Of a DNA stretch of 64,000 nt, positions 1-64,000 are shown one piece after another. Below the pieces are notes generated by a model. The model was not told the DNA's origin. It saw only the letters and a program-made list of their open reading frames with translations, and did not search any database. The DNA is taken from the NCBI RefSeq assembly GCF_000151315.2, contig NW_011887310.1, positions 34,755 through 98,754 on the forward strand, read 5' to 3'. Position 1 is the first letter of the stretch; each line of letters begins with the position of its first letter. The stretch comes from Capsaspora owczarzaki ATCC 30864 (Eukaryota > Opisthokonta > Filasterea). The translations under genes and the position numbers were made by a program.

Positions 1-3000
1 CAACAACCCTTTTTTGTTCCGCTCAACAGATTGGTGGCGCGTTGCAAGTTTCGCTTGGTGCATCGTTCTTCAATTCTGCGATCGATGTTTGGGAACCCGT
101 GATTGAGCCGGTTGCTGTCGATGGCAAGATGGTGCCGTGGACTGTTTCCATTAATGTGAGGTGTTTTGATGTTTTTGGTCGTTTATTGGCGTCGCTTTGG
201 TTGTGTGTGCTTGTTGTCGTCCATTTCACGCACAGCTCGTCGTGTTCAACTGACTGACTGACTTCTCTTCATCGCGTTTGATTGACAATCCACAGCTGGA
301 GCAGCAACGCAACTCGGACCACACCCTGCTCAACCTCATCGCACTGACCACCTTGCAGCGCTTGGAGCTTTCCCTTGAGCACTCTGCACTGGAGCAAACT
401 GTCAACGTGGCCAGTGAGTGGGCTGCAGAGCTTGGAGCTGTGCTCGGTTCGGTCAAGCAGCAAACCGCCGTGGCCATCGCACGCTCCAAGTCAGTGTCCA
501 CCTCGGCGTCCTCCAGCGCTCTTTCTGCCATGTTGGCCGAACCGTCGGCTGCGTCATCGGCTCGTGCGCCCGCCAAGTTTGCGGTTGCCTATCGCCTGGC
601 CAATCAGACCGGTGTCGCGATGCTGTGGTGCCGCGCCCATACCATGCCAAAGCAAGGCCATCTTGCGGTTGGGCGTGAGGCCAACGCTGCGCTGTTTATC
701 TCCGAGTCCACGTTGGCTGAGGCGAGCGATTCCACGGCTTCATCGAAAGCATCGCCCACACTCAAAGCGCAAGAACTTGATCGCGCCAAAGAGCTCCTGT
801 TCCGGCTCGAGCACGGACAGAGCCAACCGTTCTCACTTGTCCAGGATGCCACGCAGTCCAATCCTTTCGACTACCGCAGTCGAGCGCAGAAACAACAACA
901 ACAGCAGCAGCAAGAACAGGACCGGGCTTCTTCGAGCAAGGCTCCCTCGCAGGCCAACACTGCTGCGCTGGGTCTCCCGTCCATCTCTATCGAGTTTGAA
1001 GGGTTTGCCCCATTGAATGGTGTTCGTGTGGACAAGATTGGCAGCTTTGTCTACTCGCTCGAGCCGCTTTCCTCCGCCATGAAGAGTGCCACCGGCGGAG
1101 GTGTTGCACACGTTGCGTGCCACGTCGAGCTCGAGCAAGGCGTGAAAACGCTCAAGTTCCGCTCGCCCTACGTTGTGGAAAACCACCTCCCCGTGTCACT
1201 CGCGCTCGGAAAGCGTCGTGTCTCGGCAAAACCGTCGAGCCCAGCCGACATTGACGACTTTGTCGTCCTTGCTCCAGGCCATGATTTCCCGCTGCCGCTG
1301 CATGAGATTTCTGCAATTGAACGACTGCACGTCCGGCCGATTTCAGCCTCGAACGACCCCTCCTCGCTCGCCCATGAGTGGTCAAACTTTGCGTTGGACT
1401 GGTCCCCGTGCAGCCTTGTACAGGCAGAGAATCGCACGGCCGCGCCAGTGGTCGCAAGTCAGCGCGCGCTTGTCCGAGTACTGAGCTGCTCTGTTGGAAA
1501 CGTGCCCAGCTTTTACATGGCGACAAACCCGATTCGGCATCCGCTGGAGACGCCGGATCAGTTTGGCACGTCATTGCTCCACGCGGCCACCGCTCTGGCC
1601 ATTCTGCCCCCGCTCATGTTTGTCAACTTGCTGCCAACGCCTGCATCCTTTGCCATCTCAGACAGCACGACGCAGCAAGCTGTCAGTTACACGGAGGGTG
1701 TTGTGTTTGGCCAGCGCCTCCCGCTCTTTGACGTTGACATTACGCGCGACTTGGTCGTGAGCGTCGAGCTGGGCCAGACGGCCAGCCAGCTGGGTCATGA
1801 AGAGTCCTTCCGCTCCGAGCCGACCCTGTTCCATTCGCGAAACAGGCCGCTCAACGTGGACAGCGTGCGACTTGCTCTGCGTGACATGTCCAACGCCAAC
1901 TGCGCCTTGTCGGTCAGTCTCTGCAACGCGCCAGTGGTCGGACAACAGGGTCTTGCAGGCCTCGAGTTCTTCCTCCAATGCCCGTACTGGATTGTCAACA
2001 AGACGTCCATGCCGCTGGCCGTGCACCAGGCCCTCGCTGGTGACGCTGTCGGTCAATCGACCATCCGCACCATCCAGCCCAACGCCTCGCCGGTCATCTT
2101 TGCATACGGGAAGGATGTGCTGTTCTCGAAAAAGAAGGCCGCGTTGGCCGTCCTCCCCGCTCCTTTGAAGGCCGGCGCGCCTTTGCCAGCCGCCTCCAGC
2201 CTGTCATGGAGCGAACCATTCAGCATGGACGCTGTGGGCAGCTCGGGCATCGTGCGCGCCAAGTGGGAGGTTGAAACCGCGCCCAACCAACGGTCGACCA
2301 TGTCGTCCGAGTTTGCCGTCAGCCTTCATTTTGGTGCTGCGCGACTGAGTCGCGTTGTGACTTTTGCACCACGGCACACCCTGATCAACCACTGCGGTAC
2401 CGATGTCTTGTTCTCGTGCTTGTCCTCCGACCAAGAGAATCAGCAACTCAGCCAGGACATTTTGTCGGGACGTGGTGCTGGTGCTGGTGCTGGTGTCTTG
2501 CCCTGTGGGACGGGATGGATTGCACGCCAGCAGCGGCAGCCAGTCACCTGGCTCGAAGGGGCAGGGCGCAAGCTCCGTGTCCGCATTCGCCTGCCGGATG
2601 GCTCGCTGTCTCTTCCTTCGGAGCCCTTCTCCATTGATGCTCCGGGTACGCTCGTTTTGAAGGTGATTCATCAGGACACGAATCAAATCGTCGGCAATGT
2701 TTCAATCTTGCAGGTCGAGGTCGCCATGTCCGAGAGCACCGTCTCTGCGACCCTGTCCATCAACAACAAGGCTGAGCAAGTCCGCGTTGAAAACCACACG
2801 CGCTCCTCGACCTTGCTCTTCCGCCAACAGCAGCCAGAGTCCAACAGTGCGGCTGCTCCCCACCCGTTGCATCGAGTGGGCGCCCAGTACGCCATGCCGT
2901 ACGTGTACGACTCCTTTGAAAGCAAGCACTTGCTGCACGTCAATGTCGCGGAATTCAAAATGCAGGAAGTCGACTTGGACTTGGACACTTTTGGCGTGAC

Positions 3001-5800
3001 CGAGCTGCGCGATGCGTCGTCACGCAAGCTCAAAACCGCTCCAACGCTCGAAACGCTAGACCTGGACGATTTCGACGGGACCATTTACGCCGTTGTCTTC
3101 CCGGACGGACCTAAACGAGTGGTTCTCTTCACGGACGATCAGAACGTCTCCAAGCGGCTAGTCGCGTTGTTTGGTCTCTCTGTTCTGGAACAAATCAGCA
3201 GACGCTCTGTGCGTGACACGGCCCATCTTCAAGTGGATGTTCGCCTTGCTGGAGTTGGCATTTCGCTGTTGCAAAGCAATCCGCGTCCCCGCGAGCTGTC
3301 TTACATTTGTCTCGATACGATTTCCAGTGATATCGTGCTGTCGGATTTGGCTCAGCAGCTTCGCTTCTCGCTGCAACGCCTGCAAGTGGACAACCAGAGC
3401 TACAGCGCCCGATTCCCGTGTGTGCTCTCCCCAACTCCGGTTGCCAAACGCGACACGCCTGTTGATTCGTCAGCCAGCTCCTCGACCACGTCACTGAACT
3501 CGGCTGCCGCCGACCAGAGCGCTCCGGCCCTTTCGGATGCACCTCCATTCGTGCAGGCGCTGATCGTCAAGTCACCGGCGCACGGCGCTGCCAATGTCCT
3601 CCTTTTCCGGTACATTTCCATTCTCATTCAGGCCATGGACGTCAAGCTTGACGACGTGTTTTTGATGGACGTGGTCGATTTTGCCCTGATTCGTGCGGTT
3701 TCGCCGGCTGTTCTCGCCGCGCGCCAAGCCTCGCGACTCGCAATCATGGATGGCAACAATCGCGCTAGTGCCGCGCGCACTGCTACTGTTGCCCAACAAG
3801 GATCGCAGCTGCTCGCCCAGCCAGCTGTGGAGGCGCTTGAGGAGGAACTGCAGTGGAGCCGGTCCTTGCTCGTGGCCTACGACACCACTAGCAGCAGCGT
3901 GGTAACCGCGTCCGCGCACAGCTCACAGGCTGTCTCGCATTCCGCCTCCACTGCGAGCGATCTCAATAGTTTGGCCGGAACCTCATCCATCTCTTCGCAG
4001 CAAGCCCATTCCGAAAAGCCGGCAGCCCCGAGTTTGCGTGTGTACATTGAGTATCTTGAGCTCCAACCTCTCCGCTTCAACTTGAACTTTAGCTTGGTTG
4101 GAAGCAGCAGCAACAGCAGCAGCGGCAGCGGCAGCAACAGCAGCACTCCATCCGAGTCGGTTTCGCGCTCGTCCTCCCACGCGAGTTCCAGCTCTCCTGC
4201 ACCTGGGAAATCCAGCTCCGCCGCGCGGTCGCCGTCGCTCGTTGGCTCGGTGCAATCTGCGACTACCACACTGGTCAGCACGGGTGCGGCGGCCATTGAG
4301 AATCCCGTGCGACTCATCTTCAAGTCGATTGGGCTGACCGTGGCTGACATTGACAATGCCCCCATCCGACTCAACGCTCTGGTCTTGACGCACGTGTTTG
4401 AATCGCAGACTACCCTTGCGGGCATTGTTGTCACCCACTACCGCGAGTACGTCATTCGAGAAGTCTACAAGGTTTTGGGCTGCTTTGATTTCCTCGGCAA
4501 TCCAGTGAACATGTTTACCAATCTCAGCACCGGTGTCAAGGACTTTTTCTACGAGCCCTTCCAAGGCATCGTCAAGGGTCCTGGCGAGTTTGGTGCCGGC
4601 CTCGCTCGCGGCACTCGCAGTCTGGTCAGCGGTGCGCTGGAAGGCACGATGGGTTCGGCTGGTCGCATTACGTCGTCGCTCGGCAAGGGCCTGGCTGCCA
4701 TGACCTTTGACGACGAGTATCGCGAGTCGCGTCGTCAAGCCTTCCAGGATCGCCCCGATACAGTGGCTGGCGGTCTTGCGGTCGGCGGCAAGCAGTTTGT
4801 GAAGGGCCTTGCAGGCGGTGTGGCCGGTGTCTTTCTATCCCCGTTTGCTGGTGCCAAGAAGGACGGTGTGGAAGGCTTCATGAAGGGCCTAGGCAGAGGC
4901 CTGGTGGGTGTTGTGGCCAAGACTGTCGGCGGCAAATGTGGAGTTGGACACGGGAACGCTCAAGAAGCATAGCAAACATCGCGAAGGCCGATCAACCGTA
5001 ATCGAGCTCAGTCGCATACTTCGCTATAGTTTACGGTAGGTGGAAGAGGAGGGGAGGCGGAAGCCACTAGAGGGGTGTGTGACGCATAGATCAGTTATAG
5101 GAGGGAGGCGGAGGAGCGAAAGACAATAGGGGTGGATGAGAAGACGGAGTTGCGGTTGTTTGATATTCGTTCGTGGAGCCACATAGTGATCAAGCTGACC
5201 GCAACAGCGTGAGATGAGACANNNNNNNNNNNNNNNNNNNNNNNNNNNNNNNNNNNNNNNNNNNNNNNNNNNNNNNNNNNNNNNNNNNNNNNNNNNNNNN
5301 NNNNNNNNNNNNNNNNNNNNNAGAGGACAGTCTTCTGGTGCCGTACAGCGCGCTCGAGGCGTTTGGAGCGCACTTTCTCAAGATCCAAACTCGAGGACGG
5401 GGCTTTTAGTGCCGACGAGTATATCGCGCACCTGGCCATCCGACATTCGACCGGCAATCCAGACAAGGATGCCAAGGAAGGAAAGCAGACGTGGCTTGTG
5501 TTCACCTCCAGTCGCCTCATCATTCTGCTCAGTGAGAAGGATGGGCGGGCAAAGCCTGAGGCCTACGTTGCGCGCTCTCCAACTTCCATCTTTGCCGTGA
5601 CACCGACACAAAATGGTGTTGACATTGATGCCGAAATGTTCAACGCGTCCTCTGTTGTCGGAGCCATGGAGTTGTTCGGGATGGCCAAAGCCAAGCGTCG
5701 CAAGATCACCATTCCCATGACAGATGGCCCCGCCCGGCAGCTTTTGTGTCGCACATTTGCCCGTTGGATGCCTGTCGCCAAGGACTCTAGCGCGCCCTGA
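1..5800 (+). CDS. VPS13: VPS13 lipid-transfer protein, C-terminal part (5' end outside window, internal gap)
   Basis: Bridge-like lipid transporter acting at membrane contact sites. Exons read as <1-155, 296 to about 4940, then across the N-gap to 5322-5800; intron 156-295 is phase 0 with a GTGAGG donor and CACAG acceptor. The first exon carries the family signature around WEPVIEP. Five segments with an invariant Asn (VENHLP, VNLLPT, VNKTSM, INHCGT, VENHTR) look like the VAB adaptor-binding repeats. Residues coded at about 4400-4930 form the glycine-rich VPS13 C-terminal domain (FLGNPVNMF, then repeated G-rich helices). After the gap, PYSALEAFG followed by LEDGAFSADEYIAHL resembles the final PH-like module. 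The open frame after 296 stops at 4972 with a tail that does not match the family, while the family-like reading resumes in another frame, so frame breaks occur near 4935-4940 and near 5385, on either side of the gap. These are probably contig-end errors. Confident of the family, not of the subtype. Confidence 0.9.
5222..5321. other. Assembly gap (100 N)
   Basis: Run of 100 N inside VPS13. The round length suggests a placeholder for a gap of unknown size. Coding sequence on both sides has frame breaks. Confidence 0.99.
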
Positions 5801-6320
5801 AGGGGTGGTGTTTCTGGTGTGTGTTTGTTGTTGTTTGTTGGTGTGAGTGTTTGTTGTTGTTTGTTGGTGTGTTAGTTGTTGAGGTGTTTTGTTTGAAAGT
5901 GAGTTTTTCAGTGCTGTTGTTGTTTGTTTGACTGTCAAGTGAATACTCCAAGCATGCGCTTTGTTCTGGGCGTGTTCATTTTGATCATTTTTTGTGCTTT
6001 GATTTCAACAAAGCAAGCCACATGTCAGGCTCGGTACCCATGCTGGCGAGCTGATTCGATTCTGCCTCGCGCTCCGGATGCAGTTCTGTGACCTGTGCAC
6101 CGACGAAGCGTTTTTCGTGTTTTTTCGTGTCAGTGCAGTGACGTGGGGAAATCAATAGCGTTTAGTTGCTCAAAACAACAAGACCCGTCGAATTGAACAT
6201 CAACACAAGCAGACATCAATGTGAAAAGCACAAAAAGATATGGGAATCATGCACGGCCAGGCAGAATCTACAAAGAGGCAGAGTTTTTGGGAAAGGGGCA
6301 GGCAAAAACCGACAGGCAAG
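5801..6320. other. Convergent intergenic region, VPS13 / LRR receptor A
   Basis: No gene seen. 5818-5875 has two imperfect copies of a GT-rich motif (GTTTGTTGTTGTTTGTTGG). About 6110-6290 is nearly identical to 10505-10670 downstream of the paralogous receptor, so the duplication unit includes the 3' flank of the receptor gene. Confidence 0.6.
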
Positions 6321-9300
6321 CTAGTTTTTGAGTTCGGCGTAGTCGACATTCTCAGCCTGCTCGGTCTGTGAGGAGGGTGCGACAGTCACTGCTGCGTAAG
6401 GGGTGGGCGAGAACGTGGGCGGCGCACGAACATTCGATGCGTTAAGCAGTAAAGGATCCGCGTACTCGACGCCGCTACCCGACGCTTGCGCTGTACTGGA
6501 TGCAGACACAGATGCTTCGGCATACACCTGTTCCGACGAACCGACAGAAGGAGCCTGGGGCTTTGAGCCGACATCTTCGTACAAGTCGTGCTCTCCAGGA
6601 GCAGACACAGCTGCGTATGTGGGATTCGCAACATTGGACGCTCTGTGATCAACAGACTGGTAGGTCGGTTCCGTGCCAGATGCAGATTCGCGTCGTTTGT
6701 TGGCCGTGCCAATGGGTGCAAAGGCATTGGACGAGCGACGACGTCGAAGGGCCACAGCCAGCGCAGCCAACAAGATGAGTGCCAACAGACCAAGAATGAC
6801 TCCGAGAATAATCGGCCAAGAATCTGAGTCACTTGAATCGTTTGGAGCATTGGACGCGGCAGATGCAGCAGATGTCTGCCACACAAAAGAAGCACTGGCA
6901 GCTGATGCAGACGCCTGGGATGCAACGGAAGCTGAAGACACCGTAGCGAGGGAAGCAAAGGATGCCGAGGAAGCGGAAGCATCGGAAGCGACAGACGCGA
7001 ATGAGGTGCTTGCAGCAGATGCAATCAAAGCAGATGATGCGGAAGCGATGGAAGCAAAGGATGCCGAGGTGGCGGAGAGATCAGAAGCGACACTTGCGGA
7101 CACCTGCGAGGCAATTGAGGCTGAAGACACCGTAGCGAGGGAAGCAAAGGATGCCGAGGAAACGGAAGCATCTGAAGCGGCGGATGCGTGCGACGCGCTG
7201 GCAGCAGAAGCATCAGAGGCAAACGAGGCGGACACCTCGGAGGCAACTGACGCCGAAGAGGCAGTTGCAGCGGAGGCAAACGATGCGGAGACCTCGGAGG
7301 CAATTGAGGCTGAAGACACCGTAGCGAGGGAAGCAAAGGATGCCGAGGAAACGGAAGCATCTGAAGCGGCGGATGCGTGCGACGCGCTGGCAGCAGAAGC
7401 ATCAGAGGCAAACGAGGCGGACACCTCGGAGGCAACTGACGCCGAAGAGGCAGTTGCAGCGGAGGCAAACGATGCGGAGACCTCGGAGGCAAGGGACACT
7501 GATGACGCGGAAGCGATGGAAGCAAAGGATGCAGAGCTCGCCGAAACAAGTGACGCAATCGAGGCGGATTGCGTGGACGCGACGGAAGCAAGGGAAGCAA
7601 GGGAAGCAAGCGACACGCATGATCCACTCATCGGAACGTAACCTTCATAGCACTGAGTGCACACAGTGGATGAAGAGCAGTACAAGCAATTGTTCGGGCA
7701 ACACGAGCTGGACCCAGTAGCATAGCAGGTGGCGCAGGCTGTATCACACTCTGCAGTTACAACAAGTCAGTCAAACAATTCCCTGGTGATTGTAGTCATA
7801 TAGGAACTTACTATATGGAGTGGCTGCGCTGCCGTATGTGCTGGGTGGAGCAACAGAGTTTCCACCAAAGGTAAAGTTGTTGGGGGCCAGATATGGGTAA
7901 GAAAACGACAACGCCAAGCCATTTGGCAAGCCTTTGAACAGACCGGGCGGCAAAGTCGTGAGGGGGTTGCCATTTAAAGTCCTGCAAGTTCCGCAAAGTC
8001 AGAGGCGAATCAAACACAACATGCACCTTGAGCTCTGTGCCTACACTCTAGTCAGCGCTGTCAGGCCGGCGAATGTGTTTGCAGAAATATCGACAATCTG
8101 GTTGAGATGTAGATATCTACAGATGGAGTTGCCAACGAGTGAGTTGTTTGCATGTGATCCTTCATGTCGTTGCTTTGCTTACAAGTAATTTAACGCAGTC
8201 AGACCAGTGAATGCATTTGCAGAAACGCCAGTCAGCAGGTTCTGATTCAGATTTCTACAGATAGTGTCGTAACCGAGTGAGCCATCTGCAGGTGATTTTA
8301 CATGTCCTGGCATGCTTACAGAGAAGTCAGCGCAACCAGGCCTGTGAAAGCGTTCGCAGAAACGCTGGTGATCCAGTTCCCATTCAGATATCTACATGTC
8401 GTGGTGGCAACAAGTGAGCTGTTTGTGTGTGATCCTTAATGTCTTGGCTTGCTTACAGAACTTTCAGTGCAGTCAGGTCTGCAAATGCATTGGCTGGAAC
8501 GCTGGTGATCGGGCAGTATTGCAAATCCCTACAGATAGAGTTGTTAACGAGCAAGCCGTTGGTACGAGATTCTTGCCGTCTTTGCTTGCTTACAATTGTG
8601 TCAGCGCAGTCAGGCCTGTGAATGCATCGGAGGGAATGCTGGTAAATTTGTTGGAAGACAGACTTCTACAGATTGAATTGCAAACGAGTGAGCGTTTCGG
8701 TACGTGCTTTTTCCTATCTTTTTGCTTGCGTACATGAAATACAGCGCAGTCAGGCCTGCGAATAGCGAGGAGGGCATGCTGGTGATCTGGTTGGTGCCCA
8801 TGTATCTACAGACCGTGTCGCCAACGAATGAGCCGTTTGTATGTGATTCTTTTCGGGTCTTCACTGGCTTACAAGAAGTTCAACGAAGTGAGGCTGGTAA
8901 ATGCGGTTGCGGGAATGCTGGCGATCCCGTTGCCTTGCATATTCCTACCAGACAGTATGGCAAACGAGTGAGCCGCATTTTGGGTGTGCGGTTGGGCATG
9001 TCTTTTGCTGGCTTACAATTGTTTCAGCGCCGTAAGGTCTGTGAATGCAGCGGCATCAATGCTGGAAATGTGGTTGTCTTGCAGAATCCTGGAGATACAT
9101 GTAGTGAGGCCAATGAGTGAGCCGTTTGCGCGTGAGTCTTCATTGCTTGGCTACTGACAGGACGGTCAACGCAGTCAGGCCGACAAACGCAGAAGCAGAA
9201 ATGGTGCTGATCTGGTTGTCCTGCAGATACCTAAAAATCGATCGTAATGGCAACAAGCAAGGTCAATTGGCATCTAGTTAACAACTTGACGACGGCAACA

Positions 9301-9511
9301 CTTACAGTATCGTTGTAGTCGCTGGGATTGCGGTTGGAATGTCTGAGAGACCCAGGTTTTGGCAATCGACAAGCGTTTCCGAGCAACTGCATACACCGCC
9401 AGTTCCACATGCGTTGGCTGCCTGTGCCAACTGGACGTGATTGACCACGCAGAGCAGCAGCAAAAGCAGCAGAAGCAGCAGACCAAAGGAGGAACGTCCT
9501 GTTGGCGCCAT
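6321..9511 (-). CDS. LRR single-pass receptor A with Ser/Ala stalk and multi-tyrosine (ITIM-like) tail
   Basis: Twelve exons on the minus strand: 9511-9306, nine exons of exactly 72 nt (9230-9159, 9088-9017, 8944-8873, 8805-8734, 8665-8594, 8528-8457, 8391-8320, 8254-8183, 8116-8045), 7981-7812 and 7750-6321; 817 residues in one frame. Order: signal peptide ~1-31 with a run of ten Leu; LRR N-cap (ACGTGGVCSCSETLVDC); nine 24-residue LRRs (pattern NQIxSxxxxxFxGLTALxxL), one per exon; cap; Cys-rich CDTACATCYATG segment; Ser/Ala stalk ~376-650; membrane helix ~651-674 followed by RRRR; tail of ~143 residues with YQSV, NPTYAAV, YEDV, YAEA, YADP, YAAV and VDYAEL. The last fits the ITIM consensus and NPTY is a PTB-type motif. 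The fold and topology are clear; ligand and partners are unknown, and phosphotyrosine signalling is inferred. Tandem paralogue of the gene at 10714-13605. Confidence 0.88.
7111..7494 (-). repeat. 189-bp tandem duplication in the receptor A stalk
   Basis: Two adjacent, apparently identical 189-bp units (63 codons each; second unit from about 7300) inside the Ser/Ala stalk. Frame is kept, so the copy lengthens the stalk. Within it, Phe residues recur about every 19 residues in SASFAS contexts, which suggests an alanine-type helical coil. Confidence 0.85.
8045..9230 (-). repeat. Array of nine single-LRR exons, receptor A
   Basis: Each unit is a 72-nt exon encoding one LRR, separated by introns of 65-72 bp that start GTAAG or GTAC and end TAG or CAG. 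Every intron is phase 2, so any exon can be skipped or duplicated without changing frame. The unit period is about 140 bp. Confidence 0.9.
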
Positions 9512-9686
9512 CTGTTTGACGATTATGGGTTGTGAGTGGCGAGATATTCACGGTTCAAAACAGTGCGCCAATGTCAACTGTCAACATTTTCAATTCCAAA
9601 GCGCTGAAATCCAGTCATGCAATATGACTTGGCGCATTTTTTCCCCAAGCTGTGAGGAGATAGATTGTGTGTGCGTGTCTGTGTGA

Positions 9687-9733
<47 letters not shown>

Positions 9734-10713
9734 ACAGCGTGTGGCTTGGCATGTGGCGAAATGCGGGCCTTTTCTTTTGTTCTTTCCCCACCTCCCAGCT
9801 TCTCCACAGTTGCCTGCCCGCCCGCCCGCCCGCCCGCCCTTTCCTTCTGTTTTGAATCCCTTCCACTCGTTTTGTCATGCGTTGACGGACATGTGCGCAG
9901 TGTCAATCGCAGAAGCAGCAGAAAAAAAACAGTGGCAAACTGACTGCGGAGGATTTCTGTTTCTGTTTTTGTCTGCCATTCCATTTCATTCTTGACACGA
10001 CGAGAGCCCCAGCCGCAGTCGCAAGAGAGGGGGGAGGGGGCTTCCACTGTTTGCTCGCTCTGCTCCGTCGCGTCTTCTGCTTGATTCAATATCCAGATTG
10101 GTGCAACAGCGCTCAACACGGGATACGCGTGCGTGGGAGGGGAGTTGAGTGAGAGAGTGCGACCCGCACGTGGACCATCATCCACGTCGCCACACGCTCG
10201 TGTTTTGTGGTTGCTCATTGCCGCCATGTTCGCAACAGTTGCAGGAGATCAACTTTGCACAAGTTGCAATCTCATTTGACGGAGAGGCGCGAATCGCTCT
10301 TGCGGTGGGATTGACGTACTAGTGGTCAAAGCGTGAAAAAGGCAAAAAAACAAAAAAAAAAACAAAAAAAACCAACAAAAAAATCAACAAAAGGAGTGAT
10401 CGCGCACATTCAGTCTCGATTTGTTCGCAATGTAATTCAGTCTGATAGTGAAGTACCATTTGAGACGAATCAAACTCACGTGCAGCTGAGATGTTCGGGA
10501 TGTGGTGATTTTTCGTGTCAATGCACTGACGTGGGGAAATCAATGAATAGCGTTTAGTTGCTCGAAACAACAAGACCCGTCGAATTGAACATCAACACAA
10601 GCAGACATCAATGTGAAATGCACAAAAAGATTTGGGAATCATGCACGGCCAGGCAGAATCTACAAAGAGGCAGATTCGGGAAGGCTTTCGGACTGCAATA
10701 ACCAACAGGAACG
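9512..10713. other. Upstream region of receptor A / 3' flank of receptor B
   Basis: No gene recognised. Contains (GA)n at about 9689-9727, (CCCG)n at about 9813-9838 and A-rich DNA at 10340-10395. About 10505-10670 is the near-identical copy of the 3' flank of receptor A. Open frames through the GA tract are repeat artefacts. Confidence 0.6.
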
Positions 10714-13605
10714 CTAGTTTTTGAGTTCGGCGTAGTCGACATTCTCAGCCTGCTCGGTCTGCGAGGAGGGTGCGACAGTCACTGCTGCGTAAGGGGTGGG
10801 CGAGAACGTGGGCGGCGCACGAGCAGACGATGCGTTAGGCAGCAAAGGATCCGCGTACTCGACGCCGCTACCCGATGCTTGCGCTGTAATGGATGCAACC
10901 GCAGATGCTTCGGCATACACCTGTTCCGACGAACCGACAGAAGGAGCCTGGGGCTTTGAGCCGACATCTTCGTACAAGTCGTGCTCTCCAGGAGCAGACA
11001 CAGCTGCGTATGTGGGATTCGCAACATTGGACGCCCTGTGATCAACAGACTGGTAGGTCGGTTCCGTGCCAGATGCAGATTCGCGTAGTTTGTTGGCCGT
11101 GCTAATGGGCACGAAGGCATTAGGTGAGCGACGGCGTCGAAGGGCCACGATCAACGCAACCAGCAAGAGGAGGGCAAACACGCCACCAATCACTCCGCCA
11201 ATAATCGGTCCAGACGATGCATCACTTGACTCGTTTGGAGCATTGGACGCAGCAGATGCAGCAGATGTCTGCCATGCTGATGATGCACTAGCAGCTGATG
11301 CAGACGCCTCAGAGGCAACAGAGGCTGAGGACTCTGTGGCGAGGGAAGCAAAGGACGCCGAGGTCGCGGAAACATCGGAAGCGAGAGATGCGTACGACTC
11401 GCTGGAAGCTGATGCAACGGAAGCTAAAGATGCAGCAGCGATGGAAGCGATGGATGCTGAGGTAGCGGAGACTTCCGAAGCAGCAGATTCTGAAGAAGCG
11501 CTGGCAGCAGATGCAATGGAAGCAGATGATGCGGTCGCAAGGGAAGCAAAGGATGCCGAGGTAGCAGAAACCTCAGATGCGACAGATTCTGATGAGGCGC
11601 TGGCAGCAGATGCAACAGAAGCTGAAACTTCAGTAGCAAGGGAAGCATGGGACGCCGACAGAGCAGAAGCGGCGGACACAAGGGAAGCAATCGACGCAGA
11701 GGCGGTAGAGGCAGTCGCATCAGATGCGGCTGAAGCGGAAGAGACGGAAGCGACTTCAGCAGACGCGACGGAAGCGACGGAAGCTGAAGCGGCGGAAGCG
11801 AGCGACACGCATGATCCACTCATCGGAACATAACCTTCATAGCACTGAGTGCACACAGCGGATGAAGAGCAGTACAAGCAATTGGTCGCGCAACACGAAC
11901 TGGACCCAGTAGCATAGCAGGTGGCACAGGCGGTATCACACTCTGCAACACAACTGTCAGCGAAATGTTCTGAAGCGGGAAGCGGGGGGGGGGGCAACGA
12001 CAGTCATCTCGAACACTTACTGTATGGAGCGGCTACAGTGCCATATGTGCTGGGCGGAGCGACATTGTTGCCATTAAAGGTAAAGTTGTTGGGGTACAGG
12101 TATGGGGGGTGTGTCTGCGACAAAGTCAAGCTATTTGGCAAGCCCTTGAACAGACCGGGCGGCAAAGTGGTGAAGCGATTGCCCTCCAAAGGCCTAAGCA
12201 AAAGCTCAAAGTAAGAGGCGGACAGGCAGACACATGCACCAAGAGCTCTTGCTTACAGATAAGTCAGCACAGAAAGACCCGTGAATGTGTTTGCAGGTAT
12301 TTCGGTGATCCTGTTGAGATTCAGATAGCTAGAGATAGAATTTGCAATCGAGTGAGCCATTTGCGTGTGATTTTGCACAGCTTTTGCTTTGCTTTGCTTA
12401 CATGGTTGTCAACGCTGTCAGCCCTGTGAACGCGTTTGCAGAAATGCTGGTGATCACGTTGAAGTACAGATTCCTACAGATAGTACCAGAATACAGTGAG
12501 CCGCTTGTACGTGATACTTCATTAACTTTGAGTTCTTACAGGAAAGTCAACGCAGTCAGGCCAGTGAATGCAGTGGCAGGAATGCTGGTGATCTGGTTGG
12601 TTGTCAAATCCCTACCAAAACCAAAGAAAAAATGAACAAAAACAAAACGAGTCGGCCAACGACGTACTCGTGACTCATCCTGTCTTTTGCTGCTTACAAT
12701 TGTGTCAGCGAAGGTACAGCTGAAAATGCATTGGAGGGAATGCTGGACAACTGGTTGCCGGACATCCCTCTAGAGATATAATCGAGATCGAGTGAGCTGT
12801 TCGTACATGATTGTTCCCGTCTTTTGCTGGCTTACATGTAATTCAGCCGAGTCAGGCCTGCAAATGCAGAGGAGGGAAACGCAGTAATGTCGTTGTCGTG
12901 CAGATATCTACAGAACGTGTCACCAAGAAGGGGTGAGCTGTTTGTGCGTATTTCTTCAAGCCGCTGCTTTGCTTACAAGTATTGCAACGCAGTGAGAGCT
13001 GTGAATGCATTCTCGGAAAAGCTGGTAATCAGGTTGCCATACAGATTCCTACCGATTGAATCGCAAACGAGTGAGACATTTGGATTTGGGCAGCATGGCT
13101 TTGGTTTGCTTACAATTGTGCTACCGCAGTCAGACCTGTGAATGCAGAGGCATCAATGCTCGTGATCTGGTTGCTGAACAGAATTCTACAAAGAGAGTCG
13201 CGCATACGAGTGAGCCGTTTGCATGTGAGTCGCTTCACCAGTTTGCTCAGCGTACAGGTTTGTGACGCGAGTCAGGCCTGGAAATGCATTTGCAGGAATG
13301 CTGGTGATCTTGTTGTTCTGCAGATACCTGTTAAACCGTGTGCTAGTCAGAAACAGATATGCGGGGTTTTTTTTGCTTCGAGCTCAAGCTCATAAAGGCA
13401 ACACTTACAGCATCGTTGTCGCAACTGGGACTGCGGTTGGAATCTCGGTGAGATTCTTGTTCATGCAATTGACTGTCGTTCCCGACGAGCAATCGCAAAC
13501 GCCGCCAGTGCCACATGCATTGACTGCCTGTGCCAACTCGATGCGATACATCACGCAGAGCAGCAGCAGAAGCGGCACACCAAAAGCAAGTCCTCTGGTT
13601 GCCAT
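10714..13605 (-). CDS. LRR single-pass receptor B, tandem paralogue with multi-tyrosine tail
   Basis: Eleven exons: 13605-13409, eight 72-nt LRR exons (13327-13256, 13185-13114, 13048-12977, 12907-12836, 12769-12698, 12611-12540, 12473-12402, 12328-12257), 12193-12021 and 11942-10714; 724 residues. I start at MATRGLAFG because it gives a clean signal peptide (~1-27) directly before the LRR N-cap; the frame is open further upstream without a second signal. Order is the same as receptor A: N-cap, eight LRRs, cap, CDTACATC Cys-rich segment, shorter Ser/Ala stalk, membrane helix ~558-581, RRRR, tail. The tail matches receptor A almost residue for residue and keeps all seven tyrosine motifs including NPTYAAV and VDYAEL, while LRRs and stalk differ. 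One LRR fewer than A. Ligand unknown. Divergently oriented from the ZIP transporter at 15442. Confidence 0.88.
12257..13327 (-). repeat. Array of eight single-LRR exons, receptor B
   Basis: Eight 72-nt exons, one LRR each, all bounded by phase-2 introns, matching the array of receptor A. One unit (12698-12769) has lost the usual GLTAL segment and reads AVPSL instead. Confidence 0.9.
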
Positions 13606-14138
13606 CTGTTTGAGAGACGTTGTGCAGAACCAAAAACCAGTGAGCTCTGCAAGTTTTGAAACACAAAAACAAACACTCAGAGTCCTGCGAAAAGTCGGAT
13701 GTATCTTTGTGAATGGATGGTTCTTCAAAGCAACTTGTCCAGCCATCAGTCATTGGAGAGACAGACAACCCCTCTCCCGGGCGCACATCAAAATACAGCC
13801 GCAACTACGCATGTTGTTCGTTCGATCTGCATGTTCTTCTTCTTCTCTTTTTCTCCTCATCCCAACGCGCTTCTTTTGAAACCACTTCCATTCGATTCTT
13901 GTTGTTTCTATTGATAGCTCAACAATGCAATGCAATGCATGAACAAAGTCGAAAGTACGTTGTTTTGTGATGGCTTTTGTTTTTTTGTTGTTTGTTTGTT
14001 GGGGGTTTGGTTTTTGCGGGTTCCTGTTTGTTGACTTTGAGTAAGGATGGACTCTTTGTGCTGCGGCTTCTTCAGTCAGACTTTCACACTCACTATCTTG
14101 CAATGAGCTGTGCTTTGCTGATGTCAGAGTCACAGAGT

Positions 14139-14209
<71 letters not shown>

Positions 14210-15441
14210 CGAAAAAGTGTGTAAGCAAGCGAAAGAATGCAGTAAGCCGTCGTTGTCGTCGGGGTTTTCCTTTTGCTTCTGCGCTCGTTCAGCTTACTCA
14301 TCACTGTCGCCGCCGATTCGCAAATGCAGCAGATTCTCCAATTCCAACAGAGAAAGCACCGTTCACTGACATTGAAGCAAGCGCGGGGGTTGGTCGCTTC
14401 CGTTTGCTGCTGCTGCTGCCTTGAGTCGAATGCATGTTCGATTGTCGGCTGAGCGGTCGGTCGCTCCATTGTGTCCGCCTCCACCTCTCACACGACACTG
14501 CCCACGTCCCAAAAACAAAAACAAAAAAGCACCGCGCCGTCCCATCGCTCTCCGCGCTTCTTGAATCAATGCCACTTTGATTCATTGACACGGACGCCCT
14601 TCCAGCGAGCGAGCGAGCGATAGAGAGTGACAGGCGACGCACAACAGCAAGCGAAACCACCGAAATCGGGGCATTTTGCCCTTGTTTTAAAAATGTGTTT
14701 GTGTTTATTTACACTTGTGCATGTTTGTTTTTAAAACCCGTCGCCCAACTGTAGTCTCTGGAAAAAACCCTCCTCTTCTGGAGTGTCTTCAGCTGGATAC
14801 GACCAGATGGATGCAACAGGAAGCGCGTCCGAGGATCAGAGGCGGTGGGGAGGGAGGGGGAAAGCAGAGGAAGAGTGTCCGACTGCCCACCTTTGAGCTA
14901 TTAAACTGCCGACCATTGCGATGCGCGCAGAGCAGATCACGTCGAAAGAGAAAGACAAAGACAGGCATCAAGAGAAAAGAGCGTGGATTTATTCATTTGG
15001 TGGTGTTTGGCTTACCGTTGCTGCGTGATGATGGGAGAAGGAGCAAAAAGGGACAGACGGCAAAAGAAAGAGTGCGCTTTTGCCAACCGACGAAAATCGA
15101 AAATGGGCGAACCTCTCCAATTCAAACGAAATGCGTGATTGAAGACTCGTGATGAATGCAAAACAAAACAACAGCAAGAAGCGATGAAGAAGCAGCAATG
15201 CTCCATCGCTCAATTCGAGGGTTTGGGAGTGCTGAAGCTCCCCCGTTTTACACGTCGGACATGTCTTGCCAATCTCATCTCCATTTCAGTATAATCTCAG
15301 CGTCTCCAGATTTCACTATTGTTCACGCATCTGATTTCCATCTCAGTACAAATAAAATCTCAGTTCGTCAGTCTTCCAATTTTCATTCTGCTATCGAAGA
15401 GGAACACCCCCAACCCCCATTTCCTTGCATAAGCTGCTCTG
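13606..15441. other. Divergent intergenic region, receptor B / ZIP transporter
   Basis: 1.8 kb with no recognised gene. It should hold the promoters of both flanking genes. Notable only for (GA)n at about 14141-14208. No convincing core promoter motif seen. Confidence 0.55.
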
Positions 15442-17554
15442 ATGAATATCTCGGCCTTTGCAGCGTGTCCGGATCCCACGCTGTGCGAGGACCACGCGAA
15501 CGGGGACGAGAATGTTGGCCTCGCGTTCGGCCTGACGATCGCTGCCGGCATGGCGACGAGTGTGGGCGCGATGGTTCCGTTCCTGCCGTTCATTCGGCAC
15601 AACGACATGCGATACCTGGCTGCTGGTCTGGGGGCCTCGGCGGGCGTCATGCTCTACGTCTCGTTTGTTGAGATTCTGAGCAAATCAGCAGACTACTTTT
15701 GCTGCGTCACGCCAACGCACTTCCGACTCGCCTCCGTGCTCCTGTTCTTTGGCGGCGCGCTCTTCACCGTGCTGCTCCATGTCTGTGTGCACGCCATCCA
15801 GCACCTGGACGGGCGATGCTGGCCAGCGCGGCTCTTCCAGCGAATGAGGACGAGAAGAAGGAGCGCTGTCGGCGATTCTGATGACGCTCGTTCTGTTCGC
15901 AGCGCAGCCCATGCAGGCGCTGCAGGCGCAGGTGCAGCAACAGACATGCAGCAGCCGCCGAGCCCAGACTCCTGCTTGGTGCTGCCAGCGACGCCAACGG
16001 CAGCCCCGTCGACCAGTCCAGCAACTCCGACGCTCGTCTCGTTCGATGCGAATAGTTCGCCGAGTTTCAACTCGTCGTCCGCTGCGGCATTCAACACCAT
16101 GTCGGGCGCTGCGATGATGATGATGACGACGATGATGCCGCATGCTTCGTCTGCCGGTGGTCGAGCGACGGGCAGTCACGACGAGACGCTGGACAATGCG
16201 CGCGCACATCCGCAATTGGAACTGGCCACGTCCTCAGCTGGAGCAAGTCACGGAACACGTCCCATTGGATCCGACTCGAGTGCGAGCATCCCACCAGGAT
16301 TGTCCTCCAGCTTTGATGCTGCTGCTGGTGGTGCTGGATCAACGGGCGAGGCGCGCTACAGTGCAAGTCGTCCGGGTTCGTGGTCGGATTCGACGCAAGG
16401 CACGCTGCATCGCGTCCACCACAACCACCACCACCACCACAACCAGCATCATGACCATCATCAGCAGTCGCAGCATCCTCATCACCGCGATTCATATGCA
16501 GAGCAGCAGCACTCTGCCTCGCTGCATCATCATGAAAACAAGCCAAACGCTTCCTCCTCCTCCTCGTCCTCCTCCTCCTCCTCCTCGTCGACTGCATCGA
16601 CGGTAGGTCGCAGTGTCGGTGTCGATTCAACCAGTAAGCTTGCTTCATTCGACGAAGAGCCAGCCGACAATGTATCGCTGCTCCATCGTCGTACCAAAGC
16701 GTCCGAGCCACTGTCGCCGCCGCTGACCAAGCTCGAGCGCAAGATTGCTGCCGCCGCGGCTGATATTCTGAGCAACACCATGCAGATTGATGCCCAAGAG
16801 TTGCCAGAAGATGCCCTCTATCGCCATCACAGCCGTGGCGACGGGTATTCTTCGCGTTCGATCGCCACCAGCACCGACTTTGAGCACAACCTCGAGATGG
16901 CCAATCCGCTCTACCCGCAGGATGACGAAGACTCGCGGCGACTTCGCAACATGGGCATGATGACGGCGCTCGCCATTGGCATTCACAACTTCCCCGAGGT
17001 AAGTGGGTTATTGGGCAAAAATGAGAAAGCGTTGGTACATGGCTGTTTGTTTCGTTGCGCTCGTCGTGCGTGGATTTGGAATGGGTGGTGATGGCACTGA
17101 CATGGCATGTCTGGTGTTTTGCCTTCTTCTGCTTGCTTGGACCAAAAAAAAAAACCAGGGCCTCGCAACGTTCATTGCTGCGCTCGCCAATCCTTCCCTG
17201 GGTGTGACGCTGTGCGTGGCAATCGCGCTGCACAACATTCCCGAGGGTGTTGCGGTGGCCTTGCCCGTGTACTATGCGACCCGCAGCCGGAAGAAGGCCT
17301 TCATGTGGGCGTTCCTGTCAGGAGTGTCGGAGCCGATCGGCGCGCTGCTCGGCTGGCTGGTGTTGAAGGATGCGATGGGACCCGCAGTGTACGGCGTCAT
17401 GTTTGGCATGGTTGCTGGCATGATGGTGTACGTGTGCATCCGGGAACTGTTGCCCACCGCCCTTCGCTACGACGCGCAAGATCGCTTTGTGACTGCCTGC
17501 TTCATGGGCGGTGCGTTTGCCATGGCGATGAGTCTGGTTTTGTTCCTGTACTGA
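15442..17554 (+). CDS. ZIP-family divalent metal transporter, ZupT-like, with long His/Ser-rich loop
   Basis: Two exons, 15442-16998 and 17159-17554; the phase-0 intron uses GTAAGT and CCAG and splits the sequence HNFPE|GLA. 650 residues. ZIP proteins move Zn2+, Fe2+ or Mn2+ into the cytosol. The paired metal-site helices are intact: IGIHNFPEGLATF and IALHNIPEGVAVA, followed by SGVSEPIGALLGW, all typical of the ZupT branch. Helices 1-3 lie at about residues 25-120. They are followed by an unusually long low-complexity loop (~130-500) with a His-rich stretch (HHNHHHHHNQHHDHH) at about 320-360 and a poly-Ser run; the last helices are conserved. His-rich loops between TM3 and TM4 often bind or sense zinc in this family. 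Substrate and membrane cannot be told from sequence. Confidence 0.93.
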
Positions 17555-18910
17555 TGTGCATTCCAGCGGCCAGTGTGTTTTTTGCTGAGTGCCTGTGAGT
17601 ATGGTGAGATTGTTGTTGTGCCTGCGTTTTTTTAGGCTTTATCAGAGGTTTTGGCTTTTCTTGTCCCGCTCCCTCCCATCTATTTTATTTCATCCATTCC
17701 ATGCTCATCAGCACATGTCCCCGAAAGCAGCACTGCGGCGTAGACCTGGAGTTTGAGCGAGTCACTTTTTGGGTTGCATTTTTCGTTTTTCCAAAGGATT
17801 TCAGCATTTCGGTGTGCTTGTACTTTCATCTGTTCCACTTCTCCAGTCATTGCATACAGTATCCCTTTTTGTTCACTCAGCACACTCGGCGCACACTACT
17901 CTCTCCGGTTCACTCGAATTCAGCTATTTTCCAAGGACTTCAGCATTTGGTTTGTCTTCTTGTCCCATTCATTCCCGCTCGCCTCGTTTATTTCATCTGT
18001 TCCACCTCTCCAGTCATTGCATGTCCCCGATTGTTCACTAAGCACACTCGGCACAAACTGCTCCGGTTCACTCAAACTTCGTTATTGCCAGCTTTTCCCT
18101 GCTTTTTTCTTCCCCCCTTTTTCTTTTCCCCTTCTCCGCGTCGCTCCTTCTTTTTTGATTCTCGTCATTCTCTTTCATTCTCAGCTTTCATCTTTTTCAT
18201 CTTTTTCATCTTTTTTTGACTTTCACTTCATTGTTCATTTTTTTTTTGTGTGCGTCACAAAAGCCGGTATTTTTTTTTTTTTTTTTTTTCCTACCGTTTT
18301 TTTTTTCTTTTCTTTTCTTTTCTTTTCTTTTTTCTTTTCGTTTCGTTTTTCTCAATGCAGCACTCACTCGTTGAAGCGATGCTGAGCACTCACAAACACG
18401 CATCACTCGCACTTCCATCCCCCTTGCTGAACATGAACATTGGAATCCCACAAAAACCAAAAAATGAAAAAAAAAAAAGCGCTGAGAGAGCGAAGTGTGG
18501 CAGTTTTTGCCGCCAAAAAAAAAAAAAAAAAAAAAAATCAAAAAAATTCAAAAAAACCCACCTTCCTCCTCCTTGTCAGTCTCCTTGTCAGTCTCTCTCT
18601 CTCTCTCTGTGCTCTGTGCTCTGATGAAGTCCCCCCCCCTCTCCTCCGTTGTGCTGTCGTCGCTCGCTCTCTCTCGTTCCTTCTGCGCTTCAAAGAGCAG
18701 CCGAGTGTGAGAATTTTCTTTTCAGCCAGTCATCATCATCCCGCCTTTCCTCTCTCTCTCTCTCTTTCTCTTGCTTCACAGCACTCCTCCTCGAACGCGG
18801 GGGTGTGACTTCGAACTCATCCTACAAGCACTCTCTTCTTCTTCTTCTCTCTTCTCTTCTCTCTTCTTCGTCATTTTCATCCATTCAGTTTCAAAAAAAA
18901 ATGCGTTTTG

Positions 18911-18941
<31 letters not shown>

Positions 18942-19216
18942 GATCGCAGTTTCAGCAAACGTTCCTTTCGTTCTTTGACTCTGACTCTCTCTACTCTACT
19001 CTGACTCTGACTCTCTACTCTGACTCTCACTCTCTACTCGTAACTCAATATAAAACGCTTCATTCTCGCTGTTCGACTCTCACTCTTCTCGTTCTCTTTT
19101 TCCATGTGTGATTCATCACTTTGTTGTGGATTTCTGCTCTACTACGTCACACTCATCCTCATCTCACTTTCACTCATCTCACTTTCACTCTCTTTTTGTT
19201 GCAGACCAAGTAACAA
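17555..19216. other. Low-complexity intergenic region
   Basis: 1.66 kb with no recognised gene. Dominated by T-rich and CT-rich DNA: T run near 18270-18290, TTTTC repeats 18305-18345, A runs near 18514-18537 and 18909-18937, CT repeats 18590-18610. Imperfect direct repeats around CTCCAGTCATTGCAT occur at about 17843 and 18008. TATAAAA at about 19049 could be a TATA-like element for the next gene. Confidence 0.55.
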
Positions 19217-19901
19217 ATGCCCAACTTTAGCATCTTCAAGGAGCCCCGCGGCTTCATCCGCATCATCCAACTGGTAACAAGTGCACACTCATTCGTCACG
19301 ACAAACAAAACGGCACATCCACTCATCATCATCACTCATCGTCACTCACTCCAATCCCTTTATTGTTGTTACTGTTGAACAGATCTTTGCCATCATTGCA
19401 TTCGCCGCGGCGGCGAGCGAGGAGTGCGGCGCAAAGTTCAGCGACTTTGGCAGCGGCAAGGAGAAGGATCGCTTCGCCTTTTTCATTGCAACGGGTGTCA
19501 TTGCCTTCCTCTTTGACCTCGCCATCCTCGTCGTCTATGCCTTCCTGCTCGAGTCGCTTCCCCCGGTTACCGTCATGGCTGTACGTTTCGGTTTGTTTGA
19601 ACGTTCGAAAACACAATGTATCGATTCTCATTCCCTCTTCACTCTTTTTCTCTCGCATCAGGAGCTCGGTTTCACCGCCCTCTGGTCCTTCTTCTGGCTG
19701 CTCGCATCGTCCCTGCTTGCTGACACCGTGAAGGACATTTCCGACATTCCCGGATGCGAGCCCTCGTCGTGGCAAGCGGCTGTCGTGTTTGGCTTTATCA
19801 ACCTGATCTGCTGGGTGGCCAACATCTACTACCTGTTCAAGGAGACTAAGGCTGCCCCGCCGGTGACCAACCCTGCCGACAGCGGCCCGGCTGCAGTGTA
19901 A
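19217..19901 (+). CDS. Synaptophysin-like MARVEL-domain protein
   Basis: Three exons, 19217-19273, 19383-19580 and 19662-19901, both introns phase 0; 164 residues. The N-terminus IFKEPRGFIRIIQLIFAIIAFA matches the start of the synaptophysin/synaptoporin family (FKEPxGFxRxxQxxFAIxAFA). Four membrane segments fit at roughly 15-34, 52-76, 84-105 and 124-147, with a short cytosolic tail. In animals these proteins sit in small synaptic-like vesicles and help sort synaptobrevin and shape the membrane. This copy is shorter than animal members (~220-310), mainly through shorter lumenal loops and tail. Synaptogyrin or another MARVEL protein is the alternative. An AG just upstream of the ATG (about 19205) may end a 5'UTR intron. 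AATAAA follows at 19926. Confidence 0.82.
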
Positions 19902-19925
19902 AACCCAAACACAGACACAAAACGG

Positions 19926-19931
19926 AATAAA
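19926..19931 (+). terminator. Candidate poly(A) signal AATAAA
   Basis: AATAAA 25 bp after the stop codon of the synaptophysin-like gene. Confidence 0.5.
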
Positions 19932-20236
19932 CAAAGATTCAGTTCCAAACCAACATCTTCCACAATGTCAACGCTCTTGCGCATGTTCTTTTTTTTTCTC
20001 TCGTTATTGTCTTTTTTGTTCTTGTTGTTTGGTTTGTGCGCACGTTTGCCTGTGCACTTTGTCTGCATTCGATTCCAAATCATGTCAGTTCCTGTCACCC
20101 CTCTGATGCCTCCCCCCTTCCACTTTCCCCCATTTATGATGTTTTTTGAATGTTAAACCCTACAACTCTTAGTTTCCCATCCCATCTCAGATCGTCAGTC
20201 CTCTTCCTCTTCTTCTTCTTCCAATTCCAAAGCAAA

Positions 20237-22526
20237 ATGAAGTTTAGCTTTGTGGCTTTGGTTGCGGTTGTCGCTGTGCTGTCGTCTTCGGCGGCGACTG
20301 CGCATCCCGTCCAAGCGACTGAGGTGCCGACGCAGATCCGTCTTGCGTTTGCTGGCGTCGGAGGCAAGTCTCGTGTATCTGGGGGGAAGGCGCTTTGACT
20401 CGTGATGGAGCTCGATAGAGAGAGAATGAAGAAGCAAGACCCGAAGCACTCTCTCTTTCTCTCTCTTTGCACACTTCCACTCTTATTCACAGCACACACA
20501 CACACACTTGCTCGTTGTTTATGACGAGGGCCTGCACACTTACGCAGTCACAGAGTGAGAGAGTGGCAGAGTGGGAGTGATGTGCCCCCCTTTGTCTCCC
20601 ACTCCCCTTCTCCCTCGCTCCCCTTCTCTCTCCTTCTCGCTCTATCCTTCTCCCTCTCGCTCTCGCTCTGATTTTTTTTCCTTTTCATCTTTCGTCTTCC
20701 ATGCTTCATCAAACAGCACAACATTCAAATGCAAAAGCAATCGCTTTTTCTTCCCAATTTTTTCAAGCGTGTCACATTGCAATATTAGTTTTCAACCAGC
20801 GATAAAAACTGCTGTCAAACAAGCATGTTTGTTGTAATGCTTTGCGATTGAAAAAAAACCACGCTTCAAAAGAACTTCAACAAGACGACATTGAAAACAA
20901 AAGTGACATCATTGAAGGAAAAAAGTGAAGGAAAAAAGTCAAAAGCAAAAGCAAAAGCAAAAGAAAAAGAAAAAGAAAAAGAAAAAGGCGAAAGTTCGCT
21001 TCGCGGTTTTGAGGTTTTTTTTCATTATCGATTATTTTATTATTTTGTTCTTTTCTTTTCTGTTTTTATTCTGCTTTTTCAACGAAACTGAAAACAAAAA
21101 CTCGGCGTCCAAAGAAAGAAACTCAGATCGAATCATAATAAAAAAAAAAGTTCAAAGTGAACGAGATTCAAAGTTGAAAGTTGAAAGTGAAAAAACAAAA
21201 GAGTTGAAAAAGCTTCAAACGCACATGCTTGAATTTGCCAAAGCAGACCAATGAGCGCGCTTTGTACTGCCACGATCCCACTCAAATCACTCACTCAGTC
21301 AATGAAGCACGCAATGACTGAAATTGGATGGTTGAAAAACTCGTGCGAATATCAACAAAATACTTGTTTGTGCTCAGATTGCTCAGATTTCTCAGATTTG
21401 CAGCATTCCTTCGTTTGTGTCTCACTATTTTGATTTTATTCTTGCATTGACTTTTTTTATCATACAATAGGCATGACCGTCTCGTGGTACACGGCAAACC
21501 AGCCCACTGCAACCCCGTACGTCACGTACGGAACGAGCCCCGTTGCCCTCACCTCGCAAGCTCAAGGCTCATTCACCACCTACGGCACTGGTAACTAGGC
21601 TACGCTACTACAACTAGCTCAACAATCTCAGAACAATTACAAAACAAACATTGTGTCTGACATCCCTTTTCCCCCCCCCCCGCCCTCCCTCCACCAGGCT
21701 TCTTCAGCAACGTCGTCATCACTGGCCTCGCTCCCAAGACCGTCTACTCGTACCAGATTGTCGGTGACATGCAAATCCGCAACTTTACCACTGCCCCGCT
21801 GCCCGGCGACACGACCCCGTTCACCGTCGGCATTGTCGGCGATGTCGGCATCGTCCACAGCCCCAACACGATTTCTGGTCTTGCTGCCCATGCCGTCGAC
21901 ACCAACTTTTACTGGCTGATTGGAGGTAAACAACGCCTCTCAGCTTGTGGCAATGTTCGTTGTTCGCGAAGAGAGAAGCACTCCGTGTTAACCTCTTCTG
22001 TTTTTTGTTCTTTTGCTGTTGTTGCTCTGTTGCAGATCTCTCGTACGCTGATGACTGGATCCTGCGCCCCATGTCCGACTACGAGGGCTCGTGGAACAAG
22101 TGGCAAAACATGATGATGCCCATGACCGCCAACCTCGCCACCATGGTGCTCAGCGGCAACCACGACGTCACCTGCTCCGAGGCCACCCCGTTCATTTGCC
22201 CCGAGCACACCCGCAACTTTACGGCCTACCTGCACCGCTTCCGCATGCCCTTCGCTGAGTCTGGCGGCATCAACAACCTGTGGTACAGCTTTGACTACGG
22301 CATGGTCCACTTTGTCTCCATCAGCACCGAGACGGACTTCCCTGGCGCGCCCGAGGGCCCTGGCTCTTACATGAACGCTGGCGGCTTTGGCAACCAACTC
22401 GAGTGGCTCGAGCAGGATCTGGCCCGCGCTCACGCCAACCGTGCCAATGTCCCGTGGATTATCGTCGGCGGTGAGGGGCTGTTGAAGAATGTCGTGTTTG
22501 GTTTGAGCTGTGGTTTTTGGTGTTGC

Positions 22527-22608
<82 letters not shown>

Positions 22609-23184
22609 GCTAGAGTAGTGGTGGTGATGGTCCTTGGACATGGCACTCATTGTGGTACACGTGTTATTCTTGATTTTGGGATGGCCATCTCCAGGTCACC
22701 GCCCCTTCTACTCTGCTGGTGATGCTTGCGAGGCCTGCCGCAAGTCGTTCGAGCCCCTGTTCCTCAAGTACAAGGTTGACATGTTCCAGACTGGCCATGT
22801 CCATGCCTACGAGCGTCTCTACCCCATGGCCAACAACACGATCGTGTCCACCAACTACATCAACCCCCCGGCCCCTGTTCCGATTGTCATTGGCTGTGGT
22901 GGCAACGTTGAAGGCCACCAGGCAATCACCAAGAAGAACTTTGATGTCGTGATCAACGATACCGACTACGGCTACGGTAAAACGAAAACTGTTGTGTCTT
23001 TGCTTTTGACAATCCCTGCAGCTGTGACTGTTTGCTGATTAGTTTTCATTTTGTTTTTTCCTTGGTCTTTCTTCTTTCCTCAGGTCGTCTGACTGTTTAC
23101 AATGCCACAACTATGCATTGGGCGTTCTACAAGGCCGATGATGGCAGCATCCTTGATGAAGTTACCGTCGTCAAGACTCAATAA
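20237..23184 (+). CDS. Purple acid phosphatase, secreted or lysosomal
   Basis: Six exons: 20237-20363, 21471-21590, 21698-21925, 22036-22470, 22695-22976, 23084-23184; 430 residues. All five introns are phase 1. A signal peptide (MKFSFVALVAVVAVLSSSAATA) precedes an Fn3-like N-domain (GGMTVSWYT). All five metal-site motifs of the family are present in order: VGDVG, GDLSYADDW, GNHD, GGHRPFYS and GHVHAYER, so the di-metal centre should be active. The enzyme hydrolyses phosphomonoesters at acid pH in lysosomes or outside the cell; animal ACP7 is the nearest group I recognise. Intron 1 is 1.1 kb, far longer than the others, and I infer a GC-AG intron (donor G|GCAAGT) because it is the only junction that restores frame and the conserved GGMT. 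Intron 4 contains the TTG microsatellite. Confidence 0.93.
22526..22610 (+). repeat. (TTG)n microsatellite in a phosphatase intron
   Basis: About 28 uninterrupted TTG units within intron 4 (22471-22694) of the purple acid phosphatase. If the intron were retained, the frame would run into poly-Cys before stopping at 22613. Confidence 0.95.
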
Positions 23185-23631
23185 GTTTTTTTTTTTGTTC
23201 TTCCCTCCTTACTGTGCAGTTACTCTATGTTTTTTTCCCTCTTGCTCTTTTGTTTTTCCCACATTCTGCCACACTCTCTCTGGACCGTGCGCGAATTTGG
23301 GACGCCGTGTGTTGTCGAACTTGTCGACAAACGTGCCGAGCAGTATTATTCATGTCTTTATCGCTTCTTCCTGCTTGTTCTGTGCGTCAGTTCTCGGCAT
23401 GTCCAGCGTGGCAACCGCCACTGATGATTGCAAATACAATGTTTCAAAGGTTTAGACATCCAACTGATTTTCAAGAACAGAGACACAAAAACAAACCGTC
23501 ACGAAGGACTGACAAAAACACAAGCGACACGAGAAAACAAAACGTAAAGAACAGCTGCATGCAGAAACATAACAAGTGCATGCCGAAACATGACCAAAAA
23601 AAAAACAAAGAAAGCACGCCGCTCAAATCCT
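23185..23631. other. Convergent 3' region, phosphatase / VAV
   Basis: 447 bp between two converging genes. No coding sequence or clear poly(A) signal recognised. Confidence 0.55.
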
Positions 23632-26600
23632 TCACCAGTCATCGTCATCTTCAGCTCCGTCATCATCCGGGGGCACCTCGTACGTGGCACCTTCATCCTC
23701 GTCGTCATCGCGGGGCTGTTCGTACATCGGGGCACCGTCGTCGTCGTCATCGTCATCGTCTGGCGGGAGCTCATAGGGCCGCGGTTCGTCCACATCCGAG
23801 TACTCGGCCTGTGCGTTGACAATGGGATACATGGTCACAGGGGGCTTGTAGCCAGGAGGAGGGTTGCCGTGAATGTCGGTGACGTAGGTTGATGGGAAGA
23901 CGCCGACTTTCATCGATTTGCCAATGATGCGACCCTTCCACCACCCAGAGTCCTCCATTTCGTGCACCTCGATGGAATCTCCGATCGACAGCTCAAGTTC
24001 GTCCGGGTGCTTGGCCTGGTACGAATACAGCGCCTGAACAACCGGCTTCTGGTCTTTTGACCCAATGCCTGCATCTGCAGACGTCTGTCCCAATTTTGCA
24101 GCTGCTCGGAGAGCGGCTGTGCCAGCAAGCGGCTTAGATGAGTCTGTTCCTGGTGCCTTGCCAGTTCCAGGCCTCGGCGCAACCCCAGGACCGGCTGTGC
24201 CGATTGGCTTTGGAGCGACGCCAGGGCCAGCAGAGCCGATCGGCTTGGGCGCCCCGGGACCAGCGGGCTTTGGTGCCGCGGGACCGGATGGCTTTGGTGC
24301 CGCGGGACCAGCGGGCTTTGGTACCGCGGGACCAGAGGGCTTCGGTGCAGCGCCAGGACCAGCGGGCTTTGGTGCTACGGGTGCAGGCGCTACCGGGTTC
24401 ACTGGTGACGATGGCAACTTACGCTCGGGAACGGCTGGTTCGTGAACGCCTGGAGGAAGCGGTGCCGTGAATGGCACGGGAACCTTGGTCTGCCCAGTCG
24501 AAACGGGCGCTCGAGGGGCTGAAATGCTTGGTTGTGGAGCAGGAGCAAGCCGCCTGGGGACGGTGGCCTTGAGTGAAAAGTCGAGCTGAGTAAAGTGTTG
24601 CGCGAGCGACTCCCGCAAGTAGTACGCAATCAAGTCTTGCACAGATGGGAAGACTTTGGTGTCCGCCAAGCAAAATCCCGCGCCATCCGGACCAGGCTTG
24701 ATGCGGACGTGCTTGAGGCCAGCCGCAGTGTTCAAGGACAGAGTGCACCCTGTACCTGTTTCCGATTGCCGCACCAAAAATGTACCAGGCGTTTCGTTCA
24801 CCAGCAAATCGTGCGTCTGTACCTTGGAAATCGGTCCGTGGAACCAGCTATAGCCCTCCAAGTCGCTCGAGGACGTTGGCGACGTTGCCGTGGGGCGAGG
24901 TGGTTGAGGAGCAGGAACGGGTTCTGGTGCCGGAAACCGCCTGGAACGCACGACATCCACAACAACATCAAACAAACAAACAACGCAACCAGAAGAGTGA
25001 GACACAAAAAACACACGCAACAACAAAAAAAAACAGATGGACTCACGTTGAACCAGTTGGCTTGATTGGTGCAGGTTGAACAAGGACGGCAGGAAAGTAT
25101 CCTTGACGGCCGCGGACAGAGCCAAGCCACCAATCTTCAGTGGTGCGCTCCAGCAACATGACCGTGTCGCCAACAGCAAAGTCGAGCTCGTCATCGTTGC
25201 TGGCGGCAAAATTCTCGACGGCAACAAAGGCGTCACCCGACTCGCCCTCGGGAGCAGCAACTGGCTGAACTTGGGGTTGCACCGGCTGGTTCGCTGGGGG
25301 CGGCTGATAGGGAGCCACTGGCGGGGGGAACAGGCCGGTGACGTTTGGACGGGGTTTGACAGCCGGACCAGGACGCGGCGACAGATCGGCAGTGGGGCCG
25401 TTTGGATCAGTGACGGCCGCCCCGCCCGTTGCTTTGCCCACCGTGCCTCCTCCTTTGACCTTGAGCCACGTGCGGGCCTTGGCAGTGAGGCTTCCGCCCT
25501 TGATGTCGGCGCCGTCCAGATTGTTGGCGTGCGTAAGGTGCTGGCGCGTCTCGGAGCAGTAAGGGTGGATCAAACCGATGCACTTGAGGTGAATGTCCAC
25601 CATGCACACTTGACAGCGCAAGCCTTCGCCCCAAATGTAGGCATGGCAGTAGAGGCAGCTCGCCTTGGGCATTTGCTTGTGGCGCTTGTACATGTGCTTT
25701 GATCCCTTGTGGATGCCTTGCGAGCTAGCCGCGTTCTCCAGCTCGGTCAGGTCATTCACAATCTTTTTGAGGACAGACAGCCACACACGCTTGGTCTCCT
25801 GCGTCTTGGCCATGAAGAGACAGTTCTGGGAATTGTCGGCCGTCTTGAACGACCAGGCATGAATCGGCAGACCCGGCACGGCGGCCACGTCTTCCAGCGT
25901 GCCGCCAACCAGGTTGAATGTCTTTTTAAACCGGTACTTGCTCGGCGAGATGATGCTGCATACAATGAGCGCCGTCTCAAACAAAAAGATGTAGCGTTGC
26001 TTGGGCTTGCTGTCGTCCTTGGTGCGGATTTCCAGATCGCCGTCGCGCAAGAGTTTTCCGTAGCTGATGAGTGGACCCTGTTGGAGAGAGCGAAGAAATA
26101 CGAAACGAGTCAGGGAAATTTCCCGTCGGCAAGCCATCAGTTAGTCTCCGCAACACCAACTGCACATTGGAAAACTGTCAAACACTGGCCCGCCGATTCG
26201 TCTTACCGTGTCGCCCTCAATCCTGGAAAAAGCGCGGCACGGAACGAAATTGGAAACAATCACAGCACAAACCAAGCAAGAACGGAGGTTAGAACGCAGA
26301 TGCAGACACAAACGGGGCCCCTCAATTGCCAGAGTCATCATGCAGGTATGTGTTCTTCTTTTTTTTCTGTTCTGTACATGTCTGTCAGGTTGGCAGCGAG
26401 CGCCAAGTACTCTTTATCACGCTTGGTATCGTTGATGAACGTCGCCACACTCTCCATCGCCGTCATGGCTGCGGTAATGTTGTCAGAATCGGGATGAGAC
26501 TCTGGCGTGCACTTCCGAAGCTCCTGCATGGTGTTTGAGGGATTGGAAAACCAAACCAAACCAAACCGAAAAAAAAAAAAAGCAGCAGTTAGCGCACAGA

Positions 26601-28602
26601 TAGGAAAACAAAATTTCACAAAGGCGCCCTCAAAGCAAGGAAAAACTCGCTTCGTACCTTCAGAAGCAAGGGATACTTGAGAATACGTTGCATCGGAATG
26701 TTGAGCAAGTCGCCCAAGCGGAACTTTTGCTGAGACTGCTCTTGGATGGCCAGCATTCGATTGACAAATTCCGGTCGCAGCTGGAGCTCTTGCAGCAGGT
26801 TCATGGCATCGGGAAGGTTGGCGCAGTACTCGCCATAGGCCATCAGCTGCTGGCTATGGTCGACGAGCGCTTTGGCAATGTCGTTGCCTTGGTTGTCTTC
26901 GATCGAGCTGATGAGCGCTTCCATGATGTCTGTGTGCACTTGGAGCAGCTGCTTCAGGTTGCAAAACAGGGTGGAGACAGTCTGGGCGTCGAGAAAGCTG
27001 ACCAGCGGCTTGTAAAAAAAGTCTTCAATCATGTCGAGCGACGCGACGAAATACGCCTCGGTGCTCATCAGCTCGTTGATAATGTGCGAGCGCTTGCCCG
27101 TGTCGGGCAGGACCGGGATGGCGTCTCGCTGAGCATGCGAGATGGTGGAAAGCCGGGCAGTGTGCTTGGCTGCCTGCTGCGCCTTGTTGGTGGGCTGCTG
27201 GCGGCGGACGGTCGTGCCACGCGCACGCTGCAAGTCTTGCATGCCCTGGTACACATCGTCGATATCCGATGGCGTCGTGTAGTCGTCCATCAGGCCGGGG
27301 ATGGACTGCGGGCCCGCCTGCGCCCTGTTGGACTTGGCCTGCGCAGTGTCGAGCATGTCTGGCAGCGTTCCGTACAAGTCTTCCGCGGGAGTCACAGGCC
27401 GTGCCGCAGTGGGCCGGCGCGCCGCAGCGTTTCCTTGCGTACCGCCCGTTGCCGCAGATGGCAGAATGCCCAGCAGCCCTGCCTGCGCCGAGAATGGCGT
27501 TTTGGAGAGCTTGTCGAGCGTCGTGATGATTTTGCCAAAGTTGCTGCCATAGTACAAGTCCTCCGTCGCGAACAACTCGGCGCGCTTCAACCCGAACGTC
27601 TTGACGCATGCATCGAGGAAGTTGGCAATGTTTTCATAGCACAGGAACTGTTTGAGAAGAGCAAGATGTGGGAAAGCGGTTGAGCGCGGCGTTTTCAAAA
27701 GTGTGCAACCAAACGTAGTTAGCAGGCGGCTCGTCCAGCGTGATTGATTGTTTTGCAACTGTTGTCTTGTTCTTGGAGCTCTCTTCTTGATATCCAAAGT
27801 CACGTCAAGTGATGGGTTACCTGCAATCTGGGCTGGCGATGCACTTTGCTCACAGATCCAGCGAGAATCCGGTTTGAGAGTGCGCAGAGCACGGTGCCGT
27901 CCTTGAGTGCGACTGCGAGGTCGACGAGCTCGGCATTGCCACTGCCAACACATAAACAGGAACGAGCGAGGGGGAGAGTGAGAACAACAAGCAAAAAAAC
28001 AGAAAAACAACATAGTCAATAAAAAGGTAGCATTTGACGTGCCAAATAGTGACCCAAGCGTATGTGAGAAAAGCCTTTTTTTGTCGCTAATGCTACTGAA
28101 GCGTCATGAGCAAGGATTTCAAGCCTTCCGCTCGTCGTTTGAGCGGTTCCTAACCCCCCCCCCCCCAAATCTGCCAATGCTCGCTCATTGAAGATCACTC
28201 TCCACTTTCAGTGTCGAGGGGTCAGGGGTCAAGGGTCAAGGGTCAGAGCGCGTCACTTGTGCTAAAAGCCAGTCGAACTGGTCGACCATCTCCCCGCCCA
28301 AGTCGCCGTCGCTTCAACACCAAGCTAGCATCAAGGATTGCTAGTTCCGTGCCAACCCCCGGGCTGAGGTCGCGTGGAAGTGGGGAGGGGGGGGGGCGAG
28401 TCCTCAACCATATGAAGATTGAACAACCAGAGCGAGCTGTTTTACGTCACATAGAACGACCGCCCCCCCCCCCCAATGGACCATTTGAACGGGGGATGAA
28501 AGTGCTGTTTTATGATCGACTCAACTTGTTGCAGGATGAGTTGGACGGAAGCGCGCCGGCACGCACGAGCCAGTCGCGAACGAGCTTCCAATCGTCCGCC
28601 AT
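23632..28602 (-). CDS. VAV: VAV-type Rho guanine nucleotide exchange factor
   Basis: Seven exons on the minus strand: 28602-28526, 27941-27821, 27647-26658, 26523-26378, 26222-26207 (16 nt), 26077-25047, 24940-23632; 1229 residues in one frame. Domains in VAV order: CH ~1-115 (WKLVRDWLV, LKDGTVLCAL, FLCYENIANFL); acidic linker ~155-205 with EDLYGTL, DDYTTP and DDVYQGM; DH ~235-445 (STEAYFVASL, IPMQRILKYPLLLK); PH ~450-570; C1 ~575-630 with His and Cys ligands; SH3 ~738-790; SH2 ~826-921 with the phosphotyrosine-binding Arg in FLVRQSE; a Pro/Ala/Gly-Lys repeat ~980-1058; SH3 ~1091-1151; acidic tail with YSDV, YELP, YEQP and YEVP. VAV links tyrosine kinases to Rho/Rac activation; the acidic tyrosines in animals hold the DH domain shut until phosphorylated. 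Usual animal length is ~845, the excess being the repeat, linkers and tail. The 28603-29934 side is divergent with eS10. Confidence 0.9.
24150..24390 (-). repeat. Pro/Ala/Gly-Lys repeat region in VAV between SH2 and last SH3
   Basis: Imperfect coding repeats of the type PKPxGPxA, eight or so units of 7-13 codons. Proline-rich PKP spacing could form SH3 ligands; such a repeat is not part of the animal VAV layout. Confidence 0.8.
26207..26222 (-). other. 16-nt micro-exon of VAV
   Basis: Flanked by a TTTTTCCAG acceptor and a GTAAGA donor. It adds one nucleotide to a split Met codon and then Ile-Glu-Gly-Asp-Thr, joining the last DH helix to the PH domain. Without it, exons 26523-26378 (ending phase 2) and 26077-25047 (starting phase 0) would not join in frame. 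Confidence 0.75.
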
Positions 28603-29934
28603 ACAAAGAAAAAAAAAAAACAATAATAACTGAACAACAAAGAAAGAACGAAACCAATATGGAACACAATTGAATACAAGTTGAATGCAAGTTGAATACA
28701 AGTTGAATGCAAGTTGAAATGATGAAATGGTTAGAGAGCAGACAGCAGCTCAGAGACAGAGCAAAAGCAATTCTGAGAAAGCAGAGAACTTCGCTGCCCT
28801 TGGCGAGATCCGCCCGAATAAAAGCCCAGTGCGGTCGAGCTGGTAGTGCCAACGCACTTGTCATGGTACGTCCGAGATTGACGAGGCGCAGGACGCGGTA
28901 AGCAGGGTGGAAATTGTTGTCGGCGTTGATTCAATTTCCCGCCAAGTTTTAGCGTTGCTTTGCCGAGTCAACCATCTCCCATGTTCGTTCGCGCTCCGTT
29001 CGTAATTCCAAGGCTCTGAGAATGAAACAAACAAATCTCAGGTGTAGATTGTTGATCGAGAGCTCTGCTGCCTCGCTCGAACCTCGCATTGCCTGGCAAC
29101 CAAATCCACCAACCAACCAGAAAGTCTTGGATTTTTTTCAATCCTCAACGTCAATCACACATTCAGGCATGAAATAATTCCTGCCAAAGTATCCCAGCCT
29201 AAGCCGCAAAGAGCAATAAGAGCAATAGCTCAACAGCGGGTGAGGTGGATGAATAATTTTACAAAGCTCGATTTTCAACGTTGGAACAAAAACCCAATTC
29301 GGTCGGTCGACTGCTCGGCCTCTCTTCTCTTTGTATGTCCGACATCCATCCGCATCCGATCGCCTATCCGATAGAGTTGACAGTTCTGTAGCCGATTGCG
29401 ACAAGAAGGGGAGGGGTTGCAATGGACAGAAGGGGAGATACAGGCGTGCAAAGTTGCGGAAGGGAAGCGGGTTGACGAGCGATTGATTTTTTTTTTCGTG
29501 GCCGTCGTTGTGCAATGGCGTTTCGCGACCGTCTGCGCCCTCGCCCCGTCGTTCTTCCGCCCCTGTTCCGTGGGCGCCATGCTACACGACGTGCTACGCG
29601 TCTCCCGTGCGTCGCAGGACCAGCAGCAACGGGCTCGTTTGTTCTGTGCAAGAGCGAGACAGCGAATTTTTGCTCTTTTTTTTTTTTTTTTTTTTCATCT
29701 CGTTTTTCTGCGCTCTGCTTTCTTGCTGTCCGGCGCCCAGCCCACCCGTCTGAGTGATCGTTCCGCGCCATCGCTCTCCTTCCTTTGTTCATGAGTCGTG
29801 GGGGAACGGCCTGCAGCAGAGCAATCGAACGGCCCTTTTTTTTTTTTTTTTTTTTTCCTCTTCCTTACCCTTTGTGCTCTTCTTCGTCTCACTTGTTCCC
29901 CGCCTTTTCTCAACCTCTCTCGCAGCGCCCAGCA
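28603..29934. other. Divergent region VAV / eS10
   Basis: No gene recognised. Contains a tandem ~11-bp repeat (TTGAATRCAAG) at about 28670-28718 and T runs at about 29675-29695 and 29838-29856. The last ~100 bp is pyrimidine-rich, as often seen before ribosomal protein start sites. Confidence 0.55.
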
Positions 29935-30590
29935 ATGTTGATCTCCAAGAAGAACCGCCGCGCGGTCTACGAGTACATTTTCAACGAGGGTGTTGCCGTC
30001 GCCAAGAAGGACTACCACCTTCCCCAGCACGACGTCCTGACCACCGTCCCCAACCTTGAGGTCATCAAGGCCCTCCAGTCGCTCCGATCGCGTGGCTTTG
30101 TCACCGAGAAGTTCTGCTGGCGCCACTTCTACTACTACCTGACCGACTCTGGCGTCGCTTACCTCCGTGACTACCTCAACGTCCCCGCTGAGGTCGTCCC
30201 CGCCACCCAGAAGAAGGTTGCCCCCCGCCCCGCCTCGCGCTTCGGTGCCCAGGCCCCCGGCTCCCGCCCACCCCGCGACGGTGAGCGCTCCGAGCGTGGC
30301 GAGTACCGCCGCACCGGTGCTGGCTTCGGCGGCGACAAGGCTGGCGCTGACTCTGGCTTCAACCCCGAATTCGTACGTATTTTTCCGAGTGTGTTGGGTG
30401 TGTTGGTTGTTATTGTGTGGCGTTGGAGAAGGGACGTGAAGAGAGTGCTTGTTGTTATCTGCGATCATTCCTGTTTTTTATTCTCACTTTTTTTTTTTTG
30501 GTTTTTTTTGCTCCTTCTTTCAATGAACAGCGTGGCGGATTCGGCCGTGGCCGTGGCGGTGCTCCCCGTGCTACTCCCTCTGCCCAGTAA
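29935..30590 (+). CDS. RPS10: 40S ribosomal protein eS10
   Basis: Two exons, 29935-30372 and 30531-30590, phase-0 intron; 165 residues, the normal eS10 length. It starts [16 protein letters not shown] and contains [28 protein letters not shown], all family hallmarks. The winged-helix core occupies ~1-95, followed by a basic Pro/Arg tail; the intron splits off a short [10 protein letters not shown] end that resembles the arginine-methylated C-terminus of animal eS10. The protein sits in the small-subunit beak near the mRNA entry channel. Codons are strongly C-ending, fitting high expression. The pyrimidine-rich stretch at 29850-29923 resembles a ribosomal-protein leader, and the CAG at 29922-29924 may close a leader intron. 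Confidence 0.96.
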
Positions 30591-30871
30591 AATGTCTCTT
30601 TGTCCCGTTTAAGAGCCAAATCGTGTGTGTTTCCGCGAGTTGCTTCCGTGCCCCCCTGATTGTCCCAAATTAGAAACACGTTCTGAAAGCGAACTCTTTC
30701 ATTGTTGTCCACTCCATTTTTGTTCATTGATTGTCCTTTTGAGCAAGTTTCAGTGCGCGTGGAGCTGGGCGTTGGAGCACTGACAATATTCGTATTTGAT
30801 GGATGAATCGAAACCGCCCAGACGCAAGCAACCACCACGGGAACACTCTGAACACAATCCCGTTCACTTGA

Positions 30872-30877
30872 AATAAA
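30872..30877 (+). terminator. Possible poly(A) signal AATAAA
   Basis: AATAAA 280 bp after the eS10 stop, in the convergent interval before the phosphatase on the other strand. Distance makes this uncertain. Confidence 0.3.
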
Positions 30878-30985
30878 AATTTAATGATAAGCACCAAAAA
30901 AAACCCCCCCCCCCACTCAAACAAACAACTCGGAATAAATGAAGTACAAAAACAAAACAAAAACAAAAAAAGTTGCGCCCAAACA

Positions 30986-33900
30986 TTACATGCTCTTCTC
31001 CTCGCCAAAGACATCATCGCCATACTTTGAGTTGAACAGGGAGCGACAGCGGATGCTGGACTCGTAGAGACCAAGAACATCCTGGATGGGGTCGCCCTCC
31101 ATGCTCCAGCCGACCTTGTCCTGCGAGACTTGCAGGGACAGGCGTCCGTAGCTCACGTCGTTCAGCTTGTAGTACAGCAGGTCCTGCATGTTGAAGAACT
31201 TGTACACGTAGAACTTGCGGCTGTCGGGATTGACGCGCCAGAACGGCGCATAGCCACCAGCCTCGCGTGCGATGGCGAGGGGGTCAATCTCCAGACCCGC
31301 GCCGTGCTCGTGGCCGCCAATGTTGAGGTGGAACACTGGGGTCTTGCAGCCCTTGCGGTGTCGGAAGGTCGTGCCGACGCGGGAGATGGTGTTGGGACGG
31401 CGGGCGCGCGCAGAAGACGACCCTTCCGGCTCTGCTTGCGCCTGTTGCTCGGGCTCGTCCTTCTTGCGACGGAAGAGCTTGCCAAACCAGCTGCTGCTGC
31501 TGCTGCTCTCCTTGTCCTTTGCTCCTTTGCTCGCTGCATCCGCTGCCGCCGCTGTGGTGAGTGCGGGCGCAGCGGGCGCTTCGGCAGCGGCGGCAGCTGC
31601 CTCCATGGCCTCAATCTCCTTGGGGTCGAGCGACATGCGCAAGGTTTTGCGCAGGCTTCCAAAGCCGACTTTGATGCGGCTGGATCGCTTGTCGCGCATG
31701 CTTCCGCCTTTGCTGGCGGCGCCGTTCAAGCCAGAGTTGGCGAGGAAGGCCTCAAACTCGGCATCGTCGTCCGTCTTGGCCGAAGTAGAAGTAGTCGCAG
31801 AAGCAGAAGCAGAAGCAGGAGTAGAAGCGCTCGACTCGGGGGGTGGAGGGGTGGTGATGATGGAGGGCTGGCTTCCTGGAGCGCCAAAAAATGGAATGCC
31901 CGGTCGTGAAGAGGAGGACGACGAGCCGTTAACGGTGACGGTGCGCTGTGCAGCAGCCACCAGAGTGCCGCCGGAAGCTCCACCCGACTGCGGCATGATT
32001 AAATCCTCTTCCGTGTCTGTGGCCCAAAATCCGAACGTGGCAATCAGCACGTCCTTGGAGATGGCAATGCCTTGCCCCATGCGGCCGAGCTCGTAGTCGC
32101 TCTGGTTTTGGTAGCAGTTCCAGATGGGACCGCCGCCAAATGCGCCGTCGGGCTGCGAAACAATCACCTGGGGAATCTCGGAAAAGTACCGCGCCCCTTG
32201 CACACGCTTCCACAGCGCCGGGTCGGTTCGCGACAGGTGATCAAAGAACCAGGTGCGATCGTACGACTCAATCAGATGGAAGCGCGTTTTCGGGGAGGCC
32301 GCGAGAAACCCGTTGGGGACGTAGCCGGGCTCCACGGCGCCGTGCGTGTACACAAAGTAATTGATCTCGTTGGCCGATTTGATGCCGAGGAAGAGGAGGT
32401 CGGGAAATGTTTCTGCGATGCGGTAGAAAATGTGCTGGAAAATCTTGGGGCTGAGGCGCAGTTTGAGCGGGCACTCGTCGTGCCGGAACTCGTTCTCGGC
32501 GCCATACTCGTGGTTGGCTTTGAGGACAAACACTTGATTCGGGTTGCGAATCAGCAGGTACAGGACAGCAAGCCAGACTTCGACGCCGAAAAAGCCGCGG
32601 TCGGCCAAGTCGCCCGTCAGCACCACGCAGACGTCCGGGCTGAGTAGCCGCCATTGGTCATCGAGCAGCCGCTGGTCGGCAAGGCCTGCCAAAAAGTTGA
32701 GAAGCGCGCCAAAACAGCCGTGAATGTCGCCCAGATTGAGCACGTGCACGCACCGGTCGGACTTGACCTGGTTGAAAATTTCTTTCTGGGCGAAGGAATT
32801 GGGCGAGCGAGCCGGCCGCCGTCCGTCGTGCCAGAGGGTTCGCGTGTGGAATAGCTTGCGTTGCTGCCGCAGGTAGACGCAAACTGCTCGTCCAAACTCC
32901 TTCGGGTCAATCATGTAGCGGTCCATGTTCATGTGGGCATTGCGCTGCTCGCGGAAGCCGCCGCTGCCCGTTCGCTCTGTGGTTCGGAAGCCGTACATGA
33001 ATAGAGTGTCGTAAAAGTCGTGCATGTGGCCAGAGAATTTGTGCGTCTCATTCAGAAACGTCCAGTATTCGGGATAGATGCTCTGGAAGCGGGATTGCAT
33101 TTCAGACAGCGTGTACCGAGGCTTAAAGCCGTCGGCGGTGTTGGCAGAATGCACGCCAATGGTGGCAAAGATGGTGCTAGTGAGACTGTTGACGCTGCTG
33201 CGCGAATTGTGCCGCCGACCGACGGTGGACGTTGCCGCGGCGGTGGCGGGTGCCAAAAAGCCCGAGGACGAAGGCGGAGTGGCTTCCGAGGCGCTAACGG
33301 CGCTCGCAAGCGAGCTGTGCGACGAGGTGGTGGAATCCCGCCCCAACGGGTAGTTGAGGTCGCTGTACATGCTCGCGCGTGCACTCGGCGCGTTGCTATT
33401 GCTGGTGCTACTACCGTTGCTGCCATTGCTGGCAATGCTCGTGAAGGACGCCGAGAGGCCTGGTTGCTGCCCAGCAAAGGTGGCCAACATGCTGGCCTCC
33501 GCGTTTTCCGAGATGGGTGGCGTGGCGTCCGACTTTTGGGAAAAGTCGGTGAGGTATTCCACGGCCTTTTGCACGTCCGTCCAGTACGCATCCCAGTTTG
33601 GTTGCGCGTCTGCTAACATTTTGTGGAACTCGGGCAGTCCGTACAGCTCGCGATCGCTCTTGAAGCGCTTTTCACGCTCTGCCTCGCGCGCCTTCTCTCG
33701 TTGGTGCCACTCTAGGATGCGCTGCTGCTCGAGCGCTGCGTAGGACATTTGTGCAGCTTGTGGTGGTGCTGCGTCGACAGCAGGGGTGGTTGTAGAAGGG
33801 GCGGCCGAAGCAGGAGCAGTAAGATTCGAAGGGGTTGGCGTGATTTCGGCAGTGGCAGTGACAGTGGCAGTGGCAGTGGCGCTGGTGGCTGTTGGCGCGT

Positions 33901-34030
33901 CGGCTGTGGCTGGCGTTTGCTGTGCATCATCGCCGTGTGCTTCTGTCGGCTGATCTGGCGACATTTGTTCTAGTAATTGCTCGTACGACGATCGCCGGAT
34001 GGCTGGCGTGTGCCCTAACGACGTTGCCAT
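30986..34030 (-). CDS. Atypical PPP-type metallophosphatase with low-complexity insert
   Basis: Single exon, 1014 residues from the ATG at 34030 (MATSLGHTPAIRR); the frame is open for 60 codons upstream but without an ATG. PPP-family metal motifs: GDIHGC ~433, GDLADRG ~471, ANHEYG ~504 (canonical GNHE has Gly for Ala) and THGAVEPGY ~563. Then comes a Ser/Thr/Ala-rich insert ~640-880 containing a basic patch, and only afterwards HLNIGGHEHGAG at ~903, which I take as the last histidine ligand segment, followed by ~110 conserved-looking residues. The N-terminal ~220 residues are low complexity around a charged helix (QQRILEWHQREKAREAEREK). Likely a protein phosphatase or bacterial-like calcineurin-type esterase; substrate unknown. 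Convergent with eS10. Confidence 0.75.
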   Translation of the reverse strand: MATSLGHTPAIRRSSYEQLLEQMSPDQPTEAHGDDAQQTPATADAPTATSATATATVTATAEITPTPSNLTAPASAAPSTTTPAVDAAPPQAAQMSYAALEQQRILEWHQREKAREAEREKRFKSDRELYGLPEFHKMLADAQPNWDAYWTDVQKAVEYLTDFSQKSDATPPISENAEASMLATFAGQQPGLSASFTSIASNGSNGSSTSNSNAPSARASMYSDLNYPLGRDSTTSSHSSLASAVSASEATPPSSSGFLAPATAAATSTVGRRHNSRSSVNSLTSTIFATIGVHSANTADGFKPRYTLSEMQSRFQSIYPEYWTFLNETHKFSGHMHDFYDTLFMYGFRTTERTGSGGFREQRNAHMNMDRYMIDPKEFGRAVCVYLRQQRKLFHTRTLWHDGRRPARSPNSFAQKEIFNQVKSDRCVHVLNLGDIHGCFGALLNFLAGLADQRLLDDQWRLLSPDVCVVLTGDLADRGFFGVEVWLAVLYLLIRNPNQVFVLKANHEYGAENEFRHDECPLKLRLSPKIFQHIFYRIAETFPDLLFLGIKSANEINYFVYTHGAVEPGYVPNGFLAASPKTRFHLIESYDRTWFFDHLSRTDPALWKRVQGARYFSEIPQVIVSQPDGAFGGGPIWNCYQNQSDYELGRMGQGIAISKDVLIATFGFWATDTEEDLIMPQSGGASGGTLVAAAQRTVTVNGSSSSSSRPGIPFFGAPGSQPSIITTPPPPESSASTPASASASATTSTSAKTDDDAEFEAFLANSGLNGAASKGGSMRDKRSSRIKVGFGSLRKTLRMSLDPKEIEAMEAAAAAAEAPAAPALTTAAAADAASKGAKDKESSSSSSWFGKLFRRKKDEPEQQAQAEPEGSSSARARRPNTISRVGTTFRHRKGCKTPVFHLNIGGHEHGAGLEIDPLAIAREAGGYAPFWRVNPDSRKFYVYKFFNMQDLLYYKLNDVSYGRLSLQVSQDKVGWSMEGDPIQDVLGLYESSIRCRSLFNSKYGDDVFGEEKSM

Positions 34031-35135
34031 TTGTGGCTGAATTGTTCTTGCCCAGAGTGTCAAAGCGCTGGTTTGTAGCTCAGATGCGTTGACTCGGTTG
34101 TCCAGTGTTCGTGCGCGACGCGGGGGGGAGGGAGGGCAAACAAATTCGCTCAAGGCAGCTTGTTCTATGGAAGGGGGTGGGGTTTCCTTCCTATGATTCC
34201 CTATGTTCAAAAAGCCACAACGAAGTCAAAGTCAAGTGAGAAACCAAGTCAAGGATTGCAACTTTGAATGGAAGACCATTGAAATTTCGAGTTCAAACAG
34301 TTTTCCATACGATTTTCAGATCAAAGTCTGCAAAACGAAAAAAAGCCAACCAGATCAACAACCACCACTCGATCGAGATTCAAGTGCAAAAGACCCCAGT
34401 TAAACCCCCAACAGTTGAGCGACGAAGGAAGAACGAAAAGAAGAAAAAAAAAAGAGTATGACAATCGAATCAAAACGGAAACAAAAATCATACGGAAATT
34501 GCACTAAAACGCACAGTCGAAGGCCACCAAACGCTTGCCTCGCTTTTGCTCTCCAACTCCAAACTCAAAATTCAAATTCAGATCGAAGCCAACGAACTGA
34601 GCGAACAGTAAAGCAAAAACAGGTGGCCGCTGAATCCGATAGAACTGGGCGTCAGTAGTGCTGCATTTGAAGCGATTTTGGAAGAGTCAAGAAGGGGGGG
34701 TTACAGAAGGAAGAGAGCGAGAGAGAGAGAAGGGGGGGAGAGAAGGGGGAGAAGGGGTCAAAGGGGGAGAGAGAGAGCAAGCGAGAGAACTGAACTGAGC
34801 AGCCTCACTCTCACTCACTCACTCTCACTCACTCTCACTCAGTCCCAGGATCAATGGCTACAAGTTGAGAGAGAGTCAGAGAGAGAGAGAAGAGTCGGCA
34901 GTTGAGCGCAATGGTGCTTCCATAGAGATAGATCCACAACAACAACCCTCAAAAAGTGCCTTCTTGTTCAACGTCGCACACAAAAAGACCAAAAGAGACG
35001 AGAAGGTCGTTTCGCTTTTTTGTTGTTGAGTGAATTGGAACAAAAGAGCGGAGGCGGGGGAAGAGCGACAAACAGGAGACAGTGAAGCAGTCAAAATGAG
35101 AAATCAATGGAAAATGTATGGAAATAAGCTTACCG

Positions 35136-35178
<43 letters not shown>

Positions 35179-35527
35179 AATGCGAAATCATCAAACAAAA
35201 TCCAAACACGGATTTGGGTGACAACCAATAAGCTCAGAAATTGAGATTGGATTGTGTGACTTGGTTTGAAATAAGAAAGAAGGGGGGCAGCGAGTAGGGG
35301 GAAGAAGACGCAAACGCAATCGCTCAAACCCCATGCAAAAGCCCTTCAAGGTCCTCACTCAAAGCAGCTCCGTCCAACGCTTACAAGCAAAGGCAACCAC
35401 ACGCCACACTGTACGGAACTTGAGACAATGTTTCTTTGAAATGCGACGCTCCTGTACTGACTGGTACATCGGCTCAGTCCTTACCATTTCCATTTCCAAA
35501 TTTCCTTTGAAACTCAAACCATTCATC
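34031..35527. other. Divergent region phosphatase / TPMT-like gene
   Basis: 1.5 kb with no recognised gene. GA-rich tract 34700-34790, CTCACT repeats 34806-34842 and an A run at about 35139-35174. Confidence 0.55.
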
Positions 35528-36991
35528 ATGAACTTTACTCCATCGGAAGGCATTGCGATTGCGTCGCCCGCGTTCTGGAGCGAGCGCTGGGTCAAGCACG
35601 AGATTGGCTGGCACATCCCGACTGCCAATCCGTATGATGACTGACTGACTGACTGACTGACTGACTGACTGAGTGCGATTCCTTATTCCTCTCACTGACT
35701 ACGACTGACACTTCTTCCAACCAGCGTGCTCGTCGAGTACCTCCCAAAACTGATCGGACAGCCCTACCCAGCTGTCGACGAGCACGACGGCACCCCGCAG
35801 GCCCTGCTCCAGGCGCGCACCAAGGCGCTTGCAGAGTACGTCCGTCCGGCCCCGTCGCAGGCCGGCTTCTTGCTCCCTCTCTGCGGCAAGACCATCGACC
35901 TCGTCTTCCTCGCTCGCCTGGGCTTCCGCGTCGTCGGCATTGAGGTACTATTTCAATCCCGTCATTACGCAATGGGATCAGCAGTGAGCAGTGAGCAGTA
36001 CGCAATAGAGTAGCAGTGGCGCAAATGGAGCGACCTGTCAAACATTGAATTCAGTCACGGCGACTTTTTTCGGTTTCCAAGCCAAATCTCCGTGTCGCGA
36101 TGGCCCCATTTGCACTTTTGGGGGGAGGGGGCCAACCCGTTGGCAATCGTGGCACCACTTTGGAGTGATCCAACATTGCAGTTGGGCAACGTTGGATTTG
36201 GGAGGAAAGAGCCGGGGGGGATGGCTCTCTAAGAAGTACCGAAAATCACCGAAAGTTGTCTCAGACATGAAAGTCACACCTTGCAAACACGATTCAGAAG
36301 GACGATTCAAGAAAAAACGTTATTTTGTTGCGTTATAAATCACCAAAGGCCCTCAAAGAAGTGCTTGAAACCGCGTTTTGTTCTAACTTGAATCTCAATG
36401 TGTCTCAGATTGTCGAGCAAGCCATTCAAGAATTCTTCCAAGAGAACAACATCCCGTTCAAGACGGAGCAGCACGTCCTGCACGAGACCAAGGAGTCTGT
36501 CAAGGTGCACACTAGCACTGATCCGAACATGAACATTTCCATCTTCCAGGCGGATTTGTTTGCCGTGACTTCCAAGGTAAAAGGCTTTTGGTTCGCATCA
36601 CCTCAGCTCCTCTAGGAGTCTGTAACAGCTTGTTTGGTTGTTCTCACTTGTGTTTTGTGTTGGCGACCTCCACCCCAAACCACAGGATGTCGGAGCGCTC
36701 CACTTTTCGTTCGATCGTGGCAGCTTTGTCGCCATGCAGCCTGCGCTGCGCACCAAGTACGCCGTGACGATGACTCGCATTCTCGCCCCGACTGCGCGCA
36801 TTCTTGCGGCAATGATTGACTACGAGGAAGGCGTGATGGCAGGCCCGCCGTTCAACGTCACGAACGCCGCCATTGAGCAAGCCTTCTCCCCCGTCGGTTC
36901 GCAGATTGAGTACGTCGAAGTGAAGAGCAACAAGACTCGGTTTAGCTTTGAGATGCTCGAGCGCATTGTCATCATCGCCATGCCAAAGTAA
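35528..36991 (+). CDS. TPMT: Thiopurine S-methyltransferase family protein
   Basis: Four exons, 35528-35631, 35725-35944, 36409-36576, 36686-36991; 265 residues. The SAM-dependent fold is clear: an N-terminal WSERWVKHEIGWH motif; LLPLCGKTIDLVFLARLGFRVVGIE, the SAM-binding glycine-less motif of TPMT; AIQEFF; and FDRGSFVAMQPALR, matching the DRGALVAIxPxxR segment. Known members methylate thiols or selenium compounds; the physiological substrate is unclear even in animals. Length fits the family (~230-250). Intron 1 holds (TGAC)n at 35639-35671 directly after the donor; intron 2 is 464 bp. Confidence 0.9.
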
Positions 36992-37430
36992 ACGCAGTCG
37001 ACCCCTTTCGGTTTGCCGTCTGAATCAATTCGTAGTGGATTTATTGGTACAGGAAAGCGGGATACGGGAAACGACGTTGAGCAATTCGAACCCTCAAATT
37101 GCGGCAACATGTTCAATTCATCGCAGAACAAAGTGAGGTTTACATTCCGAGAGATTCTGAAGATTGCCATCAAGCTACTGGAAGCTTGCAGAAGAGGCAG
37201 ACGTGCTGGGTCGAACTTGAACGTGCCGACCCTGGGGTAGGACAGTTGCTGTTGAAACCTGAACCAAGATTGGATTTGAATTTGCTGCGATTCAGTGCCA
37301 GAAAAGTGCCAGAGAGCGGATTATAGCTGTAACATTGATCTAATCAACCAAAGAGAAACTCACACTCGGTTCGGATTGTAGGCCAGTCTAAATCTGCCAG
37401 GATGAAAACAAATTCTCAGAAATCTTGCTG
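36992..37430. other. Intergenic interval after TPMT-like gene
   Basis: No gene recognised. 37120-37180 encodes, in frame with an upstream CAG at 37052, a peptide loosely resembling the end of the TPMT last exon (NKVRFTFREILKIAI versus NKTRFSFEMLERIVI); see findings. Confidence 0.4.
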
Positions 37431-40400
37431 ATGTCCGAAAGTACTCCAACAAAAGAAATCTACCAAAACCTGAGCCTCGCACTCTTGCTTGCGAGGAACG
37501 TCCTGGCAAAGCTCTTTGTTAGCACGTGGGACGCACAATGCAAGGCTGCCCCAAGCGCTGGTGCTGCCCCTGGTGGCGGTGGCGGTGGCAGTGGCGGTGC
37601 TGCTGAGTGCGACGGAGCGACCGTTCTGAGCTCGAGCGCAACCACAGGTCCAGGTGTCGCTGGTCTGCCTCCTCTGTCCAAGGCCAAGAGCAAGGGCAAG
37701 GGCAAGGGCAAGGACAAGGCCAAGGGCAAGAGCAAGAGCAAGGGCAAGGATGACCGAATCGCGGGTGCTGCGGGACTGGCAACCGGATCTCATACGATGA
37801 GTGACAGCGCTGCCACACCTGCCGCTTCAACCTCCGCTTCAACCTCCGCAGCAGCCCCAGCCACGATGACTGCATGGACGCACGATACTCGCTCGGGTGC
37901 AGCTCTGCTCGCGAAGCTTCCGCCAAAAATCTGCGAGAAGCAGCGTCCCGAGATTGCCAAGGGGAAGCCGGAAACCTGGGACATTACTGTGCTTGGATCC
38001 ATCCTCTTGAACGTGTTGCCGCTCAGCGAGAACGATCGCAGTGCAGTCCGCGAGATTGTCAAGTATCGCAACGACTTTGCTCATGCCACGGCGTCTGAGA
38101 TTACGCCGCTCGAGTACGCGAGAATCCGCGACGGACTGCGCGCAGCCCTCGTCGACAAACTGGCCACGGATGCCACCGAATTCGACGCCTGCTTCAACGA
38201 AACACTGCACAGAGTGTCGGCGCCCGCACCAGACGCCGTCGCGGCTGCAGAGCGCGAGAAGGCTGCTGGCAACGAGCTGTTCAAGCAAAATGCATTCGAC
38301 GAAGCCATCAAGTGCTACACCGCTGCCCTCTTCGCGTTGAGCACTATCCGTCCGAGCTTACTGCAGTCCTCCTGACCAACCGCGCCACGGCTCATCTGAA
38401 ACTCGCACATTTCGTCGAGGCCAAGCATGATGCCAAGCGTGCGCTCCTGCAGGGCACGCCAGCGTTCAAGGCACACCTCCGTCTGGCAGAGGCGTATCTG
38501 AAGTGTGGCAAGCACACAAAGGCCTGCAGGCACGCCGAATGCGCGTACAGTGGCTTCCAGCCGGGTACTGCCGAGAAACGCCTGGCACGCGAGCTGCTCG
38601 ACAAGTGCCGCCTTGAGCGCGCCACAATCGAACGTGGAGAGGACCAGAATTCAGCGTATTCTATGGCATTTCAGAATGCCGCCGAGTCTCCGTTCCGCCA
38701 GCGAGACGTGGCCCGAGTGGGCGGCCAGGCGAATTTTGATGCACTTCTACGACTTGCTACATCGCTCGGGACTTCGACCGCTGAATCGTCTGCGTCACCC
38801 TCGTCCTTTGCAACGGAGTTCCAGCTGAACATCCAAGCACACAATTTGCGAGATGATGGCAAGTTTGCACAAGCCTATCCAGTCTTTCTGCGTCTGGCGC
38901 AGCTTGGCAACGCGATTGGCATGTACAACGTTGGTCTTTTTCTGATGAAAGGGCTAGGCGTTGCTCAAGACATCGCGCAAGCAACTGCGTGGTTTGAGAG
39001 AGCGACGCAAGTCCCGATTCGTGATGACGAGTTGTTCAAAGACCAGCGGATTGCGATTGGGGCCGCTTTTGTTTCGCTCGGCAACAATCACTTCAATGGT
39101 ATCGGCTGCTCCAAAAATTTACGCTTGGCGTTACCCTACTACCAGCGCGCTGCCGATCTCGAGATGCCCACGGGCTACAACATGCTTGGCCTGTACCACT
39201 GGAAGGGCTTTGATGAATCGCCCATTAATCTCGCTCTCGCGCGAGATTACTTCCGCCTGGCAGTTGAGGGCGGGTGCACGGAGGGTATGACCAACATGAG
39301 CTTGCTATTACGCGACTTGGGCTTGTTGGAACGCGCAGCGCAGTGGGCAGACACGGCCCAAGCGTTCGGCGTTCATAAAGCTGCGGCCTTGGCATCGGAG
39401 ATTCGATCGACTATTCAACGAGTAGGCCCAAAAAACCTTCAACACGTCCAAGAATTTTGCAATATGATGCCTCGGCGCCGCGCTCCTCCGACTCTGCTAC
39501 CGTTCAACCAGTTTCCTACGCTGGACGAGCTGGAGGCCATCGCCTCGCCGACTGTCTACCTGAGCAGCCTGCTTCGTGCCAAGCGTCAGCTGATCGCTGC
39601 GATCGATGAGTTTCGCAGGAACCCAGTGACAGCCGACAGCACGCGTCGACTCATTTCGCTGGCAGCGAGTGCCAGGCGTACCGTTGACGGCGGGCTTGTT
39701 TGTGATCCGGAAAGTGCGGCAGTCCTTCAAGTCATTCTCGAGCAATCACATCCAGACGAGACCTTGGAACATGACAGACGTACTCTGCTGTCTGGCACAG
39801 GGGTTGAGTACGCGATCTCGACTGCCAACCAATACTGCGAGGACAGCTTCTTCAACCTGCGAGCCGGCTACCAGCTGATGTTTGATTCCTCAGACAAAGA
39901 CAAAGAAAAGGGACTGTTCCACCTGCAACGCGCCTTCCAGCTTGTTGGCAATCGCAGCGAGAACGACCTTGAGCGACTTGACGTGACGTATTCACTGGGC
40001 ACTGCGTACCGGATCTGTGACAAGCCCGAGCAAGCGCGCAAACTCTTCATGCAATTTCTCGAGCACAAACACCTTGGTCATCGTGAAGTATGCGAAGCGT
40101 ACTTTCAGCTCGGCCTCTTGTCTCTTCTAAGCCTTGAATCTGTCGAACAAAGTTGTCGTGAAGCGCAAACGCTCCTCGATCTGGGCATTGCGGCACAGCA
40201 CACCCTGCCAGGATTTCTGCAGCCGCGCCACAAGTCGCCCAATCGTGAGATGCTCGAGGACCTTTTGGCCACGCTCGCCAAGGGGCGCCCTGCCGCCCGA
40301 CGAGTCATGCTCGTCCCTCCCGAGGGCGGCCATTTATTGTCGGGACCTCGTGCTCCTGAAGCCCTAATGCCGCGTGGTCTCTCCTCCAAGGTCCTTGAAG

Positions 40401-40966
40401 TGTATCGCTCGTCGCGCGTGAAGTTTCTGAAGGAGGCCCAACAATTCAAGCCTACGTTCAAATTCACAACACCCAGCGAACACATCACCTCTGCTGAAAC
40501 CTTGCCCCGGTCACCGATTCAAATCGACGAGATGTTTCTCCCTTGCGTCGAGAGGCTTTATCACAACCGTGTGCTTGAGTGCGTGATTGTGGGGAGCGGC
40601 CTTCGCGCGACTTCCATCTCGTATATTGTCGAAGACTCGTCCCGAGCTCCGGCCGTATTGAGCATCTACAACCTCTCGGCGGCGCAAGAGAGGTTGCTGG
40701 TTCCTGGCCGAGTTATCAAGATTACCTCTCCATTGGCACGTGTCGTACCGTCAGACTCGATGCGCATTCGTGTCGATGACCCTCAGCACCACCTGATCAT
40801 CGGTGATCATATCCCGCTGTGTTGGTTCTGCCTCAAGCAGCAAGAAGCCTCTCTACTCAAGGCGTGCGGACGATGCAAGCAGGCGAAGTACTGCTCCGAG
40901 ACGTGTCAACGAAGCGACTGGCAGACGAACGACCACGAGTTTTTATGCAACGCGTCCACCCGTTGA
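37431..40966 (+). CDS. HEPN-like / TPR / Sel1-repeat / MYND zinc-finger protein (one apparent frameshift)
   Basis: Starts at the ATG at 37431 (MSESTPTKEIYQN). Two overlapping frames join near 38333, where one missing C (TTC|CGC) would unite them into about 1178 residues; the TPR helix pair GNELFKQNAFDEAIKCY / LTAVLLTNRATAHLKL straddles the break, so this is one gene. Order: N-terminal helix, Gly-rich and KGKGKGKDK linker, HEPN-like helical domain ~150-245 with YRNDFAHA (as in DZIP3-type HEPN), TPRs ~270-380, Sel1 repeats ~480-650 (MYNVGLFLMKGLGVAQDIAQA, GYNMLGLYHWKG), helical region, and a C-terminal MYND finger ~1129-1175 (CWFCLKQ, CGRCKQAKYCSETCQRSDW, H, C). MYND fingers bind proline-rich partners. 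No SET domain is visible, so this is not a SMYD methyltransferase. Function unknown; probably a scaffold. Confidence 0.82.
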
Positions 40967-40973
40967 CACTCTG

Positions 40974-41159
<186 letters not shown>

Positions 41160-41399
41160 GAAATCCAAATGAACTTTAACTGTTGTTCGCTGTTCCTTCT
41201 TCCACTTGAAACGTGTTCACTCTCTAATACGTCTCCCACTCAAGATTACTCAGAGTCTGAGCCATTCAGAGCTCACTCCTATTAATAATCCCCAATTCGC
41301 TTCTTTCCTTACTCCTTTTTGCTGTTTCTCAGACTCTGAGCTGTTTTCACTGACTGACCTTTCCCAACAGTTCGCGTCGTCCTCTTCCTCCTTCTCACT

Positions 41400-44300
41400 A
41401 TGAACCCATCGCAGCAGTCGGCAGGAGGAGCAGCAGGACCAGGACGAGGCTCAACGCAAACGCGCTCGGCGTCGTCCTCGTCATCGTCCGCTGCTCCATC
41501 GGGTCAACCGGGCGACCATCCTCTCAATGATCACACTGGCCATGACGATGACCACGACGAGGCAGCGGCAGCGGGAGAGCTCGACGGCGACGATGGGCCA
41601 GCGCTCAGCCATGACGATCGCCGGTCCACTACTACTATTGCCGCCGCTGCTGCTGCTGCTGCTGCTGCTGCTCCCACTACGACCCAACAAGGCAGCAGTG
41701 AGCATGCAGACAGCAGCCACCAGCGCGGTGGGACTGGCGACGACGATAGCGACGACGATGCGGTCGAGCACAGCGATCCAATTGCGCGCGCTCAAGCGCT
41801 CAGACGTGTCAATCTCAGCGAGCAGCCAGATGACAATCCAGATCCAAATGGACCGCTGAGTCAAAACCCATCTGGTAAAGCTCAATTTATGTGCTAAACA
41901 ACCAAAAATCACCCTCAAAACGAGTGGCTGATCTGCTGAGATTGGTTGAGATTGGTTGAGATTGGTTGAGATTGGTTGAGATTGGTTGAGATTGGTTGAG
42001 ATTGGTTGAGATTGGCCGTATACCATCAGTATTGACGATGGAGAATACTCCTAGTATGCATGAGCATTTGGTGACTAACACGATTGGATACTTTGGGCAA
42101 CGCGTTCCCTTTGCTTTGCTGTTCAACAGAACCAAACCGACGAAGGGTAAGACAACCATCTCGACTGGTTATGGAAGGCAGCCGGAAACGAGCGTTACTT
42201 CGACGGCTGTTGGAGGATCAAGCTGCTCGTCAGGCCAATTCTGAGATTCCTGGAGGAGCAGAAACACGCTCAAATCGCCGCTTCGAGTCGAGTGCTGCCG
42301 CCGCTTCATCGTCGTCGTCGTCGGCGTCGTCGTCGTCGTCGGCTTCTTCTGCGACGCGCCCGAGTCCGCTCGACCTGCTTCCGTTGCCGCTCGGCTGGGC
42401 CGCAATGCCGTCTGGCGGGCAGCCAACAGAACGACCGACAGAAGTGGCCATTCAGCACAGAACCTTCTCATTCTCTGCTCCACCTCCACTTCCACTAGGA
42501 GCTGCTGCTGCTGCTGCTGCAGCCGCTGCCGAGAGTGGCTCGGGATTGCCAACAGCTCTGACATCTGCGTCCACAAGTGCTGTTCACCCGTCGTCGGCTC
42601 GCTTGGGTGCCGCGATGCCCACACCACAGCAGGCAGTTCCCCATTGGCGAAACTTGCCTCCGGGAGCTACATCCAGCAGCAACAGCAACGGCCCCGCCGC
42701 CAACGAAGCAACAAGGCCCAGATCGTCTGCCTGGCAAATTGACGAGGATTCGTCCGTCTCCAACATCATGGCGTCATTGTCAGAAAATCAGACGACCACA
42801 CTCAGATCGAACGTGCAGTTGCAAGAAGCCGACATCCCAGAGGATTTGGTGTGCCCCGTTTGCCTGCAGCTGATGGCGGCTCCGTTCATGTCCACCTGCG
42901 GCCACAACATGTGCCACTCGTGTCTTGAAAAGATCATTCAAAAGGCCCTGCCGTGCCCAGTCTGCAAGGCGGACCGCCGCTCACCCAGATGTTTCCCAAC
43001 GCACTCGCCCAGCGACTCGCTGAATCGTACCTGCGCAATCCTCTGTCCCAGCTCCAGCAGCTCTGCACCAAGTCCTCTTGGTCTCTCCCCGACATTACGG
43101 CAGTGCTTCAAACCCTCGAAAACAAACGCAGGCAACTCGTCGCCTCGGAAGAATCGATCGAAACGGAGCTTTTGCACACGTTCTTGACCGAAGCTGAACG
43201 CCGAACGAAAGTGGTACGTGAGAAGGAACGGTTGCGCTCCTTGTGGGATTATTCGGGTCTGGCCACTTAACCTTTTTTGGGGGGGGGGGGTTGTGGGTGG
43301 AACTTGGTTTTTTTTTTTGTTTTTTTTTTTTTTGGTTTGTTTCTCACAGGAGGTCTTGCAATTGGCGAATCAACTGCGCACCATCCAAGCTGATTTGCAA
43401 GCTACGACCGAACGCCGAAATTCCCTCCGCCAGCTGGAAGCCAGTGAAGTGGGCGATTCGGGCCCGCCCTCGAAGCGATCTCGACTCGCTGATGAGGTCC
43501 CGGAGCCGACGGAATCGGCTGCTGTGGCCGACGGGTCACAACCTCGCAACCCATCTGGTCCGATTGCGCTGTCCGGATCTGCTGCGTTTACATCGTTGGT
43601 TTCAGCGGTGCAGAAACCCGCGTACATGAAATCGCTGGCACAGCGCAAGAATCGCGTGTACACAGAGTTTCCCGACTTGCTTCAACACTACTTTGACGCG
43701 CATCGCCGAACACCTGGACGTAAGCACCCTTTTTTTTATTGCCAAACGAATTGTTTGTTTGACTCGAGGGTCTTTGTTGGGCCGTTTTTTTTTTTTTTTT
43801 TTTTTGTTTTTGTTCGTTTGCTCAACGGAAGTGGCAAACTCTTTGGGGGTTTTTGCAAACAGGGGCTGTCAACCGCTTCTCCACCAGTCTCTCCATGTTT
43901 ACACGCTACGACACAGCCAACGTGCTGACCACTCTCCGTTACGGCGATGCAGACAACTTTTCCAGCATCATTTCCAGGTTGGAATTCATGAATTGTCAAG
44001 AAGGCCATTTGTTATTGTTGAATGCTCACTCGTTTTCCGCCGCAGCATTGAGTTTGACAAAGACGAAAAGGTCTTTTCGACGGCAGGTGTTCAGAAGAAG
44101 ATCAAGATTTTTGACTTTGAGACGTTTGCCAATACCACCTACGTCGACGTGCACTATCCAGTCTTGGAAATCACCCTTGAGCACAAGATCAGGTGAGTTT
44201 TCATCCTGGCCTTCGATGCATCAATGCAATGCAATGCAATGAGGGTCGTTACTGAATCATGATTTTCGCTGGTGTTGCATGCTGTCGGCAGCTCGCAAAG

Positions 44301-45441
44301 CTGGAACCCCTTCATGCAGTCCGTGCTGGCCGTGAGCGACTATTCTGGTGCGGTCGGACTGTGGGATGTGAACACTGGACAAAATCTCCGCATCTTCCAA
44401 GAGCACGAGAAGCGTGCATGGACGGTTGACTTTGCCCAGACCGATCCGACACGACTTGCTTCGGGCTCTGATGACTCTCGAGGTTTGTTTTGTTCCCCTG
44501 CTTGTCTTTGGTTTTTGCTGGGAATTGCACTGACAGTTTGTGTTTTTGTTTGGTCGCTGTTTGTCGTTGAAGTGCTGATTTGGAGCACGACGGCGGCGCA
44601 GTCAATGCTCAACATCACCACGCCTTCCAACGTGTGCACTGTCAAGTTCAACCCAGTCAACTCGAACGAGATTCTCGCCGGCTCTGCTGGTCGGTAGCAT
44701 GACTGAGAAGCATCACTGCCACAGTTGTTGTTGGTAACTTTTTATTTTGTTGTTTTTTTGCGAACGGCTGGGGTGTCACAGATCACTCGGTCTACTTGTT
44801 CGATTTGCGGAACACCAAGCAACCTGCTCGCGTGTTCCAGAGCCATTCCAAGGCGGTGTCGTACGTCAAGTTCCTCAACTCTAGCGACTTTGTCACGGCG
44901 TAAGTTCACAAACATTGCGATATGGGGCCAAAAGGCAGTATCGGAAACCTGTTCGTGCCAGTACTGAGGAACTCCTTCTGTTGCGCTTGTGAACATTTGC
45001 AGTTCGACCGACAGTACGCTGAAGCTGTGGAATGTCAACAACGGACAGCTGCTCCGAACGTTCTCGGGGCACACGAACGAACGCAACTTTGTCGGCCTGA
45101 CCACAAACTCGCAGTTTATCGCATGTGGCAGCGAGAAGAACGCCGTGGTTGTCTATTACAAGTCAATCTCGCATCCTGCAATCGAGCATCGCTTTGACTA
45201 CGAAGGGGTAAGAAGCTGGGTTCCAGTAGTTTCGTTTTTGCTTGCATTCGTCGAAATGACCCTCTCACACTCACACTCCCCTCACTTGCCTTTGTCATTG
45301 CAGGCACCGCCCCAGAATGACCAAGATACCTCGCGATTTGTATGCGCAGTGTGCTTCCGTGGTCAGTCCAACCTGCTGCTTTGCGCAAACAGCATTGGCA
45401 CTCTGCGATTGATTGAACTGGCCCAGTCCTCTGCCTCATGA
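41400..45441 (+). CDS. COP1: COP1 E3 ubiquitin ligase (one apparent frameshift)
   Basis: Ten exons: 41400-41874, 42178-43213, 43350-43719, 43863-43977, 44046-44192, 44292-44482, 44573-44689, 44782-44899, 45003-45207, 45304-45441. All join in frame, giving about 970 residues if one missing C near 42974 (GAC|CCG) is allowed. N-terminal ~380 residues are low complexity (poly-Ser, poly-Ala). RING ~385-422: CPVCLQLM, CGHNMCHSC, CPVCK. Helical/coiled-coil region ~430-560 (EVLQLANQLRTIQADLQ). WD40 propeller from ~666: SSIEFDKDEKVFSTAG, EHEKRAWTVDFAQTDP, SHSKAVSYVKFLN, ASTDSTLKLWNV, GHTNERNFVGLT, all close to animal and plant COP1. COP1 targets transcription factors, often with CUL4-DDB1 and Tribbles adaptors, for ubiquitination. 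The exon 1/2 junction is least certain. MKRN2OS-like gene follows 258 bp downstream on the same strand. Confidence 0.92.
41939..42014 (+). repeat. 10-bp tandem repeat in COP1 intron 1
   Basis: Seven to eight head-to-tail copies of ATTGGTTGAG within the intron 41875-42177. Confidence 0.95.
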
Positions 45442-45698
45442 GCATGAGCATGAACCACTCGTGTCGATTCAAACCTTCTCAGAGATCCGTGCGTGCTTTC
45501 TTTGCTCCGTTGTCTGTACTATCCATCATGTAGTTTAAAATCCTTGCAAAATGAAAGACCTTCGAGCACATTGAATGTATTGCGACGAAAATCAGCAACA
45601 GTTGATTGATCCACTTTCAGCATTCTCAATCTAACTTAACGCAGTCCAATCTTCGGACTCTTTTTGTTGTGCTTGACAGACCTTTGCAAATAGTCGTG

Positions 45699-46894
45699 AT
45701 GGTCGCCAGTGACATTCTGCAGGTCTTCCATTGCGAGGGTACGTCGGTGCTGTTCTTCGACCAGGCCTGGCCCAGTCGCTGTCCGGTCTGCAAGCAACGT
45801 TGGCCTACGCAGCCATTCGAGTCGTTTGATGCTGTCCTCGCCACGGCCGAGCGTCAGCAGAAGAGCGGCGCTGAACCAGCAGTATTGGACCAAGACGTCC
45901 ATCCGGCCCAGACCGGCCCAGAGCTATCACAGGGAGTCAAGCGTGATACTACGGCAAGTTCAGTGGCACCTGGTGGCAATGGACTCGTGTCGGGCAGCGT
46001 CGAATGGCACGGAATGACCGTCCAGCGAATTGCATCGCCGTTGGTCTCTGCAACGCAAAGCCAGCGATCGCTGCTCGTCCGTCCAACAGCTGGAAACATG
46101 CTATGGTAACGAGTGCATGTCGCGGTGAACTGGAGAGGTCTGATACGCGGGTCGGAGCTGCTGAAATTGAAAAGTTTGCTGATTTCCGACTCGTTCCTCT
46201 GTTTCTTAGGAGCTTTACTGCAGGATCAGGGCCACTTCATGTTGGAATTGCATCTTCCGATGGTAAAGTTTCACGTTGGAGGCTTGGGGAGATGAAGGGG
46301 GTTCGGGTTGGGCACATACAATGTTGCAGCTCTCGTCTCACCGATGCGTTGGTTGACTTCAGGCTCGATTGTGTTCAACTTTGACGAGCGAGGCTGCATG
46401 CGCGATGACATTGGATGGAGCGAATGCATTGCGGTGCAGCTTCCGCAGCTCGCGCACTTGTCAAACGAGGAGTGGGATGCGCGGCTCGAAAGTCATTGCT
46501 TGGAGTGGATGGCTTCAATGGAGCCTCAACAGACAGGGTATGGCTATCGCGTTGCTGTTTTGAATGTTTGAGGCTCATGCTGCCGCTGCCTTCGATGTCC
46601 AGGAGTGGGTTGCAGTTAGCACGGCCCCTGTTGTCTCTGGTTTTACTGATCGTGCTCCTCTCCCCCCCCCCTCCTTTTTTTTTTCTCCCTTGTTGGATGC
46701 TTGTCATGCACAGGTATCACGTTACTGACAGGAACTGCTTTGATTTTGTACTGGCGTGGCTATCTGCGCTCGGTGTTGATGGCTTCACCAAGTCCGATTT
46801 TGCCGAATCGTTTGTGCGGCACCGGCTTGCGACTGCCGCAGTTTACGTGAAACTAGCTCGAGGAATTCATGCCAACGGTTTTGTATTATTGTGA
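45699..46894 (+). CDS. MKRN2OS: MKRN2OS-like protein
   Basis: Four exons, 45699-46105, 46210-46262, 46363-46537, 46714-46894; 271 residues in one frame. The layout follows human MKRN2OS: an N-terminal LQVFHCEG segment, a CPVCKQRW zinc-like pair, LLVRPTAGNML, DLHVGI-like GPLHVGIASSDG, then FDERGCMRDDIGW, and a C-terminal HVTDRNCFDFVLAWLSALG with KSDFAESFV and YVKLARGIHANGF. An insert of ~70 residues separates the Cys pair from LLVRPT. The biochemical role of the family is unknown; the human gene is known mainly for its position opposite MKRN2. Here the neighbour is COP1, not a makorin, and no gene is seen on the opposite strand. I start at MVASDILQ because it aligns with the family N-terminus. 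Confidence 0.83.
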
Positions 46895-46935
46895 AATAAT
46901 GCACGAGGAGCCTGTGGGCCGAGCGGGTCATTCCA

Positions 46936-47542
46936 GNNNNNNNNNNNNNNNNNNNNNNNNNNNNNNNNNNNNNNNNNNNNNNNNNNNNNNNNNNNNNNNN
47001 NNNNNNNNNNNNNNNNNNNNNNNNNNNNNNNNNNNNNNNNNNNNNNNNNNNNNNNNNNNNNNNNNNNNNNNNNNNNNNNNNNNNNNNNNNNNNNNNNNNN
47101 NNNNNNNNNNNNNNNNNNNNNNNNNNNNNNNNNNNNNNNNNNNNNNNNNNNNNNNNNNNNNNNNNNNNNNNNNNNNNNNNNNNNNNNNNNNNNNNNNNNN
47201 NNNNNNNNNNNNNNNNNNNNNNNNNNNNNNNNNNNNNNNNNNNNNNNNNNNNNNNNNNNNNNNNNNNNNNNNNNNNNNNNNNNNNNNNNNNNNNNNNNNN
47301 NNNNNNNNNNNNNNNNNNNNNNNNNNNNNNNNNNNNNNNNNNNNNNNNNNNNNNNNNNNNNNNNNNNNNNNNNNNNNNNNNNNNNNNNNNNNNNNNNNNN
47401 NNNNNNNNNNNNNNNNNNNNNNNNNNNNNNNNNNNNNNNNNNNNNNNNNNNNNNNNNNNNNNNNNNNNNNNNNNNNNNNNNNNNNNNNNNNNNNNNNNNN
47501 NNNNNNNNNNNNNNNNNNNNNNNNNNNNNNNNNNNNNNNNNN
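46936..47542. other. Assembly gap (607 N)
   Basis: Run of N between the MKRN2OS-like gene and T-rich DNA. The homopolymer edge suggests the gap was caused by unsequenceable poly-T. Confidence 0.99.
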
Positions 47543-47550
47543 TTTTTTTT

Positions 47551-47583
<33 letters not shown>

Positions 47584-47623
47584 GGTTTTCGGCCTTTTTT
47601 TTTTTTTTTTTTGTTTTCGGCCC

Positions 47624-47654
<31 letters not shown>

Positions 47655-47884
47655 GTTTCGGCAACGCCCGTTCTCCTCTCCGCTTTTGTTTGCCAACCCC
47701 CTCTTCGTTCATTTCTCACTTGAGGGGTTGGGTTTTGCTTTTTCACAACTGCCCGACTTGCATCGCTTTGAATGTAATGTGAAACGCCATCGAATCCAAA
47801 GTCCCAAGGATTGCGATTTTTTTTTTCCTTCTTTTTTTATTATTTTTTTATTATTTAATTCCGCGCTCTAATGCAAATCCCAGC

Positions 47885-47921
<37 letters not shown>

Positions 47922-48658
47922 AGCCATTTATTATTACGATGAAGCGTCTGCTTTTCGTTCCTTCTCCTTCTCTCTCTCTCTCTCTCTCTTTCTGGGACTC
48001 CAACCTCAGTCTCAGTCTGTGGAGAAATGTGAGACAATTTGGGGTGGGGGAGGCGAGAGAGAGAGAGAAGAGGGCAGAGTGAGCAACAGCCGAAATGGAT
48101 CTCGAGCCGTTCACCAAGTACTCTCCTTTGGTCACCCCCCCCCCTCTTCCCTATCACTCACTACCACTCTTACTATCATGCAATGCTCTTAATCAAGCTC
48201 TGTGGTTGTGCGGTCGGTCTCTGGCTGCGAGACAGTGCTCTTCCCTTTCTCTCTCTCTCACACTCTCTCTCTCTCTCTCTATCATTCTCTCTCTCTGTTG
48301 CTCAATCACTGCAACCCGAATGGAGAACCGTCCCTTCTTCTATATTGCTTATTTTTGCAAGCAACGCCACTGTTTTTCCATGCTCACGCATTCTGGTCCA
48401 AAGTCCAATCGAGAGCAGGACCACACGACTTGCCGACAATCGGTTGCTGCACAATCTCACAAAACCCCTAAAATCACGTCGCGTTTCGTAATCTGAACGG
48501 AGATTCTCTCGACTGCATATTGACAATCCATACCATGAATTCATCATAACTGCATCCCAACAGGATAACACCGGGAGAGAGAGAGAGACCTGTGTCACAG
48601 TTGTTGTGTGTGTGTGGAACAAAAGAACCAAGTTCACTTCTTGCGGAGACTTTTCTTT

Positions 48659-48690
<32 letters not shown>

Positions 48691-48888
48691 TTGACCAGCG
48701 ACTCGTGATTGTCTTCTCACTGTGTTTGACCAAATGTTTCGTTCTTGTATGTGATTCTCACAGATATTTTTTGAATCAAGATTTTTATCAAGTTCATTGG
48801 TGGTGAATTTCCAACACACACCAAACAAAAACAAGGGTCGCCCACTTGCTGCGGCACACTTGTTGACAAGAACACATCTGCATACAAG
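47543..48888. other. Low-complexity intergenic region
   Basis: No gene recognised. T runs 47543-47655, A run about 47885-47920, CT repeats 47970-47995 and 48245-48300, T runs 48655-48692. Confidence 0.6.
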
Positions 48889-51800
48889 ATGCCAACGCGA
48901 GATGGGTCTCGCCATCTCGGCCTCAATGGCGCACAACACAGCAAGCAAGATATAGCCGCAGCAGTACCGCCAGGACCTCCACCAATAGGCAGTGGTGCCA
49001 AAATATGGGCGTCGGTGCTCCATCTAGTCCGAAAAGTTGTTCCGTTGGAGCGTTCAGCGCCACCAGCCGCTGTCAATTCAGGCACTGGCTCTTCGCCAAT
49101 ACCAGGCGCTCCGCCCGGAGCATCCCATGCTGCTGCTGCTAACGGTGCTGCACACACTATGCAACCACCAGCTTCCTCCAGCATTTCTACCTCTTCCTCT
49201 GCATCTTCTTCTTCTTCTTCCTCCTCCTCCTCTTCCTTGTTAACATCTCATGACATCCCTGCTGCCGTGAAAAAAATCCGTAAATCGCCGCGAAGAACGC
49301 GGTATATCGACTCGCTTCGGTTTTGGGTGGGCTGCATTTTGTGGATTGGCCTGAGCATATTCATCGCGACCGTCGACGACTATCCATCGTCCGACGTACG
49401 CAATTTGAATCCTCCTGCGGTGCTCTCGTTGGCAGACGCCCTGTTCACCCCAAAATCCGACTTGCCTTGGCTGTCCCAGTTTGTCAGCGGCATTGCCTCT
49501 TTACCAGCATTCGCCTCCTCGGCAAGTCCAGGCCCCTCCTTGCCACCAGCCGCTGCACCCTCTGGAAGTGCAAACCACAACCACCACAGCCACCACAGCC
49601 ACCCACACCACCACCACCACCACCACCAAGGCAATCCTGCCACTCCGCCATCGCCGGCCTCGGGCAGTCTGGACGCAAACTCCGTGCCGGCCCAACTCCC
49701 TTTCGCAACAAGCAGCACCGCTTCGTCCGCAATCTCCTCCTTCCTCGGTTCGCTCCCGATCGAGTTGGTGGCAACCCGCGGGCCATGGTCGTCGCTACAA
49801 TGTCGAAGCGTCACTACATCCACCAACAGCCAGGCTGCTTCGCCCAAAAAGCTGCCCGTCCTGTACTGTGGTTCTCGGGTGTGGATGGCGGACGCCGTCA
49901 TGTTGGGTTCGCAGCTCGCTCAAGTCGGCAGCGCCCTCCAACTGTCGTCCACAGCGCCGACGCCTTCACCCGTAGCGCCGCATCAGCATTTGCGTGTGCC
50001 TCGCTCGGCGACTCGCCAAAACCCTTTTGCACCCTATTCGTACGAAGATGCGCACGCCCTCTTTGGCACCGCGCACCAAGCAGCGCACCACTTTGCCGCA
50101 CACGAGGAACTCCTTCAGTCCACCTTTCTTAACATTTATCAGCGCGTGTCCGAGTACCGCACGCTGGGTGATTCAGCCTCGCTGTTCAGCCACGATTCGC
50201 AATCTGCTCCATCATCATCGGCCTCTGCCTCGCCAAGCAATCCTGACAACGCGGATGCTGCTCCGTCCGAAACGCAAAAGCAGCTCCGAATGTTCCAGCA
50301 AGAATGTCAGTTGCCTCCTGCGCCGGCGGGCATCGACCGCCAATGCACCGTTTTCGCCTATCCCCGCATTGCCCATTGGTACGAGCACCTGTCGCATGAG
50401 CTGAGCTTGGCCCTGGCCGACGGCTCTGTCAACGAAGCGATTGCCAACGCAAAGCAAAAGGTGCTTGCGCAGCTGTACAATCATCCAAACTCAGAGTTGT
50501 GCATTGTCGTGCTGCGCCTCAACAACATGGTGTACACGGGCACGCTTGTCGCTGCAATCGACCAGTCACACTCGATTCTGCGCATGGCACAGCAAGCTGC
50601 GGCACGTGTCGAGCAGCGCTTTGTGGAAAAGATGCCCCAGGACACTGTCAGCGACGTGGTTCTTGGCGTTGCCCGTCTTGCAAAGCATTCGGTGCAGCGC
50701 CTGTGCATCTTTGCCGTTAGCACCGCCATCCGCACCGTGTCGACTCTGGGCTCGCTGGTGGTCAGCCTCGCCACTGAAATTGGTGGTCGCGCAATGTCCG
50801 ATGACGCTGCGTACGACTACGACGATGAAAGCGAGTTGTTTGTCGAGGACGGCGAGCAAGAGCTTGTTCCTGCTGCTGGCGATGTCCACCAGCCAGCGCG
50901 CACGGACTGCAGCTCATCTGCAGTGGACGAAGCCAGCGCGCAAATTCGGTGCTCTGACGTGATGCCCCTGCAGCCCAGCCCGCCCCACCCGCCGCGCCAG
51001 TTGTCAGACGAGGGCATTGCGCAGCTCGAAGTTCAGCTCTCTCGCATGTTGGACATCCTGTCCATCCCCAGCGAGTCTCCCGTTGCGCCCGAAAAGGCTG
51101 CGCGCATCACTCAGCTCCGCGACTGTGTCATGAGCCTGCGTGTCGTGCTCGAGTCGATTCGGCGTGGGCGCATTGCTCAGCGCGAAGCCACCGACCACTT
51201 CCAGCTCATCCTTTCGCTTGCCGCCCAGTTTGGTGCTTCCATCCCAACCGAGTCGCTCGGGGTTGCCAAAACCACCGGGTCTGCTCAAGACCGGATTGAG
51301 GATGCAGCAGCTGCTGCTGCTCAACAGACCACGGCGGACGCGTCGCAGCAAACTCAACCAGCATCGTCGGCCACTCAGCCTGCGCGACCAAAACGCCAAA
51401 GCGGCAAGCGTCGTGCTGCCTCGTCGCAGCTGGACCCGTTGGACGACGTGAGTGGCACGAAAGAATCCGTCTTTTTGACGTTGATGGCGTGTTTGGCGCT
51501 GTTTGCCACAGTTCGTCGCATCTCCAATCGCTTGTTCCGAGACCCGCATGCGCCGACTTCTGCTACTGCTACTGCTACTGCTGCTGCTGTCTCGTCCGGC
51601 TCCGAGCAGGCGGATGATGTCGATGCAGCGCAAACAGCAACAGACACTTCAACTTCCGCAAAGGACTCTGCGGTGGACGCCCGCCTCGTGCCACCACGGC
51701 AACAGACCAAGCAGCAACAACAAAAGCAGCAGCAAATGCGCCAGCGCTCTCACAAGACAGAGGACGACTCGCCGCTGCCTCAAGTCTCCGCCTCGACCGC

Positions 51801-54222
51801 TTCAACCACAACCATCTTTGAAGAGGTGGTCCCGGCGCCCGGCGTTCCAGCAGTTGGCATGGCGCAGCAGTCCACCAGTCAGTCGCTCAGCCTCGCTTCG
51901 AATGGCGAGATGCATGCTGCTGTCAAGTCAGTCACGCTCGTGACCACCGCCACCACCACCACCATCCTCGATGCTTCGTCGTCGGACGACACCGTCATGG
52001 CGGCTGAGCCGGGAGGCGGGTCTGAAAGTGCCCCGCACAGCGCTCGCTCCTCCTTGTCCGAAGGCACGGGGTCCCAACGCACTTCCATTTCGGCCGACTC
52101 TGCTTTCACGCTCATGCCACCGCCTTCACCCCGCTCCACCAAGTCGTCACGTCGCCGCAAGCCGTCCGCAACGCCGTCCATAGACGCTTCTGCGCAAGGA
52201 TCGCCTGCACCCTCAATCCCCCCGTCGCCTCGCGCCTTCTTTGAAGGAAACTCGTTCGATGCTTGGCCGCCCGCATCCAACAACGGGTCTACTGTTGGCA
52301 AGCATCGTTCGTCCGCCAGCGCCAGCAGCAACGGAACTAGCAACGGCCATTCACGCAGCGCCCGCCGTTCGTCGCAACAGCACTCCTCTGCCTCTTTGTC
52401 TCATCATCATCCTCATCACGCACCGGCAGCTCATTCGCAAAATGGCGGGTTGTCGAATCCTGGCGCTTACTTTGATCCGCAACAGCACCTGTTCCAACAG
52501 CAGCAGTACCAGTTGCAACGTCAGCAGTTATTGCAACAGCAGCAGCAGCAATTCCCGTCGGCATTGGGACAGTCATCTTCATTCGCTCGGCAGCCGCAAG
52601 CACAACAGTCGCAGCAACAACAGCACACTGCCTTGGCGTCGCGCTCCGTTCCCAACTTGCCAGGAGATGCATCCTTCACTGCCCAATTTGAAGCATGGCA
52701 AAACTATTTGCTGCAAGTGGCGCAGATGGATCCGGCTGCACTCTACGGTCTTTTGCACACGAGTGCGGCAGCAAACGCGATTTCGTCCACGCAATCCGCC
52801 GCTGCGGTCGTGTCTGCAAAGCAGGCAGCTCAGCCCAATGGCAATGGTTCCACACGCGCCAGCACGCCTTCGTCTGGCGGCGCCAGTGCGTCTGGTACAC
52901 CAACCGTCTACCCTGCAGTGTCGCCTGCGGCGACAGGCGCAGCCCCAGTAGGTAGCCTGTCTGCGGCCAGTAGCGTCGAGAATCTCGCGGCTCCAAGCAC
53001 CACCTCCGACACGTCAACTCCCTCCGCTCTCGCAAGCGAGACTGATCCCTTGGCCTCGGTTGTCTCTTTGCTGCAACAGCAGCAAAAGTGGTTTTCCAGC
53101 CAGCCCAATGTTGCCGTTCCGGTCTCATTGCCGGCCGCCAGCGAGACCCCAGATGCGTTGCTCTCGGCCGAGGCGCCAGCACCGAGTGTCCATCCAACGC
53201 ACGCCGTGACGGTCCCCTTGCAGACCCGTCGCACCCGCTCGTGTGCCTCGTCGTCGTCGTCGCTGCTGCCAGCAGTCGCCACGAGTCTTGCGGTCTCGGC
53301 AGCATTTGCACAGTCCGATTCGGTGCTCGGTGGCGTCTCGCCGCCGTTATCTCCCAGCATGTCGTCCGCCCTCTCCATGTCGTCCTCGTCCGACTCGTCC
53401 ACGACTTCGATGGGATCGTCGTTGTCGTCCATGTCGTCTGCCACCACGTCAACCTCGCCCACCACTCCCCCCGAAAGCAGCACCCTCGCTACCAAAGTGC
53501 AAACTTGGAATAGCACCATTGTCCGGGGTGTCTATTGCTGCAATTGCGGCTATGAGGGACACACCATCCGCGATTGTCGCGAACCCACGCTGGACGAAAC
53601 GATGCGCCAGCAGGCTCAACCACCCGTGCGTTCTGCGAACAACAACGGGCTTTCGGCAACTGGTCCTGCGCCCTCGATGAATCTACAGGAAGCCGCTCGC
53701 CTGGTCCTTGCGCACGCCAGCTACCTCGAGCAGATGAACAAGATTGTGCAGCTACAGAACAAGCTCATTCCGCCGCCTGGAGGCCATGCCGGAGGGACCG
53801 ACGTTCGCGCTGCTCAGCAGCAGCAGCAACAGCAGCTTCCACAAATGCCACCTCGCGTGCCGCTCGCTGCACCGTTTCCGCTCCCACCGATAGCGATTGA
53901 TCCCCATCTCTTGCAACAGCAGCTGCTGCTCCATGTACAGCAACAAGCGTTGTTGGGTGGTGGTGGTGGTGCTGGCGGTCCTCCGGCTGGAGTGTTTCCC
54001 AACCCACCTCCTTCGCACGCCGTGTCGGCACCCAACATGCCAATGCTCGCCCCCTCGCTCGTAGCCGCAGCCACTGCCGCCCTGTCGCCTTCCCCTGCGC
54101 TCCAGCAACAGCAAGAGCTGATTCGACTTCAGTTTGGCGGCATGCAGCCTCCGATTCCTTTTGCGCGGCAGCCTCCGCGTGCGCCTTCGTCGCTTCCCAA
54201 CGCTCAGTCTGCGCAGCTCTGA
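48889..54222 (+). CDS. Large low-complexity protein with two possible membrane helices and a CCHC zinc knuckle
   Basis: Single exon, 1777 residues, not recognised as a named family. A hydrophobic helix at ~145-165 (FWVGCILWIGLSIFIATV) follows basic residues (KKIRKSPRRTR), as in a signal anchor. The region ~180-600 includes a His-rich run and ordered-looking stretches (YCGSRVWMADAVMLGSQL; IARMLDILSIPS-type helix at ~710). A second hydrophobic stretch lies at ~861-877 (LTLMACLALFATV) just before another basic RRISNRLFR. The rest is Ser/Thr/Pro-rich with poly-Gln at ~1200-1250 and ~1645. A zinc knuckle CNCGYEGHTIRDC at ~1549-1562, followed by REPTLDETMRQQ, resembles the C-terminal knuckle of ZCCHC2/ZCCHC14-type RNA-associated proteins. 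A membrane-anchored RNA-binding protein is one reading; an ER or nuclear-envelope scaffold is another. Confidence 0.7.
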   Translation: MPTRDGSRHLGLNGAQHSKQDIAAAVPPGPPPIGSGAKIWASVLHLVRKVVPLERSAPPAAVNSGTGSSPIPGAPPGASHAAAANGAAHTMQPPASSSISTSSSASSSSSSSSSSSLLTSHDIPAAVKKIRKSPRRTRYIDSLRFWVGCILWIGLSIFIATVDDYPSSDVRNLNPPAVLSLADALFTPKSDLPWLSQFVSGIASLPAFASSASPGPSLPPAAAPSGSANHNHHSHHSHPHHHHHHHQGNPATPPSPASGSLDANSVPAQLPFATSSTASSAISSFLGSLPIELVATRGPWSSLQCRSVTTSTNSQAASPKKLPVLYCGSRVWMADAVMLGSQLAQVGSALQLSSTAPTPSPVAPHQHLRVPRSATRQNPFAPYSYEDAHALFGTAHQAAHHFAAHEELLQSTFLNIYQRVSEYRTLGDSASLFSHDSQSAPSSSASASPSNPDNADAAPSETQKQLRMFQQECQLPPAPAGIDRQCTVFAYPRIAHWYEHLSHELSLALADGSVNEAIANAKQKVLAQLYNHPNSELCIVVLRLNNMVYTGTLVAAIDQSHSILRMAQQAAARVEQRFVEKMPQDTVSDVVLGVARLAKHSVQRLCIFAVSTAIRTVSTLGSLVVSLATEIGGRAMSDDAAYDYDDESELFVEDGEQELVPAAGDVHQPARTDCSSSAVDEASAQIRCSDVMPLQPSPPHPPRQLSDEGIAQLEVQLSRMLDILSIPSESPVAPEKAARITQLRDCVMSLRVVLESIRRGRIAQREATDHFQLILSLAAQFGASIPTESLGVAKTTGSAQDRIEDAAAAAAQQTTADASQQTQPASSATQPARPKRQSGKRRAASSQLDPLDDVSGTKESVFLTLMACLALFATVRRISNRLFRDPHAPTSATATATAAAVSSGSEQADDVDAAQTATDTSTSAKDSAVDARLVPPRQQTKQQQQKQQQMRQRSHKTEDDSPLPQVSASTASTTTIFEEVVPAPGVPAVGMAQQSTSQSLSLASNGEMHAAVKSVTLVTTATTTTILDASSSDDTVMAAEPGGGSESAPHSARSSLSEGTGSQRTSISADSAFTLMPPPSPRSTKSSRRRKPSATPSIDASAQGSPAPSIPPSPRAFFEGNSFDAWPPASNNGSTVGKHRSSASASSNGTSNGHSRSARRSSQQHSSASLSHHHPHHAPAAHSQNGGLSNPGAYFDPQQHLFQQQQYQLQRQQLLQQQQQQFPSALGQSSSFARQPQAQQSQQQQHTALASRSVPNLPGDASFTAQFEAWQNYLLQVAQMDPAALYGLLHTSAAANAISSTQSAAAVVSAKQAAQPNGNGSTRASTPSSGGASASGTPTVYPAVSPAATGAAPVGSLSAASSVENLAAPSTTSDTSTPSALASETDPLASVVSLLQQQQKWFSSQPNVAVPVSLPAASETPDALLSAEAPAPSVHPTHAVTVPLQTRRTRSCASSSSSLLPAVATSLAVSAAFAQSDSVLGGVSPPLSPSMSSALSMSSSSDSSTTSMGSSLSSMSSATTSTSPTTPPESSTLATKVQTWNSTIVRGVYCCNCGYEGHTIRDCREPTLDETMRQQAQPPVRSANNNGLSATGPAPSMNLQEAARLVLAHASYLEQMNKIVQLQNKLIPPPGGHAGGTDVRAAQQQQQQQLPQMPPRVPLAAPFPLPPIAIDPHLLQQQLLLHVQQQALLGGGGGAGGPPAGVFPNPPPSHAVSAPNMPMLAPSLVAAATAALSPSPALQQQQELIRLQFGGMQPPIPFARQPPRAPSSLPNAQSAQL

Positions 54223-54751
54223 TTTGAGCGAAAGTTTCTTGGAACTGCGTTGGCGTCCAGGCCGTTGCCGCGAGTTTATGCCCACGACGATCGTTCGTTT
54301 TTTGTGAAGTGTGTTTTGTTTGCAACGACCCCAGCTCTTTCCCAAGCGGTAGCTCTCATGCTACTACTCTTGGAATTTTTTCAGTATCCCTTTGCATGAA
54401 GAGATTTTTCGCGCCATGTCATTAGAATCTGTGTTTTTGTTTTTCCTTTTGTTATGAACTTTAATATTATTACTGTATTTTTTCGTTGAATTTCTTGCAA
54501 CGGACATCATGCTGCGAAAGTTTCAGGGATTGAAATTATTGTTTTTGCTTTGTTGTTGTTTTTGTTTTTTATTCTGGTTTGTGTTTTGTGTTGAATCCGA
54601 ATTAACATCTTTGTCGAATCTGAACTGTTTAGCTTTTTCGAGTCGCTTTCATCCAAATTTAATATCAGTCTTTTTTATTCTTTTTTTGTTCTTTTTTTCT
54701 TTCTTTCTTTTTTTTTTCTCCTTCCTGTCGATCGCTGCTAGTTTTTTCACC
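54223..54751. other. Intergenic interval
   Basis: About 530 bp, T-rich, between two genes on the same strand. No gene or clear signal recognised. Confidence 0.55.
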
Positions 54752-57700
54752 ATGTCGCAGTCGATTGCAATGAGCGACGCTCATCTGCCTGTGGCGCCAC
54801 AGCAGGTGCAGCAAGGAATCTACCGGTCAAAGCTCCCCTTTGAGAGCAAGCGTTTCCGCGGCCCTCTGTTCTGGTTCCCGTACAACGTGAACGAGGTCAC
54901 TGCGCGCATCGTCTCCTTCCAGGTGTTTGGCCTCTGCATTCTCGGCATTGTCGCTCGCCAGGAGCCCTGGATGTGGTACCTCACCTGCGGCATCTTCTTT
55001 GACTTTGTTCTTCGGTACGAAACTCAAAACTCAAACACCAGCGACTCACAAACCCGTTTCGCTCAGCCAATCAAACACCCACAATGAACGCGCTATCATG
55101 CCCACTGGGTGATGATCTGTCTTGGATCACTCGGTTGGAGGTGATTGTGAGACCGGAGGGGACGGGGATCTTCAGAGCGTGATTTCGCATTGTATTGAAG
55201 GAGGGAGGAGTGGGAGCTCGTCGATTCCAACCCTGTCCGGCGAACGCGCTTCGGGATCTTGCTACGCCATTCCCCTAGAGAGAGAGCCCGCTGCAGACGC
55301 GGTGGACGACGCAGTAGGGGTGAACGGAGAGAGAGCGAGTGGATTAGCTCCTTTGGGATCTACAAACTCAGCCGACCCGTCGCTCTCAAAAGAGCCAGGC
55401 TTGCTGTCAGCTCTGTTGGCCGCTGCGGTTTTGCTGCGTTGTTGGATCTTCCGTGACTTTGCGATGGTGGGGAGGACTGACCATGCATGCAAAGCACAGC
55501 GAAACAGCTCAAAAGCAAAAAAAAAAAAAAAAAAAAAAAAAAGGCTTCTTTTGCTTTGGTTTTGATTCTTCGTTACTGCGCTTTGATGAAGAGCCGCTCG
55601 GCTGTCCGTTTCAAGATGGAAGCTTGTCGCTCTGATTCCGCTGCGGTGCTGAGAAACGCCGTCGCTGCAGCTCAAAATGACCGATCAACAGCAAGCCAAA
55701 AAAGCAAAACAGCAAAACGGTTTTTTTTTTCTTTTTTTTCTTTTTTTTCTTTTTTTTTCTTTTTTTTTCTTTTTTTTCTTTTTTTTTTCTTTTTTTTTCT
55801 TTTTTTTCTTTTTTTTTCTTTTTTTTTTGAATATTTCGATCGGTTTCTGATGCAGAGCACTGAACGCCGCCCCATTCGTCGTGATTCGGTGCATTGGAGG
55901 TCCCGCGTTGGTGATTGAAGCGTCTCTTTCTCTCTCTCTCTCTCTTTCTTAGGGTTGCTCGTCCTACTGAGAGTGGGGAATCGGAGCTCCGTTTCAACTG
56001 AGATTGTGAATGGGAGGCTTCCATTCCGAAAAAAAAATGAAAATTCATGGCGCCCTTCTGTTCATTGAGTGATGTGAATGAACAGCGAGAGAGATCCGAA
56101 CGCTGCAGAGGTGGTTCTCTTGCGGGGATGTGTGTGTGTGCATCGAGTGTGGATGTGTGATGAGTGGTTGCTTTGTGCTCATCCTCTCTGCTGCAGCACT
56201 CTGAAAGTCCTTCTCTTTTCTCTGTTCTCTATTCTCTGTCTCTTCAATGATCATCCATACAACAAAGCATGCATGTGCTTTTTTTTTTTTTTTTTTTTTT
56301 TTTGCTCCCTCGACGATTTCTTTTTTTTTTTTTCTTTTTTCCTTGTTCGATACTTTCCATTCTTCCTTCCTTTCTTCTTTCGCTGCCACTCGTCCTCTTC
56401 TTGTCCTCATCATTCTTTGTTCCTCTTTTTTTTCCTTCTTCATCTCGCTCGCTTGCTTTCAATGCCGCGTCGGATTCATCGTCAAAGAAAGAAGTCGATT
56501 TCTCGGCTTTTTCCCTTTTTTTTTTCCTTTTTTTTTGCGCGCCTTTTTTCTCTTTTCGTTTTTCAAAAAAAAAAAATTCAATTTTCAGCATCAAAAACTC
56601 ACGCCTTCCAAGAAAAAAAAACGAAAAGAAAAAAAAAAGCTTCAACACTGGTTTTTGCAATTGAGAAACAAAAAGTCAATCAAACGTGAACAGAATAACA
56701 ACCAACATGAAAACTCACTGCTGACATCATCATCATCATGATCACGACACAGATTCATCGGCGGCGCTCGCATGTCCGTGCTCGGATCCATCGCAGAGTG
56801 GGTCGCAGCCTTCCTCCCCGTCAAGCTCATCCCCGGTGCCGGCAAGCAGTTTGCTCAGCTCTGCGGCGCCATGATCTCTGGCTTTGCCATCATTGCCTTC
56901 TTTGCGCCCAACTATGGCCAGTCGCCCGCTGGTGGCGCCGTCATGCTCGGTCTGTTGATGGGCGCTGCCGGTCTGGAGGCCTTCTTTGGCATCTGCCTCG
57001 GCTGCATCATGTTTGACCTGTTCATTCGCTTTGGTCTCCTGTCGCGTCATATTAACACGAATGCCGAGCACTTCTGGAACGAGCAGAGCCGCTTCATTGA
57101 AGAGTCCGACCGTCGCCTGAACGAGGGCAAGCCCGTTGTCCGCCTCCTCTACTCGACCCTCAGCCCCGACTCTGAGCGCACCATTCCTCTTCGCATCAAG
57201 GTGAAGACCGACGAGATGCGCCAGGAGGACTTCCACATTGTCAAGCACATGCACATTCACTACTTTGCCTTCATCATGGCGTCGATCGGCCTGGCCTGCG
57301 TCTGGTACGTCGCCTTGTCAATCAATACCAAAAACGAGCTTTGGGCGGGGTGTGTGTGGTTTTGTTCTTGTACCTTGCGCCTCTGAGCCTAACTTTTTTC
57401 TTCTCCTCATTCACATTCACAGGAAGGTCTCGCACGCCGTGCTCAAGACGGACAAGCAGCTGTGGCAAGGCCTCGGCATCTTCTCGGCTGTTGTCGGCGG
57501 CATTTACGTGCTCTTGTACACTGCCAAGATTGTCTTCTACCCGCGCAAGGTGTGGAAGGAATGGACCAACCCCAACAAGGTCAACTTTTTCTCCACCATC
57601 ACCATCTCGCTCTTGCTGTTTGCCTACCTGTCGGTCGACGTGGAGCTCGACATGGCCAAGTCGCTCTTCTGGCTCGGTGCCTCGTTCCAGCTCTTCCAAG

Positions 57701-59061
57701 CCGTCATCATTACGTCGCGCTGGTTCCGTTTCCCGCAGTCGCGCGATGCCTTCAACCCGACCTGGATGATCCCTGCCGTCGGCAACCTCGTTGCTGGCAT
57801 GGTTGCGCCGCTGCTCGACCCTGGCTACACGGAGGTGGCTTGGCTCTGGTGGTCGTTCGCCTTCCTCATGTACATTGTCCTCATCACCCTCTCGTTCAAC
57901 CGCATCATGTTTGGTGGCGTTGTTGACGACAAGGTCCGCCCTTCGTACTTTATCTTGGTGGCTGCTCCCGCTGTTGCCTTTGTCGGCTACACGGTGCTCC
58001 CCGGCGCTGGCGGCGCCGTCAACGGCTTTGACGCCTTTGCCCGCTTCCTCTACTACGTCGCACTCGTCACCTTCTTTGTTCTCGGCTGGTCCTTCTTCCG
58101 CTCGCTGTTTGGTCGCCACAACTTTGACCAGAGCTACTGGGCCTTTGTCTTCCCGCTGGACACCATGGCTCTCGCCGCCCTCGTCTACCACAGCTACATT
58201 TCGACCCCCGTGTCGCAGGCCATTGCTGTCTGTGCCTTGATTATCGTTAACGCCACCGCCGTTATCGTGCTCGCCAACTCTGTCAACGCTGCCATCCGTC
58301 TGCGCGTCTGGGTGCCCGAGGACAAGTGGGGCCCGCTTTCGCTCAACAAGATTGTTCACTACGCCACTCGCGACGCCTGCGTGCAGCTGCTCAACCTCAC
58401 TGCCATTTTCGAGGCCAAGAACGAGACCCCCACCGCCGAGGACATTGAGGCCTACCGTTCGCTCTACGAAAAGCTCGAGCACACGTTCAACGTGCACTCG
58501 ACCCACGAAGACGAGATTGTCTTCCCAGCCCTCCGCCTCTTCCACCCTAACGCCACCCTCGGTCACGAGGAGGACCACGACCGCGAACGCGCTCTTTTCG
58601 AAGACATTTCTCTCCTGATTGGTGTCGGCGAGAAGGGCCGCGAGGCCTTTGCCAGCATTTCGGACGCAGACCGCGCCGACCGTCTCCGCCAAGTGGCCGA
58701 CCTTACCAAGATGATGGTGGCCTCCACTATCAAGCATTTGGACGACGAGGAGAAGGAGCTTGGCCCCATCACTCGCAAGTCCTTCCCGCTCAAGCTGCAG
58801 AAGGAGATTGTGCGCAAAATGTTCTCGCGCACCCTCCCCGACGATCTTCGTCGGTACATTCTGTTTGTCTTGCAGTATGCACCCTTCCATGGCCAGCGCT
58901 CCCGCTTTGTGCAGTGCTTGCGTTGGTCCTTCCCCGAGCGTCTGCAACTCTTCGGCAAGTGGATTTACGAAGGCTCCGACCCGTTGGTCTGGAGCCGTAT
59001 CATCACTGAGGTTCCCGAACTTGCGCCTCGTGGTGTCCAATACTGGCACCCCACCGTCTAA
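54752..59061 (+). CDS. DUF4395 - SLAC1/TehA-like channel - hemerythrin fusion membrane protein
   Basis: Three exons, 54752-55014, 56753-57304, 57423-59061, both introns phase 2; 817 residues. DUF4395 ~20-185: YNVNEVTARIVSFQV, DFVLRFIGGARMSVLG, and the CxxC helix FGICLGC at ~168-171. This is followed by ~10 membrane segments ~275-600 with the TDT/SLAC1/TehA signature FQLFQAVIITSRWF and FNPTWMIPAVGNLVAG; this family includes plant SLAC1 anion channels, bacterial TehA and the yeast sulfite pump Ssu1. C-terminal hemerythrin HHE domain ~620-790: HSTHEDE, GHEEDHDRE and KHLDDEEKEL supply the expected His and acidic ligands of a di-iron site, continuing with LPDDLRRYILFVLQY. Proposed role: anion (sulfite, nitrite or similar) channel whose gating or redox state is linked to oxygen, NO or iron. 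That is inference; the three domains are seen. The first intron is 1738 bp. Confidence 0.85.
55722..55829 (+). repeat. (T7-9 C)n tract in the fusion gene intron
   Basis: About a dozen repeats of seven to nine T followed by C in intron 55015-56752. The same intron has an A run at 55518-55542, T runs at 56280-56303 and 56516-56536, and CT repeats. Confidence 0.95.
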
Positions 59062-59745
59062 GAAGGCCTTCTTCATTTCTGAGGCTTTGTTCCCCCCGTG
59101 TGTGTCTCGCCCCCATACTGTTTTTTGCGCCTTATTGTTTTTTCATGGTTTTTGTGCTATTTGATGTTCCTGAGTCGCTGGCAGCAAGTCCTTTTGTTGG
59201 TGTGTTGTTTGTTGTTGTCGTCGTTCCGTCGTTGCTTGCTGGTAATTTCTCGATTGGGTGTCCAGATCCTGCCCATCTCTGCATTTTCGTTTTGCTTTCA
59301 ATGTTGCGACTGTGGTGTGTTTGGGAAAAAAGAAACCTTTTCATGGATATTTCTCTATCGACCAATCCATCCTGCTTGACGTTGCGCTGAAACAGCACGA
59401 ATTCTATTCGGTGAATACGAGACAAACAAGACACCAGCCCGGCAGGCATACCAGGCCAGCGCGAAACACACAATGGCCGTTGACAAAACACGCGAACAAA
59501 AGCAAAAAACATGGATTTGTGCAGATAACAAGAGTGTCGGTAGTAAATAGGTAAATAAGAATAATCAATGGAAGGCAAGAAAGAGAAAAAAGGGGGTGCC
59601 AGCAGAAGCTGACAACAGGAAGGGGTGAGAGAGGAGCGCAAAACACTCAACCAGAGAAAAAGGCAAGCCGCTCTTCTTCAAAGAGTGCTGGATCAATCAG
59701 ACGCTGGAACGAAAAAACAGCATCACAGGAGAAGCTGACTCGCAA
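59062..59745. other. Convergent 3' region, fusion gene / CCCH protein
   Basis: 684 bp between converging genes. No gene recognised. Confidence 0.55.
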
Positions 59746-61062
59746 TTAAACTGCCCAAGGATCGAATAGTAAAGAGCCTGTAAAGGACGAATACTGTTCA
59801 AACTGGGCATCGGAATTGCCGAAGGATTCATCGGCCGTTTTGCTGGGGGCTTCGTGCACGAAATGACACCTGTGGCCATAAGGGCAGGAACCGATTGCCT
59901 GGAATGATCGGCACAAGTTGGTCTTGTACTTGGGATGGCGCAGCACATTTCGGAGCTCGTGCGCGCCGTGCGCAAACTGGCACTTGTCCTTGTACTTGCA
60001 ATAATTGGTGCTCTGGAACGAATGGCATAGCTCTGTCTTGTACAAGACATTGCTGGATTTATCAGCACGCGGTGGAGAAGAGTCCACCTCACTTGCAGCC
60101 GCATCCTGCCCAGCAAAGCTCTGCGTGTCCGAAACAACGGTGTTTTGTGCGTAATGCTGTTTGGTCGGTGACATTATCAAGCCACCCATGGTCATGGTAG
60201 AAAACGTCATCGATGATGAAGCTGACGATGACGACGATGATGCTGACGACGACGACGACGATGATGAGGATGATTGCTGTGCCATGTAAAGAGATGAACT
60301 TGGCGGAAGACCCTGGTCAGCCAGCATGGACTGCGAGCCAAGAACCCCAACAATAGGTGCAGCGGCAACCCCCGCCCGAATGGGCGATGACGGGAGTGTA
60401 CGTACTGGAGCTGGCTTGCCGGCCGACGCTGTAGAAGTGCGTGACATGGCTGCAGCGAGCATGACGGACTCGGGAATGGGTCTCGCTCCGTTGCCAGCGA
60501 GCTGATGGAAATTGAATCCCGGAATGAAAGGATCCGCAGCGGCACTCAACGCCAGCGAAGGCAGTCCGTTTGCAGAAGTAGGTCCGGAGCCACCAGACGC
60601 AGCAGACGCAGACGGAAGAGTCACAGCAGCAGCACTGGCGATTGGAGTGACAGCGTGCAGCGACGGAGGCGCACTCGCAGCCGAGCCAAAGCCAGCTGCG
60701 CCACTCTGCCCCGCCGCAAGCGGCAACTGCCAGTGCGACTCAATCCCAAGCCAAGGGATGACATCGTGGTGGCTCTGTTGCAGTGGCGTTGCTCTCGGTG
60801 CGACCTGGGGCTGCTGTCGCTGCTGTTGCATATGCGGCTGGCGCAGGAACTCGTTGTTGGAAGTGGGCATTGCTGGGAGCTGCGATTGCGGCTGCAGCAT
60901 CGAGCGCAGCAGCTGCGGGTGGCCTAGCGCAGACTCAAAGTGGTCAAAGAACGCAGGCTGCATTAATCCATTGATGGGAGGTGTCTGCAGCACTTGCACG
61001 CTCGGGAAGGCGCCGAATCGAAGCTCCGATGGGAGCAAAGCCTGGTCGTCCACTGGATTCAT
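59746..61062 (-). CDS. Tristetraprolin-type tandem CCCH zinc-finger protein
   Basis: Single exon, 438 residues. Two fingers at ~338-402, each C-x8-C-x5-C-x3-H, with the diagnostic lead-ins LYKTELC and KYKTNLC and 18-residue spacing as in TTP/ZFP36, which bind AU-rich elements (UAUUUAU) and recruit deadenylases. The rest is Ser/Ala/Gln-rich and disordered, including a DSSSSS run at ~270-290. The C-terminus ([14 protein letters not shown]) does not match the CNOT1-binding tail of animal TTP. Likely a cytoplasmic mRNA-decay regulator. Start at [14 protein letters not shown]. Confidence 0.9.
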
Positions 61063-61450
61063 TTCGTGCCAACGATTAAAACCCGTACAACCCGCTCTTT
61101 CCCCGATGACAAAAGCTTGTTGGGTTTGAAAAGGTGTGTGGGGGGTGGGGTCTGAGCACGGATTTGTGAGGATTCAACGTGCCGCGGTTTCTTGGCGTGG
61201 CTTTTGTGAGAATGGCAAAAACGAAGAAAAAAGAAAAAAAATCGAATGAAACCCAACAAAATAAGACAAAAAAAAAACAGGAAAAGAAAGTGAAAACACG
61301 TCGCATTGATTGATTGAGCGAAACGGAAGGAACTGTGCAATGAATCGATTTGTTACAACGATAAGAAACGGCAAAAGAGCAGAAAAGACACCAAAGAAAA
61401 AAGAAAAAACTCAAAAGTCAAACGAAATACAACGGGAAAAAAAAAGCACT
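61063..61450. other. Intergenic interval, CCCH protein / leucyl-tRNA synthetase
   Basis: 388 bp. It should contain the promoter of the CCCH gene and the 3' end of the synthetase. No clear motif seen. Confidence 0.5.
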
Positions 61451-64000
61451 TCAAGCAAAGTTAACAACAGGGTTGCCGGGAGTCACAGAGTCGCGAGTCT
61501 TGGCATCGGCCTCGTCGGCGGACTTGACGGCCAGGTTTTGGACCTCCGAGGAGCGCAGGAGGTAGGGCAAAAAGTCGTTGAGCAGCTGCAGCTCGTCGAA
61601 GGGGGTGGTCAGGTCGAGGGCGGACGCGCCGAGAGCCTCATAGTTGAGCTTGAGCTGAGCAACGAAGGGCATCACATTCTTGGTGTGCGGGGCAAGCAGA
61701 GGCGTCTCCTTGATCTTGAGGTGGCCCATAATCTCCTTGTTGTCTGCGGGGAAGGTCTTGTTGGACGATTGGTCGACAAGGCCGGCAACAGTCTTGATGA
61801 CGTGCTCCTGCCAGGCAGGGTAGCTCTTGGCGTAGAAAATGGTGCCGTTGAGGTTCTTGAGCTCGACAGCGGGGCCCTTGCCCTTGTTGCCCTTAGCGAC
61901 AACAAGCTGGGCGCGCGCACGGAACGAGTGGGCGGTGGTGCTAATGTAGCGAGCCATCTTGAGCGTGAGCTCGTCGACGGCGCCAGCCACAGGCCAAGGG
62001 GCGTTGATGGCCAGCGTCTTGCGGCCAAGAAGCGAGAAGACGTGCTCGGCGTAGTGGGGGCAGATGGGCGCAATGAGAATGGACGAGACCTCGAGGAAAC
62101 GCTCGAGAACGCGACGGTTGGGTGCGGACGACACCTCGCGGTAAAAGTCGCGAGCAGCAAAGAGCTCATAGTGGCCGAGAATGAGGGCCTCGCGGAAGTT
62201 CATCTTGGCGTAGGCTTCGTCGGCAAGAGCGATTGCGCGGTTGATGGCCGTGTCCAAATAGCGATCGGCGAACGAGCTGGAAATGTCCTCGTCGCGCATG
62301 GTAGGGAAGGCAGCAATGGTGGCCTGAATCCACTCGCACTGGGTGAAGAGGCGAAGGACGGAGGCGTTGGCGGTCTGCTCCGAAAAGTTGGCATCGTCGG
62401 CCGTGTCGCCAGCGTCGGCGAGCGTCATGCGCATGGCGTCGGCAGAGAACTTGCCAAGGCCCTCGAGGAGGGTCATAAAGTTGCCAGTCTGCTTGGACAT
62501 CTTCTCATTGTTGAGAAGAATGTGGCCGTTGGCGCGAATGCTCTTGGGCCAGCGCTCGGGCTCGTCGGGCCAGATGGCAACGTGGTTGAAGAGCGAGAAG
62601 GTGAGGTGGTTTTGGACGAGATCGCGGCCAGACGAGCGCAGGTTGAAGCCGTACCAGTACTGGAATTCGTGGCGAAGCTTGTCGAGCGTTGCCTGGGGAA
62701 TGGCAGAGCTGGCGGGGAAGGCCGACTTGCTAAAAAAAATGTAGTCCCAGACCTCGTGGGTCATTTGCTCGGGGGTGATGCCGAGCGGGCTAACGCCAGC
62801 GCCGTAGAGAGCGCCGTTCTGGAGGAGGTGTGCGACAGTGTAGTATGCCATGTAGATGGTCGAGTCGGAAAGCGACTCAATCAGGTAGGTTTGGTCCCAT
62901 GGGATGCGGCTGCCGAGGCCGTACGAGCGCGAGCATGCCCAGTCGTGGAGCCAGTCGACCGTGATTTCAAACTGCTTGAGCGTGTCGGGGTTGTACGTCT
63001 CGAGCTGGCGGAGGGCAACCTTGACCTGGTCCTTCCATGATTGCATGCCATAGTCGAGGTACCACTGGTCAACCTTGGCGACAATGCACTCGTCGCCAGA
63101 GCGGGACATGACCTTGTTCTCGGGCTCGTAGTAGACAGCGGCGAGCTTCTCGTCGAGCAGCTGCTGGCGAACGATGGGCTTGACGTCCTGCACCTTGCCA
63201 CCGTTGTGGGGGCCAAAGATAAAGACACCTTCGTAAAAGCCCTCGCGGTAGACCTTCTCCTTGGCGGCAGCGAGCTGCACGGCGTCGTTCTGGGAGGCAA
63301 CCTTGAATTCATCGCAGGCCTTGACGGCAGCGAGGTCGCCCATGGTCGGAGTGCGGATGATGGGCACGGGCTCAAAGGGGAGGACCATCTCGTCCTTGAT
63401 GCCATACTTTTGGCGGAAGGCCTCCTTGTTGCGGAGATCGCGGAGGGCGGCGTAATCGTCGGGGGAGTCTGACGGCACGGACGTGACAATGCCAGTGCCC
63501 TTGTCTTCCTTGATGCTCAGCATGGGAAGCACGTAGACTTGGCCGTACTTTGACAGGGGCGCCTGAACAAGGCGACCGACGAGATCCTGGCCGCTGACGC
63601 TGCCAACCTTGACGGCCTCGCCCTCCTTGGAGGACAGGTCTTGGTAGGCCAGGTTGAGCGCAGCGCGCTCGGTGCAGATAAAGACGTCCTTGGTGGTGGC
63701 GTCAACCTCGTAGGCACCATACTGCATGGTCGGCTTGACCCAGCAGTTGGTCTGGCCATACATGGTCTCGGGGCGGAGCGTGCCGGCAACGAGGAAGACC
63801 TTGCGGCCAGACAGCGACGCGAGCGACTCGGGCAGCGGCTCGACGAGCTGCAGCTTGATCAGGGTGTACTCTTGACGCCGACGCCCTCGCCAGACGCGCG
63901 ATCGTGTCCATGCAGGGCTGCTTGTCGCGATTGAGTAAATGGTCGGGCGCTTGCCAAACTTGACATAGCCGCGCTTGTACAGGGTGTTAAACTGCCAGCA
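61451..64000 (-). CDS. LARS1: Cytosolic leucyl-tRNA synthetase, N-terminus outside window (three apparent frameshifts)
   Basis: Charges tRNA-Leu in the cytosol and, in animals, senses leucine for TORC1. From 63871 down to 61451 one frame reads the eukaryotic/archaeal-type enzyme: LVAGTLRPETMYGQTNCW; the CP1 editing domain with GTGIVTSVPSDSPDD (the Asp that hydrolyses mischarged tRNA); MSRSGDECIVAKVDQWYLDYG; IPWDQTYLIESLSDSTIYMAYYTVAHLL; the KMSKS-type loop NNEKMSKQTGNF; then the anticodon-binding domain and C-terminal extension. Between 63871 and 64000 the expected WQF..KFGKRPTIYS..DKQPCMD..DRASGEGVG..EYTL continues, but in three successive frames, breaking at about 63929, 63906 and 63874; each break is cured by one extra C. 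These are probably sequence errors since the encoded residues are all conserved. The HIGH motif lies beyond the window. Confidence 0.95.
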   Translation of the reverse strand, partial: CWQFNTLYKRGYVKFGKRPTIYSIATSSPAWTRSRVWRGRRRQEYTLIKLQLVEPLPESLASLSGRKVFLVAGTLRPETMYGQTNCWVKPTMQYGAYEVDATTKDVFICTERAALNLAYQDLSSKEGEAVKVGSVSGQDLVGRLVQAPLSKYGQVYVLPMLSIKEDKGTGIVTSVPSDSPDDYAALRDLRNKEAFRQKYGIKDEMVLPFEPVPIIRTPTMGDLAAVKACDEFKVASQNDAVQLAAAKEKVYREGFYEGVFIFGPHNGGKVQDVKPIVRQQLLDEKLAAVYYEPENKVMSRSGDECIVAKVDQWYLDYGMQSWKDQVKVALRQLETYNPDTLKQFEITVDWLHDWACSRSYGLGSRIPWDQTYLIESLSDSTIYMAYYTVAHLLQNGALYGAGVSPLGITPEQMTHEVWDYIFFSKSAFPASSAIPQATLDKLRHEFQYWYGFNLRSSGRDLVQNHLTFSLFNHVAIWPDEPERWPKSIRANGHILLNNEKMSKQTGNFMTLLEGLGKFSADAMRMTLADAGDTADDANFSEQTANASVLRLFTQCEWIQATIAAFPTMRDEDISSSFADRYLDTAINRAIALADEAYAKMNFREALILGHYELFAARDFYREVSSAPNRRVLERFLEVSSILIAPICPHYAEHVFSLLGRKTLAINAPWPVAGAVDELTLKMARYISTTAHSFRARAQLVVAKGNKGKGPAVELKNLNGTIFYAKSYPAWQEHVIKTVAGLVDQSSNKTFPADNKEIMGHLKIKETPLLAPHTKNVMPFVAQLKLNYEALGASALDLTTPFDELQLLNDFLPYLLRSSEVQNLAVKSADEADAKTRDSVTPGNPVVNFA

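What the first reader, a model, noticed from the sequence alone, without database searches (positions are those of the whole stretch)
54752..59061. Three-part fusion: DUF4395, SLAC1/TehA-like anion channel, hemerythrin
One gene joins a CxxC-bearing DUF4395 membrane domain, a TDT/SLAC1-family channel and a C-terminal HHE di-iron domain with all expected His/acid ligands. The channel family includes the sulfite exporter Ssu1, and I recall DUF4395 as a bacterial domain seen near sulfur-transfer genes. A single protein that senses O2, NO or iron (hemerythrin), handles a thiol or persulfide (CxxC) and gates an anion would be a self-contained sensor-effector. I know of no described protein with this layout. 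The domains are seen; the function is inference.
Basis: partly seen in the sequence, partly recalled or inferred. Interest (0 to 1): 0.82.

Follow-up and report, generated by a model that had tools for sequence, protein, structure and literature searches.

The report
Redox- and iron-sensor-fused SLAC1 anion channel
A single-celled relative of animals (Capsaspora) has one gene that fuses a thiol-bearing membrane domain, an anion channel and an iron-binding hemerythrin domain; related proteins, many with an added glutaredoxin domain, occur in algae and other protists, and the function is still only inferred.

Summary
The gene is real and the domains are right. The window is Capsaspora owczarzaki. 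Splicing 54752-55014, 56753-57304 and 57423-59061 gives 817 aa. Pfam finds DUF4395 (46-180), SLAC1 (253-557) and hemerythrin (602-720), each above its cut-off, hemerythrin only just. The motif H-HxxxE-H-HxxxE is complete, the CxxC is CLGC, the SLAC1 gate Phe is F515. A paralog has both introns at the same places and phase, so the 1738-bp gap is an intron; the public model (723 aa) lacks exon 1.

It is not a one-off. Twenty-six members were aligned: Capsaspora, Balamuthia, green algae, a pelagophyte, metagenomes. Twelve have a glutaredoxin above cut-off; Capsaspora has none. The CxGC is kept in 25 of 25 that cover it; iron ligands are complete in 12 and 0-1 of 6 in 13, so the hemerythrin looks like an optional regulator of a DUF4395-channel core. 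Some bacterial DUF4395 genes sit beside thioredoxin, DsrE and rhodanese genes.

Best reading: a cytosolic thiol/iron-controlled anion channel, possibly a sulfite exporter. Substrate and gating are inferred. I found no paper describing it.

The parts
54752..55014 (+). Exon 1 (codes residues 1-87 and two bases of codon 88): N-terminus, TM1 and most of TM2 of the DUF4395 domain; absent from the public model CAOG_08260
   Evidence: splice; public model starts at M95; same exon boundary in paralog; 35 of 84 aligned residues identical to paralog; differences at codon positions 1/2/3: 37/31/53
55015..56752 (+). Intron 1, 1738 bp, GT-AG, with long poly-T/C tracts
56753..57304 (+). Exon 2: rest of DUF4395, linker, first part of SLAC1 domain
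   Evidence: boundaries same as in paralog
57305..57422 (+). Intron 2, 118 bp, GT-AG
57423..59061 (+). Exon 3: rest of SLAC1 domain, hemerythrin domain, conserved C-terminal helical tail, stop
54887..57029 (+). DUF4395 domain, residues 46-180 (interrupted by intron 1); four long helices read as TM in the paralog's model
   Evidence: 67.6 bits; model of paralog
56994..57005 (+). CLGC (C169, C172), the CxGC motif, at the presumed cytosolic end of DUF4395 TM4
   Evidence: both Cys kept in 25 of 25 members that cover the site; topology inferred
57246..58278 (+). SLAC1/TDT anion channel domain, residues 253-557 (interrupted by intron 2), 10 TM
58150..58152 (+). F515, aligned to the SLAC1 pore-gate Phe (AtSLAC1 F450; the gate label is recalled)
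   Evidence: Alignment to SLAC1; Phe in 24 of 26 members
58339..58767 (+). Hemerythrin (HHE) domain with ligands H584 (58357), H630 (58495), E634 (58507), H657 (58576), H710 (58735), E714 (58747)
   Evidence: residues 602-720, 25.8 bits vs cut-off 25.3; motif; fold of paralog
58789..59061 (+). C-terminal helical tail with family-wide conserved residues; no Pfam match
   Evidence: nearly invariant W788, P791, E792, R793, W810, invariant P822, nearly invariant R823 in P0002 numbering

Best explanation
The gene encodes a membrane protein with 14 predicted TM helices. Its conserved working core is the DUF4395 domain (4 TM, with a CxGC at the cytosolic face) joined to a 10-TM SLAC1/TDT anion channel. 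The cytosolic C-terminal hemerythrin domain binds a di-iron centre and, together with the conserved C-terminal tail, sets the open or closed state of the channel according to iron, O2 or peroxide. The CxGC is the point where thiol redox state (or a persulfide) acts; electrons come from a glutaredoxin that is fused to the N-terminus in many relatives and is presumably a separate protein in Capsaspora. The most likely exported anion is sulfite, the end product of persulfide oxidation. Shown here: gene structure, domains, ligand motif, predicted fold of the close paralog, family spread, bacterial DUF4395 neighbours. Inferred: iron binding, topology, direction of gating, electron transfer from Grx to CxGC, substrate, membrane of residence.
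Confidence: 0.42

Rival explanations
1. It is an organic-acid (malate/C4-dicarboxylate) or chloride/nitrate channel of the SLAC1 type, used for osmotic or carbon balance and shut or opened by iron/redox state; sulfur is not the cargo and DUF4395 is only a thiol switch.
For: SLAC1 domain closest in PDB to plant SLAH1/SLAH3 and SLAC1, then TehA; SpMae1, a SLAC1-family protein, exports malate (PMC6765260, passages).
Against: Does not explain why the fused partner is a domain whose bacterial homologs sit with rhodanese, DsrE and thioredoxin in part of the loci.
Confidence: 0.25
2. The hemerythrin domain does not gate the pore; it works as in FBXL5, as an iron-dependent stability switch: without iron the domain changes shape and the whole channel is degraded, so channel amount follows iron.
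For: Fold match to FBXL5; FBXL5 is degraded when iron is low (PMC12475580, passages).
Against: Members that lost the ligands keep alignable sequence over the domain and the C-terminal tail, which suggests a structural or gating role rather than a degron; no F-box or RING partner domain.
Confidence: 0.25
3. It is mainly an electron or sulfane-sulfur relay: Grx and DUF4395 pass electrons or a persulfide into the membrane, and the SLAC1 part is the exit for the sulfur species, with no channel gating.
For: CxGC is among the best kept residues outside the channel; Grx fusions; bacterial thioredoxin/rhodanese neighbours.
Against: CxGC is inferred to lie on the same, cytosolic side as Grx, so nothing need be relayed across; an outer-side cysteine partner was not looked for.
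Confidence: 0.15
4. The three parts are separate genes or a mis-spliced model, joined only by prediction.
For: The public model starts at M95 and omits exon 1; intron 1 is long and repeat-rich.
Against: Both introns are shared in place and phase with the paralog, itself listed as one 832-aa protein; the same domain order recurs in other genomes and metagenomes.
Confidence: 0.02

Closest known systems
Plant S-type anion channels SLAC1/SLAH1/SLAH3 and bacterial TehA (SLAC1/TDT family, PF03595)
   Different: Those hold no DUF4395, Grx or HHE that I know of (recalled); 18-27% identity in the structural alignments of the paralog and of P0009; regulation in plants by phosphorylation is recalled
Yeast sulfite pump Ssu1 and fission-yeast malate channel Mae1
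   Same: Same SLAC1 Pfam domain (PMC6765260, passages)
   Different: Single-domain proteins as far as I recall; their sequences were not compared here
BRUTUS/HRZ and FBXL5 hemerythrin iron sensors
   Different: Those wire the sensor to an E3 ubiquitin ligase; here it is fused to a channel. BTS proteins have three hemerythrin units, this protein one
Bacterial stand-alone DUF4395 proteins (PF14340)
   Same: Same domain; window domain 41% identical to the Tsukamurella protein in alignment A4, CLGC kept
   Different: No channel, HHE or Grx attached in those seen; no function given in the papers found (listing only)
Grx-DUF4395-SLAC1-HHE proteins of green algae and other protists (e.g. Chlamydomonas sp. 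UWO 241, P0009)
   Same: Same order of the three shared domains and same C-terminal tail

Membership tests
SLAC1/TDT anion channels (PF03595) | Pfam SLAC1 match above curated cut-off | tested here: met
   151.9 bits vs 27.9, residues 253-557
SLAC1/TDT anion channels (PF03595) | 10-TM TehA/SLAC1 fold | tested here: met
SLAC1/TDT anion channels (PF03595) | Pore-gate Phe (SLAC1 F450) | tested here: met
   F515 aligned to AtSLAC1 F450
SLAC1/TDT anion channels (PF03595) | Anion conductance or export | not testable with these tools
   Needs electrophysiology or yeast rescue
NCBIfam tdt subfamily (TIGR00816) / TehA equivalog (NF008032) | Score above curated cut-off | tested here: not met
   113.9 vs 237.25 and 83.1 vs 342 bits, on the public model P0001
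DUF4395 (PF14340) | Pfam match above cut-off | tested here: met
   67.6 bits vs 24.5
Hemerythrin HHE (PF01814) | Pfam match above cut-off | tested here: met
   25.8 vs 25.3, marginal; paralog 24.5, below cut-off
Hemerythrin HHE (PF01814) | Six di-iron ligands H-HxxxE-H-HxxxE | tested here: met
   H584, H630/E634, H657, H710/E714
Hemerythrin HHE (PF01814) | Binds two irons | not testable with these tools
   Needs purified domain
BTS/HRZ or FBXL5 iron-sensor ligases | F-box or CHY/RING ligase domain in the same protein | tested here: not met
   Only three Pfam families listed at E up to 1, none of these
Grx-DUF4395-SLAC1-HHE family | N-terminal glutaredoxin | tested here: not met
   None in the window protein or its paralog; none in the open frame upstream, 48775-54222
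Grx-DUF4395-SLAC1-HHE family | DUF4395-SLAC1-HHE order with conserved C-terminal tail | tested here: met

The most novel reading that the evidence does not exclude
A widespread but undescribed eukaryotic channel family in which a BTS/FBXL5-type di-iron sensor and a glutaredoxin-fed CxGC membrane thiol site directly control a SLAC1 sulfite channel: iron and redox state would set sulfur export in one polypeptide, without a ligase or kinase, and lineages swap the sensor (iron centre lost, second Grx inserted into the dead hemerythrin) while keeping the DUF4395-channel core. It would also give DUF4395 its first function, as the thiol/persulfide gate of an exporter.
Probability: 0.2. Interest if true: 0.8.

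Novelty: new variant of a known kind. Interest (0 to 1): 0.57.

Why it matters
The eukaryotic hemerythrin iron sensors in the papers seen here (BTS, FBXL5) act through ubiquitin ligases; a hemerythrin built into an ion channel would be a direct link from iron or oxygen to ion flow. DUF4395 has no function in the papers found (93 listing only), and a natural fusion with a channel of known fold, plus glutaredoxin, makes its role testable. The 12 members with and 13 without iron ligands are a ready natural experiment.

Tried and rejected
Gene boundary instead of intron: rejected by introns shared with the paralog. Chance CxxC or chance iron motif: rejected by conservation across the family. Bacterial fusion of the same parts: 198 genomes of one bacterial phylum searched with PF14340 and PF03595, and 296 with the paralog protein. 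Of 198, 63 have DUF4395 and 25 have SLAC1 above cut-off (29 at E up to 0.001); I compared the listed places by eye: none share a frame, and the nearest pairs on one contig are about 35-46 kb apart (G077, G041, G099). In one search no listed match spans both domains. Only the best candidates are scored, and other phyla were not sampled. Viral relatives: one scan, none. Structure of the window's own protein: not attempted, as its spliced sequence is not contiguous in the DNA; the paralog and P0009 were folded. PDB sequence search with the HHE plus tail region: one weak match at E 0.72, so the HHE link rests on Pfam, motif and fold. NCBIfam gave a sub-threshold match of the HHE part to the iron-sulfur repair protein RIC (17.2 of 204.7 bits); not followed. 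DUF4395 fold: not resolved, because the channel fills the lists; not pursued. Flanking frames in the window give no functional hint.

Paper searches, ten in all, open-licence PMC only: DUF4395 (two papers, the passage in each read, incidental); hemerythrin+SLAC1+fusion (13, one paper, listing only); Capsaspora+hemerythrin (34, two papers; passages of one); sulfite+Ssu1+glutaredoxin+anion channel (35, one, listing only); SLAC1+glutaredoxin domain+algae (39, none); hemerythrin+BRUTUS+oxygen+iron sensor+FBXL5 (81, four; passages of one); SLAC1+Phe450+TehA+pore (83, none); Ssu1+sulfite+TDT family+TehA, at least three (84, one; passages); PF14340 and the two Capsaspora locus tags (93, two papers, both for PF14340, listing only); SLAC1+glutaredoxin+fusion protein+chlorophyte, at least three (94, 13 papers, 10 listed, none on this by title or start of abstract).

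Neighbour counts: ORFs were called by GC3 bias and length in 30 loci (28 with 1.5-kb flanks, 2 shorter). Of 135 ORFs called, a script dropped 8 and I dropped 35 by hand (DUF4395 frames and short or overlapping ORFs), leaving 92; two DUF4395 frames stayed in. The control is 72 of 73 ORFs (those of at least 75 aa) from stretches about 30 kb away on 19 of the 30 contigs. Only the 25 commonest families are printed, so a single control member of Thioredoxin, DsrE or Rhodanese would not be seen. An earlier crude gene call on 80 loci found by the Tsukamurella protein recovered DUF4395 in 53 of 80 and was not counted. A Nocardia record carried no annotation.

Full report
What was checked. The window lies in a 27.5-Mb genome and its protein is listed as CAOG_08260 of Capsaspora owczarzaki ATCC 30864, an opisthokont of the class Filasterea. 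Joining 54752-55014, 56753-57304 and 57423-59061 gives a 2454-nt CDS and an 817-aa protein; the introns are 1738 and 118 bp, GT-AG. The public model has 723 aa and starts at M95, so it omits exon 1. The window model is better: the DUF4395 score is 45.4 bits without and 67.6 with exon 1, exon 1 aligns to the paralog's first exon with 35 of 84 residues identical and most differences at third codon positions (37/31/53), and both introns sit at the same position and phase in the paralog CAOG_07723, where intron 1 is 500 bp.

Domains. Pfam gives SLAC1 253-557 (151.9 bits, cut-off 27.9), DUF4395 46-180 (67.6, 24.5) and hemerythrin 602-720 (25.8, 25.3). The hemerythrin match is marginal; in the paralog it is 0.8 bits under the cut-off, and a genome scan with the model listed this gene and one on contig 15 but not the paralog. 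The motif is the better evidence: H584, H630/E634, H657, H710/E714 is the H-HxxxE-H-HxxxE pattern that the BRUTUS paper gives for di-iron hemerythrins (PMC12022348, passages read). A PDB sequence search with the C-terminal region alone found nothing useful.

Core and sensor. In the 26-row alignment the two Cys of the CxGC, and the K, Q and E tabulated with them, are kept in 25 of 25 rows that cover them (P0004 is truncated); the gate Phe in 24 of 26 (P0012 and P0028 differ). The six iron ligands are complete in 12 rows, present 0-1 of 6 in 13, and one row (P0005) is truncated. On a tree of 27 rows the with/without split needs one change, in 92% of 200 bootstrap trees, though the deep forks are open and the branch itself has support 54/88. 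In P0011 and P0013 a second glutaredoxin lies, by the alignment, between helices 3 and 4 of the ligand-less hemerythrin. I read this as a fixed DUF4395-channel core with exchangeable redox sensors. That is inference from conservation.

What bacterial DUF4395 does. The nearest annotated bacterial homolog found (Tsukamurella, 41% identical in alignment A4) stands alone next to flotillin, MarR and flavodoxin genes. In Arthrobacter-type loci the frame upstream (sequences) looks to me like a DnaQ-type exonuclease; RNase_T is found in 2 of the 92 neighbours. In contrast a Microbacterium plasmid has thioredoxin, MBL hydrolase, TauE/SafE sulfite exporter, DUF4395 and rhodanese in a row, and Thiothrix has DUF4395 followed by a thioredoxin-domain gene. 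Sulfurovum, Spirosoma and Methylobacterium neighbours were not telling. Around 30 loci of the phylum sampled, 92 neighbouring ORFs gave Thioredoxin 7, Acyltransferase 5, DsrE 5, LmeA 4, Flavin_Reduct 4, Rhodanese 4, Thioredoxin_2 3, and single DUF1416 and PAPS reductase matches; in 72 control ORFs from about 30 kb away none of the thiol/sulfur families reached two members. So the sulfur/thiol link is real but partial. In 198 genomes, 63 have DUF4395 and 25 SLAC1 above cut-off, and no listed matches joined the two.

Mechanism. The protein most likely is an anion channel whose cytosolic face carries a thiol site (CxGC), fed by glutaredoxin, and a di-iron sensor. BTS/BTSL2 hemerythrin domains react with O2 and H2O2, and BTSL2's is very slowly reduced by glutathione (PMC12022348, passages); a glutaredoxin in the same chain would fit that chemistry. 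Sulfite is my first guess for the cargo because the SLAC1 family includes the yeast sulfite pump (PMC6765260, passages) and because of the bacterial neighbours; malate, chloride and nitrate remain open. Whether iron gates the pore or only stabilises the protein, as in FBXL5 (PMC12475580, passages), cannot be told from sequence.

Own genome. The scans list two DUF4395 and two SLAC1 matches, all in these two genes, so these fusions are the only SLAC1-type channels found in it. One further hemerythrin lies on contig 15.

Novelty. No paper found in the open-licence library describes the architecture or a function of DUF4395 (searches; passages 96, 97); subscription papers and preprints were not searched. 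The parts are all known; their combination, and its spread, are the new point. Hence 'new variant of a known kind'.

Noticed in passing
Public model CAOG_08260 vs window 54752-55014: The public gene model omits exon 1 (starts at M95), so its DUF4395 domain is cut short; the window sequence supports an 817-aa protein.
   Followed up: yes
P0011 and P0013 (Micractinium conductrix and an unnamed relative): A second glutaredoxin lies, by the alignment, between helices 3 and 4 of a hemerythrin domain that has lost its iron ligands.
   Followed up: partly
P0008, P0026, P0027 (Nannochloris/Micractinium group): The N-terminal region reads CAFS or CAYS where the glutaredoxin active site CPFC lies in others, a monothiol-like form, in members that keep the iron ligands; Pfam Grx is below cut-off in two and not listed in P0027.
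   Followed up: no
P0005 (Balamuthia): Named glutaredoxin domain-containing protein by its source, but no glutaredoxin is found in the 673-aa sequence, which also ends before the hemerythrin domain; probably an incomplete gene model.
   Followed up: no
L091 (Microbacterium plasmid, 498-4344): Row of genes thioredoxin, MBL hydrolase, TauE sulfite exporter, DUF4395, rhodanese, which suggests a persulfide-oxidation/sulfite-export operon with DUF4395 inside.
   Followed up: partly
G000:C15:650527-650877 (-), locus L005: A further hemerythrin-domain frame in the same genome, 37.5 bits, not part of this gene or its paralog.
   Followed up: no
59746-61173 (-): CCCH zinc-finger protein (two zf-CCCH stretches, tristetraprolin-like by my reading), convergent with the gene of interest.
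   Followed up: no
48775-54222 (+): 1815-aa open frame rich in single-residue runs, with a CCHC-like zinc knuckle near its end and no Pfam match.
   Followed up: no
Intron 1, about 55720-55830: Long regular poly-T tract interrupted by single C residues; a poly-A run lies at about 55517-55542.
   Followed up: no
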